Positions 1 through 64,000 of a DNA stretch of 64,000 bases are shown here, piece by piece. Within the stretch, counting starts at the first letter, position 1. The number at the start of each line of letters is the position of its first letter. The stretch spans positions 310,001 through 374,000 of the forward strand of contig NW_024067910.1 in NCBI RefSeq assembly GCF_009389715.1, read 5' to 3'. The notes beneath the pieces are model-generated. The model ran no database searches. It was not told the origin of the DNA and saw nothing but the letters and a program-made list of their open reading frames with translations. The DNA is from Phoenix dactylifera (lineage: Eukaryota; Streptophyta; Magnoliopsida; Arecales; Arecaceae). A program made the translations under genes and the position numbers.

Positions 1-3000
1 ATTTATGGCCAGCTCCCCTTGTTTTAATAAAAATTGATGCCCCACCACATAGAGGTGGGTGGTCCCTTCTTCCTTGTGTCTCATGTCATCTCTCTTCTCC
101 CCTTCTCTTTCTTTTCTCCCTTTTTCTTCTAAGATTCTATCTTTCATTCTTTTTTGATGTTCCCTTGACCTGAAATCTGTTACAATGTATCAGAACCAGG
201 TTAGATCATATGTTTCGCTGCCTGAAAAGAAAAAGTGAGGATGAAAACCTAGCTGCGAATGAAGTACTCTGTCTGTAAGAGTGTTTCTTCTTGTAGTTTT
301 TGGGATGTGGAAACAGGATGTGGAAACAGGCAGTGGGAATCCCACTATCTGTTTGTAGCAGTGCCCTCAAACAAAGCACGTGATGATGTGGAAACAGGAT
401 TGTTCAGGAGCTGATGGTGTTCTATTTCATGTCAGGCTCTGTCAAGGAGTAATTCTACATCTATCATGTCATCCCAGGATTGCTGGATGCTGGAAAGAGC
501 CCACATTTTGTTCTTAATTGAGTGTATTATAGGATGCTGTTCGACAGATCTTTGATGTGAATTACTTGCATTGTAATTATTTGCAACATAATGCAGATCA
601 GGCCAGTGGTATCTCAGTCCAGTGTCAGGTTTGAAATACTTGCACTGAATTACTTGCAATGGTTTGAAACTTTGAATTACATGCATTGTAATTCAGTTCA
701 GGTTAGTTATTTATAACAGGGAATATTTAGTTTACTTTATTTATACCAGGGGTTATAATTTGATTGTAATTTAGCTCATAGTGTCTCTCTTTGTTTGAAC
801 AGGAGCAATCTCTAAATGTCATTGTAGGATAACACATGTTCTTACAAGTGTTGATGCATAATATTGTCCGTATAAAATTGGATTCATTACAATACAACTA
901 TGCTATAACATTGTGTGACTCTGATTTATAAATAGCATAGTTCAAATTGTGAACATAATTATGGCAAAACTATCACCAAAATGATGCCACCATTTCAATT
1001 CATTTCACTGATACACTGTCCATTGACTTAACCTGAAAACAAGCCAGACATTTCCTTTTGTCAATTCAACATTTTCAAACAGCCTAATATTTAAGCTAAC
1101 CTAACATTTTGAATAACCTCACATGTCAAATAAACAAGGCTTGCAGACTTGGTACCGGATACTGTACCAGTACCCGACCGGTAGGTACACTCTATACCGG
1201 CTATCAATATGATACATACCCCTCAGTATTGACACTTGAAACAGAGGGTGTACCAAGTCTCAGAACCTATTGGCACGGTATGGTGTGGTAGGCCCCATAC
1301 CGAATACTATAACCCAGCATCACAAACTTTGCAAAGAACTAAAGAGATGCATTTCCCACTGCCTCCTCATATGAAGCTACTTAAAACAAGCCTTTGATAG
1401 TCATTCTGGCATCCCAATTCCCCTTATCACACTCCATTGCCAAGAGGCCACTGTGATCACCCAGGAAGCAAGAAAGAACAATGCAAAACACTTATTTCTG
1501 GCTTCGCAGACCCAATTTCATTCTCTAGCTTTCTGTTCTTCTAGATTACCTTGTTGATGAGTCCTACATGGAGAGGTTGGAGGATCATGTCACTTCAAAA
1601 AGCCACACTCTGTTTGTCTGCAGCCAAAATTGATATGAGGGAAGGAAAATCAATGGGGTTCAAGCAAGCACCTTACATCATCCATCATGCACCCACAGAA
1701 GTTTCGTCCAAGGTTAGCACTAGTCCAAAAGGTCCTCAATGGAGCTCTCTTTCCAAAGATAAAGTATAGGAAGGGGTTGAGCAGAGAAAGGTCGGAGCCT
1801 TGGCAGGGACTTTTGCCAAAACTTTGATATGATGGCATGATCTCTTTACTTTGGGTTGACTCTTTCTATCCCCTTCTATCTTTCTCAATCTAGTTCTGGA
1901 CTTCTTCAAGGTTCCTCACTTTGGGACGAAGTCCTGGTTACTCACTTCAGGTTGAACACGACATAATTGGAGAAGAGGATCACATGAGGGGCATGTGGTT
2001 CACTTTCCTTTAAGCACCAAAATGGCCCCCTCAGTAATTAGGGACTAGGGGAATTTTGGGAACAAGGGTGCCTATCAGCCATCACATGGTGGTCACATGA
2101 TAGGTTACACCCAACAACGCTTGAGGGTTGTGAATGATTGAATCATATTGCAACTAAAAAATAGCATCACATGTTAATTGAAAAACCATGTAAATTCTTT
2201 CTTAAGCAAACTGATTTTTGCATGGTTTATTTTGAATGATGCTCTTTATTGCTACTCTAATTTGATTTTTATATTTAGTTTGTATTACTCTTCTATATTT
2301 AATTTGTATCACCTATCTCGAAAGACATGCCTCACATGAGCCATCAAGTTGACTTGGCTTGAGGAAACTTTTGGAGTAGGTATGTCAAGTCCGAGCATAC
2401 AGTTTCCATGCTTGATCCAATTTCCAACCTATACCCTCTAAAAAGCAACTATTACTGATCATCCTTATATGAAGAATGACCTAACCAAGTTTTGCAATCT
2501 AGGTACCAGACCCCATACCAAGACTCGATATGCCTTTGGTTTGGTACCAATATGATACGATATGCTCGGTACAGGGCATACAACGAACGTTGGACCTAAC
2601 TATATCCCATATTATTTTCATCCAGTTATGTGGCTTTTCAGCAGTAGTTTGTGTAACACTGCTAAAGTAAGTAACTTCTAAAGAGATTTTACTGCTTTCT
2701 ACAAACAACCCATGGGCCTTAAGAAGATCACATCATGGGTGAGGGAGTAACTTAGACTAGGGCATGAATGATCACATCACTTGGTTTACTATTCGGATGC
2801 ACAGCTTACTGCTTCTTGCCTCATGTACTTTCCAAAGTCACAAAATTATAATATGGCACATCCTTTCTCCTCTTTCAGATTTGCCAGATGACTCATGCAT
2901 GCAGAGAGCATGCAAGTTAGGAACCAGATGACAATTGTCTTTTATATGAAGAATGCTTCTAGCGTCAGATTACAGATTTAATGGACATTATGCTTCACAC

Positions 3001-3103
3001 ACGGAAAATTAAAAGCCTCAAGCTCACCTATTTTGTGAAAATTAAAAGGTGCGAGCAGATACTCTACTTATGGTAATATAATTACTTTCCAATCTCTCTT
3101 TAC
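1..3103. other. Gene-free left edge; probable intron or downstream part of the callose synthase locus
   Basis: I see no convincing exon here. The next callose synthase exon (expected to begin near the Ile-Arg-Thr-Leu-Gly-Met stretch of the family) was looked for on the minus strand and not found, so this is either intron or flanking DNA. Two patches, about 1139-1310 and 2497-2585, are rich in GGTACC-like words and resemble decayed members of the MITE family seen intact at 5212-5497. The rest is A/T-rich with no structure I can name. Confidence 0.4.
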
Positions 3104-3847
3104 CTCACCGAGTCGTCCGAGTGCTCCAGAAACACCACCATACAAAGTAGAGAATACTGCATACCATATTTGAGTGTCCATAAAATAAACCTGCATAAAT
3201 CTTGAGCAGCTCATATACATTTCTTCATTGAGGGTTGACATATTGCTTTCCCATCAAAACTAAAACAAAGATGATATACCATAACAATTCAATAGGTAGA
3301 TGCAGTCATGAAATTACCAAGATCACAGGGGCCCAGAGTGAGATAACAGCTCCAATGTTCTTTTGAGCTGTGTGGATAAGAAAATCAGTACCATTAATAA
3401 TTCCTAATCTGAGAGAAGTTGAATCAACTTTAGAAAAAAAAGATACAGATACCATTAGGGAAAAATTCATGCCACGCATACTGAACATTATGAACATTAA
3501 GTATATCTTTTGTTGGCTTGACGAGAGGTTTTATCTGTAAGAACACAAGACATTTAATAAGCAAAAAAAATATGAACAGTGAATTTAGAACTGCTTAACA
3601 TAATGATCTCTAATGGAGTGTATGCTCAAAAGGTGGAAAAACTACCTGGACATAATAGCTGAATGCAAATTTGGAACCCAACAGCAACATCCAGAACAAA
3701 GTATACCTAAAAAGAAAAGACGCCAATAGCAGAACCGAAAAGAGATTAAAAACTCATAATAACATTAAGAATTTAATTTCCCACAGAAACTCACTTGAAA
3801 AGGGCAAATTGACTTTCATGCATGCCCCGTCCAATATAAATTCGTGG
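3104..3847 (-). CDS. CALS10: CALS10 exon block 4 (five exons)
   Basis: Exons 3847-3795, 3706-3646, 3534-3453, 3367-3318 and 3190-3104. They read in order [36 protein letters not shown]..., [16 protein letters not shown]...[24 protein letters not shown] and [18 protein letters not shown]. This is the typical callose synthase stretch just after the first group of membrane helices. Introns are short (88-140 bp), as in the family, which shows that the 9.3-kb intron before this block is an expansion by transposons. The last exon ends at a GT donor at 3103-3102, so the gene should continue leftwards. Confidence 0.85.
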
Positions 3848-6800
3848 CTGCAAATTAATAGTGCATCAATGCATTTAGCAAGTGCTATTGAGACAGCTAA
3901 ATATTTAGAGCAAAAAGGCAGAATTTAAAGAAGAAAAGAATTTAGAGAACGCAGAAGAAAAGACAATCATGACATCAATGGTATATGATGCAACAAAGGC
4001 AGAATTTAAGTTCATCTTAATTGTTGTGAATGGGGAATTGAGCTTAGTGTTCCCAGTAGTCACCCTTTGGCTTTTCTAGTTCTCCTCTTTCATTCTTTGT
4101 CTTTTTTAAAAATCCAACCATGAAATATTTTTTTAAGCACCTAAGGAGGAATAGGCTATTATTGAACAAACCAATAAGTTCTGACAAAGATGGAAACTAT
4201 CAGATCTCATATGCATCATCATAAAGGCAATAACTTATCCTTCACATTTTCCCCAGAAATTTGAATAATTTTTCTTCTATTCATAGGAGAAAAAGGCATT
4301 CTCTCTCTGCCCTTTCTCATCTATATCAGATTCTCAATAATACTGTCCAAAGAAAGCTAGGAGGCATCTGAAAGATTCAAAGTGATTTATAATATCGTTG
4401 TGCTTGTTCATGCATGTAGATGTGCATAGTTATATATGAAAATTGCGTTCTTTGCATATGACCCTTCCTATATAGACAAATTGCATAGAAGGATGACCTC
4501 TTCCTCTATGGATAGATTTCATAAAAAGATCTCTCTTTTACATATTTGCTGATCAAAACCTTCCTTTTCTTGGAAATTCCCCAATACGACTGCAAGTTAA
4601 CCTTATATCAGCTGCAATAGAATATTTATTGGGTTTCTTCCTATCGTTCTATGCCTCTTTTTGACTTTGTCATCATCATATTCAAGCTCCTTGCCACCAC
4701 CATTGTTAGAACTGCAATCCTGACTCTATATCAAATTCAGAGGCCACAATGTTGAGGAGCAGTGTAGCTATCTTGCTAGAAGATCTAAAGGGCTGTGTGA
4801 GGGGAGGAACAGAAATAATGCAGTACAATATAGCTAATAGAAAGCTTACCTGGGGTCTTATAATGAAATTTCAGAGATGAGGGAGGTCTTGATCAACAAA
4901 TATAAAATATGATATCCAACAGCAAAGCAAGGTTTAAAATATCAGTCTTTACAACATGTACACATTGATAAGTACTGTAATGATCCCTTGGCAATATAAG
5001 GAGGCATGAATTCAGGAAAGGACCATCCAAACCATACCTGATGACCTGAACTACTAGAACTGACCCAAGATTGAGAGGTTGGAGCAAATTGAGGTCCCTT
5101 TGCACCAAACCAAGACCAAATTGGTTTTAAACCACGTGGTACCGTGAGATTACTAAAACAACCCTTTTGGCTTTTACAATTGTTCACTACCATTTGAAGG
5201 CGGGGATGAACCAAGGATCGCCGAACTGGTACCGATAGGCGTACTGGTCGACCACTAGACCGGTTCGGTATCAAATCGGACCGAACCGAGCCGATACCAC
5301 TGGTTCAACCTGGTTCACGCATCCAAAAGCCCAAAAAAATTTGGAATCAGTGGGAAACGATCGATTCACACCGGTTCCTAGCTGGTTTCGGCCGGTACAA
5401 GCCAGTTCTGGTCGGTACCAGTCGGTACCGTTTTTTAATGTCGAACCGGACCGATTCGGTACGGGATGAGTCGGCCAGGCCTGTTCAGCATTCCTTGGGA
5501 TGAACCAAGGGAGAAGGGTTGATTGCCTAGAGAGATCAACTTTTGAAGAAACTTCAATTTTTGATCATTCTATCTAGTTAAATTGTCTCACTCTTTCCCT
5601 TTTCACCTTATTTCTTCAATGATCCGAGTGAAAATTTATGATTAATTGAAAAGATAACCACTGAAAAATTTTGTCAAATAAGAATTACATGTTGATTGAT
5701 CATCGATTTATGTGTTAGAGCATGAATCTAGGATCAAAATTTTTTCATTTTATTTATTTTTATTATATTTTAATTTTAAAAATAATTTTTAAATAATTTT
5801 ACAAAAATATGAAAAATAAAAATATTTATGTCAACATGCACATCCTCCATAGATCTATAACATATAAAAAAATTATGCCCCAATCGAAAAATTTGGCATG
5901 ATTTTCTCTTATTTTACAATTTTTGAGCTATTTTCTCTAAGCCCCTTAAAAAAAAATTAAAGGAAAGAAAACCATACCTTAATTAGCCTTCGCGGGATTT
6001 TTTTTAGAAAGACAAAAACGTTCTCTCACCTCCTCAATTTTTTTCCCTCCTGAAGCAATTTTGGGAAGGCCGAGACCATTCGGCTTTTATGGCCGAACGA
6101 GCGAGAGGAAGAGAAGACAACACGTGTGCGCTGCCGGCCACTTTGGCCCATAACCATGGTCTGCTGAACCGACCTGTACCGGTCGGCTCAGCCCGTACCG
6201 GACCGGTACCGACTGGCACCGGTCCGGTACAGGGGTATAAAACGGTTCCGACCCAATATGAGTCGGAACCGTTCAGTTGGAGCTTCGTACCGGTGCGAAC
6301 CGGCTCAGTTCGCACCGGTACATGTTCAAACCGATGCGAACCGAGCGGTTCGCACCGGTATGAGCTCGAACCGGTGCGAACCGAGCCGGTTCGCTGCTGA
6401 AAATTAGTGCCAGCGCTGTGGCACTTTGAAAGTGCCACACTGGGGCACTTTCAAAGTGCCACTTTGTGCGGCACTTCGAAAGTACCGCACTGTGGCAAAA
6501 TGTGGCACTTTTCAAAGTGCCACAGTGCCTCAACGGTTGGCTATAAAAGCCGACCGAATGCTAAAGCCAAATCCACCAGTTTAGGTAAAGGAAAGGAGAG
6601 AAAGGAGGAGGAAAATAAGACAAAGGCAAAGACAAAGGCGTGAAAAAAAATTAGAAGGGTCGGAGAGCGTCGTTTTTCTTGAAGAAAAATCCAACAAAAA
6701 CTAAATAAGGTAAAATTTCTTTCCCCTACATTGCTTTTTTAATATTTCATCTAAATTGCTTAAAAAAAATAAGTCAAAAATTGCCAAAAAATAGGAAATG

Positions 6801-9800
6801 ATTCAATAATTCTATTTCGTCTTGAATTTTTTATATGTCGTCGATATATGGACGATGTTAATGGTGACATTAATTTTTGTTTTTCCAGAATTTATATAAT
6901 TTATAATTTAATTAAAAAATTTAAAAATTAATTTTTAATTAAAAAATAGAAATTGAAACAAATTAATGTGGTCGTAGGAATGGAGCCATCAAGGAGAGGG
7001 CAACCCCAAGAGCATAATATTGGCTAGGAGCATGGAAAGATGCTCAGTGAACGATACCAGTTTCAGTGCAATTATTGCCACAAGTGCTTCAAGGAGGAGG
7101 GGTAACCAGATTAAAGCAGCATTTAGCCGGTAATTCTCGTGAGATATCTGCATGCTCGGAGTGCCCACCGAGCACCCGTCAGCTGATGAGAAAAAACCTC
7201 GCTGAGATCAAAGCAGCCAAGGAGAGGGCTGCCAAGCAGACAGCGGAGGTGGAACGCCAAGCTGCAGAAGCACCTTCCTATCACTTGATGGAGTCACAGG
7301 AGGTCGAGGGTCCAGATGAGGAGGAGGCACAGATTCAGGCTGCCATGCGGGCTTGTCTGGATGATCGGTGGCAGCAGGAGGAGGTGGCAAGGCATCGGGC
7401 TCGATTTGGGCCCTCGTTTTTCGAGTCGGGCGCCGGTTCTGGTGGAAACAGACAAGATCCAAAGTTTCAAAGGACAACCTCAGTCAGGAAGGGCGAGGAC
7501 AGAGGACGTAGCCGGATTGCATCTATCCTGGGTGGTTTTGATGGCCGAAAGTAGTCTTCCGGAGGGATTCCACCAGGTGCGTCAATCCATGATGTAGATC
7601 TGCATGCCTTCCCCAGGAGAGATTCGAAGCAGCAAAGAGTAGACACAATGTGGAAGAAGGAGAAGAAGAAGGATATGTGGCGAGCTATTGGATCCTGGTT
7701 CCACTTTAGCCACATTCCAGCGAATGCTGCAGACAATACATACTACAAGTCTGGCATTTCTGCCATACAGTTTGCCGGTCCCGGTGTTGATCCTCCAGGC
7801 CCAAAGGACATCTACGTTGAGCTTCTTGACAACAATAAGGAGGAGCTACAGAATTGGATTGGCTCATATAAGAGCAAGTGGCCCATATATGGGCTCACTT
7901 TGATGTGTGATGGTTGGACCGGTCCGACAAAGCGGGCCATCATCAACTTTCTGATATACTGTGATACGAAGACCTTCTTCCACAAGTCAGTTGATGCTTC
8001 GGATAAGGTGCACAACGCCTCATACATCCTCAGACTTATGGAGGAGGTGATTGAACAGATTGGAGAGGAGAATATCGTGCAGGTCGTCACTGATAACGGG
8101 CCACAATATAAGTTGGCCGGGCAGGTCTTGATGGAGCGGCGACCCTAAATTTTCTGGACCCCATGTGCTGCACATTGCATCGACCTCATCCTGATGGACA
8201 TTGAAAAGATCCGTAGGGTACAACATACGGTGGAGATAGCCCAACGCATCACCAGGTATATTTATAGCCATACTTGGGTTCTTTCATTAATGAGAAAGTA
8301 TGCAGAGGGAGAAATTCTTAGACCAGGAGTCACACGGTTTGCTACGAATTACATTGCACTTGATAGCCTTATCGAGAAGAAAGGAGCCCTACGTCAGATG
8401 TTTGTCAGTTCCGAGTGGCAGGAAAGTAGATATGCCCAGGCCGGCACTGAAGGAAGCAGGATGGAAGACTTGGTAAGCAGGTAGTCATTCTGGCAGCGGG
8501 CCAATGCGATAATCAAGGCTATCAAACCATTATATAAAGTGTTGCGGGCCGTGGATAGCGAGAGGTATCCCCAGATGGGCTTTTTGTATCACATGATGGA
8601 GAAGGCAAAGGCTCAGATCATGGAGGCAGATGTAGCCCATGCCCAGGAGTACATCGACATCATTGAGCGGCAGTGGGGAGCCCAAATGGGTAGAAAATTG
8701 CATCTAGCAGATAAGCGATAATATTGATAATTATACTGATTGATATATTTGTATAATTATACTAAGATGGTGTCATCTATGTGCAGCATACTATCTGAAT
8801 CCCCGGTTTCAGTACGAGAGTGGAATTGGTATGGATGATGAACTTCTTCATGCTCTGCGTAATGTTATTTATAAAATGAAGCCTGATCCAGAAGTCACCG
8901 CATCATGTATAGAAGAGGTAACTATGATTTAGTAGCATATGTAAATATATCGGATCTTATATTATTGACATACTACAACAAGCTTCTTTCTACAGACCAA
9001 ATTATTTAAAGAGGGCAGCCACAGTTTTGGACAGCGACCAGCTGTCGTAAGCAAGACAACTATGAATCCAGGTACATTACAAATCTGCAAGACATTTTTG
9101 CATCTGAATTATCTTCAACTATGAGGCCATCATATATGTAAAATGTAATTATCTTCAATATTTTTGTAGCTGAATGGTGGATTCATTTTGACGGATCCGC
9201 AAAAAATCTTAAGCGGATAGTTATCCGGATCCTCTCCCAAACGGTCTCCTCGAGTGGCTGTGAGCGCAACTGGTCCACCTTCGGCCTCATCCACAGCAAA
9301 TAGAGGAACCGTTTGACACAAAAGTGCCTCAACGACCTAGTTTATGTGCACTACAATCTGCGGTTGAGGCTAAAATGCATTCAGGAGGAAGTGGAGCTCA
9401 AGTATGCAGATCCCATCTATAAAACTTTTACAAATGATGATGATAATCCTATGCTCGACTGGCTTGCGGCCCAGCAGCAGGAGCCCGAGCTTGATGAGCC
9501 AGGATCGCCTCGACGACCAGCCAGCATTATAGCCACCGAGGTTATGGTCGATCCACAGCAATGGGCTGAGTGCGACATTTCACGCACTCCTACAGCTGAT
9601 ATGACGTGGCTAGAGGGGAGCCAGTCACCGTATGATTGGTACGACGCTCCCATTCAAAGAGATGATCCTCTCATGCGAGGACGAGGACACTCTAGTACCC
9701 AGTCGACTCGATCAGGAGGGCATCAATCCCAGCAAAAGGAAAGGAAAGGGCCCCAATGGAGAGTGTCAAGGAGGAGACTTGGACCAGCAGTGATGAAGGT

Positions 9801-12800
9801 TCTAGTGGTGATGGATCTACTAACCATGGAGGAAGTGGAGGACAGTATGGTACTACTTATGAGACAGTCGGAGGAAGGTTTTCGATACACCGGTGAGTCT
9901 CAGTTTACGCATGCTACACAAGATATGGACCACAGTAGGTCATCTGATATAGGCCGGTCGGATACCATTACATATCGAAGAAGAGCTCCTTGAGGTCGTT
10001 CAAGAGGTCAGGATGCAGCTACAGATGACCTCCCATGTGGAGTCGGATCCATTGATGTATCAAGTTCCGAGTTTTTCTATTATCCGCGGCCTCAGGCAGC
10101 CTATGGATATGATGCATCGGAGTCATCTTCCGGTGGCTACTACCCTGCGCTGCCCGGAGGGTCTTACGGGTCGGATTTTGGTGCCGGCATATTCGGATGG
10201 GCCCCTTATCAAGACACCTCTCAGAGCCAGAGTTTCAGCGAGAGATCCGAGAGTTCTTATGACCCAACCAGGGCCGGCCCGAGCCCTAGGCGACCGAGGC
10301 GGTCGCCTAAGGCCTCGGGCCAATGGAAGGCCTCCGGGAGCAGAAGCTGGCTACGAGTCTTCCCCCTTGATGGAAGGGAGGTGGAGGGTTTCCTGGCCTG
10401 CAGAGGGGCAATTGGGAAAGTTGGGGACAGTAGTTTTGTTTTGGGTGGAGAGAGAGAGAGAGAGGAGGGATTTGGTTGGCTTGATACACGCCTGAAGCCA
10501 CTCTTATCTTTCATCCCTTCTCTTTTTTGGTTTTGGTCTTGGTTTTCCTTCCCTCACAAGTCATTACTCCTGATCCAGCTGGGCCATCAGGAAGAAAGAT
10601 AGGGTGATTGGAGATGGACTTCTTGGAGGGTGGAGATTCTTTTAATTTTCTCCTCTCGGTTTCTTCTCCCCTCTTGGGTGGTAGAGAGAGAAAAGGAGGG
10701 AGGGGGTTGAATGGCTGCTGTGCTGTGATGTTGCAGTTGCAGCTTTGGTGCTCACTTGAAGGGGGAGATGGTCTTTAGCAAAAGAAAAGGAGGGTAGAGA
10801 AAGAGAAGGTGGGAGGGGGGGTTGAATGGCTGCTGCGCCGTGATGTTGCAGTGGCTGCTTGGGTACTCACTTGAAGGGGAGATGGTGGGATGGGACTTTT
10901 ATTAATTAGATGGAGTGAATTTTCCATAATGACCCTACTTTCTCTTATAGAGAGGTCCCTTTCTGAACAAATTCTTTGACCGTGAAGCGCCATGGGATGA
11001 CCTTTTCCTATTCTGCTCTTGCTTCACATGGTAAACAGTATTGCCAAGAACAGTTTCATGGGCCTTTTTTTTAAAATATTTTTTTTTAATATTTTCATTC
11101 AAGAATTATATTAAACTGAAGAGACTTTTTGTCCACCTTTATTAGATTCATGCATCTTTGTTGAAATAGTGTACTTGACAACAATCTATTTCCATAACAT
11201 TTTTTTAAGTATTTTATATTTATTAAAAAATTTATTATTTAAAAAAAAGAGGTCCCATTTACTGAATTCGCCTTAGGCCTCCAAATGTATTGGGCCGCCC
11301 CTGGACCCAACGCGCATTCCTCGAGGATTGAGCATACAAGACTACAATGCCGCTTGGTTAAAGGGATGGGTTGATCTGCCTCCATATTATGCTGATGATC
11401 CAGATATTGACAAGAAGCATCGCTACTCGATCCGATTTTAGATATCCGAGAGTGCTTTAAATGTATGTAATTGATTGTATCTTAATTTGAAAATATTTTA
11501 TGTTCTTCATCTCATTATTTGAATCATTTGGAAGTAATAAGTTGCATCATCTAGTTTTAACCTTAAACCTAAACATAAAAACATCAAAAAAATATCCAAA
11601 AGTGAAAGAACTCCAAAAAAAAAAAACGACGATGGGGTCGAAACCAGGCTGAATGTGCCCTATCGGTACGGTATCGGTTCGGCTCGGTTCGGCACCGTAC
11701 CGTTACTGAAGCCGACCGGTACGTCGGTACGATCGGTACCGCGAACCTTGCCCACAACGCTGTGCATTGTGGTCAAATAGGCCACAGCACGCGGCGCTGT
11801 GGCATAATCAAGCCGTACCGGTGCGAACCGATCCGGTTCGCACCCGTACGCCTCCGTATCGATCGATTTCGGCTCTAGAGGAGCCGAAACCATTTTTCAC
11901 TACGGTACCGTACCAATCAGAGGCCGGACCGGTACAGTACGTGCTGAATCGGTTGGTACAGTACGTGCTAAATCGGCCGGTACAGTACGTGCTGAACCAG
12001 CCGGTACGGGCCGGTTCAACATACCATGGTTGGAACCCAACCTTACACCTAAAAATTGTCAATCCAAAAAACATAAAGAAGGCTATAACAAGGGTTTATG
12101 TGTTAGAGCATGAATCTAGGATCAAAATCAATGTTTTTCAGGTTTTATATTGGAACCCAACCTTACACCTAAAAATTGTCAATCCAAAAAACATAAAGAA
12201 GGCTATACCAAGGGCTTAGCAACCATATTCATGTGCATCCACTGATAATTTATCAATATAATCCTCAACTTATGACATAACATATCCAACCCTGGTTGGT
12301 ACATCCTCATACCTCGATAATTCGAACCTTGCTATAGAGAAAGTGGTTATGTGCAAAAAATCCAAGAAAGAATCTATTTAGTGTGCTAATTGCAAATATT
12401 TTGACAAATTTTCATATCTTTCAATGCTACTGTATGCCAAATTTAAGCATATACAATATGATATATTGATATGCATATTGTAGCAACAGTTAATCTGCAA
12501 GAACACAATATGCATTCTTTAGTCCTTAGGCAAGACCATTAATCATTGTCAAATAGATGGGTAAACATATATAAAACAATTCTATAGGAGGTGGAAACAA
12601 TACAGAGCAAGCCCAAGATAGATGATAAACCAAGAAAGACCAAGGTTACAATCAAGCACATTTTTTGGCTTGTGCCTTGTAGGGCACACAAGGAACCAAC
12701 TCAAAATAACCTGTTCATACGAAACAAAAGGATGCTATTAGGAGGAATGCTAGGATTTGGTACAAAGAGCATGTTTGATCAGGAGGGTAGCAGAATGATG

Positions 12801-15800
12801 AAAAAGAAATATTAGAGACAAGCAAGATGCAAACTACAGCATTTAGGAGAAAAGAACTATAATTAGGAGTTTAAACTATTCAGACCATTCTTGTATCTTG
12901 ACATCATATTTATGTGGATTATGATATTCGTTTTTAAAATTAATTTATTCAAGGAAGAAATCAACTCTTTATTGGCAAGGTGAAAAATGACACCAATGCA
13001 ACATTGATAGAAAACATTAATGGAGTCATCAAGCAATTCTCGATCCTAAACTTAATGCATGTTGTTTCTGAATAATCTTTTTAATTTTCTATTCTATATG
13101 AACCAAGCTGAACTTCTTTCATTGATTAGTTATTATGAAGATTTTTTCAATTATAATAAAAACAAGCTTTGAGATGACGAGATGGTACCTGAGACCACCA
13201 TAGAAGTAACCTGACGGTATGCCAATCCGACTTTTCTATCCATCCTCGAATCATTGGAAATATAAACAAAATTCCTGCTAGTAAATTTGGAAGCATGTAT
13301 AGCATGACAGCCATGACATATAAAGGTCGTAAGCCTTTCACTTCAGGAAGCCACTTATCCAGATATTTCACTGGAATACTGATTTCTGGCCAGGATTGAA
13401 TATAGAAAAGAGGAAGGGCTATGGTCCATGCAAGACTAACTAGTATCTTGAGAACATTTCTCAGTGCATCAGTAAATTTCCATCTACAGTAGCCTGGAAA
13501 GTTCAAAACAAGGTCCAAAACACCTACCAACAACATAGGACAAGAAAAATTTAATCCAAGTAGTCAGGTGTTTCAATGCCAGAAAGCGAAGATTACTAAT
13601 TTAAAGAGCAAAGCAATTTGTATATTAAGTTCTGAAGTCTACCTACCAGAGCATTCTGCGTCAGCACATTAACCATATATCAAGCATTAGAAACATAGAA
13701 TTTTCATGAGATTATGTCAAGCATGCAACAAAAAAAGAGGCTAATTTTTGTTTCTGGAAAAGAAATCTCCTGCAATGTTTATTAGAAAAATAATATACAG
13801 AAAACCAAATGGTTAGAAACAGTTGGTTAGAAACAGATTGATTGTTTACCAGAATAGTTTGACTGATTGTTCCTCTCCTTCTCTCTCAATTCTTCTCTCC
13901 CTCTCTCCTAATCTCTTGATTCTCCTTACCCTCGCTCACCTTATTTCTTGATTCTCCTATCCCGATCTTACATTGCCTCTTCCATCTCTCGATACTCTAT
14001 GAGAACAATGTCAAAGCAATGACGGCTCCACGATGATGACACTGACTAGGGCTAGAGTTTCGCAATAATGATGATGCGTCTAGGGTTAGGGTACCATCAT
14101 TGCTATCGATAAGGTATGCCTCCCCCCCCTCTCTCTCCTTCTCCCTCTCTCTCCCACTCCCTCTCCCTTCTCTTAATTCCAATATGCCTCGGCTCGATAC
14201 AATACATAGTCAAGGTCTGCCGTACCAGCCGGTACGTACTGGTACCGTCCTGAATCGGTACCGGATCAACGTGGAATCCGATACCGGGAGCTTATCATTG
14301 AAGAACCGGTACAGGATCGGTACGGGCCGGTACGAGACTAGTACGAAACCGGTAAGGGCCGATACGAGATCGGTATGCGGATTCCCAAAACTCGGCCATT
14401 CAACGGGACCGATATGGGGCCGGTACGGACCGGTACCGTACCGGTACCACCCACCACCAATACGCCGACCGATATCAGTACGGCGGACCTTGATACATAC
14501 CAATACCATACCGGAGCGGTTGTCGGATGGTAAGACCCCTAGTATTGGTTCGGCACTAGCAAATATTATTTAGTTTTTTTTCTCAAAAGATAAGGGGTAT
14601 CAATGCTTAAATTTTTTTCTTACGATAATTCTATGTAAAATCTTATATAACACAAAAATTGAAGTTTTAAATACAAAGAAAAACTTAAGCATATATTCCA
14701 TGTTGAGTTTGCAATAAGATCTGCAATCTCGGTATCGGGTACTATAATGGTATGTTACTGATTCAGTAAAGTATGGATCAATATAGTATGGTATGCAACT
14801 CGTACTGAGATAAACCGCGATCTCTTTTACTCACTTTTTATCAAGGCAATATCGGATGGTACAGGTTGGTACAGGCCCTTTACAAACCTAAATAGTGTTT
14901 TTGTTCCAGTTCTGACCTGGTACGGTATGGCATGCCCCGTATTAGGTGGTTCGAGGCGATAGGACAAACATTGGTCTGTAAAGATATGCAAATACAGCTG
15001 GTACATTGTTTTCATTTCTTGCTTGTATATACTGTTGAGTATATGGTTTGCATTACTCTACATGCCTTATGCAACTATATACAACAATAACAAATAAGCC
15101 AAATAAGATCAGGAAAATTCTATACAAGTTCATCAATTAATGACAATACGTAATTACATATTATTGTTTTCCAGCAATTGTTTTGCTCATCTTTAAATCA
15201 CTTAACATCAACAAGACAAGTTAGAAAATTGATAATTGTCAGAAAATGAACATCTAACCAAGATTTTGAATTTCAGGCACCTCCTAATCTTTCGATAGAA
15301 TCGGACACCTTGCTGGCCCACCCTATCCCGGTGGCCGTCTCAGTCGAGCATACATCTCTCTCCCCTTCTTCCTTCCTTTCTTTCTTTCTTTGTTTGTTTC
15401 TTTTCCTTTTTTTTATTTTCTTTTGTTTTCCTTCCTTTCCTTTTCTTCTCCTTTCGTTTATTTTCTTTTTCTTCATCTTTCTTTCCTTTCTATTTTTCCT
15501 TTCTTTTTTCTTTTCTCCCTTTCTTCCTATCCTCTTTCATCTTCTTTCCATGCTTGGATGGGTTTTAGAGTCCCATCCCCACCCAAATTCCCATTTTCTC
15601 ACAAGAATGGGACGGGACATCTGGGCATGATCATAGGGACACCAATCATCCCACCAGGGTTTAAAACCATGCACATAACCATATCCAGACGTTTAATACA
15701 AGGTTTCTTCCCATCTATGCCCTATGCTATCTCTTGAAAAATATCCAGATGATTAACCTTAAATGGTGTCTAGAAAAAGAAAATATCTATTAGAATTCAT

Positions 15801-18800
15801 TCTTCTATGATAGTTCAATAGTAAGGCATCATGGTGCAAGACCAAGAATGTATCCACATTTAGGTGTCAAACTATATATAAGTGCAGACAAAAGCACAAC
15901 TAGGGCAGATGTAACAATCCAAAGTAAACATAGGAAGCCATCAGATAGTTATAGTTAATAGCACAGTATTGTTGATCGTTAAAAAATCGTTAGCAATGAA
16001 AAGAACAGAAAATGGTATATGCATTAGATACAACTAGAAGTTAAGCAAAGTGCTCATACACTGGAGAAGGTGTAAAAAGGCTGCTGTGATAAAGACACTA
16101 GATATAGAATGTAGGGTATTCTTTTGAAAAGGTGAAGAATCACTCCAGGCGATGGTAACCATAGCCTGAAAACAGTTCAAATGTTAGACCATTTGTTAGA
16201 GCCAAAAATGGTCAAATATTCTTAAGTAAACAAAATTGTACCTGAAGTGCTAGTATAAGGCAGGTCCATAAACGATCAAAACTTCGAAAGATGTGCCAAA
16301 ATGTTCTAGTCTCAGCAAAATTGATTTTACCAGTGCTTTTATCAGATTTTTTTTGAAACCGTTCTCCCCTCTGCTTGTCACTTGTAGCAGGATAACTGTA
16401 TAAATCTACACATAAAAGGAGATAGTCACTACTAGTAACAACATTTCATGTGATACCTGCACTATGGTCTTTGATTCATATGTTTGCTCAAAAAACTCAC
16501 CGTCAACTTGCATGGGCCAACCCAAAGAAAAGCAATCATCTGACCTGAACAATATACAGACAAAAATCAACAGAAGCCTCAAGCTACTGTGTTTGGAAGT
16601 TTACTTGGTGATAAGTCAAACCCCTTACAGACCAGAAGTATTCATTTAGATCATCATAGTTGCACCAAACCGAATGGGTGGCTTTTCCATTTCTGCTTTT
16701 CTTGGCTTCCTAGGAATTCGATGTAGCCATTATTTCAATTAAACCTTTGACAGTGTCCCAATGTAATTGCATGCTTTCTTTAAATAAGTACCTTATCGAT
16801 CACATGATACAATGGGGTGATAATCTTTTTCAAGAATGCCTCATCATCCCCACCATATGAAGGTCTGACGTTTTCGCCTGTGACAATGCTGACATTTCCA
16901 GCCAAGAGACCATGAAGTTCAAATGCCATCTGAAGGAATTTTGAAGCTTCCAATAAGGGCTAAACGGATAGATCCTTATGTGGAACAAGAGTATGCATAG
17001 ATATTAGAGCAAAGAAAAAGAATCATAAGATCTTACATTATGGAAAATATAACACAGACATTCTGGCATAAAGCGAACATTAGCAGCTTCACCCCAGATT
17101 AGAAGATATAGACCCATGTAGAGGATCTTTCTCTGTTGTGCTTCTTGTTGACCTTGACAGAGCCTGAAGCAATAATTTATTCATAAAATAAAAATCAACC
17201 AAAGGCCTGAAGGATGACTGACAAGTGACAATAGTGCAAGTGTTGGTCCATCAGATCTTACCTTAAACTGTGCTTATGCCCCAAAAACCTGCACCATGTT
17301 TTGTAGTTTTTAAATAGTTTATTCATGACTGCATCAACAGCTCTATCATCCAGCTTCATTAGAAGAAAACATTTGGCAGACATCGAAGTGTTAAGACGAT
17401 GAAGCGCAGTATCCATCAGAGTTGTGATTGAAAAGGAAGATAAAATTTATAATTAAATTGTTTACTTCAATATTACAGACCACATACCATAAAAATATTT
17501 ATCGAGACACTTCTCAAGAAATGGCTTCATGTTTGTGAACGTAGGATTCTAAGAAGACTAGAAATGAAATCATATTATGTTTAGCTTATAGCAAGGTTAT
17601 AAATAGTGGTATGAACCCCCTATCACTTTTCTATTGGAATGATAAAGTACAGGCATGGTACAAGTATAGAGGAGATATACTGAAACTGATACATTCAAAA
17701 CAAATGAAAAAAAAATCTCCTACACACTGGTGCGCATCAGTCCAAACTAATATGGCCAGTATGTACTGGAACACAGTTCTGGCATCCCAGCACCTATGTT
17801 GGTGCCAATTTCACACCAAAGCGGTAAGGTATTGGTCGTAACATCCTATTCTGATGGCTTCCGAGACCATGACTTATAGTTTATTATTCTTGTTGCAGGA
17901 TCAAAATGCTTGATGAAGTACAATTCTAGATCCTTCAGTTAAAACTTAGAAGATATTGACTAATCTTTGCTTGCTTGTCCCTAATGATACTGCAAACAAC
18001 AACAGATGAATAACGTTAGAAGTGTGATTATGAGAATAGTAGAACACTTTCAGGCAAACAACATATTTTTATCTTGAAGTTTAGTGTGCTACCTATGGGA
18101 ACAAAGTTGTCAGTTGACACGATGAAGACAAGTTTTAGTTCCTCAGTTGAAAGATGACTGAGAAACCACTGCCTTTGCTGCTTATAAAGTGTGAACAACC
18201 ATGCATCACCAAGGATTCATATCCCAAAACCAAAAGTTTTGACATCTCCTGCCACTACCCGCATCATTCTAAGAAGAAAATGGTACCCTAGCATCTGCAA
18301 GACACCGATTCTCTCTTGAACCAGAATGTCCTGACCATCTCGACCATCCTGGTTGCATCCCAACTCTTAGGACACACCAGGATGGTTAGCACAGTCTGGG
18401 CACAAATTTCTTATTTTTTCTTTTTATTTATATTGTTAATAATTGTTTATGGACTGTCCTAACCATAACTGTCTCATACTGGTGCCATATAATCCCAAGA
18501 GCAAACAGAGACACAGTTTGGCACTGAGATATGAACCCTTATGCAACACAAACTTTCAAAATTATTTAGAATAGTGATGGCCTAAATTTGCAGAAACCAA
18601 TTCTGCAAATCAATCAACATGAGCAAAAAACTTCCATTATTAAATTCCCAGATGTGAACGAGAATAAAGACAAGATATAGCTCCACTGACAAAGGTTACA
18701 AATTGCCTGGCCTATGACTTGACCAAAGAAAAATGCCACTTGAAAAAATTGCCTGAGCATCAACTAATTAATATTTTTTAGGTTAGTTTACCACTTTTGC

Positions 18801-21800
18801 CGGCTTAATAGGTTAATTAACTATACTGTGTAACAATAATAGTCAAGAGAATTCCTTAAAACCATCTTAAAGCTTTCTCTCTAGCTAAATATCATGAAAA
18901 AATTGCCCCTGCTTAGATTTCTCTCAGAATACAAAAATCAGATCATTAGTTCATAGTGAACTCATTAAAATCACGTGGAACAAAAGTGAATACAATATTG
19001 CCCTCGACTAAATTTTCGTTGTTTTGAATTGGGGATCATACTCCGCTACTTAGCAACCAGAGATTCTTAGTTCAATTCTTGGATGGTGCATCTCCAAAAA
19101 TATGAACTTGGATAATTATAATACCGATGATTTTTCCACCCTTTCTCACCAAAAAAAATAAGAAAACACATTTCTGCCATCAGCAGTTGCACAATTGGCA
19201 GTCTGTTGGCCAAGGTAAGCTAAGAGAGAGGATCAACAACGCTTAAGCACTATGGTTATTTTTGTCATAATTATGAATCCTGTAATATTGATTTCTACCA
19301 AGGTCTCACTTATAGAATGATAATGGCAAATGTCTGTATCCAGTACTTCTTCTAACCTAACAATCGGAAAATCTACTGCTTTGACATTGATCTTATTAAA
19401 CAAATCCTAGAAGACTCCTCTCAAGCTCTACATACATCAACTTCACATGAATCCATCATTCTCGTGTCTGTGTCCTTTAGAAAAAAATCTGATCCCTTTT
19501 TTTCTTTTTTCTCTGTTAACTTTGCCAGATTACATAAAGCACACAATCAAGTAATACTGGAAGGCCAAAACATGAAAATCACTTCTTTTATTATTAGCAT
19601 GATTTTCGTTGTGCTATTCTTCTAATCTTCAGTTGCTTTATGAAGCCAGTATTATCAGAACAAGTGACTACCTAGACAAAACTGTTTTGACATGCTCGCA
19701 CAGATTGATGGTGGCTGCATGTCATCTTGGCATCACCTTTATGTAATTGTCCATCAACACAAACTAATGTGTGTTAATTACAAAGTTACTACATAAGTTC
19801 AGCATAAGCCAAATAAATAACTCCTAATAACTATACTAGTCATACGGATGATTATATAGTATTATGGTCATCTAACAGCTTACAAGTTACTAATCTGTAG
19901 GCTATGTTCCAGTAACTAGGCATTTGATGCAATAAACATAGTTTCTGTCTGGGTATTTTGGTCAACTTTTTCCATCGCATGACATTTTTGTCATTGATTG
20001 CCTCGTCAAACTCCTCATTCCAGACGAAGTTTCTGCTGCAAGCAAGAATCTGGGACCATTGTGAAATAAATGTTGGTTGGGTCTTTGAAAGTGAAACTTG
20101 TACAAAAATAAAGTTAATGTGAGTCAAGCTCAGGTTTTTCACCTTTTTGTGATAATATTAATCATTTTTGCTGGATTCCTTATGATTTGAAACATAGCTA
20201 GAAAGAATTAACAAGATACAAAAATTGGCTGATGCAGAAGAAGCCTTTAAGTCACTTAGTACATCATATAGCTGCCAATTTAACTTCACATATTCATATT
20301 TTGGAACAAACTATGGATTTTCCTATTAAAGAACTTTAGGCCTAAAGAAATCACCAAATTATGAGGTCATGTTATAAGATTTCACTGGTAACTACTTATC
20401 TAGGTTTGGCCCATATCTCAGTCCAAATGTTGCGCTCAACCATGAGGTAAGGTCAGTCTTAGCCCGTTGTGCCATGGCAATGCAAAAAATTTTAATTAAC
20501 TAATCCAGTTATGCCTCACAATTATCTGCAGGATAAATTAAATAATCTTGAACTACAAAGAAATAAGAGATAATTATCCAGCTCATAATGAGGATAGTTG
20601 GTATTGAGGACATCTAATGAAACACGGAAGTATTGAAATCCGTTACCAAGCCATAAATCTTAGTGAAGGTTTAAAGGAGCCATCGGAAGATTACTTTATA
20701 TGAAAGAGGAGGATTTTGTCTCTCTTTTTTTCAGATTCTAAAAGCATCACAACCCACATATGTCTAGAAGATATAGGGCTCAAATGAATAGAATAATTTT
20801 AAGAAGAAAGAAAATCACCTACTTTGTTAAGAAGTTCAGGCTTGGGCGTCAGTCTTATATGAACATTAGCAAGCAACAAGATTAAGTTCTCCCTTTGGTT
20901 CCTGACGTTATCTCTCTGATGAAAACAAGAGAGAGAGAGTGTGTGTTTTAGAGCAAACAAGAACAATGTAAAACTTCTTCAAGAAACAAGTATTCCAGAA
21001 AGAACTCTTTTTCATTAGAGAGTAGACCTGAAACCCAAACATCGCCCTCAACCAATCAAGAAGATCTAAGTCTCCTGGTTTCTGCCTTTGCTGCTCAAAT
21101 GAAGTAGGCCAGCTCAAACCTCTTGTATTCCTCAGAGCAGACACAGCCGCTTTGATCTGTTAAAGTCAATATCATAAAAAATAAAATAAATTTGTTTAGT
21201 GCTTGGAAAAGGAGAACCTATCACGAAGATGGCTGAAGGATATAAAAAACCAATGGCAAGCAAGGGAGTCTGCAAGAGGCAGATAATTTGTAACATGTAA
21301 TACCTCCTCAAATTGCATGATAGGCTGTGAAGCACCAGCAGCATCAAGGGGAAGAATGTTATATGGCATATAGATCTCATTCTTTTCTTCAACATCTTTA
21401 GCAGAAGCAATAATCTGCGCAACCACAAAGAACTAAATTTCACAAAACTTCCAGAAATCACCAGAAATAACTAAAACCATAGCACACAATCATTTAAGGT
21501 TTAAATTTTTCCATCATTACTTATGATGCCTGATACATAGCAAAGCAATATGAAGACAAGTTCATGCATTCAAAAGATGCTATTGACAAGCACTCTTTGT
21601 GACCAATACTGACAGTCAGAGTTCTAACCTCCGGTGCCACTTCTTCAACCTTTTCATTCTTATTGACTGCACAGAGCACTTCAAAAAGCACCCCAGCGGT
21701 CTGGTAAGCTTTCCCAAGCTGAGATCTATAAAGAAGAAATGGTCGCACAATAAAACATCTGATCAAAATAAAGAAACCCCAAGCATCATTAAGAGTGTTA

Positions 21801-23570
21801 GCATTGTAAGCCACACTTACCTATCGCCTTGTTCGCCTCTATCCAGAGCTCTGACATAATGTTCATAGTATTGCTGATAAAAGCTCTCAATCTCTCTGGC
21901 ATCTGTTCTTTTTACCCTTTTAGCAAGCGTTGACGTATTTTCCTATAATACGAATTCAGATTAGGTTAATTCAGCCCAAATTTAAGGAACTTATGATTAT
22001 TTCGTGATTGCCGCAAATACTGGTTGTAGAAAGTTCACGCTGCATACCGTAGTTCTTATTTTTCATATTTATTGAGTCTATCTAACGCAAATTCTTATGG
22101 TAAAGATACCTCGTCTATAGCCAAAATAAAATGTTTCCAGACATTAGAATGATATCAAAGAACCCTCTAAGTACATGAACAAAATCACCTCAAGATGCTT
22201 TATGCCAAATTTGCAGATTTCAACGTTAAGTACTCTAGAATTAACGCACATCAGACACGAAAGTTCTCGAGATTGCGATAAAGCAAGTTCTAGCAACACC
22301 TCTTAACCGGAAAATCTTTAAACATAATACGCATGAGGTTCTCTTAAATAACAGAACCGTAAAAAAATAAAATCCTAATTTTCTTACAACAAGTTCACTT
22401 AGTAATATCGACAATGAAGAGTTACGGGAGAAATAATTTATATGCGGGCAGCAAGAAGAAGAAGAGAAAACGACGAAGGATATCGGAAGCTTCTCAGATC
22501 GGAACGCCGAGCGCCAGACACTCGACACTCCTCAGTGGAACTCTAGGCGTCAGCTCACCGCGTTGGTGATCGGATCCCACCTCAAGAACCAGAACTTAGG
22601 AATGGAACCTTCCGTTCTACAAAATGACCAAAACACCCAGGGAAATTTTTAGTGGACCAGGTCCACCGGTGAGCTGGTGGAGCGGTCCGGGGCGTGCATA
22701 GAAATTTCTATGCGGAAGGTGGATACACCGTCCACTCTACCTTTGTAGATGATCTCGTCCGTCCAGTCGCAGCAGCCCTGCCAAACAATGTGGACTCCAG
22801 CAATGATCAAGAGGCCAGTGGACGGCAGATTTCATATCCGCACAAAAATTTCCATGCGGACACCCAGAAAATGCCTCTCCAACTGGGAAATAACTCAATC
22901 ATGCATGCAAGCCGTCCGCGGACTAGAATGTATTTGGGGAAGACAGGGAGAGAAAAAGAGAGGGAGGAGTGCGAATATCATCATATAAATTACAAAAGGC
23001 AATAAAAATAATGCGGAATTAAAAGAAGATTTGCCAAACTGAAAAAAATAGAAAGGCGACATCCGCTGAACCAGACTTTTCCTTCTTCTAAAATTTCAGA
23101 AAATAAATTTCTGAGAGGGAGAAAGAGAAGATGATGTTCTCACCCGCTCTAATCTTGTGAGGAGATTGGTCTTGAACTGCCGAACTCCACGTCCGCTCGA
23201 GTTCGGGTCGAGCCTGTATGCCTTCTCAAACGCATAGTAACGACCTTCACGTACCAAAGAAGACGAAAAGACAAAACCAACAAAAAAGAACGCAATGAGC
23301 CAGATTTCATGAAGCCAAGAATCCAGAGAAAACGCGTAGCTCTTGGAAAGGGTACCCACAAAGATAGGCGACGCGAGGGCGTTCTTGCTCGATCTCGGCA
23401 GCGACGCGGAGGATGGGGACGATCCCAGCAAGCGACGGCGGCACCACCTCGTTGTAGAACACCTCCGTCGGGACCGTCGTCGTCGCCGCGTTCCGCGACG
23501 GCCGCCTCGTCAGCCCTTGCGACTCTGTCCCTGGACCTCTCGCCGCCTCCGACGACGACGACGCCTCCAT
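3104..23570 (-). CDS. CALS10: Callose synthase 10-like (GSL8 type), 5' part of the gene, 20 exons placed
   Basis: Plasma-membrane 1,3-beta-glucan synthase that makes callose at cell plates and plasmodesmata; the CALS10/GSL8 subtype is known for roles in cytokinesis. The start is an ATG at 23570 (protein [14 protein letters not shown]...). Exons (5' to 3'): 23570-23356, 23244-23144, 21942-21821, 21725-21629, 21414-21304, 21156-21028, 20915-20823, 17353-17262, 17163-17037, 16929-16792, 16709-16633, 16544-16501, 16405-16242, 16165-16060, 13523-13189, 3847-3795, 3706-3646, 3534-3453, 3367-3318, 3190-3104. All listed junctions are GT-AG and keep frame; the 16501/16405 pair is the least certain. 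They encode the cytosolic N-terminal (Vta1-like/FKS1 domain 1) part and the first membrane segments. The catalytic glucan-synthase domain is missing: it must lie beyond the left edge, or the gene is truncated. Assignment to CALS10 rather than other callose synthases rests on remembered wording and is moderately sure. Confidence 0.82.
3848..5211. other. CALS10 intron sequence without a recognised element
   Basis: A/T-rich intron sequence between the small exon at 3795-3847 and the MITE at 5212. Short open frames here show no family resemblance. I see no clear terminal repeats or splice-bounded exon. Confidence 0.5.
5212..5497. mobile_element. hAT-type MITE, CAAGG tips, GGTACC-rich, perfect 8-bp target duplication
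   Basis: The 286-bp element starts CAAGGATCGCCGAACTGG and its other end, read on the opposite strand, starts CAAGGAATGCTGAACAGG, giving imperfect terminal inverted repeats. It is flanked on both sides by the same eight bases, GGATGAAC (5204-5211 and 5498-5505). An 8-bp duplication is the hAT superfamily signature. The inside is dense in GGTACC/CGGTTCGG words and has no coding frame. It lies in the large CALS10 intron. The same words occur in the ends of the large hAT at 6155-12028, so that family may have mobilised it. Confidence 0.8.
5707..6155 (-). mobile_element. Inverted, degenerate copy of the hAT 5' end (head-to-head with the next element)
   Basis: Read on the minus strand, about 6100 down to 5745 parallels the plus-strand stretch 6535-6960 just to its right. 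Matching landmarks in order: a TATA-like region next to CATTCGG (6064-6090 against 6540-6562), a CTTTCCTTTAATTTTT/CTTTCCCCTACATT tract, a TCAAAAATTG word, and TTTTTTATATGT...TATGGA..GATG...TGACAT. Divergence is strong, so this is an old copy. The 34-bp sequence at 5707-5740 recurs exactly at 12095-12128 beyond the right end of the hAT, in the same direction. Confidence 0.5.
6541..6548 (+). promoter_or_regulatory. TATA-box-like site of the hAT transposase
   Basis: The word CTATAAAA lies inside GGCTATAAAAGCCGACC, some 440 bp before the putative hAT start codon at 6980, with a purine-rich leader and a possible leader intron between them. Position and wording fit a core promoter; activity is unknown. 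Confidence 0.4.
6980..11441 (+). pseudogene. hAT-family transposase (BED zinc finger, DUF659, hAT dimerisation), broken
   Basis: A DNA-cutting transposase of the plant hAT superfamily, recognised from its parts in order. BED-type zinc finger: [10 protein letters not shown] near 7050, then [11 protein letters not shown] in another frame. DUF659 core: [49 protein letters not shown] and [11 protein letters not shown] (7648-8230), followed by a region to about 8720. Spliced C-terminal exons follow, with the dimerisation motif [18 protein letters not shown] (about 9250-9300). The tail ends at a TAG at 11439-11441. It cannot be functional: a TAG follows the first 15 codons, a frameshift sits in the zinc finger, TAA lies after GTRP-like codons at 8146, TAG at 8482 and about 9301, and a 1-kb insertion splits the tail. 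Several stops look like C-to-T changes, as expected from methylated, silenced DNA. Confidence 0.8.
10269..11303. mobile_element. Nested non-autonomous hAT-type element inside the hAT transposase, perfect 8-bp duplication
   Basis: The ends read CAGGGCCGGCCC and, on the other strand, CAGGGGCGGCCC, with further similarity around GGCCTAAGGC. Both sides carry GACCCAAC (10261-10268 and 11304-11311), a perfect 8-bp target duplication. Removing the 1,035-bp element and one duplication rejoins the host reading frame (SSYDPT then RIPRGLS...), so it landed in an exon of the older hAT. Inside is a pair of about 95-bp direct repeats (10681-10771 and 10793-10887) and a GA run. No transposase is present; it was mobilised in trans. 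Confidence 0.85.
12031..12214 (+). repeat. 120-bp-period direct repeat at the right border of the hAT
   Basis: Sixty-four bases starting TGGAACCCAACCTTACACCT at 12031 recur at 12151, differing at one base near the end. The spacer between them (12095-12128) is the 34-bp word also found at 5707-5740 left of the hAT. This suggests that the border was reshaped after or during insertion. Confidence 0.8.
12215..13188. other. CALS10 intron sequence, nothing recognised
   Basis: A/T-rich intron sequence between the hAT border repeat and the exon at 13189. No convincing exon, RNA gene or terminal repeat is visible. Confidence 0.5.
13189..13523 (-). CDS. CALS10: CALS10 exon block 3 (large membrane-domain exon)
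   Basis: This 335-bp exon encodes [20 protein letters not shown], then hydrophobic stretches around [14 protein letters not shown] and [18 protein letters not shown], and ends [17 protein letters not shown] at a CAG|GTACCA donor. These are the first transmembrane helices of the callose synthase N-terminal membrane cluster. Wording is closest, from memory, to CALS10/GSL8. The acceptor TTGGTAG|GT at 13524 joins in frame (phase 1) to the exon ending at 16060. Confidence 0.88.
14211..14492. mobile_element. Second GGTACC-rich, CAAGG-tipped MITE
   Basis: The ends read CAAGGTCTGCCGTACC and, on the other strand, CAAGGTCCGCCGTACTG, a strong terminal inverted repeat. At 282 bp it is almost the size of the element at 5212-5497 and shares its GGTACC-rich inside. 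Flanks are only near matches (TACATAGT left, ATACATAC right), so the 8-bp duplication is decayed or shifted. It lies in the CALS10 intron between 13524 and 16059. A further diverged GGTACC patch lies at 14700-14990. Confidence 0.65.
15355..15545 (+). repeat. Polypyrimidine tract
   Basis: About 190 bases almost purely C and T on the plus strand, with TTTC/CTTT repeats, in a CALS10 intron. It produces long spurious open frames on both strands that are not genes. Confidence 0.8.
16060..17353 (-). CDS. CALS10: CALS10 exon block 2 (seven exons)
   Basis: Exons 17353-17262, 17163-17037, 16929-16792, 16709-16633, 16544-16501, 16405-16242 and 16165-16060. They read [20 protein letters not shown], then [92 protein letters not shown] and a segment ending [34 protein letters not shown] and [12 protein letters not shown] are hallmark callose synthase words. 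The end of the fifth exon is uncertain: an alternative runs on to 16457 ([12 protein letters not shown]...), but then the next acceptor does not keep frame. Confidence 0.85.
17354..20822. other. 3.5-kb CALS10 intron
   Basis: Intron between the exons ending at 20823 and starting at 17353. A GGTACC/GGTAT-flavoured patch near 17590-17850 may be a decayed MITE of the CAAGG family. The stretch near 19020-19155 has SINE-like features (listed separately). No protein-coding exon was found. Confidence 0.55.
19020..19155 (+). mobile_element. Possible SINE remnant
   Basis: A TTAGTTCAATTCTTGG word resembles a decayed pol III B box, and the segment ends CACCCTTTCTCACC followed by an A run, a style of 3' end I associate with plant SINEs. 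No target duplication was confirmed and the A box is unclear. Confidence 0.25.
20823..23570 (-). CDS. CALS10: CALS10 exon block 1 with start codon (seven exons)
   Basis: Exons 23570-23356, 23244-23144, 21942-21821, 21725-21629, 21414-21304, 21156-21028 and 20915-20823. The first encodes the Met start, a Ser/Ala-rich lead and [20 protein letters not shown]. Later words are [88 protein letters not shown] and [20 protein letters not shown]. This is the conserved cytosolic N-terminus of callose synthases. The join GG|GTACCC to AG|GTCGTT gives an in-frame CGRYYAFEK. The ATG is chosen because the family's N-terminus starts this far upstream and no earlier in-frame ATG is needed. Confidence 0.88.
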
Positions 23571-23894
23571 TCTCTCCGCCGCCGCCTCCTTTTTACTTCT
23601 TGAAACCTAATGCATGGATAGAAGCGATATCAAAAGATCAGCAGTGAGACACTATAAATGAAGAAAGATCGGTCCGAGAATAGCTCCGGAAACCCTAACT
23701 CACCGGACTCTTGAATTCTTGGAAGCTTCACTGATGATCGACCTGCTCGCCTAGAGATTTTATCGAGAGATCATAGACAACTAGGATTATTCATTTGAGA
23801 GAAAAAGGATCTAATTATTCCTTTTAATATCAAATAAAGAAGGATAAATCGATGAGCTCCACCTTGGAGACGATTCTTGAGCAGGAGCTGAGAC

Positions 23895-23898
<4 letters not shown>

Positions 23899-23931
<33 letters not shown>
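23899..23931 (+). repeat. (GA)n microsatellite upstream of CALS10
   Basis: An uninterrupted GA dinucleotide run in the leader or promoter region about 330 bp upstream of the CALS10 start codon. GA/CT runs near start sites are common in plant promoters. Confidence 0.9.
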
Positions 23932-23937
<6 letters not shown>

Positions 23938-24055
23938 TTGGGGGGTGAGGAAATGGACAAGAGAGGGGTAAAATAGGGGAGGGGCAAATGAAGGGGGGCA
24001 ACCTGGGTTAAAAAGAGAAGAGAGTAACGTCGGTGGTCCCCGTCCCACGATCGGG

Positions 24056-24063
24056 ACACGTGT
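24056..24063. promoter_or_regulatory. Palindromic G-box-like ACACGTGT
   Basis: The palindrome ACACGTGT sits about 490 bp upstream of the CALS10 start codon in a C/G-rich promoter-like stretch (24020-24140). Such sites bind bZIP or bHLH factors. The assignment is by word only. Confidence 0.35.
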
Positions 24064-24289
24064 CTCGCGTCGAGTAGCGGGGTGTAACAAAATTCGCGGC
24101 AGGGGCCCAAAAGGGTGAATCAAGGTACGAGGACGCGATGCCAGATGGCACCAGCTGGCCGTTTGTGCCCTTATTTTAGTGCAACCAATAAAGAGGTTCA
24201 TCTGATGGAGTGAATCCGCACCGTTGAAAGCTGAAACACCTAGCGGATTTCCTGCCGTGGGTGTTTATTGCCGTTGAGGAATATTAATT

Positions 24290-24740
24290 AAAAGTTTTTT
24301 TTCTTTTTTTGCATGAATATTTTTTTAAAAATTTAAATTTGCATAAAATTTCTCTTATTATATTTATTTTTGTACCCTTGTAAAACACTATTTTTGCACA
24401 AATATCCCTAATATAACGGTTCTTCTAATACCATTAATAAAAACCATATTTATTTTAATTAAAAATAAAGTAAAATTATGAAATTACTTTTTTGTCCTCT
24501 ATCGCGATTGCCTTATAAATATTTTTGTACATCTATCAATTAAGGATATTTTAGTCATTTTAATTGGAAATCGTTCATTTTTAACGGCATTAGATGGCGT
24601 AGGTATATATGCAAAAATAAGGATAAAAAAATAGTAGAATAGAAAAACAAATATTTTACGAGGGTATACATGTAAATATTAATTTAGAAGAATATTTATG
24701 CAAAATTTGATATTTAGGAGGGTATTCATGCAAAAAAAAT
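24290..24740. mobile_element. A/T-rich inverted-repeat MITE
   Basis: Left: TTTTTTTGCATGAATATT, then ATTTGCATAAAATTTCT and TTTTTGTACCCTTGTAAAA. The right end on the opposite strand reads TTTTTTTGCATGAATACC, then ATTTTGCATAAATATTCT and a TATACCCTCGTAAAA word. This is long imperfect inverted symmetry over about 450 bp with no gene. Flanks TAATTAAAAG and TAATTTAAAA are similar and may be a decayed 9-10-bp duplication (Mutator-like). Confidence 0.55.
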
Positions 24741-26067
24741 CTAATTTAAAATAGGTTTTTTTTTGTATAAAACACACAATGAGTGATTGCACTGTGATGT
24801 ATTGAATTAGTCATGAGTATACAAATCCACTTCTTTGAACCAAAGCTAGGGCTTTGTTGCCACTGTGATAGGATCCTGAAAACAACTAGTATTTGTACTA
24901 GGATCTTTTGTTCATGATATTTTACATGATGATGCATGCATTTAAGGTTAAAAAGAATTATATCTTATTGATGATTATGGAGTTGATTTTTATAATATCA
25001 AGAGAGAGACCATGAAGACATAGCTACGCTACAATGAGATACGACCTATGATAACACGAAGTCAACTATAGCCACCTATATAAACAAAAAAAATATTCAA
25101 CTTAAATAAAATATTAAAAAATCTAAAATTTCTAAATAATTAAATAAAGAAACAAATTACTGGTATAGAGTTTCTAAATCCCAAAAACACAAATGTTCAA
25201 ATCCTATAATTTCAAAATTTACAAATTATCAATTACACCTATTATCAAAAGTTCTTGAAGTTTCAAGGTACTTGGACTCACCATCAATCCTTCTAAATTC
25301 CAGCAATAGTAGGTGGAATGCTTTGTATTTCTCCAACCAGCCTTTAACTTTCTATCCTATTTTGATGAGAAAACAAGAGAAATAGGATGTAATGGTTACT
25401 TACTTTTACCGATGACAAACTCAGATACAATGTTTACTAGTCCACACCTAATATGTCTAATTAATCTAAAATTAATATAGACCCAACTCGTTCACATTAA
25501 CCATCAACATAAGAAATAAATAAATTATTGCTAATTCTCTAATTTTAAAGTTCTAATATTCGAATTATCCATAATTTTCCCGTTCTTCCTTAATAAAGGA
25601 TTAGGATTTTACCTTGATTTTGAGATCAGAGCATAAAATCCTTTGCTAGCTTCTTCTTGTTTGGATGTTTGCATCTCCACGTAAAATCAAGGCCGACTAT
25701 GAAAGGAGATTTGCATTAAAAAAGGACGAGGCCGGACAAGTGGCAATGCCTAGGGACCCAAGTTAGTCAAATCTAAGTGACTCAACTGGTAGATTGCGAT
25801 TTAGAAATCTTATCAGTGCAAAGATTATATGACATGGATAATCAATGATGGATCTCATGGATGCTCGACAAAGGTTGGATGGAGATCTACACATGGGGTG
25901 GTCACAACCATGCCAATCCATGATCCTCTACGTAGGTCAACTTGGCTCCACAGTAAAGGAGTATGGGACTCTCCAGTAGTCAAATCATGAAATACGAGCT
26001 AGGCTAGAATACAGATAGCTTAGTAAGGATTGACGATGGTCAATTCCAGTGGTGCATGACAAGGATC
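24741..26067. other. Intergenic, nothing recognised
   Basis: A/T-rich to mixed sequence between the MITE and the CACTA element. No coding frame with family resemblance and no clear repeat boundary. Confidence 0.5.
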
Positions 26068-26092
26068 CACTACAAGAAATTTGGACATTAGA

Positions 26093-26263
26093 AACGCTTG
26101 CATCCTCTGTCTTACCGCGGCTGCTGGCACAGAGTTAGCCGATGCTTATTCCTCAGATACCGTCATTGCTTCTTCTCCGAGAAAAGAAGTTCACGACCCG
26201 TGGGCCTTCTACCTCCACGCGGCATTGCTCCGTCAGGCTTTCGCCCATTGCGGAAAATTCCCT

Positions 26264-26313
<50 letters not shown>
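26093..26313 (-). rRNA. Plastid 16S rRNA gene fragment (nuclear plastid DNA), non-functional
   Basis: On the minus strand this reads the conserved 16S stretch from GCCACACTGGGACTGAGACA through CTCCTACGGGAGGCAGCAGT to GCCAGCAGCCGCGG and GATGCAAGCGTT, about 221 of roughly 1,490 bases, covering the 5'/central domain including the 530-loop region. Wording is plastid-like rather than bacterial, from memory of chloroplast 16S. The few visible differences from the plastid form include C/T-type changes (for example AGTAGGG where AGTGGGG is expected), which fits decay in methylated nuclear DNA. It lies entirely inside the CACTA element, starting 25 bp from its left tip. Confidence 0.88.
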
Positions 26314-26498
26314 AAAAAGCAGGGTAAAGAAAAGCCTCGTTTCCAGCAATGTGAACCTTCTTGGCTCGTATGATTCCATCGGGTGGGTCCCTAAAGCTGC
26401 AAATCGGTGGGTGGACTAATTTCTAACAATTGCTTTAGAGATCCGACTTCTTTTATGCACCAGTGCTTGAGAGGTGGAGGGGATGTCCACGCTTTTTT

Positions 26499-26990
26499 TG
26501 GCTATTAGCGACGCTTTAAAGCGTCGGTAGAAACCATCCCGACGCTTTCCAAAGCGTCGGTAAAGCGTCGCCTATGCTACAGTGGAAAAAATATTTCCCG
26601 ACGCTTTTAAAAGCGTCGCTAATTCCAATTTAGCGACGCTTTAAAGCGTCGCTCTTTCACGACGCTTTAAAGCGTCGCGAATTCCTATTTGCCAAAAAAA
26701 ATACCATTTGCGGTCTGCATCTTCTCCTCTATTCAGAAATACAAACAACCTCCCCGATCGGTACCTTCATTCCATCCGCGCAGAGTGGTTGGGTTTGGCT
26801 ATATAAACAGTTTTTTTTTTCAGATCCACCGATGTGGGACGAAGATGAGGTGATTTTTTTGGCTTCCGACGACGCTTTTAAGCGTCGTTATTTAATGACG
26901 CTAAAAAGCGTCGTTAAAAGTTGCGACGACGCTTTTAAGCATCGTCATTTGCCGACGCTTGGAATAAGCGTCGGCAAATAAGAGTCGGTA
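26499..26990. repeat. CACTA subterminal palindromic repeat clusters
   Basis: More than ten copies of ACGCTTT(A)AAGCGTCG-like palindromes and half sites lie in two clusters, 26499-26690 and 26862-26990. In CACTA elements such clusters bind the TNPA-type transposition protein. The cluster expected at the left tip is missing; the plastid fragment sits where it should start. Confidence 0.75.
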
Positions 26991-27117
26991 ATGTTCTTTT
27001 TTTGTGTAGTGATCGGTGTGGGGGGGAGGGGCTTACATGTTGCTTGGCTGCCAAGAGGTCAAGACCCCTCTATCAAGGTCAACCTAGGTTACAGGGAAGG
27101 GATCCTTTGGAGTACAC

Positions 27118-28110
27118 CCATCATCCAAAGAGAGAAAATGACACTTACTAGTAATATTTTGTAACGTTATACGAATATCTTATAATAATCAAATATACTA
27201 GAGCTGCATGCAAGTTTTAGGTTAATAATACACGCTTGCAAATCCAAAGGTGAAATAATGTATAATTTTATAATGTTGACCCATCATCCAAAAAGAGCAA
27301 ATGACACTTACTAGTAATATTTGTAACATTATACGAATATCTCATAATAATCGGATATACTAGAGCTGCATGCAAGTTTTAGGTTAATAATGCACACTTG
27401 CAAATCCAAATGCAAAGTAATGTATAATTTTATAATGTCGACCAAATTAATATTTTGATTTTTTTATAACTTTTGTGTGCAATACATGTGCCAAATAATT
27501 AAAGGTGAAATAATGTATAATTTTATAATGTTGACCCATCATCCAAAAAGAGCAAATGACACTTACTAGTAATATTTGTAACATTATACGAATATCTCAT
27601 AATAATCGGATATATTAGAGCTGCATGCAGGTTTTAGGTTAATAATGCACACTTGCAAATCCAAATGCAAAGTAATGTATAATTTTATAATGTCGACCAA
27701 ATTAATATTTTGATTTTTTTTATAACTTTTGTGTGCAACACATGTGCCAAATAATTAAAGGTGAAATAATGTATAATTTTATAATGTTGACCCATCATCC
27801 AAAAAGAGCAAATGGCACTTACTATAATATTTGTAACATTATACGAATATCTCATAATAATCGGATATATTAGAGCTGCATGCAAGTTTTAGGTTAATAA
27901 TGCACACTTGCAAATCCAAATGCAAAGTAATGTATAATTTTATAATGTCGACCAAATTAATATTTTGATTTTTTTTATAACTTTTGTGTGCAACACATGT
28001 GCCAAATAATTAGTAATGTATAATTTTATAATGTCGACCAAATTAATATTTTGATTTTTTTATAACTTTTGTGTGCAACACATGTGCCAAATAATTAGTA
28101 TTATATATTC
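27118..28110 (+). repeat. Tandem array of about 255-bp units
   Basis: The start word CCATCATCCAAA recurs at 27118, 27281, 27536 and 27792, the last two spacings being 255 and 256 bp. The first unit is shorter (163 bp) and more diverged, and a further partial unit ends near 28110. Each full unit includes GAGCTGCATGCAAGTTTTAGG and GTCGACCAAATTAATATTTT. The last two full units are nearly identical, suggesting recent unequal exchange. No coding function. Confidence 0.9.
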
Positions 28111-30735
28111 TTTCCTAGTATAATGCGAGCTCCTTGAAATGAGTATTATACATACATAAGATTTAATCAAAACTAACTCAAAGTGTTAATGATTGTTTTC
28201 AAGAAATTAATCATTGTATAATTACTATGCCCGACTTTGTGACTAGTATCTATTGCATCCATGTCAAGATTACTGCTACCAATCAATATGGATACAACAG
28301 TTTATAATTATTTTATTGCTTGATTTTATATTAAAACATACTTGACTTTATGAATTAGATGGATAATTGCTAATTAGATCCACCAGTTTCAACACCCATT
28401 TCACACACTAAGTCTCTAAATCGACACATCTTGCACATATCATCATAGTTCATCCTCCTCGTAGATGCACGTAGGATTTCTTGGTGCTTTATAGCCTTTG
28501 AGATGTTTCCTTTCGTAGCTCAACTTAATCCATGCAATAAAATAATACATACATGCTGAGATGCATGTACACATGAATCTAAAATATAAAATAAATATTT
28601 TAAACATGAGAATAATAACTGCCGTAGCCTTTATAGAAAGCTTCAGCATTTAAAAATGAGGAAAAGGAAAAGGTTGGGCACTTTGAGAAAGTAATCAGTG
28701 ATTTATTTAAGGCAGAAGCGATTGATAATAATCTTGCAAAGTGATGTACATGGATCTGACCCACCCCCTGATTAAAATGGAGCATGCAAAGCTGTGCAAG
28801 CAGTTTAAAGAAGCAAACTTTGGAGTAAAATATTCATGGAATTATATTCCATGAACAGTTTTGTGAGAGCACTGCATAAGTTAATAATTACATAAAAAGG
28901 ATTGAAGCAATAAAAAAAAGGTCCTGTGGGGAAAAATATGTGTATGACCATCCTGAGAACAATTTTTACTAGCCGTGCTATGGAAATGAGAAAAGTGGTT
29001 CAGGAGTTAGGATAGATATGAGCATGTTTAACAATTAATTACCACTCTAAATGGAAACAATTATTCTACGACTGTGAACTTTAATGCTGCATTTTAAAAT
29101 GGGAAATTATGGAAGGAAATCTTGAAATTATTAGAATTTAATTGTCAGTATCTGTTTAGATTCAGTGGAATTTATGTAGGTGCTGTGCGTTCTTTCTCAT
29201 CTGAAGAACCCCGTGTCCTTCTTTATAGTACCCTTAAAGGGGGTAAGGTAATACCTTGTTGACTTCTTTTCTCTTCCTCTTTATCATATCAAAGTTTTCA
29301 ATTTGTACCTTCAAAATGTTTTGATACTGTTATCTGTACTTGCATTTGGATATTTGATACTTGATTGTGCCTAAAGGCTTTCATCTTTTACACCAAAATA
29401 ATTTAGTGGGCCTTGAAAATTTAATAGGTGAGGCACATACCTGTAGCATCCAGTGGTCGGTCTTGAAAGGAACTCAATAAAACACCACAAAGAGCCAAGC
29501 CAAGAGGAAGCATCATTTAGAGCTTGGACTTGGTAAGACTTAGGTGGCGATGACATATAGGGGTCTTGGAAGAAATAAAGGCTAATGTTGTCAAAATAAG
29601 GTGAAGGGATTTCATTTGACTAAGTGCCATACATGACAACCTGCACATCTAATGTCATTTGTTCTTCTTGAGAATTTTACGGCATGAAAATGATATTATG
29701 AAAAAAATATGTAATAAAGACAAGCGTATAATATATTATCAACATCTATACATGACAACCTGCACATCTAATGTCATTTGTTCTTCTTGTGCTCTAGTGT
29801 CACCCTAAACCTCAGTTGTTGTGGAAGAGCTGGCTAAGAGGATATCTATAATAATATATTATCTAGTTAGGCATCTTTATCCTCCAATTAGTTTTCCCTC
29901 TCTTAGTTCATCATATACAGTGATAATATTTCTTTCTTCAATAGTATGGATGTTTTTTGAAGCAATAAATCTCAATAGCAAGCTCCATTTTATCCTACCC
30001 AATGTGCTACGGCCATTTCAATGTCTGCTTTTGGCCTTTCCCACTCTTTATGTGAATTTACAAGAGGCACCATCCTTTAACATCTACTATTAGGTTAAAT
30101 CAATATATCCTCTAAATTTTAATTCTTACTCATGGGAGAGACAAGAGAAATACAATGCCCAAACTAGGAGTGCATATTCAAAAAATAATAATAATAATTG
30201 TATTAGGAGATCATAGCCATCTATGCTACTTATCATGTGTGTTGTATGCATAAATTACAACAATGTAAGAATGAATAATCATGCACGTAGCATTAATTAT
30301 GATCTAGTTGAATGCGAGCTATGATTGGCATTCAAATAAAGATGACGATTGAGCTTGAAATTCAAAATGAGTTACTTAAAAATAATTGGCACAAATGGAA
30401 TTCAAACATGTGAACTCCAACAAATTTGAGCTCCAACATCAATGTCAGTTATCCAATTAACTCTGAGAGCTTCGACTAATAGGGAATGAGTTAAGAATGC
30501 GTATTTTGCTTAGTAAGAAATCTTTCCCACTTTTGTCTGCTCAAACACTAGCAAATTTTTTTTAATCCATAAAAACAACTGTTTTAACTACCACTAATAC
30601 CGATCTTTACAATATTGGCCACCTCCTTTTAAAGAACTCACCATCAATTTCTCACCTCACCCATAATCTTATTGAAGGCTATAGTTCTCCAACACTCACA
30701 TTAAAAGTAGCAATTGTGGAAATGATAGTAGGTTT
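28111..30735. other. Intergenic, nothing recognised
   Basis: A/T-rich sequence. A short direct repeat, ACATGACAACCTGCACATCT followed by AATGTCATTTGTTCTTCTTG, occurs at about 29630 and 29752. No gene or element boundary was found. Confidence 0.5.
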
Positions 30736-30740
30736 CCCAA

Positions 30741-31511
30741 TGTTGGAATATTTTAAAATTCCAATTCTGCCCTTCTTTGCTTTTTGCCTTTTTGTTTAGT
30801 GTACTTCCTTTAGTCCCACATTGGAAAGAGATAAAACTTAAAAGGTCTTTATGTAGTATTCAGCCTTTCTAACTTGGTGAAGCAAAGAAAGTAGGTAGCC
30901 CACGCGCGCATGAGCCCAATGGAGGTCCAAGCCAAAATTGGCGAATCCGATCCGGAAACGTTTAGCCGGGCGCGTCGCGCTCAATTATCACGCGCAGGGG
31001 GGGACCCCCCCCCCCGCGGGTGTGGGCTTGAGTCAGGTTTTTGTTTTGAATAAAACGTCGCGTCTTTAAAACACCTCTTTGGTTCTCTCTTGATAAAACG
31101 GGCGTCTTTAAAAAACACCTCTTTCATAAAACGACGTGTCTTTTAAATACGCCTCTTTATTTCTTTTTTAAACCCCATCAGATCCGATAGAGTTATCAAA
31201 TAAAAATCTCTCCTCTCTCTGGCTCTCAGGCCTCCCTCTGGTTCCCGAAAGCCTCTGCCTCTCTGTTCTTCTTCCCGAGATACTCTTCTCTGTTGTCATT
31301 CCAAGAGTGCGGTTCTGGGCTGTTCGACAGTATCACTGCATCTGCGAGTGTACGCTTGGAGTGATCCAGTTGTTGTATCCTGGAGGATAGGCCGCCATTA
31401 CCTGCTACACCGAGATTCAATCTCCGAGGGGCGCGATCTATTCTTAAGGACAGTGAAATCACGCCTCAACTGATAAGTTCTTCCTTCTCTCCATCTATAA
31501 TTTTTCTTACA
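30741..31511. mobile_element. Solo LTR, 771 bp, 5-bp duplication CCCAA
   Basis: It begins TGTTGGAATATT and ends TTTTTCTTACA, the TG...CA ends of a plant LTR. Both flanks are CCCAA (30736-30740 and 31512-31516), a 5-bp target duplication as left by LTR retrotransposon integrase. No internal region or second LTR is near, so the body was probably lost by LTR-LTR recombination. The TGTTGGAATATT start is common in Ty1/copia LTRs, but superfamily is not certain. It contains a C-rich homopolymer run at about 31007-31015. Confidence 0.8.
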
Positions 31512-31516
31512 CCCAA

Positions 31517-32164
31517 CACCCTAGGGATGTCAATAATCCTCCACTTATACACCCAATAATAAATACAAGAATAATTAAATAAGTTAGAGCTTTATCTTGG
31601 TTTAGATGAAGGAAGAGGAGCAATGTTGAGGGAGAACTAATGTGGACGAGCGAGAAGACAAAATCGTTATTAAATATCCTCTTGTATAACAATCTACCAA
31701 TGATAATTAAAATAAGAACTATGTATCAAAAAAAAATCAAAATAAGCACATTGTCTTCATTAAAAATAGGAAGAAAGATTTTAAGAGATTCCTATGAAAT
31801 TACTATATATGTGTATGTGAGGGAGCCAATATAAGGCAGGGGGAAAAGACAAAGTAGTTACGAGTAATTTTCTTGTCTATTATTCCATAATGTTAACCAA
31901 CACAAGCCTACTGCCTTTCCTATAAATGGAACAAGGATGTCTGAACACTCCTAGGAAATATAATGTGCACATACATGCATGCATGCATATATACCTGTTT
32001 GTATCTATACTATAATCTATATTATATATAAAAATAACAGTTTTGAAATCAAAAAATATTCTCTTTTGATTTTCTTTGCTAATTTTTATACCAAATATAT
32101 ACTTTCTATTTATCTTGAAAATACTTTACTTACTCCTGCTAACTTTCTCACCTTGACTAATATA
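31517..32164. other. Intergenic, nothing recognised
   Basis: A/T-rich sequence with a (GCAT)n-like run near 31972-31988. No gene seen. Confidence 0.5.
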
Positions 32165-32647
32165 TGGGCTCGTTTGGTTCGCGGGAAAAGAAGGGGGGAA
32201 AGTGTGGTCAACGGGAAAGTAATGAGATGCCTCTTGTTTGGTTGGAGTTTTCAAAGGAGAGAGAAGGGAAAGTTGTATTCCCATGGGAATGTGATTCCCA
32301 CATTTCATGGGAAAGTCTTTCCCATGAGAAACATGGGAAAGTTACTTTCCCATGAGGCGGGAATCACTCCATTTTTACTTTTTCCCAAAAAGTCCCTTCA
32401 GCATTAAAGAAGCATTAAAGAGGCATTAAAAACCTAATTTTTATTAAGGGCATAATAGTAATTATATATAACTTTCTTAGGAAAGTGGATGGCCAACCAA
32501 ACATAAGCACATTGGAAATTTGTCACTTTCCCATGGTCAACCAAACATGCCAAAAGTACTTTCCTAGGCATTCTCTTCCTAGGAATTTGTTTCCCAGGAA
32601 TCATGTTCCTAGGAAAGAAAATGTTTCCTGCGAACCAAACGAGCCCA
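32165..32647. mobile_element. Inverted-repeat MITE, TGGGCTCGTTTGGTTCG tips
   Basis: The left end TGGGCTCGTTTGGTTCGCGG matches the reverse strand of the right end TGGGCTCGTTTGGTTCGCAGG almost exactly over about 25 bp, and inverted similarity continues inside (GGGAAAG/CTTTCCC words). Flanking bases are TA on each side; if real, this is a 2-bp TA duplication. The superfamily is uncertain. The open frames inside are by-products of the palindromic structure. Confidence 0.75.
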
Positions 32648-32649
32648 TA

Positions 32650-33560
32650 GGTGCTCTCTCATCTTTTCCAAATAAGATCAAAACTGCTTCATAACTCAAC
32701 CCTCCTTTTAACATTTTTACAATTACCACCAAATTACTACCGTACTCTTTATAATAACTAAAATCATAGTATTTGATATTCTTTTCTAGTATTTTTTCTA
32801 TCATAGCTATATATATTGCTTATGCGCCATATTATTGCTACTTATCAGATGACCAGCAAAGATAGTAGAAGAAGCTTTCCATTAAGCTTAGTTAGATGCG
32901 TGTTGATGAACATACATGATAGATTGACATTGCACCTTTCTAATTGATGCATTGAGTGAATGGCACATACCACCGTATCTACGAGCATATAACTTTTATT
33001 AAAAAGAAAAAATTAGAAAAATAGCCTAATGATGTTTTAAAAAAGCTAAATAATTATTAAATAGGAACAAAGCCTATCTCTCCTTCATTTTTTTTCCTCA
33101 TGTAGCTCCCCTAGTTTTCCATGATTTTCTGGAAATTATTTCTCTTGTTAATTGATAGCACATAGAAAATTAAGAAATAAATCTTAAAATAAAACAAGGA
33201 AAGTTTCCATTTTCGTGGGTGCATGCAATGGGTCCCCTGCATGATTCCACCCAATCCGAAGCTCTCTTGCTCCTTTCCCCATTTAACCTCCTCCCTTAAC
33301 CCCTCAAATATTTCCTTCTGTCAACCCTTCCATTTGCCAAACCAACTCTACTCCGAATCCCTTCAAATCCGCTCCCTTTCTCCCTCCTATTTTTCTCAGC
33401 AACTGCTGACTTCTTTCCCGGTCTTTTCTCTTTGACCAGTTCTGTTATAGGATTTGAGAAGGCTATTGTGGTTTTGAGTTCCTTGGGAGTTCTTAGGTAG
33501 GTGTTGGATACCTGCCGCGGATTTGGTCGCTGGTCCTCGACTTCTCTTTGGAGTGGAAGA
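32650..33560. promoter_or_regulatory. Upstream region and leader of the type-B response regulator
   Basis: No gene is visible. From about 33220 the plus strand is C/T-rich, the usual look of a plant 5' leader, and runs into the start codon at 33561. The MITE at 32165-32647 lies about 0.9 kb upstream of that start. I cannot fix a TATA box or a transcription start. Confidence 0.4.
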
Positions 33561-34818
33561 ATGACAGTAGAAGAGAGCGGGAGAAGCAAGGGGAATGATG
33601 CGGAAACCACGGACAAGTTCCCCACGGGCATGCGTGTTCTCGCCGTCGATGATGATCCCACTTGCCTCAAGTTGTTGGAGAATCTTCTCCTGCGCTGCCA
33701 TTATGATGGTTTGTTCTCGTTTAATCCGTTTTCTTTTGTTTCCTTTTGGTTTTCTATATAACAGCTGTTGGTCGATTTCCTTGATATAGTTTTTTCGCTA
33801 TGGAAAAAAAGTTCAATTTTTGATGGTATTTGAGACTGCCCTCATGCTTCTTTCACTGAACTTTTCTTTTTGTTATATTTTTGGCGGTTCTTTCTATGAT
33901 TCTCATCGAAAGTTTTGATTTTCAATGTGAATATCCGTATGAGTCGAAGAAGGATTGGGTTTCTTTGAAGTTTTTGTTTTGAGAAAAGTAGTGGAGGCTT
34001 ATTAAAGAGACGTGGGTTGTTTTTCTTCAGTTACAACAGCCAGTCAGGCAATCGTCGCTTTGAAAATGTTGAGGGAGAACAAAGACAAGTTTGATCTGGT
34101 TATCAGTGATGTCCACATGCCAGACATGGATGGTTTCAAGCTTTTAGAGCTTGTGGGCCTCGAAATGGACCTCCCTGTTATTAGTAAGTCCCAAGTTCTA
34201 ATCTGATTCCTAGTTTCCTGATTAAAATGAATTCCTCGATCGTTAACTTTGTGATTAAAAGATAACATTGTTCTTGAGATTATATGAAATTACAAAAGCG
34301 CTGAATGGTAATGTTGGAATTTTTCAACGAGATTCTTACTTTACCCACTATTTGCTTTTTTCTTATTGCATGTAATCTGAAAAGCAACCAATGATAGATT
34401 CGCTGAACTGTGCTAATTTACAATGCAGTGCTGTCTGCAAATGGCGATACTAAAGCTGTGATGAAGGGGATAACTCATGGTGCTTGTGACTATCTGTTGA
34501 AGCCCATCCGGATTGAGGAGCTTAAGAACATTTGGCAGCATGTGGTTAGGAGGAAAAAGTTTGATTCAAGATATCAGAATGAAGGGGAGAGTAGTCTGAA
34601 GGCCCAACTTCCTAATTCTGAAGGCGTGCAGGGGCCTCGTGATCGTAGTGGTAAGCTTAACAGGAAGAGGAAGGATCAGACTGAAGAAGATGAACTAGAT
34701 TCTGAAGAAAACCTGCATGGGAATGAAGATCCCTCAACACAGAAGAAGCCAAGAGTCGTTTGGTCCGTTGAGTTGCAACGCAAATTTGTCGCTGCTGTTA
34801 ATCAATTGGGCGTTGACA
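33561..34818 (+). CDS. Type-B response regulator exons 1-3: receiver domain and nuclear signal
   Basis: The start ATG at 33561 opens [18 protein letters not shown]. The receiver begins [19 protein letters not shown] with its acidic pair in VDDD, carries the phospho-acceptor Asp in [15 protein letters not shown], and the conserved Lys in [13 protein letters not shown]. Exon joins GATG|GT...AG|TT and ATTA|GT...AG|TG restore the family words HYDVTT and LPVIMLSANGD. Exon 3 continues into a basic segment ([14 protein letters not shown]) and [20 protein letters not shown], the start of the GARP domain. This part looks fully functional. Confidence 0.9.
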
Positions 34819-35020
34819 GTAAGAGCTTTCAATTGATAATGTAGTTCATTTGTTAGAAGGGAAAGCATAAAGCTTGTATTTCCATTATAATGCCTTTGTC
34901 ATAAAGCTTATGTTTCCATTATAATGCCTTTGTCAACCTTTTGCTTGGATCAGCGCCATCCTTTTTTAAATGCCATTGCCTCTTTAGTACTAAGCCCCCT
35001 TTTGTTATTTCTGACAACAG

Positions 35021-36551
35021 AGGCTGTACCCAAGAAGATAGTCTCATGAATGTTGAGAAGCTAACAAGAGAAAATGTTGCAAGCCATCTGCAGGCAAGGC
35101 TTTCATTTTCAGTCAACTGCTAGCACATGATTCTTTCTCTAATATATGGTACAATATTTGAGGATGCATTTTGTCATTTTGAATATTTAATTTCAATTTG
35201 CCAGACAACTATTTTAACACTAAAACAACTTTTATTGGAAGCCATTTACACCAGTGTTGCATAGGCAGGGACATGGGAATCCAGTTTGTACGCATATCCA
35301 ACTGTCTGACTCAGCAAGAGGAAAAAATGAAGATATGGGGATGTTTAGGATAGAAGATAGTTTTACTTAAATAATATATATTTATAATTTTAAATTAGAA
35401 GATATTGTCTGTAAGGTCTTTCCGCATATATATTTGTTGTCCTACGCACTTCTAACGTCAAAATGGAGAGTTAACTTGTTGTTGGTATGAGTCCAGCTCT
35501 CCACAAATCTCTAAAAGCTATAAACAGAGAATTTTGTAGGTGTCTAAGTATCTCACACATATCTGATTTGGATATGTATCCGACATAGATTTTTTGAGCT
35601 AGATGTAAGTGTCCAGGTAAAACCGATTTAGACTTTAGCACAAGGATAGGGAGGACCTACTTGGTAATTTCTTCATAATTAGTTCTAGTGAATGGATCTA
35701 CTTGTCCATTTGATAAATTCCTTTTAAAAGGTTAGAGAAGGTGCAGGCCATAGTTTAAGCAAGGGTAAACTGCTAATGTTTAAGACAATCAAATCAGGCT
35801 GCCTTTTATAAATACATCCTTGTCCTGCCTAGCATCATTTGTTCGTTACATGTGTGTTTTCTTGCTCTGAAGCTAATTGGCTGAATCTTCCATCTTGTGA
35901 TTGCAGAAGTACAGGCTCTACCTGAAAAGGCTCGGTACTGTGGCAAACCAGCAAACTCACATGGCCACCGTTTTAGGAGGTAGAAACTCCTATATTAATA
36001 TGAGTTCATTGGATGGTTTTAGTAATTTTCATGCACTGAGGGGATCTGGACAGCTACCAACTCTTGCATCTTTTCAACCAAATGGTTTACCTGGTAAAAT
36101 GAATAGTTCACCTGCATTTGGAATGCATGGGTTGGTACCTTCTCAGAATGTTCAACTTGGCTGCACCCAGAACAACAGAAGCTATCCTATTAATGATCTC
36201 AGGAAGCTTCAGGGCATTAGTCTACTTGGAAACCATCAAGGAAATTCACTTCAGGGGATGCCAACTTCTATGGGACCAGATCAGCTGCAACAACCCAAGG
36301 TAGTGCAGGAAGCAAACAATATATTGCCTTCTGGTTTATCTGGCAGTGGACTGGCCAATGGTGTTTTCAGCAGCACTTTTGCTAATATGACAAACAATGC
36401 TTTGTCAATACAAGCAAATAAGGAGCAGACACACGCTGGGGGATCGGGCAATTATTCTTCTGTTAGAATGCCTTCCTCTAGCTCAGACCCTTTTGAGTTT
36501 TGTTTTGGGGACTCTTCTTACTTTCCTGATCTTGTTAGATGTGATGACACT
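35021..36551 (+). CDS. Type-B response regulator exon 4 (frameshifted GARP) and first part of exon 5
   Basis: Exon 4 (35021-35093) starts KAVPKK, then the frame breaks; in the shifted frame it resumes LMNVEKLTRENVASHLQ. It ends CAG|GCAAGG, a GC donor, and exon 5 starts at 35907 after TTGCAG with KYRLYLKRLGTV. A GC-AG intron is therefore needed to join the conserved HLQ and KYRLYLKR. Exon 5 goes on with a Gln/Asn/Ser-rich C-terminal region typical of type-B activation domains and is cut at 36551 by the retrotransposon. Confidence 0.8.
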
Positions 36552-39159
36552 TGTCACGCCCCGAACCCAGCACCCGGGTCCGGCACGCGACCGGCCGCAT
36601 GAGCCCTAGAGCAGTGCCCTAAAGATCATGCAAGGCCTATGTTTAACAAAATTCCAATAAATCCACGATTAATTTAATAATTCAAATAGACAAGTCCGAC
36701 ATATCCAAATAAACAAATTAGTTCAATTACAAGATCTTCAAATGTTCATCGACATCAAAGAAGGACAAATAAACTGACTAACTAATGACTCTGATGTTCG
36801 CACTCTGCGCCCATCCCATCCAAAACTATGCATCCTGCAACTCTGATAAAGAAAAAGAAGAAAAAGGGGTGAGCTTTACAGCCCAGTAAGAATCCCTACA
36901 CATCCATACCAACACAATAATAATATGAATTCGAAAACCACGACAAATCGATGTACATTTCATGAAATCATAAACCGGCTATCAAAAGGCTCAAATAATC
37001 AATATAAGTATGTACGTCAAATATCAATGAAAATCCAACCACGCAAGAATGATATAGCATACGATAGCTCATAAATCTTCATTAATGTTTTCAATGCTTT
37101 TTCTTTTCATTCTATATTAACTTGATCCGGATTAATTATCTTTCCGACTTTGGGTCAAATCTCAGTCACATTTCTCAGCCTGTGGTGGGGCAACCAAATT
37201 ATCACATTTTCAGCCTGTGGCGGGGCCTGCACATTATAGTTCCACATTTCTAGCCTGTGAGGGGGCCTACCAAAGTATCACATTTTCAGCCTGTGGCGGG
37301 GCCTGCACATTATAGTTCCACATTTCTAGCTTGTGAGGGGGCCTACCAAAGTATCACATTTTCAGCCTGTGGCGGGGCCTGCACATTATAGTTCCACATT
37401 TCTAGCCTGTGAGGGGGCCTACCAAAGTACCACATTTTTCAGCCTGTGACGGGGCCTGCCATAATAACAAGATAAACCCAAAGTCCCTTTTCATACAATC
37501 CAGTTTACATCCACACATCAATTCCTTTATATTTATTTCCGGCTTTAAACTAACCACGGTCACGTTTCCAGCCCGTGACGGGGCAACCAATATCACATAG
37601 TTAGTTTAGTGCACCACATCCATCAGTCCAATTATGTAGGTGTAAGTTATGCGCATGCATGCATCCATCATAATACCAACCACAAGCGAATACGATCATA
37701 ATATCAACCACAAGCCAACACGATCAAAATATAATTTAGTATAAAACTATTTTCGATTTATCTGGATTATAGCATATCATACATATCTAAGTATAAAAAT
37801 ATTATATCATGCAGGATTGGCGTACAAGGATCCTTACCGAAATTGTAGACTGACTCAAATACGGTCCGAATCACAACCTACGCGCTGGGGTGCTGAGTCC
37901 CCTGATCAAACCTCCTGGCTCCGCCGACTCTTCCTCTACAACATCAATTATAAATCACAACTAAATTATTTAATATTTAAATATTCTAAACCATAATTCA
38001 TATCTACTATGGCGTCCATCACCAGGTCCCCAAACATCTCAATCCCTCAAATCTAGGGCAGTCGGGGTGGCCCGACTCCCACCCTGTACCACCGGTCTAT
38101 GTCGTCGCCAGCCGTGGCCGCTGCCACACCAGCGATGATGGCCGGTCCCGGTGAAGAGACCAAAAGAAAGGGATGATCCCTCTCTCTTCATGGTTGGAAA
38201 TACATCTCCCTCCCTCAAATCCTTTTTGATCCAAGGGCAACAACCATGGTGGCTGTGCCCTCTCCTTCCCCAACCCGACATCACCACTGGCCGAACCATC
38301 GCCGGCCGCTACTGTTGCAGTCGCCGGCGATGGTGGTCGACCAAGAGAGGGAGAGAAGAAGAAGTTTCTTCTCCTTCTTCTTCTTCTTCCCCCAAAACTG
38401 ACACAGGGTCCCCTCCCCCTTCCTCCATTCATCCACAGAAAAACCACCGTGATGGTGGCTTGGCTCCCCCCCCACCCGACAGCAGCCACGGTGGCCCACG
38501 ACCGCCACCGTCGTCGTCGCCGGTGGCCATCCGACGAGGGGAAGAGGAGGAGAGGATGGGATCCCGAGGAAGAGGACCTCGGATCCACCCTCCCTCATCA
38601 CATACACATCCTAGAAAATCCTCTCCGACCTTCATACGAACCCGACCAGCCCCACCGCCATGCATCTCGGCCATCCCGGCGGCCGGCGGCGGCCAAAAAC
38701 TTGAAAGAAGAGGCCGAAACAGGGGTACCCTGTTTCGGGCTCTTCTCCGACGATTCACCGGCCAAAAACCCCTCCCACACGACCCAAAAACCAAGCAATG
38801 AAACGCAAGGAAGAAGCCACGCTTACCTCGGTCCGATGGGGGTGCTCCGGCGGCCTTTCCGGCGACAAAATCGGAGAGGAAGACCTTCGGATCCCTAAGC
38901 TTCTTCGCCCGATTTGTGAGGAGTCTTCACGAAGGGAAGAGGTCGCTTTGCGGCCGGCCGGATCTCCTCTCCGGTGCTCGTCTCCTCCGGCGATCGACCT
39001 CACGCCGGACGCCGCCGCCTCCCTTTTTTTTTTTGTTTCTTCTCCCACGATCGTGCCCTAGGCACGATCGTATATGGTGGATGGGCCCGGTCTTTTCGGG
39101 CCGGCCCGTCCACCCCTCTCTCTCTCTCTCTTTTTTTTTTTTTTTTTAGGGGTATTACA
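36552..39159 (-). repeat. LTR, left copy (3' LTR in element orientation)
   Basis: 2,608 bp, TG...CA ends. About 119 bp longer than the other copy, mainly from extra units of an internal tandem repeat near 37180-37430. Open frames of up to 216 codons in it are G/C-rich artefacts on both strands; they recur in the partner LTR and show no known domain. Confidence 0.92.
37180..37450 (+). repeat. Tandem repeat inside the LTR (about 75-bp units)
   Basis: Units of the form CACATTTTCAGCCTGTGGCG ... GCACATTATAGTTCCACATT ... GGGGGCCTACCAAAGTA occur about three times in the left LTR but only about once to twice in the right LTR (about 41890-42010). Because the LTRs are identical at integration, the difference arose after insertion or by template slippage during reverse transcription. 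Confidence 0.8.
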
Positions 39160-39172
39160 TACTCTCCCCCTT
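39160..39172 (-). other. Polypurine tract of the LTR element
   Basis: On the minus strand AAGGGGGAGAGTA directly abuts the LTR start TGTAATACCCC. This primes plus-strand DNA synthesis in LTR retrotransposons and fixes the element's direction. Confidence 0.85.
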
Positions 39173-41223
39173 AAAAAAAATTTCGTCCTCGAAATTAACT
39201 TACTTGAAGCCTCAAATTTTTTAAAAAAAATTGCATCCATTATATCATCCCTGAGATTTCAAATAGTCTCCCTCTCGGAGTACCTACCCACAAGATTTTG
39301 ACATACAAAAATTACATCATCTCAAAACTTGATCCTTTCTATTTACCACACATAGTAAGTTCTTTTGATCTCCTTCAAAAGAATTCCAAACTCCCAACCT
39401 TGGATTAAAATGCCATAATTATATCCCAAAGAAATTAATTTCTCTTAATTCTACCCAGAGATCATAATTGGCTTGACAGAAATAGGAGAAATCTTTAGTA
39501 TCAAATGCTCCTAATATTCTATAATCATTTTTCTTTTCTTTCTCCCATATCATTCCAACAAATAAGAGATCCATGTTAAAACATTCCAAGTCTTAGACCA
39601 ACCAAGGAATCATCAACCATAAATGCTAAATTTAACATGCCCAAGATTCTTCCAAAAGTTGTCAACAATAGAAGAATCCACTGGTGAAAATTATATAGCT
39701 ACCTTTAGATCATCCATAGAATCAACAACATTCTCCTGAAGCTAACTCAAGTATTCCATCGTAATGCCTTTTAGATCAAATATTAATGATCTTAACCAGT
39801 TTCAAAATAAGTCAAACCACCACACTTCCGCTGCACACTCTGATTTAATTCATTTAATTCTCTAAAGTCATAAAATGATTTCTGATTAGAGTATCACTTT
39901 GCATTGAGACTAAGAAACTCCAAATTTCAAATTTCCAAGTAGAACTAGAGCAAAACCTCTAGATCTTTTTGTCCTCAATTTATATAGAGTGTACATACCA
40001 TAACTAACCCCCGATCCTTTAGTCAAGTTTAAGGTCACTATGTGATCTCCACAACCTTTTTAGAATCCAAAATATCTACGTTTAATTTAAAGGGGGTAAT
40101 TCTTGTATTCCCTTTGCAATTTAATTAAAAAAATCTACATTGATGTTCCTTCCAACAGAATTTACCTCAAACTCAATGGGTTAGAAGTCATTGAGCCAAT
40201 ACACTATGATTAGAATTTAACTCGATCGATCTCCAGATCTTCCTTCACCAAGATTCTTAACATCCATCAGTAATGCTATATATGATAATTCATGTAAGCA
40301 TCTCATGACCGAAGTCTCTACTCAATATGACATTTATTAGTGGCTTCCTCAACAATGACAAAAGATCCCTACTCAAATCTTAAACCTAGGCTTGAGTTTT
40401 AAATTAACACATCAAATAGTCTTCTACAATTATAAGTAAAATCCAGTAGCCCAATCCAAACATGAGAATTCAAATAATTAGAATTCTCCCATCAATATGC
40501 ATACTCTATGGCCTCAAAATAATCAAATACATCCATAGGAAATAGACCTATTTGCAATATCCAACATGCCAACACCAGATATAATCCACATACATTTTCA
40601 ACTTCGAAGAACGTTCCTTTCAATATTATGAAATCTTCTTAGCTTCCTCCAAAACTAAATCAACGTACAAATCCCACTCTAATAATTAGCAGCAAAACCA
40701 AAAGTATGATCACATTAAAACTCCCATCAAATTTGAACTTTCAAATCATTTAAATAATATCTGAACATGGTATACTCGATATGCCATTGTTGACCTACAC
40801 TTATCTTAGGTCAAACCTCTCTTATCATGATCAAAGACAATTTATACTATCCTTCCGTATGCATCGAAAACCAAACCGATGCATACATTTTATCACAATG
40901 CCCAATGATCTTACAGCTTAAGCACTGAATTTAATTGTCATGTCCTAAGTGGTCATAACCTTAAGCTATGATATATTTCTGTCACGATCCCTAGTGATCT
41001 TAAACATATGCTCAGATTCCAACTGGTCACATTTTCCAATAATCTTAAACCTCAAACTTTAATGCCACTAAGGCCACAGTCCCTAGTGGTCTTAAATCTT
41101 AGATTATAATATCATTCTTGTTACAATCTCAGGTGATTATAAACCAAATCTCTGATAGTTTTTCGATCATAATTCTCCACTGATACTCACCTGAACATAA
41201 ACCCTAGGATACCTTAACCTTAA
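39173..41223 (-). other. Internal region of the LTR element, no gag or pol
   Basis: About 2 kb of A/T-rich sequence in which no protease, reverse transcriptase, RNase H, integrase or gag zinc-knuckle word is visible in any frame. The part at about 40900-41160 holds degenerate repeats built on CCCTAGTGATCTTAAA / CCTAAGTGGTCATAA words, roughly 55-65 bp apart. The region may keep only packaging and priming signals. Confidence 0.75.
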
Positions 41224-41235
41224 GCTCTGATACCA
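41224..41235 (-). other. Primer-binding site for initiator Met tRNA
   Basis: TGGTATCAGAGC on the minus strand, three bases inside the LTR at 41239. It is complementary to the 3' end of plant initiator Met tRNA, the usual primer of Ty3/gypsy and Ty1/copia elements. Confidence 0.92.
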
Positions 41236-41238
41236 CTC

Positions 41239-43727
41239 TGTCACGCTCCGAACCCAGCACCCGGGTCCGGCACGCGACCGGCCGCATGAGCCCTAGAGCA
41301 GTGCCCTAAAGATCATGCAAGGCCTATGTTTAACAAAATTCCAATAAATCCACGATTAATTTAATAATTCAAATAGACAAGTCCGACATATCCAAATAAA
41401 CAAATTAGTTCAATTACAAGATCTTCAAATGTTCATCGACATCAAAGAAGGACAAATAAACTGACTAACTAATGACTCTGATGTTCGCACTCTGCGCCCA
41501 TCCCATCCAAAACTATGCATCCTGCAACTCTGATAAAGAAAAAGAAGAAAAAGGGGGTGAGCTTTACAGCCCAGTAAGAATCCCTACACATCCATACCAA
41601 CACAATAATAATATGAATTCGAAAACCACGACAAATCGATGTACATTTCATGAAATCATAAACCGGCTATCAAAAGGCTCAAATAATCAATATAAGTATG
41701 TACGTCAAATATCAATGAAAATCCAACCACGCAAGAATGATATAGCATACGATAGCTCATAAATCTTCATTAATGTTTTCAATGCTTTTTCTTTTCATTC
41801 TATATCAACTTGATCCGGATTAATTATCTTTCCGACTTTGGGTCAAATCTCAGTCACATTTCTCAGCCTGTGGTGGGGCAACCAAATTATCACATTTTCA
41901 GCCTGTGGCAGGGCCTGCACATTATAGTTCCACATTTCTAGCCTGTGGCGGGGCCTGCACATTATAGTTCCACATTTCTAGCCTGTGAGGGGGCCTACCA
42001 AAGTACCACATTTTTCAGCCTGTGACGGGGCCTGCCATAATAACAAGATAAACCCAAAGTCCCTTTTCATACAATCCAGTTTACATCCACACATCAATTC
42101 TTTTATATTTATTTCCGGCTTTAAACTAACCACGGTCACGTTTCCAGCCCGTGACGGGGCAACCAATATCACATAGTTAGTTTAGTGCACCACATCCATC
42201 AGTCCAATTATGTAGGTGTAAGTTATGCGCATGCATGCATCCATCATAATACCAACCACAAGCGAATACGATCATAATATCAACCACAAGCCAACACGAT
42301 CAAAATATAATTTAGTATAAAACTATTTTCGATTTATCTGGATTATAGCATATCATACATATCTAAGTATAAAAATATTATATCATGCAGGATTGGCGTA
42401 CAAGGATCCTTACCGAAATTGTAGACTGACTCAAATACGGTCCGAATCACAACCTACGCGCTGGGGTGCTGAGTCCCCTGATCAAACCTCCTGGCTCCGC
42501 CGACTCTTCCTCTACAACATCAATTATAAATCACAACTAAATTATTTAATATTTAAATATTCTAAACCATAATTCATATCTACTATGGGGTCCATCACCA
42601 GGTCCCCAAACATCTCAATCCCTCAAATCTAGGGCAGTCGGGGTGGCCCGACTCCCACCCTGTACCACCGGTCTATGTCGTCGCCAGCCGTGGCCGCTGC
42701 CACACCAGCGATGATGGCCGGTCCCGGTGAAGAGACCAAAAGAAAGGGATGATCCCTCTCTCTTCATGGTTGGAAATACATCTCCCTCCCTCAAATCCTT
42801 TTTGATCCAAGGGTAACAACCATGGTGGCTGTGCCCTCTCCTTCCCCAACCCGACATCACCACTGGCCGAACCATCGCCGGCCGCCACTGTTGCAGTCGC
42901 CGGCGACGGTGGTCGACCAAGAGAGGGAGAGAAGAAGAAGTTTCTTCTCCTTCTTCTTCTTCTTCCCCCAAAACTGACACAGGGTCCCCTCCCCCTTCCT
43001 CCATTCATCCACAGAAAAACCACCGTGATGGTGGCTTGGCTCCCCCCCCACCCGACAGCAGCCACGGTGGCCCACGACCGCCACCGTCGTCGCCGCCGGT
43101 GGCCATCCGACGAGGGGAAGAGGAGGAGAGGATGGGATCCCGAGGAAGAGGACCTCGGATCCACCCTCCCTCATCACATACACATCCTAGAAAACCCTCT
43201 CCGACCTTCATACGAACCCGACCAGCCCCACCGCCATGCATCTCGGCCATCCCGGCGGCCGGCGGCGGCCAAAAACTTGAAAGAAGAGGCCGAAACAGGG
43301 GTACCCTGTTTCGGGCTCTTCTCCGACGATTCACCGGCCAAAAACCCCTCCCACACGACCCAAAAACCAAGCAATGAAACGCAAGGAAGAAGCCACGCTT
43401 ACCTCGGTCCGATGGAGGTGCTCCGGCGGCCTTTCCGGCGACAAAATCGGAGAGGAAGACCTTCGGATCCCTAAGCTTCTTCGCCCGATTTGTGAGGAGT
43501 CTTCACGAAGGGAAGAGGTCGCTTTGCGGCCGGCCGGATCTCCTCTCCGGTGCTCGTCTCCTCCGGCGATCGACCTCACGCCGGACGCCACCGCCTCCCT
43601 TTTTTTTTTGTTTCTTCTCCCACGATCGTGCCCTAGGCACGATCGTATATGGTGGATGGGCCCGGTCTTTTCGGGCCGGCCCGTCCACCCCTCTCTCTCT
43701 CTCTTTTTTTTTTTTAGGGGTATTACA
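41239..43727 (-). repeat. LTR, right copy (5' LTR in element orientation)
   Basis: 2,489 bp. It starts TGTCACGCTCCG and ends GGGGTATTACA on the plus strand, followed by the ACACT duplication and the resumed response-regulator exon. Expression of the element would start in this LTR and run leftwards, antisense to the host gene. Confidence 0.92.
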
Positions 43728-43732
43728 ACACT

Positions 43733-45874
43733 TGGCAAGATGTTCTTTCATCAACTGATCTTTGTGCAAGCACTTTGCCTATATGTTCTCCTTTTAGTAA
43801 TAACTGTTCTTCTACCAACAACATTGGAGGCCGTGTTTCTCCAATTATCTCAAATATGAATGGTGATATTTGTTGTCAACCTTCCATCCATGTTACAGTG
43901 GCACCCATGCACGATTCAGTGATAGGAAATGATGTACATGGCAAAGTCGGTTCCCTTGGTGGGAGCATGATGCCTATTCCAATAGGTGCTAAAAAAGACC
44001 CAAAGTTCTCAGACTTTGGAAGCTCAGACAAACAGAACCATAGCTTTAATCCTATTTATGATCGGATATTGAGCAATGGCATTGGTAACAAAAGGATGGA
44101 TACAGATGTGATTGGACAAAAGGTGCTTGATTCTTCAGGCCTTGCACAAGATTGCAGTATCGATAAGTCAAGAGCTAATGGTCAGCTGACTTACAAGGAT
44201 GAAGATGCATTGGAGATCACAAAGTCGCAGTGTGATTTTAATTCTACTGATTGCAGCCATGATGGATTTGCGAATGCCATGATTAAGCCGGTATGAATGT
44301 ATGGTCAATTTTTTTCCCCTTTACATAGAAAAAAACCTATTAGTCCATATCTTATCTCTGAGTTAAAACTTCTGAACATGGTTGAATATAGGAAGAGTAG
44401 ATAACTGGAGCTATTTTAAATGATTGCTGGATGTTCTTTGATTTTCTCAAGTACAAATTCCTATCTCTTATCCCTTTCTTACAATTTTAATCGTTTCATC
44501 TTTTTCCATAATATGAATAGTGCTTTGCATCAGCAAAAGCAATGTTCTATATATACAAATTCTCAATAAGTATCCTTTGTTATTGATGTTGAGAATCAAA
44601 GTTATTTCCTATAATTCATAGAGTACCATATAAGTGTCAATTTAGGATTATGGGCTAGAAGCATACATAGAGTATGCGTCAGATATGGATACTTACATAT
44701 AAGTTTTTTAATTGCAGCTTTAAAAATCAGTGGAGAGTTGGACTCCAACCATGACTTCAATTCAGTATAGAACTTTTTTTAAAAAAATATTGAAATTCAG
44801 TATAGTAATGTTAAAAGTAAGCTTTTGTTCACTTTCGAGATTGGTCAAGAATGCAGATACAAAAATAACTTTGCAAAAATATCATTTTCCTAAAATTCTT
44901 AAGCTAATTAGGTAATATGGATAAGGAACGCGAATGTTGGAAGACCTTAACAAATAATACATTTGATACAATATCTTTAACTAATTTATTTTTTAAACTA
45001 TATTTAAACGTATACTTATTTATTAATTAAGATTACTTTTTTTCCAGTGCATTTAGTATTCCCATAACTCCTTTTTTTTCCTCTTGTTGACTCAGATTTT
45101 GGGTTATCTATCTGGATCCAGTTCTCATATCCATGTCCATGCCTGAACAACTTTGTGTTTAACAATTCATTACTCCAAATACATGCATGCTAATAGGTAT
45201 GAGTTGATGGTCGTGCATGTGGATAACTAAGTATGATAGGGATGGTGAATTCAAGATGCCTTTGGTTGGTTGCACTCACTATGTTGTACTTACTGATATG
45301 TGTTTTTCATTAGCTTTGTAGTAGTCCAAGGATCAGCTGTGCGTATGATATGTAGATTATTGGAGAACCTAATATATGGGTATCTTTGGTTGCAAGGAAG
45401 CCTGGGGAAAAAAAGAAAATAAAATAAAAATCTTTTTTAGGGCATGCTTGGATGATTGGCTGAAAAAAAGTTTTTAAATATTAGGAAAAAGAAAATGAAA
45501 AATAAAGAAGAGGTGCTTATTTTCTTTCTTAAAAAGGGTCTTTGATTCTATATTTCATTTTCTAGAGGTTCTCGGTGGCGATGAAAGTTCAGTTTTCTTT
45601 GAAGTATAGAAAAAAATGTTTTCCAGATTGATACACTTTTTGGTGAACCAAACGGATTGGGAACTATATTTTGCTGACGGATACAGTTTCCATGTTTTTG
45701 TTCTTGGGCATTTGTTGGTGGGGGTATTAGACAAGCAGAATTGTTGTTCTTTCCTGAAAGGTTGGAAATATCAAAATTGTGTTGACAGAGAACCAATAAT
45801 TGGACAAGAATATATATTATAGAAAGATTCTGTTACATTACCTTGTCTTGCATTTTATTTTTTCAGCATGCATC

Positions 45875-45922
<48 letters not shown>

Positions 45923-46441
45923 TGTGCAAATGTCCTGAAAAAGGTCAAGCATGGAGGAATATCTTTCTTTTATCATATATTTATTCTCATTATCTATAGG
46001 ACATTCAAGTTTCATTGTTAGTTTATGGAATGTGAACTGTTCATGGCATATATTAGAGACACATGCTGCTCTTCATTCTGAGATATTCTGTTATCATACT
46101 TTGTCAACTGGTAGATGATGCCCTTATCATGCATTTTGAATTTTCAACTCAGTTGTTTCAGAAATTTCTTCTATAGTTTAGGGCAAAGATTCATGCATAG
46201 GTCCCTTAACCATAAATAATTTTGATTATTTTATTTTCTGGGCCCAAGTTGTGGTTAGGTCCTGAGAAGGCAAGCCAGAAATACCTGGACTCTCACCTAA
46301 TTCAAAGTGTCCATATTAACATTTCAGCAAGTTGAAATGTGTTGGCTCGGATACTTACGAACACTTTTGATTGTTATTTTAAAGGTTGATGGAGAGCCGA
46401 ATGCTTCCAGTAGTAAGTCCAGCATGCAACATTATATATGA
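43733..46441 (+). CDS. Type-B response regulator: rest of exon 5 and last exon
   Basis: The exon resumes TWQDVLSSTDLCASTLPICS at 43733, continues through SPIISNMNGDICCQPSIHV and ends AMIKP at 44290 with donor GTATGA. After a 2.1-kb intron a short last exon, 46385-46441, encodes VDGEPNASSSKSSMQHYI and a TGA. Conserved reading through the insertion scar, once one ACACT is removed, shows that the two halves were one exon. The intron holds a (GA)n run and an unrecognised A/T-rich middle. Confidence 0.82.
45882..45919 (+). repeat. (GA)n microsatellite in the last response-regulator intron
   Basis: About 19 GA units without interruption. Confidence 0.92.
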
Positions 46442-47080
46442 GCTTCTTTTGCTCTTGGATCTTGGTCAAGGATGGAGGTATTGCAAAACTTCATGATGTG
46501 CTTTGTCTCTTGTTTCCTTCAGCTAATTTTGGAGCATGAAACATGTACTTTGATAACAAAATTTTAGCAAAACAGACAACAATAAACTTTTATTTTTGTT
46601 TTTTAAGCATTTAAATGATAATATTCTATATGGCTTGCCAATGTTTCTTTTGGTCACTCTTGATGCTAAATGCTTTAATTCTAACTATATGTAGCTAACA
46701 AACCACCATATATTTCAGATTTGCATTTTTGTATGTATCACCGCTCTTTAAGATCTTGCAAGCATCAATTTACTAATGCTGCACATTTTGATGAACACAT
46801 AAACAAGTTAAAAGTATTAAAACTTGTGAAATCAAGATTGGGATTTTTAATTTTTATTGTTTTTCGATGCAAATAACTTATTAATAATTTAGCACCAAGA
46901 AAGTGGTGCTTTGTTATATTTATATAGAAGACAAAACACCTCGATACATTTTCAGTTTTATAATATTAAAAAGCTAATATATTTCTTAGTTATATCATTG
47001 TTTTTTCTGATGTATTCACTAATCTCTTTTTCTTTTTCCTCTTGCTGAATGAGACCTTAGATATGCATACAAATCTGACC
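46442..47080. other. 3' flank of the response regulator, nothing else seen
   Basis: A/T-rich sequence that probably holds the 3' untranslated region and poly(A) region of the response regulator. No gene is visible before the zinc-finger gene on the opposite strand, so the two genes are convergent. Confidence 0.5.
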
Positions 47081-47081
47081 A

Positions 47082-47200
47082 AGGTTTGTCGTGCCAGTCA
47101 GTACCAGATACTGTATCGGACGTACTGTATCCTACTGGTACCGATCTAGTATGTGGTACCGACCGTACCGATACTCAGTATGTCGAACTTTACCACTTCC
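47082..47200. mobile_element. GGTACC-rich MITE-like fragment
   Basis: It starts CAAGGTTTGTCGTGCCAG, close to the CAAGGTCTGCCGTACC tip of the MITE at 14211, and is rich in GGTACCGA words, but the right tip is unclear and it is only about 120 bp. It lies 160 bp past the stop codon of the convergent zinc-finger gene. Confidence 0.45.
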
Positions 47201-47359
47201 AAAAATTGTGTTAGACATAATTTACCATAACATAAATGGAGTTGCTCAACTACAAACGTTTAAGCTTAGTAATACATCGAAAAAGCATAGAACATTTTTT
47301 CTAGAGAGAAGAAAGTACGCGTAGATGTTCACAAGTCTAAGAGGAACAAGAAGAAGACC

Positions 47360-48536
47360 TTAGCTTTCAGGGTCACTCCGTTGATAAATTAATGAAAACC
47401 TGGAGCAATCAGGACATTGCATGCGCCCGTTAGATTGACATTTCTTACATGGTATCAACTGTTTTGGCATACTTCCATCTCCAGGTGGCTCAAAAAAATC
47501 ATAAAGCATGCTGAAACCAAAGGGCCCTCCTTTTTTGACCGAACCCACTCCTTTGCATTGTGAGCAAGCTATCATCCTCAGATCACCACATCTCTTGCAC
47601 ATTCCCAGAGAACTGCAAAAAAGCACTCCAAAATAGGAAATCAAGGAAACATGTTAAGTAAAGAACTTTATTTAATGATGCATGTATAGTTGTAGACTTG
47701 TAGCCTGGTTTCTGCAGCTATGTAGTAGATGGCTGCTCACACAAATACTTGTGGTGCTTTTCCCGCTTCAAATATATTGAAAGGCATCGAAGAGTGTATA
47801 CATAGAAAAGATGAGGTAAACAAACAACTGTTGAGATCAATGCTGCCTACTTATGTGGTTCCGCTTCCACATGTACTTATGAGTAAAATGAAATTTTTAG
47901 CAAAAAAAAGAAATGAAATTAAGCCAATGGGTCATGAAATCACTATCAGAACAATATACAGGGTACTTGGTTATATTGGTCATTAATACTGAGGAGACAA
48001 AGCATTTCACCGTAAATGGTATTTTCTTCATCACCAGTAAACAAATCCATTTCCAATCTCGAACAACTCAAAAATATGAATTGAATTGGATCTGCGACCC
48101 GAGCTGTAAACAAACCAACTCAAAAATGCAAAGCTGATATGTTATTGGATCTCTGAGTCATTTCCTACTCAATTCAGACATGAATCAGGATTGGATGGTA
48201 CCAGAACCCAAACCAACCCACCTAGCTTGCAAGCCTGAACACCGATAGTAAAATGGATAGGCAGGTGCATAAATAGGACCAGGAAGCCAAACATTTATTC
48301 ATGCCCTACAGCACTTGTTGGGCAAATTTACTCTTTTTCATGACAACAAGGATGCAAGAAATCATGTTCACAAGTACAATTAGATGGAAAGGGAACTCCT
48401 TTTAGAGAGAGAGAAAGAGAGACCTTCTTTGAGAGGAGGAGATGAAGGCATCCACTCTAGGGGCGGCGATGGTGGCGCAGAGCAGCAGCGCGCCGACTCC
48501 AAACCCGGCTATTTCGCTGGCTGTGAGGTTTTCCAT
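47360..48536 (-). CDS. Small DnaJ-type cysteine-rich zinc-finger protein (BSD2-like), two exons
   Basis: Exon 1 is 48536-48424, exon 2 is 47612-47360. The ATG at 48536 opens MENLTASEIAGFGVGALLLC and a hydrophobic stretch (about residues 10-28), then APRVDAFISSSQRSS; the join AGAAG|GT...GCAG|TTCT is in frame and gives SSLGMCKRCGD. Four CXXC motifs follow: CKRC, CSQC, CKKC and CPDC, the zinc-binding core of the DnaJ/Hsp40 cysteine-rich family, but there is no J domain. Plant relatives act as chaperone-like factors, some in plastids; here the N-terminus may be a membrane anchor or transit signal, which I cannot settle. Length about 121 residues fits the small family. The 0.8-kb intron is ordinary. 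Confidence 0.8.
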
Positions 48537-48734
48537 TCCCAATCACCTCAAGTCTCTAATGGCCATGCACACTGCATGTTGAAAAGAGGACAAGGAGAGA
48601 AAGGAGGGTGGCGAGGGAAAGGTAGAGAGACGACAAAGGGGCGAGGGTCGCGGGGAAAGGATGGGGAAGACGGATATTTCATTTTTGTTATAATATAATT
48701 TAGGAAACTATTTAAACCAAAAAGATCCCTTTGA

Positions 48735-48800
48735 TCGCTGGCTCGGTTGGTTAAGCCCCATGCCGTAGAGGAAACTGGTGCAGGTTCGAGGCTTCTTGCA
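48735..48800 (+). mobile_element. tRNA-derived SINE head (pol III A and B boxes)
   Basis: TGGCTCGGTTGG fits a pol III A box and GGTTCGAGGC, some 40 bp later, a B box; spacing and the TTAAGC after the A box are tRNA-like. A full tRNA cloverleaf does not close, so it is better read as a SINE head than as a tRNA gene. It sits about 200 bp upstream of the zinc-finger start codon. Confidence 0.5.
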
Positions 48801-48847
48801 AATTTAATTACTTTTGTTTGTGGTTTCATCCGTCGATCTCTTTCTGG

Positions 48848-49988
48848 GCAAAATATGACCCAACCCGCCAACCCGATCTGGGTTCAACCCGCCATAAACA
48901 GATTTGGGTTTGACCTAAACAGGTTCGGGTCATAAACAGGTTGACCTGTTTAACTTGTTTATTAATTGGGTCGGATACGGATTTTAGACGTCCGACCCGT
49001 TTAACCCGTATAATCTATTGGGCTGATGGTAGATAAGGGCCAAGAGACAAAGGCTCAAGGCGGCCCAACTTTCTGCCGCATGACCGCATGGGCCTGCATG
49101 GCCTTCGGCCCGATTTCACCGCGAGCCTGCGAGGGCACGAATCGATCACTCGATCTGGGATTCACCGATTCAGGCTTCCCTCTTCCTCTCCCGTCTTCCC
49201 TCAAGACCCTCGCAGAGTCACCGCCTCGCTCAGGTCCTCGGAAGATCAGGGACCACACGTCAAGGGAGTGGAGAGAGGAAGAGATGGGAAAGAAGGCCAT
49301 GGCTCCAGCGGCGGTGGCGGCGGACCTTGCTCTCGAATCACTGCCTTGCCGAACTCGATCTTTCCATCTCCGTTGTCGTCGATCTCGGCCTCACCCTCTC
49401 TCTCCGTCGAACCCTCCCACAGAGGCACAGACCACAGTCCCACCTCTCTCTCTCCGTCGAACCCTCCCACAGTCCCACCTCTCTCTCTCTCTCCGTCGAA
49501 CCCTCCCACAGTCCCACCTCTCTCTCTCCTCTGTCGAACCCTCCCACAGTCCCACCTCTCTCTCTCTCCGTCGAACCCTCCTACAGACCACAGTCTCACC
49601 TCTCCGTCGAACCCCCACCTCTCTTTCTCTCTCTTTGTCGAATCCCCCACCTCTCTCTCTCTCTCGCTAGAAGCAACCCCATCGGCGGCCGAGATCGACG
49701 ACAGGGTGACCAGCCCACCCTCCTGGCCTCTCATCTCTCTCTCTCTCTCTCTATTTGGTTAAACGGGTCAGAGAAGAAAACCCGACCCGTTTAAATGTTT
49801 AATTGATCTGTTTATTAAACAGGTTAAACGGGTCGGACCGGGTTACCTATTTAATAAACAGGTCGGGTTCGGGTTTGTACTTTATGACCTGTTTAATAAA
49901 CAGGTCGGGTTCAGATTTATACTTTTCTGATCCGTTTAACATTTGACCCGACCCGTTTATGTCCGACCCGACCCGATTGCCACCCCTA
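48848..49988. mobile_element. hAT-type non-autonomous element with gene-derived cargo
   Basis: The flanks are the same eight bases, CTTTCTGG (48840-48847 and 49989-49996). The right tip, on the opposite strand, reads TAGGGGTGGCAATCGGGTCGGG; the left starts GCAAAATATGACCC and seems to have lost its first about eight bases, since a sister at 53352 starts TAGGGGTGGCAAAATATGAC. Subterminal zones are full of GGGTCGG/CCGACCC and AAACGGGT words. The middle (about 49040-49740) is C/G-rich gene-like sequence with a tandem repeat, and encodes no transposase. Confidence 0.65.
49400..49675 (+). repeat. Tandem repeat in the hAT cargo
   Basis: About seven units of CTCCGTCGAACCCTCCCACA followed by GTCCCACCTCTCTCTCT, about 36-45 bp each. 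They generate long open frames in several frames at once, which marks these as repeat artefacts. Confidence 0.85.
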
Positions 49989-50357
49989 CTTTCTGGTAGT
50001 TCAATATTTTTTATTTTTCTCCTAATTTGTCAATAATGCATGTAAAATTCATACATAACTAAGTGGGACCATATATTATAAGTATGAATGAAAATATTAA
50101 TTCTATAATAAAAATAATATATTTTTATATGATTAATAATTTATAGGACTAATAAATATATTTTTATGAAATGTATTAATATGAAATATACAAATAGATA
50201 GTTTTAGTATTATATGGTCAATGATTTTGCATTTTTACAAAATATTAAATATGTTACTCATGGATATCTGGAATCTTTAATCACCGAAATATAGCATATT
50301 AAACACGATGATCTTAAATCATCGGGGATTAGATTATTCTGGGATAAGAATTACTGG

Positions 50358-52107
50358 TGTTAGCATAATTTTAGCGATCATGTAATAATCTACATCGCCC
50401 ATATTATTGTTTTTTGTTAGCATGATTCTGTATCAACTTATATTATTTTTTTATTAGCAAAATCTTGTTAGAATGTTTTTAGAGATCGTATAACAACTTG
50501 TACCATCTATAATATTTTTTTTTTGTTAGCGTGATCATATATCAGCCTATATTATTTTCCTTATATGAAGTTTTGTACACGAATATATATAATCCTTGAG
50601 ATGTACGGAAAGTAATAAAATAGAAAAATAAAATTACTTTTCTTTCTCTCTTTTTCTCTTGTTTTTCTCATTTTTTATAAATATTTTAAAATAGTATCAG
50701 AGCCATCGATCACCTAATCTACTGCCACCATCTCTTCTGTCTTTGTTGTGGTCATCATTGTGATGTATAGAAGCTTTAAAGACCCCATTACCCATCTATT
50801 GATATCTGTTTCCTCGTAAATTAACACCCAAAATCTTTTATTTCTGGTAGATTCGCAGCTTCTCTATTTTTTCGCAGATTTTCTATTTTCTAGTGAATCA
50901 ACATTCAAAGATCTCATACTCCTTAGTAGATCTATATATCATCTATTTTTTGTGGATTAATACTCGAAGATCTTCTATTTTCTAATGGATCTGTAGCTCA
51001 TCTCCATTACTTTTCTTCTCAGCTTCAGATCTTCAGTCGTTTCTCCTCACCGTTGCTCAACCCCATTCTCTTCATCTCTAGTTTTATTTGCTGCCTCCAG
51101 TTCTTTCACTATCAAGTTCGACGTCTTTTGCTTCTTTTCCATAGTGCCTTTGTCTACGAGGATCGTCAACCTTCGGTTGCCTTCTCTCTGAGCTCTGTCT
51201 TCACTGCAACTGTCATCTTTCATGTATCTTCTCATTGCCACATCATCAAACAAGTTAATTAGCCACATTGGTAGACACATTAATATGTCATGTCAGTTAG
51301 AGACATCGACAAACAATAGTTTGCTATGTTAGTCAGTCATGTTGGTGGACGCATTAGTCTACCACATCAATGAGCTACGTTAGTATTGTCAAATACATCA
51401 GTTTGTTATGTTAGCTTTCTGATTTGCCACATCAGTTTTTAAGCTACGATGTTAGTTTTTGTTCTGCCATATCAAATTCTCTATATTCTCACATCAGCTT
51501 GACACATCAGTCTGTCATATCATCTTCTGAGTTGTTATGTCAACTTCTAATCTGCTGCATCAGCTTCTGAGCTGCTATAATAGCTCATGTTCTGCCACAT
51601 CAATTCTTGATGTACCACCACATCAGCTTTTGAGTTGCTATGTCAGCTCTGAGTCTATCACGTCAGTTTTTGAGCTGCTACTTTAACTCTTGATCTAGTA
51701 CCTGAGTTTCTGGATGTATTCGTAATCTAGTTTTCAAACTCAAATTTGCATCTACAGTACCATTTCGAGTTTGAGGGAGGATGTTAGCATAATTTTAGTG
51801 ACACGTAACAACCTGCATCATCCTTATTATTTTTTTTATTAGCATGATCATGTATCAACCTATATTATTTTTCTTTATTGGCAAGATTTTCTTCGAGTGA
51901 TTTTAGGGATCACATAATAATCTGTATCACCCATAATATTTTTCTTTGTTATTATGATTATATATCAGCCTACATTATTTTTTTTATATGGAGTCTATAC
52001 ATAAGTATATATAACTCCCGAGATATATCGAATGTAATGAAATAGAGAAATGAAATCACTTTTCTTTCTCTCTCTTATTTTTCTCTTCTTCTGCAAATAT
52101 TTCAACA
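50358..52107 (+). mobile_element. Short non-autonomous copia-like LTR element (1.75 kb)
   Basis: Two diverged LTRs: 50358-50690, starting TGTTAGCATAATTTTAGCG, and 51782-52107, starting TGTTAGCATAATTTTAGTG and ending AAATATTTCAACA. Flanks are ACTGG (50353-50357) and ACTAG (52108-52112), a 5-bp duplication with one change. Right after the left LTR comes AGTATCAGAGCC (about 50693), a one-base variant of the initiator-Met primer site, and a GTTTGAGGGAGGA purine tract precedes the right LTR. The 1.1-kb inside has no polyprotein but carries degenerate repeats of CCACATCAG...GAGCTGCTATGTCAGCT type (51240-51720). LTR divergence marks it as old. Confidence 0.8.
51240..51720 (+). repeat. Degenerate tandem repeats inside the copia-like element
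   Basis: Roughly ten units of 30-45 bp built on GCCACATCAGTTTCTGAGCTGCTATGTCAG-like wording, each strongly diverged. They fill the space where gag-pol would be. Confidence 0.6.
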
Positions 52108-52334
52108 ACTAGTGATCTACGATCACCAAAAGCTGGCTCCTTATTCTCATAGGAAAGGAAATATCCTATTGAAGATGGCAAAGATGGGACTTGTGAGGTG
52201 AAGAGGCTCAATGCTATCTAAGTTGTATGGAGCTGAGCAAAAGGAAAATAACTATTCCTGAACGTTTGCCCCAAAAGCTAGGACTCCAGAGGAGCGGAAG
52301 GCCAGCCAATGTTGACTTTTAGAATGCTTGGAGG

Positions 52335-52393
52335 CAGAAAAGAACGAAAGCAACCATACATGTACCCCAGAAAAGAACGAAAGCAACCATACA
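52335..52393 (+). repeat. 33-bp tandem duplication
   Basis: CAGAAAAGAACGAAAGCAAC with the next six bases occurs at 52335 and again at 52368. The surrounding 52113-52852 holds no gene that I can recognise. Confidence 0.85.
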
Positions 52394-52849
52394 AAGAAAT
52401 GATAAGAGTGACTCCCCAAACTTGGCTTGGATTAACTCTGCCAAAGATTCGTGATACCTTGGCCCTCAAATGGCGTAACAGGGCCTTTGCTTGTTGTGGC
52501 AGTCAGCCAGGAGCTTCACACTGTTTCTTTTGTGGGCCTCTCAAGGTTTGGAACATGTGCCACGTGGTGTGGCATCGTGCATGCCACTTGCTGCCATGTT
52601 CTTTTGATCCCATAATATCTGGTTTGCTTTAAGTTAGCATCTTGACTTACATTAATTTGACTCCACAACCCTTGATATACGCATGCAGGCATAAACATCG
52701 ATAAGTCATGCATGGATGTCTTTAACATTTTCAATTAACATTGCTCCAAGGAAGTTTGGGGAAGCAAAGTTGATTCATTTATCAACACATCGGGTGCTAG
52801 GGTTTGCTGGTTCAAACTTGACCCGATCGAAAAATTAACTAGCCAAGCT

Positions 52850-52852
<3 letters not shown>

Positions 52853-52914
<62 letters not shown>
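52853..52914. repeat. (AT)n microsatellite
   Basis: Thirty-one AT units in a row. Flanking GAGCTCGAGCT/CTGAGCTTGAAC words at 52780-53130 resemble hAT-type MITE subterminal repeats, but no tips were found. Confidence 0.95.
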
Positions 52915-52916
<2 letters not shown>

Positions 52917-53351
52917 TTTTTTTGAAGCTCTGCTCCAAAACAACTGAGCTTGAACAATGGTTCGATTTGAAAAATAATAGAGAAATCAGGCTTCGCTAAG
53001 TTAAAGCTCGGCTCAAAGTTTGGCTGAACCGTGCTGATCCAAAGCTTAGCCCGAGCTCGAGCTAAGCTCAAGAAGCTCTTCCAACATACTGAGCCGAGCT
53101 GAGCAGCTTGGCCTGGATTGTTTGCACCAGTATATGGGGCCACTACAGTTAAAAAGTGTACTCTTTTTCAATTCTACTTACACACCCATTATTCTTTGGT
53201 GTTGCCCCTGTTTATAACCAAAGTAGAAGCAATGCACTACGTGGTTTGAAGGAGGGACCCAGAGAAATGTAGATAATTGGATGCCTTGAATAAGTTAATG
53301 CTTGCCTATTGAAAATCCACAGGAGACAATATTGTGTGATGGAGGGATAAC

Positions 53352-54092
53352 TAGGGGTGGCAAAATATGACCTGACCCGCCAATCCGACCCGCGTTCGAC
53401 CCGCCATAAACAGGTTTGGGTTTGGTCTAAATGGGTTTGGGTCGGATACGGGTTTTAAATGTCTGATCCGTTTATTAATTGGGTCAGATATGGATTTCAG
53501 ATGTCTGACCCGTGTAATCCGTTTAACCCGTTTAGCTATTGGGCTGATAGACCCGCTTCAGCCCGTTTTATTTGCATCGGCCCAACTTCCCGCGTCGGCC
53601 CAACTTCAGCGCGACCCGTTTAACCCGTCCACCGCCCGCGACTTCTCGACTTCGTGAGTTCGTGGCCTTGGGGATTTAGGGTTTGTGCTGCCGTCGCCTC
53701 TCAAGTCTCAAGTTTCTTCCCTAGTCCCCTCTCCTCTCCTCCCGATTCTTCGCCTCCCAAGCCCTCTCCTCCAGACCACCGCCTCCGCCCTCTCCTCCTC
53801 CGTGTGGATAAGTTCGGCCTCTCCATCGACGGCCACCGCGGCGGCTCGAGGACCACACTCCACCGTCCGCGACTTCTCCTTAGTTAGGGACTTAGGGTTA
53901 GGGTTTGTGCCCCGCCCGAGCTCTATTCCCTCCCTCAGTCTCTCTCGAGTCTCTCCCCTCTCCTCTCCTCCTGATTCTTCGCCTCCCGAGTCCTCTCCTC
54001 CGGACCTCCACCTCCGCCCTCTCCTCCCCCGTGCCGACAACTTCGGCCTCCCCATCGACGGTGACCGCGGCGGCTCGACGGGTCCTGGGAAC
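53352..54092. mobile_element. hAT-like element start followed by duplicated gene-derived sequence
   Basis: TAGGGGTGGCAAAATATGAC at 53352 and CCGACCC/AACGGGT words to about 53570 match the subterminal zone of the element at 48848-49988. The sequence then turns into C/G-rich, leader-like DNA with GGGATTTAGGGTTTGTGC (53673) and again GACTTAGGGTTAGGGTTTGT (53889). About 150 bp starting TCCTCTCCTCCCGATTCTTC (about 53727) recur at about 53953. No right tip was found. It may be a promoter or first exon of a captured gene; no product can be named. Confidence 0.45.
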
Positions 54093-55013
54093 CAAGGTTG
54101 AATCTCTGCTCGACTGCTCCTAAAGAGGTCGGATCCTCTGCTCTACCGAGGTAAAAATGATCCACCTTTTCTTCTTTCGGCTGGGGTGATCTTTTTTCGG
54201 TTCCTCCCTTCTTCTATTCTCTGTGGGGTTTATCCTAGGCTAGCTTCTTCTATTCTCTATGGGGTCTAAAATTTTGGCTCTGTTTTCTTCATTTATTTTT
54301 TTATTTTTTTTTTCGTTTACAGTTTGAGTTGCGAATGCTTTTTGGTATAAACAGTCTAGTAGAGTAGTAGTTCTTGTGGAAGATTCTACATAGATTCTGC
54401 ACAGCATTCCAATCATGGTTGCCTGCGACGGCCATTATCACAGTTTAAAGCTACAATGCACATACTGGCCGGATAACATGATCCTTATCTTTTGCTCAAA
54501 ACACACACACAATGCCTGTCGTATATAGATGTGGAAGTTTATAGCAATAAATTATCTATATTTGAATCTAATGTTTGCTTATGAAATTTAATTGATAAAT
54601 TCTTTTTTGACATCTTTTTTCTCAAGAAATAATTCTGAAGAATAGCACTGCACATTGTGAATCAAGCAAAGCCATCTTTTAACATATTAATGCTAAATTA
54701 GCCACCATAATCTGAAAGAAAAAAAAGAAGATTACTGTTAAAGTAGTTTTCTTTTAAATTTTCAGTTAATGGTTGCTTATAATATTATGCAAATTTCGGA
54801 ATTAGACCATCATTCATCATAGCTGTAACAGTATGGTCAGAACCCTGCTTTTAAGGTATAACTTCTCTGCCGAAAGAATTATCCAAGAATTAAACCCAAA
54901 ACAACATTCAAAGAAATAATCAGAAGGCATATTACAATATATGCTTGAAAGAAACCTTTCAGAACCTGTACTTTGAGATCTTCCCAGAAACACCTCAAGC
55001 CTTGAAGAAGCAT
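54093..55013. other. Intergenic, nothing recognised
   Basis: T-rich then mixed sequence. An intron-like look follows the C/G-rich block (GGTAAAAATGATCC at about 54149), but no downstream exon was found. Confidence 0.4.
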
Positions 55014-55069
55014 GTTTGTGTTTCTCATGTCTATCTTTTTTTGCATCAATAAGTTGTTTTTTTTTTTTA
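55014..55069 (+). repeat. Direct repeat, first copy (second at 55842-55897)
   Basis: TGTTTGTGTTTCTCATGTCT and the next 36 bases, ending in a T run, recur at 55842-55897 almost unchanged. A shorter echo, GTGTTTCTCATGTCTATC, is at 56107. Confidence 0.85.
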
Positions 55070-55084
55070 GGTTCAAATAACCAT

Positions 55085-55625
55085 CTTTAAAGAAGAAAGG
55101 ATCAACGTGAAAACATTGGAACGTCAGGGGGCAACTTGAAAAGACCATCTTGAATACAAGTCGAAGAGGGCAGAGGGCCTGCCTGAAAAACAGAGAAGGA
55201 GCCAAAGAGGGCTTGTCTGGGTCGTCCAAGCGGAGAGCGATCCCCTTCCAAGCTCGAGAGCGAATTTCCAGCGAGAACCATGCAGGTACTCCGATTTCTC
55301 CTCTGAATTAATCTGTGGGGTTTTGGATTAATGCCTTTTGATCCAAAACCCTAGGAATGTTCCCTCCTTTGCTAGTTTTTGTGGGTCGATTAGTTTCTTT
55401 TTTGCTTAATTTTGAACTCTAAGTCCTCACTGGAGTTGAAAGCGAAGGAAAAATATGAAGAAAATTTATAGGCTTGAATTGAATAGTCTAAATCAGGCTG
55501 CGTGCCCTTCTAGAGCTTTTGTTTTTATAAATTTAGAAACCCTAGTTCGTAGTTTGGTACTTAAAGCATAGAAAAGGCCTACTTTTGATAAATATCAACA
55601 TTGTTAGATGACTAAACTAGGTATT
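55085..55625 (+). other. Duplicated 5'-exon-like segment, copy A
   Basis: A 541-bp segment nearly identical to 60897-61440. It includes GCGAGAACCATGCAG|GTACTC (ATG at 55280, donor GT at 55286), which looks like a 5' leader plus a two-codon first exon (Met-Gln) with a plant-style intron start. Genes starting Met-Gln include ribosomal protein S21e and ubiquitin fusions, but no second exon was found, so the product is unknown. Copy A stops at 55625, where foreign G/C-rich DNA begins. Confidence 0.6.
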
Positions 55626-55841
55626 GAAAATCGCCCATCATAACGGCCCTCCGCCGCGAAAATCGCGGCGGTCGAGCGCGATCCGCGGCCATGATCGGCC
55701 GCGGTGTGACCGGAGGGGGGGTGCCGCGGGATACCCGCGGCGCCCTTGCCCCATTTGTCCCCGAAGGAGCCGGAGAGGATCGCAATCGCGATCCTCTGTT
55801 CTGGTCCTCCCAAAAATAGGAACGGGCCCCATATCTCACAG
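55626..55841. other. G/C-rich palindromic insert
   Basis: About 215 bp of very G/C-rich sequence with hairpin words such as GCCGCGAAAATCGCGGC, GCGGCCATGATCGGCCGC and GAGGATCGCAATCGCGATCC in otherwise A/T-rich surroundings. It interrupts the duplicated segment that continues in copy B at 61441. It may be a MITE, but no clean target duplication was seen. Confidence 0.5.
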
Positions 55842-56734
55842 TTTGTGTTTCTCATGTCTATCTTTTTTTGCATCAATAAGTTGTTTTTTTTTTTTTGAGA
55901 GAGAGAGAGAGAACGGGAGGCCATGCCGCCCAACTTTATTGAGGAAACTGTTTACAAAAGAACTCTGGAGCTTCAGAAGGTACAAGGAAAGAATAAAAGG
56001 TTACAAGGTTGTAAGAATTTTGAAGAAAGTTCTAACAAGCAAAACTACTAGGAACAGAGCAACAGCAAGGAATAGAGCTGAATTGCGATCAGAAGTAGGC
56101 TTCAGTGTGTTTCTCATGTCTATCATTCTTCTCCCTTCTTCCTCTTCTTATAACATGAAAATGTTTTTCTTTCTCATATTTACTGCAAAATGCAAGCTTA
56201 AGGTTTTAAAACAACCTCCCTTGGTCACATCTATGTCCCGATCAGCTCCCAAAAAGTAAAGCATCTTCTTCACAACATAAGACAGAGATGGCTTTGGCTC
56301 CTAGAAAAAGCTACCTAGTGGATATAAAATCCAAAAGAAGTTAAAAGAATAATGTTCTCTTGTTGACATATTTATGAAACCCAATCAAGCCAAAAATCTC
56401 CTCCAATGAAGCCTGGCCAATAAACCAAAGGAGGCGAAACTCTTTTTTCCCAACATCTTCATCACATGCTAGGCTGTAACACTGTTCAAGATCCCACCTT
56501 GCTGCCTTTTTCCTTCTCTCTGTACTGTTGGGCAGCATAAATAGCGTTAGGTTGGCCTCTCATCAAGCAATTCTCAAGCATGCATTGTTCTAGTGGTGGT
56601 GGGTGGAGTTAAAAAGTGTTGTCCCCCCTCACCAGTCCACCACTCTCCTCCATTCCAAAGGCCACCTTCATTTCACCAGTCTCTCTCAAGCCTCCTCCAC
56701 TATCTCCAGCCTATAAGAACCATCCGACAACCCC

Positions 56735-58174
56735 ATGCAGGGAATCCACACATCCATGTCCTTGTGCACCCACTCCTCTAGAATGTCCTCCATCGGGCTG
56801 TCAAACACTGACAACAGCGTCCGCTCCAGGCGAGCTCACCGTCGGCATGACTCTGGTGAGCTCGACGTCTTTGAGGCAGTACGCTACTTTGCCGGTGCCA
56901 TGGACGAAGTTGGTCTCGCCAGAAGAATTGGTCCTCAGAGAGTCATTGGGGAAGACGGTGTGCTTTGGAGGGAAGAGAGGAAAAGTTTGGACACACCAAT
57001 GACGACCATACCTCCCCAAGAGTGCCAAGGGGTGGAGAAATGCCATTCCAATGAGAGGAAGGGTAAGCAACCAAGCTCCCCTGGTACTAGGTTGGCTAGC
57101 TTTCTAAACTCTATATTTAACCAAACTGGTTCTAAGAGGAAATCCAAGTCTTTGATACCGCTTGGATCAATTTGCAATCCAATGGAAGTGGGAGAAAAGA
57201 TAAGATAAATTTCTTGTGCAAGGAGGAAGATAACTTTCATTCAAATACTTGGATGCCTTCTCATTACAATTCATGACTATTTATAGACAAGTCATGGGTA
57301 ACATGAAAAGACAAAAGAAAATGAAAGATCAAAAGTCACCTTAATATGGGTAACTCACACAATAAAAGACATCAAAACCAACTAAATTCTCTTAGGGAAT
57401 TTAAAAGGTCAAAAGACACCTGCCTCTTGAAATACCTATAACTTTCCAACCATAACTCGGATTTTAATGTTCTTAGGCTTGTTGGAAAGAAGAGAAAGAG
57501 ACCTGAAACCTTTATGTTAATAACTTTTCTAAATTCGGCCATTTAATACTCTGAAAATGGCATGCAAGTTGTCTGATGTTCATGCATCTGCATCATACTT
57601 GCACCACCGCCAAGTCATCGAAGGATGGAGAGTTAGAAGAGAGGCCTGGAGGGAGGAGTAGGAGGAGGAGTTCCACTCCCGGAGCACCCCTCCCCCTCAC
57701 ACCAACATCCCAGCAAAGTCGCAGGAGGAACAGTACGGAAGCTATAAGTTGGCCCATGGCCAGCCAAAGGTGGCAACTTTCTGTCCACAAAGAGAGGTTT
57801 GGGATGAGAGAAGGGTACAAGGGGAGACTTGGCTAGCTGAGATAGCTAAGTTCAGTGATAGACTTCATGACAAAAGCAAGGTTTTGGGTGGTGGGAAGCT
57901 TGATGTGGCTTGGAATGAAGGGCTGTTGGAGAACAGATGGGTGTTACATAGAAATAAAGAGGGGTTCTTCGAGAAGCATGGGGAATGTGGGGATGAGTTT
58001 AGAAGAAAGGAGGAGAGTATGGAGGATAATGGAGGGGAGACTGACTCCAGCTCTGATCTTTTTGAGCTGAAGAATATTGAGTTTGGGGAGTTCTCAAGTG
58101 GACTGCCCTTCTATGGGACCACAGAAATGGAGATAGTTGAGAGAGGATCTTCCATTACTAGTGTTCCCTTTTAA
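56735..58174 (+). pseudogene. BIG GRAIN 1-like protein gene, probably disrupted
   Basis: Plant BIG GRAIN 1 family members are plasma-membrane-associated regulators linked to auxin transport and organ size. The first part (best start perhaps the ATG at 56783, MSSIGLSNTDNSVR) has SGELDVFEAVRYFAGAMDE and SSPGTRLASFLNSIFNQTGS, the family's characteristic SPGARLAxFLNSIF motif. The last part (frame at 57749) has the C-terminal signature DSSSDLFELKN and GLPFYGTTEME. Between them a stretch of about 400 bp, 57188-57600, looks like an LTR fragment and carries stops; GGRSRRRSSTPGAPLPLTPT (57645 on) lies in a different frame from the C-terminus. The usual N-terminal FSSTLLDAIYRS motif was not found. I therefore read it as a split, frameshifted copy; a spliced intron of 57188-57600 is a weaker alternative. 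Confidence 0.7.
57188..57600 (-). mobile_element. LTR-like fragment inside the BIG GRAIN gene
   Basis: On the minus strand the piece has a core promoter look, CTTGTCTATAAATAGTCATG (about 57275-57295), then AATGAGAAGGCATCC and an end TTATCTTTTCTCCCA; this order (TATAAATAG, then about 100 bp to a CA end) is typical of plant copia LTRs. A clean 5-bp duplication was not found. Confidence 0.4.
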
Positions 58175-59520
58175 GAACCTATATTCTGTGTCACTTTTTT
58201 GTTTCAATTTTTCTGACTTATATTTTTTATATATGGGGATTGGTTGTGATCAGATGTATCTCTCTGGAGTGAAAATAGAACAGAAGAAGCTTCTGTTGTA
58301 AAGCTAATATTGCTTCTGATGATCTGCTTCTTCTGTTGTTCATGATTATACTAAAAAGTTACTTTTTATCCTTGTAAAGCTCTCTCTCTCTCTCTCTAAC
58401 ACAATTGGTGCTGCTAATATCACATTGAATTATCATTGCTCCATAGTGATGGCATGGAAAAAGATTTGAGACCTAAAAGGTGGGGGCAATGAATGGTGCT
58501 CTGATATCTTACTCATTTAATGCTTCTTGTTAGCTTAGATATAAAATTCAGCAGTGACCAAGCCCCAAATTTGCTAATTAATAATAGTGGATCTCACTTT
58601 TCATTACTGAACATGTTTTAGTCAATCTAATTATGGATTGAACATAGGATGATACATAGATGGAGATGTCAATGTCAGAAATGATGATTAAAAGAAAGGA
58701 TATATTACAGAAAACAAGAAAGCAGGAGGGGGGAAAGTCCTCCAATAAGCAATGCTTCTTTTTCTTCTTTTGTTAAATCAAGGCAACTAAAATCCATAAA
58801 AGTTGTAGAGATTTAAAATTACAGCTAGACAATGGATCCTTCCCCACTTTCTCCTCTTCTTGTAAAGCTGCACCTTTCCCATCACTGGAAGTGGGAAAGT
58901 TGGGTTGGATTGGATTAAGTCTGACTGGACCTAGATCCAACCCAAATTGGCTTCAAGTTAATGGATCTTATGAGATGTCAAAGAAGATCCAACCCATGAA
59001 TCGATAGGTTTGGGATGGTTTCTTTCTTAATTTTGAACTTTTTAAGGCATAATTATTAAGTTTGGTTATGGATTAGGTCCGGGTCAAGCCGAATAATGGT
59101 CGGATCCTGCATTATAATAGTCCCAATTGCACCTCACCTTTTCCAAGACAACAGAATTGATAATCAAGCAAACAATATCTTTGTGAACCAAGAGTTTATC
59201 AATGTTTGGTTGATCTTGGAAATTGTTAGATCTCAACACTACTGAGAGTGAAAATGGAAAGTACATCTATCTTTTGGTGTCCCACAACATCTGTATACAT
59301 AGACTCAAATTAGGTCATCTCATGAAAGGAAACAAAAAATTGGAAGTAAGCTTGTGCAGCAGTGAAAATTCTATTAATGTGGGGTCTTTCTAGTTGTTTT
59401 TCACAGTGATAAGAGAGAGAGAAACAAAGGGAGCATCCATGACAAACAGTGAGGAGAAGACCACTTCATTTGTTATTGAATGCAGCCATAGATTGCGGGG
59501 GACAGACTTATCATTTTAGA
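58104..59520 (+). repeat. Segmental duplication D, left copy (3' end of BIG GRAIN and its flank)
   Basis: From CTGCCCTTCTATGGG at about 58104 this 1.4-kb stretch is repeated at 62574 to the window edge at an offset close to 4,470 bp. It starts 68 bp before the BIG GRAIN stop codon and includes its 3' flank with a (CT)n run near 58380. Differences are few: CT-run length, small indels, and a rewritten patch at 59240-59265. Confidence 0.9.
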
Positions 59521-60896
59521 AGAGGGTGAGATGTTCCTGTCTCGCACGCGTGCATGTCTGGAAATCTAACAGATGGCTAAAAATCTATACACATTTGAGG
59601 AACAGCAGAACATTTCCTTTTGAGAGTAAACAGCAGACATGTTCCTGTTTCTACCCTCTTCTCCATGTCAGGTCTCAACTGGAAGTTAACCAAGGAGGAG
59701 TAGTGATGAGAACAACATAAAGCTAATTAACAAGAAGAGATTACACTCCATCCAGACAAAAATAAAATGAAAATTACAACTGGATTTCCTAACTGAAATC
59801 CTAGCTTGTTGGAATACTCTAATAGCAATAGCAGTCCTGAGAGAGGGAATTAAGTCCAGCTAATGCGGCCAAAACAATCTGCTAGCTAACTTGATTATAT
59901 CTTCTTCACCTGAAAATTTGTTTCTAAAGGTCATGCACTATATACCTTTCGCTAATTCTCTCCATACAATACATATAATTTAAGAGGAAAGATGAGCTCA
60001 TGAAAACAATACATATTACAATAATTTGCATGAGAGCATCATTGTGCTAATAACTAAGTGAAATGTCTACCACTTGATTCATAATAAGTGTTAGCTAGCT
60101 TGCTTTGCAAAGGAGTAATGCATAACTTGTCAGTTAGACAAATCTTTTCTTTGATGATCACATTATAGGACTAAAAAATATAAATAATACTTTTTTGATG
60201 AGTTTCTAAATTTTTATAAATAGTATTAGAACAGATTTGATTCACAGTCCATATGGATCATTGGATCATGGGTCTCCATGCAAGCATGGGTTTAGTTCCA
60301 CACTGAGACGGCTTAATGCATTTGGGGGCCTAAAGTAAACTCACTAAGAGAGGTCTTATTCTTTTTAAAAAAGTGATAAAAAATTTTAATAAGTGCAAAA
60401 TATTTTAAAAATTTATTTAAAAATAATAAGTCTAGCTTTTTGAGATGCAAAAGTTACTAATCAAATTTTTGTACTCAAGATTCATTAAACTTTTGTACCT
60501 TTTTTTTCATACCCACGTTCATATTTTCTATTAGACATTTGAAGCGGTGCCGGAAACTGGCGAGTGGAGTTGGAGAAGAGGCCGAAGTCGCAACAAGAAC
60601 ACGTATGAGTAGCTGAAATCCTGAGAAGCAAAACAATCCTGAATTCAAACTTCAAAGATTAGAAAAAGAATAGAAAAAGAAAATATATTTCATTAGTAAA
60701 AAATATTTTTTTTGGATGAAGAAATTGATAATCAAGAAATTACTATTTTTGTGACTGATATTTTAGTTCAAATAACCATCCTAAATCCTCTTCGGATGAG
60801 AGCTATGGCTGTTCTTGTCTTTTGATGCCCATCATGGTTGCATCACAATTCACATTGCGTCAGAAAATATGGGTAACTGGATTGCAAATTTTTAAA
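59521..60896. other. Intergenic, nothing recognised
   Basis: Mixed A/T-rich sequence between duplicated segments, no gene seen. TTCAAATAACCATC at about 60766 matches 55073, where copy A seems to have lost the following about 120 bp. Confidence 0.5.
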
Positions 60897-61440
60897 GAAG
60901 AAAGGATCAACGTGAAAACATTGGAATGTCAGGGGGCAACTTGAAAAGACCATCTTTTCTTGTATTCTCAAGTCGAAGAGGGCAGAGGGCCTGCCTGAAA
61001 AATAGAGAAGGAGCCAAAGAGGGCTTGTCTGGGTCGTCCAAGCGGAGAGCGATCCCCTTCCAAGCTCGAGAGCGAATTTTCAGCGAGAACCATGCAGGTA
61101 CTCCGATTTCTCCTCTGAATTAATCTGTGGGGTTTTGGATTAATGCCTTTTGATCCAAAACCCTAGGAATGTTCCCTCCTTTGCTAGTTTTTGTGGGTCG
61201 ATTAGTTTCTTTTTTGCTTAATTTTGAACCCTAGGTCCTCACTGGAGTTGAAAATGAAGGAAAAATATGAAGAAAATTTATAGGCTTGAATTGAATAGTC
61301 TAAATCAGGCTGCGTGCCCTTCTAGAGCTTTTGTTTTTATAAATTTAGAAACCCTAGTTCGTAGTTTGGTACTTAAAGCATAGAAAAGGCCTTCTTTTGA
61401 TAAATATCAACATTGTTAGATGACTAAAACTAGGCATTGA
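60897..61440 (+). other. Duplicated 5'-exon-like segment, copy B
   Basis: Counterpart of 55085-55625 with the same ATGCAG|GTACTC (ATG at 61092, donor GT at 61098). Beyond 61440 it continues into TAAATTTTAGGATTTGATTC and further intron-like sequence to about 62330, which copy A lacks, so B is the more complete copy. No second exon beginning after a CAG acceptor could be identified. Confidence 0.6.
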
Positions 61441-62330
61441 AATAAATTTTAGGATTTGATTCGTTATTATTTATGCTTAGCTTAGTTTCTTTCAGTATTA
61501 TCGTCTCCTAGTTGTTGCATCCTTTTGATACATGGTTGGTTCCTTGTCTGCTATTCTGGAGTATTTGGCTACTCTGCTTCTAGCTGAACTTGCTGATGGA
61601 TCATATATGCTTTGGCATTAGTCATATTTAATACATGTGAAATATGGCTATAAATTTGCAAGGCTATTTAGGGTGGGAGTATATCTGATTCTTGGTATTG
61701 TTGCGAACAGTGCGAAGTTATTTGACTTTTTCTTAAGATATGATTAGTTAGCTTACATGGGAAATTGACAATCAGCCAACTGTTTATTTCAGTATGTGAA
61801 ATAAGTAGAATCACTTGAAACTCTAAAGAAAATTCACTCCTTCAGTATAGATTGGATGTAAACCACTTGTGAAATATTTATTTTTGTCATTTTTTAGTTT
61901 TTCAAACAAACCAAGCTGCACTTCTTTTTCTATTTTTAACAATTAAAGACACTCTGATTGATAATATATCTTTGCTGAATTTGGAGCTTCAATCTAGCTG
62001 TCATATGCATTGCAAATTGTTCTTCATGACGCTGGTAGATGGAGTGAAAATATGTTCTGTTATTTTTTGGTAGTTAAGAGCACTCTATTTTGGGGTGTAC
62101 CGAGACAAGTCAGGGAAAAAAAGTAAAGAAAGATTAGTGTAAGGGGAAGTTTAGAATAATTATTCGAACATGAGCCTAATAGAGTGAAAGGAACTTATAT
62201 TTTTTATGGAGGAGGGAATAAAATGAATTAATTTGAGAAATTAGGGTAGGTAAAACAAACTGTTATAGGAAGAAAATAAGCAATGAAGAAGCAAAAAAAA
62301 CAAATTAGGTAACTTTTTTGGAACTGCGGT

Positions 62331-62492
62331 GGGCCTTCCTTGGGCCGGGGGCCTTAGGCGGTCCATATTGGATCCATCTAGATCCCAAATGGCTCAGATC
62401 CGGGTCCAACTTGGAGACCGCATAGAAATTTCTATACGCGCGGTCTCCCGCCGCCTCGTGCCCCCAATATCTAAAGCGTCGGGCAGGCTGGC
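62331..62492. other. G/C-rich segment with a palindrome between duplication pieces
   Basis: Contains GACCGCATAGAAATTTCTAT, part of a near-perfect hairpin ending GCGCGGTCTC. A similar core CATAGAAATTTCTATGCGG occurs at 22697 in a CALS10 intron. No gene seen. Confidence 0.5.
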
Positions 62493-62573
62493 TGAGAGCG
62501 ATCCCCTTCCAAGCTCGAGAGCGAATTTCCAGCGAGAACCATGCAGGTACTCCGATTTCTCCTCTGAATTAAT
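62493..62573 (+). other. Duplicated 5'-exon-like segment, copy C (81 bp)
   Basis: Repeats 55238-55315 including ATGCAG|GTACTC (ATG at 62541), then breaks off at AATCTG, where the BIG GRAIN 3' end starts. It has TTTCCAGC as in copy A rather than TTTTCAGC as in copy B, so it probably derives from A. Confidence 0.85.
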
Positions 62574-64000
62574 CTGCCCTTCTATGGGACCACAGAAATG
62601 GAGATAGTTGAGAGAGGATCTTCCATTACTAGTGTTCCCTTTTAAGAACCTATATTCTGTGTCACTCTTTTGTTTCAATTTTTCTGACTTATATTTTTTA
62701 TATATGGGGATTGGTTGTGATCAGATGTATCTCTCTGGAGTGAAAATAGAACAGAAGAAGCTTCTGTTGTAAAGCTAATATTGCTTCTGATGATCTGCTT
62801 CTTCTGTTGTTCATGATTATACTAAAAAGTTACTTTTTATCCTTGTAAAGCTCTCTCTCTCTCTCTCTCTAACACAATTGGTGCTGCTAATATCACATTG
62901 AATTATCATTGCTCCATAGTGATGGCATGGAAAAAGATTTGAGACCTAAAAGGTGGGGGCAATGAATGGTGCTCTGATATCTTACTCATTTAATGCTTCT
63001 TGTTAGCTTAGATATAAAATTCAGCAGTGACCAAGCCCCAAATTTGCTAATTAATAATAGTGGATCTCACTTTTCATTACTGAACATGTTTTAGTCAATC
63101 TAATTATGGATTGAACATAGGATGATACATAGATGGAGATGTCAATGTCAGAAATGATGATTAAAAGAAAGGATATATTACAGAAAACAAGAAAGCAGGA
63201 GGGGGGAAAGTCCTCCAATAAGCAATGCTTCTTTTTCTTCTTTTGTTAAATCAAGGCAACTAAAATCCATAAAAGTTGTAGAGATTTAAAAATTACAGCT
63301 AGACAATGGATCCTTCCCCACTTTCTCCTCTTCTTGTAAAGCTGCACCTTTCCCATCACTGGAAGTGGGAAAGTTGGGTTGGATTGGATTAAGTCTGACT
63401 GGACCTAGATCCAACCCAAATTGGCTTCAAGTTAATGGATCTTATGAGATGTCAAAGAAGATCCAACCCATGAATCGATAGGTTTGGGATGGTTTCTTTC
63501 TTAATTTTGAACTTTTTAAGGCATAATTATTAAGTTTGGTTATGGATTAGGTCCGGGTCAAGCCGAATAATGGTCGGATCCTGCATTATAATAGTCCCAA
63601 TTGCACCTCACCTTTTCCAAGACAACAGAATTGATAATCAAGCAAACAATATCTTTGTGAACCAAGAGTTTATCAATGTTTGGTTGATCTTGGAAATTGT
63701 TAGATCTCAACACCATAGTGGAAAGTACATCTAAAATCAGAACTGTGCATCTTTTGGTGTCCCACAACATCTGTATACGTAGACTCAAATTAGGTCATCT
63801 CATGAAAAGAAACAAAAAATTGGAAGTAAGCTTGTGCAGCAGTGAAAATTCTATTAATGTGGGGTCTTTCTGGTTGTCTTTCACAGTGATATGAGAGAGA
63901 GAAACAAAAGGAGCAGCCATGACAAACAGTGAGGAGAAGACCACTTCATTTGTTATCGAATGCAGCCATAGATTGCCGGGGACAAACTCTATCATTTTAG
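62574..64000 (+). repeat. Segmental duplication D, right copy, runs off the window
   Basis: Repeats 58104-59520. It carries the last 22 codons of the BIG GRAIN gene and its TAA at about 62642, without the rest of the gene, so it is a pseudogene tail. The duplication continues past the right edge. Confidence 0.9.

Follow-up and report, generated by a model that had tools for sequence, protein, structure and literature searches.

Plastid and mitochondrial DNA joined inside the tips of a short CACTA element of the date palm

How does a stretch of organelle DNA come to lie between the tips of a single DNA transposon, and has the transposon since carried it to a new place? The question is raised by a 944-bp element at 26068-27011 in a window of 64,000 nucleotides from Phoenix dactylifera; by the window we mean the whole stretch of DNA analysed, C263:310001-374000 of an assembly of 773,078,369 bp in 2,391 contigs. 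An initial annotation had described intact CACTA tips, an ATC target duplication and a 221-bp plastid 16S rRNA piece 25 bp inside the left tip. All three are present (Table 1), and the plastid piece is matched by Rfam. That account of the cargo had missed its mitochondrial half, at 26315-26488.

A short non-autonomous CACTA family

Read from the window sequence, the element is non-autonomous, with intact tips CACTACAAGAAA.../...TTGTGTAGTG at 26068 and 27011. It has the characters of the non-autonomous CACTA (En/Spm) class, namely CACTA...TAGTG tips, a 3-bp duplication together with an empty site (see below) and short subterminal repeats (GACGCTT/AAGCGTC), which are present within 26489-27011 and appear as self matches in the element's own locus, L001.

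The element belongs to a family of short non-autonomous CACTA elements. The uninterrupted left 32 bp of this family is found at 180 genomic sites at up to two mismatches (places being given for the first 100), as against none for a reversed control pattern, and the right part also has many relatives, with 152 matches from the best 40 of 816 candidates. The spot that holds the cargo is uninterrupted in all 29 relatives fetched (CACTACAAGAAACTTGGACATTAGCGACGCTT or a near variant). Exact 3-bp duplications flank 21 of the 29, a count mildly biased by a script for choosing tip pairs that favoured equal flanks; 18 distinct duplications are found among the 21, whose elements are 546-694 bp long. Two pairs of relatives, L007/L008 (99.97%) and L015/L024 (99.0%), are each one site on two contigs, so that the 29 represent 27 sites and the assembly holds both versions of some loci.

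Compared with its relatives, the window copy has lost CG and gained 397 nt. Over the joined tip and body, the nearest of the fetched relatives, L002, differs at 15 of 540 sites, and 15 of 548 sites differ between the window copy and the family majority, position 26092 included. Outside the cargo, with 26092 excluded, three changes are private to the window copy and four are common to it and one of the 29 relatives.

A transposase partner with the element's own tips was sought and none was found. Transposase_21 gave 150 matches among the best 150 of 534 candidates scored. None of the element family's tip or subterminal repeats is present in the 9.5 kb of the one transposase locus read, L069 (C176:78500-88000). 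The match in that locus is a CACTA-class transposase, one of a group with near-equal scores at 11 places or more, C176 included, each with a 779-aa open frame; the group is possibly a young autonomous CACTA family.

Table 1. Features of the element and its cargo, in window coordinates
Feature	Position	Strand	Evidence or remark
Left copy of the 3-bp target duplication (ATC)	26065..26067	.	Single ATC at the counterpart on contig C1293
Left CACTA tip, comprising the 24 bp before the cargo	26068..26091	+	Relatives run ...GGACATTAG-CG-ACGCTT uninterrupted
Single A, neither the family base (C) nor that of plastid-like copies (T)	26092..26092	.	Filler or mutation
Plastid 16S rRNA gene fragment, 221 bp	26093..26313	-	Rfam; plastid-like nuclear copies; cyanobacterial plasmid records
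Single A between the plastid and mitochondrial parts, agreeing with neither	26314..26314	.	
Mitochondrial fragment, 174 bp	26315..26488	.	172/174 identical to C2390:258255-258428
Remaining CACTA element: ACGCTT subterminal repeats, middle part, right tip	26489..27011	+	
Right copy of the target duplication (ATC)	27012..27014	.	Read from sequence

Cargo from two organelles and its joints

The plastid piece is recognised by the Rfam family SSU_rRNA_bacteria on the minus strand (184.7 bits, E = 1.5e-54). The span of that match, 26094-26557, was rejected as a single rRNA piece: beyond 26313 it consists of mitochondrial and element DNA forced onto the model. Plastid-like nuclear copies match the piece at 98% over 177 bp (L034), 92% over 128 bp (L036) and 93% over 149 bp (L035). 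Among plasmid records ranked by coverage times identity, cyanobacteria come first (91.0%, 89.7% and 88.1% over 98-100%), and 35 of 372 records match at 95% identity or better outside the best-ranked ones, presumably over shorter lengths. The divergence of the plastid piece is gauged from the nuclear copies and cyanobacteria because the species' own plastid 16S reads N (masked) where examined; an exact plastid 16S stretch was sought outside the P. dactylifera genome and none was found. The sole candidate for a private change is C>T at 26263, where L034, L042 and both cyanobacteria have C, L035 has T and L044 G; of the more distant copies, L039 has T and L045 C.

Words that we take to be the sites of primers 341F and 515F are present in the plastid piece without mismatch, and that of 518R with one. 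The initial annotation's worry over false 16S amplicons is nevertheless minor, since the plastid's own 16S should swamp the element's piece.

Directly 3' of the plastid part in window coordinates, beyond the single A, lies the mitochondrial part. A search with 26068-26488 (20 of 20 candidates scored) matched query positions 248-421 to contigs C2390 and C435, the latter equal to C2390 over the 474 bp compared. The assembly includes a mitochondrial contig of 715,001 bp, and C2390 is mitochondrial by its size and by cox1, for which no other full-length match was found (32 of 32 candidates scored). The two differences from C2390, G>A at 26345 and C>T at 26361, are as expected of a methylated nuclear copy and not of organelle reads. 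In C2390 the 174-bp stretch is flanked on both sides by mitochondrial, not plastid, DNA; the 7 kb around it gave no Rfam match, and three open frames of 74-88 aa reach its edges, none spanning it. The cargo is therefore 221 bp of plastid and 174 bp of mitochondrial DNA, with a single A before each. A mitochondrial genome already holding plastid 16S at this place was rejected as the source, since C2390 is mitochondrial on both sides; nor has C2390 another match to the 421-bp query, although masked stretches would stay invisible.

The mosaic cargo thus measures 397 nt, two of its joints having a single additional A, and it stands in place of the element's CG. At the left joint the element's ...ATTAG is followed by one A and then by plastid AACGCTTGC, where the element's own next bases are CG ACGCTT; ACGCTT is common to element and plastid DNA, and in register. 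Random joints had a common run of at least 6 bp within 0-2 nt in 0.11% of 200,000 draws. The proposal of the initial annotation that ACGCTT served as capture microhomology accordingly keeps some force, the match being suggestive yet imperfect because two other bases precede it; on a strict reading, in which an A of unexplained source comes before the plastid DNA, ACGCTT may be a coincidence. The plastid/mitochondrial joint has one extra A and no overlap. At the right joint mitochondrial ...GTCCAC meets the element's ACGCTT with a 2-bp microhomology, AC. A 6-bp target duplication ACGCTT around the cargo was also considered and rejected, the left ACGCTT being plastid sequence (L034 and L036 read ...GGATAACGCTTGC). 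The cargo has the marks of a numin: nuclear DNA in which plastid and mitochondrial pieces adjoin, with the end-joining signature of blunt or short-microhomology joints.

In the 773-Mb assembly the left joint is found at one site at up to two mismatches and the right joint also at one, with none for either control. The plastid/mitochondrial joint has one exact site and four more with one or two mismatches, as against four for its control; the 3-kb loci of these four near-matches do not contain the word CACTACAA. A second copy with the same cargo was not found in the assembly, each of the three joints being single. The initial annotation held that the whole unit had moved with its cargo, and looked to several copies with different target duplications as proof; the joint search yields one copy only, so that this proof is wanting. 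A word scan of other organelle-piece loci (L032-L050 and L057-L060) found CACTACAA only in L049, some 1.2 kb from the match, the right-tip word only in L050, some 0.4 kb away, and subterminal words in L036 and L043, where by position they are plastid-like sequence, and in L041 (some 0.8 kb away). No second element of the CACTA family around organelle DNA was read among these loci.

An element-free contig and the order of events

The left 1-kb flank of the element has a 99% partner on contig C1293 (82,033 bp), which is collinear with the window, with further indels, in the three stretches read: 1-3000, 26000-31600 and the 4-kb L062, corresponding to about 23.6-35.7 and 54.9-58.4 kb of the window. 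At the counterpart site C1293 reads GACAAGGATC|AGTGTGG where the window has GACAAGGATC-element-ATCGGTGTGG, with one ATC and no element, cargo or footprint, and with one substitution (G/A) beside it. C1293 is probably the second haplotype, left among the contigs: the species is heterozygous, FALCON-Unzip was used for the published assembly (PMC6794320), and there are other loci present on two contigs. The sequenced palm probably carries both states of the locus. C1293 may instead be a recent segmental duplication, and the empty-site reading stands either way.

Other differences between the two contigs are also visible. Directly right of the element, at 27116-28107, is an array of 162/255-bp tandem units, whose word occurs four times there and twice in the C1293 locus L062. 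Absent from C1293 are a 771-bp TG...CA stretch at 30741-31511, with CCCAA on both sides, which looks like a solo-LTR-type insertion difference, and a MITE-like stretch of about 475 bp at 32172-32646 with inverted ends GTTTGGTTCGC.../...GCGAACCAAAC.

Were the filled site ancestral, C1293 would have lost the element by precise excision. CACTA elements do excise, but the empty site has a single ATC and no footprint, with one G/A substitution next to it, and we regard this course of events as improbable. More improbable still is an assembly artefact in which organelle reads were joined into a transposon. The single assembly would leave room for such an error; against it, the mitochondrial part bears two substitutions of the kind that nuclear copies gather, and a second contig, collinear where read, lacks exactly the element at its duplication.

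We consider it very probable that organelle DNA served as filler during the repair of a break inside a CACTA element, leaving a numin, that is a mosaic NUPT-NUMT, nested in a transposon. We favour this explanation because the joints, with their 2-bp AC, extra A and in-register ACGCTT, resemble those of numins (PMC6215612) and of single-copy Pack-TIRs (PMC8277862), and because the relatives are uninterrupted in 29 of 29 cases, the mitochondrial part agrees with C2390 at 172 of 174 bases with differences of the C>T/G>A type, and the empty contig has one ATC. The break would have occurred 24 bp from the left tip, and end joining or template-switching repair would have closed it with the 221-bp plastid 16S piece and, attached to it, the 174-bp mitochondrial one, two element bases (CG) being lost. 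Against this explanation stand the strict reading of the left joint, the gauging of plastid divergence by nuclear copies and cyanobacteria, and the lack of the family's repeats in the one transposase locus read.

The time of this repair relative to the element's arrival bears on mobility. There is about an even chance that a single repair event gave the transposon its DNA from both organelles and that it transposed afterwards, so that the cargo was acquired before the last transposition and the 944-bp unit landed whole at ATC. Element and cargo are jointly absent from C1293, as this would require. The organelle-derived cargo (395 bp) has two sure changes, or three if 26263 C>T is counted, making 0.5-0.8% as against 0.35% per lineage of the two contigs, which differ at 83 of 11,712 sites or 0.71% (HSPs under 600 bp and overlapping HSPs dropped); the three private and four common changes outside the cargo point the same way. 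Against such a move stand the single copy in the assembly and the fact that the excess of cargo changes over contig divergence is not significant: at 0.35% per lineage, P = 0.17 for at least three and 0.41 for at least two changes in 396 bp, and 0.13 for at least two in the 174 mitochondrial bp. Moreover, the contigs differ by 11 substitutions over the 2.5-kb left flank, and 9 of these fall in the 271 bp adjoining the element (25797-26067), so that at this place the split may be older than average. The cluster itself may be an older local haplotype, a conversion tract or a product of error-prone repair.

Alternatively, the element may have inserted first, free of cargo, and received the organelle patch later on the window haplotype, the unit never having moved. 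The chances of this are somewhat short of even. It sits well with the single copy, and animal Pack-TIRs of one copy are described as arising mainly by the filling of gaps, with no transposition involved (PMC8277862); but both events must then fit into the time since the contigs split, for which the cargo changes are if anything too many, though not significantly so. The initial annotation had looked to an empty-site comparison for signs that the patch came later, and C1293 gives none: it lacks the whole element and has one ATC, which neither dates the cargo nor excludes a move of the unit. Nor do the body mutations or the contig divergence place the patch before or after insertion. We lean slightly towards a patch older than the element's arrival at ATC, that is, towards the 944-bp unit having moved once with its cargo.

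Relation to numins and Pack elements

Numts, nupts and numins are generally accepted to arise when organelle DNA serves as filler in break repair (PMC6215612), and P. dactylifera is among the nine genomes of that numin study (Portugez et al. 2018). As in the numins described there, plastid and mitochondrial fragments are here joined at one nuclear site by blunt or microhomology joints; the present numin, however, sits inside a transposon with both tips intact, and the string 'transpos' is absent from the main text of that paper. Pack-CACTA or Pack-TYPE elements (PMC8903248; review PMC13317346) similarly have non-autonomous CACTA tips around foreign DNA, for which aberrant excision of neighbouring elements is the proposed route. 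Their cargo is described as nuclear gene pieces, the organelle terms looked for being absent from the main texts of both articles, whereas the cargo here is organellar.

Single-copy Pack-TIRs formed by gap filling (PMC8277862) share with the date palm element the single copy, the filler inside the element and the joint microhomology. They differ in being described from animals, and the paper's main text has neither 'mitochondri' nor 'organel'. According to the same paper, microhomology-guided switching fills gaps inside animal TIR elements, and a test in plant Pack-MULEs is called worth exploring.

In Arabidopsis and sorghum, according to a review (PMC7037861), numerous NUPTs and NUMTs lie together with transposable elements, and closeness of organelle DNA and transposons is therefore not new. 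Organelle DNA enclosed in the tips of one element, as here, is absent from the relevant passages of that review, and a literature search of titles and abstract openings, within limited listings, found no CACTA or other DNA transposon carrying organelle DNA. Both ingredients are known; a numin inside the tips of one transposon is a new combination as far as this search goes.

With three sources, joints read to the base, 180 uninterrupted left tips that show the state before the event and a contig without the element, the locus is well resolved, and it would link the transfer of organelle DNA to the nucleus with the repair of a transposon. Should the whole element have moved together with what it carries, transposition would be a further way, besides new transfer, for organelle DNA to spread within a nuclear genome, and counts of NUPTs and NUMTs as independent transfers would have to be checked for it.

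Elsewhere in the window, 37278-39141 recurs in direct orientation at 41854-43715 (98% over 1,869 columns), at a distance of about 4.6 kb, and both duplicates lie near an array with the unit CACATTT..CCTGTGACGGGGCCTGCC. An open frame at 7555-8148 has a DUF659 match (E = 1.9e-37), a domain that we take to be found with hAT transposases.
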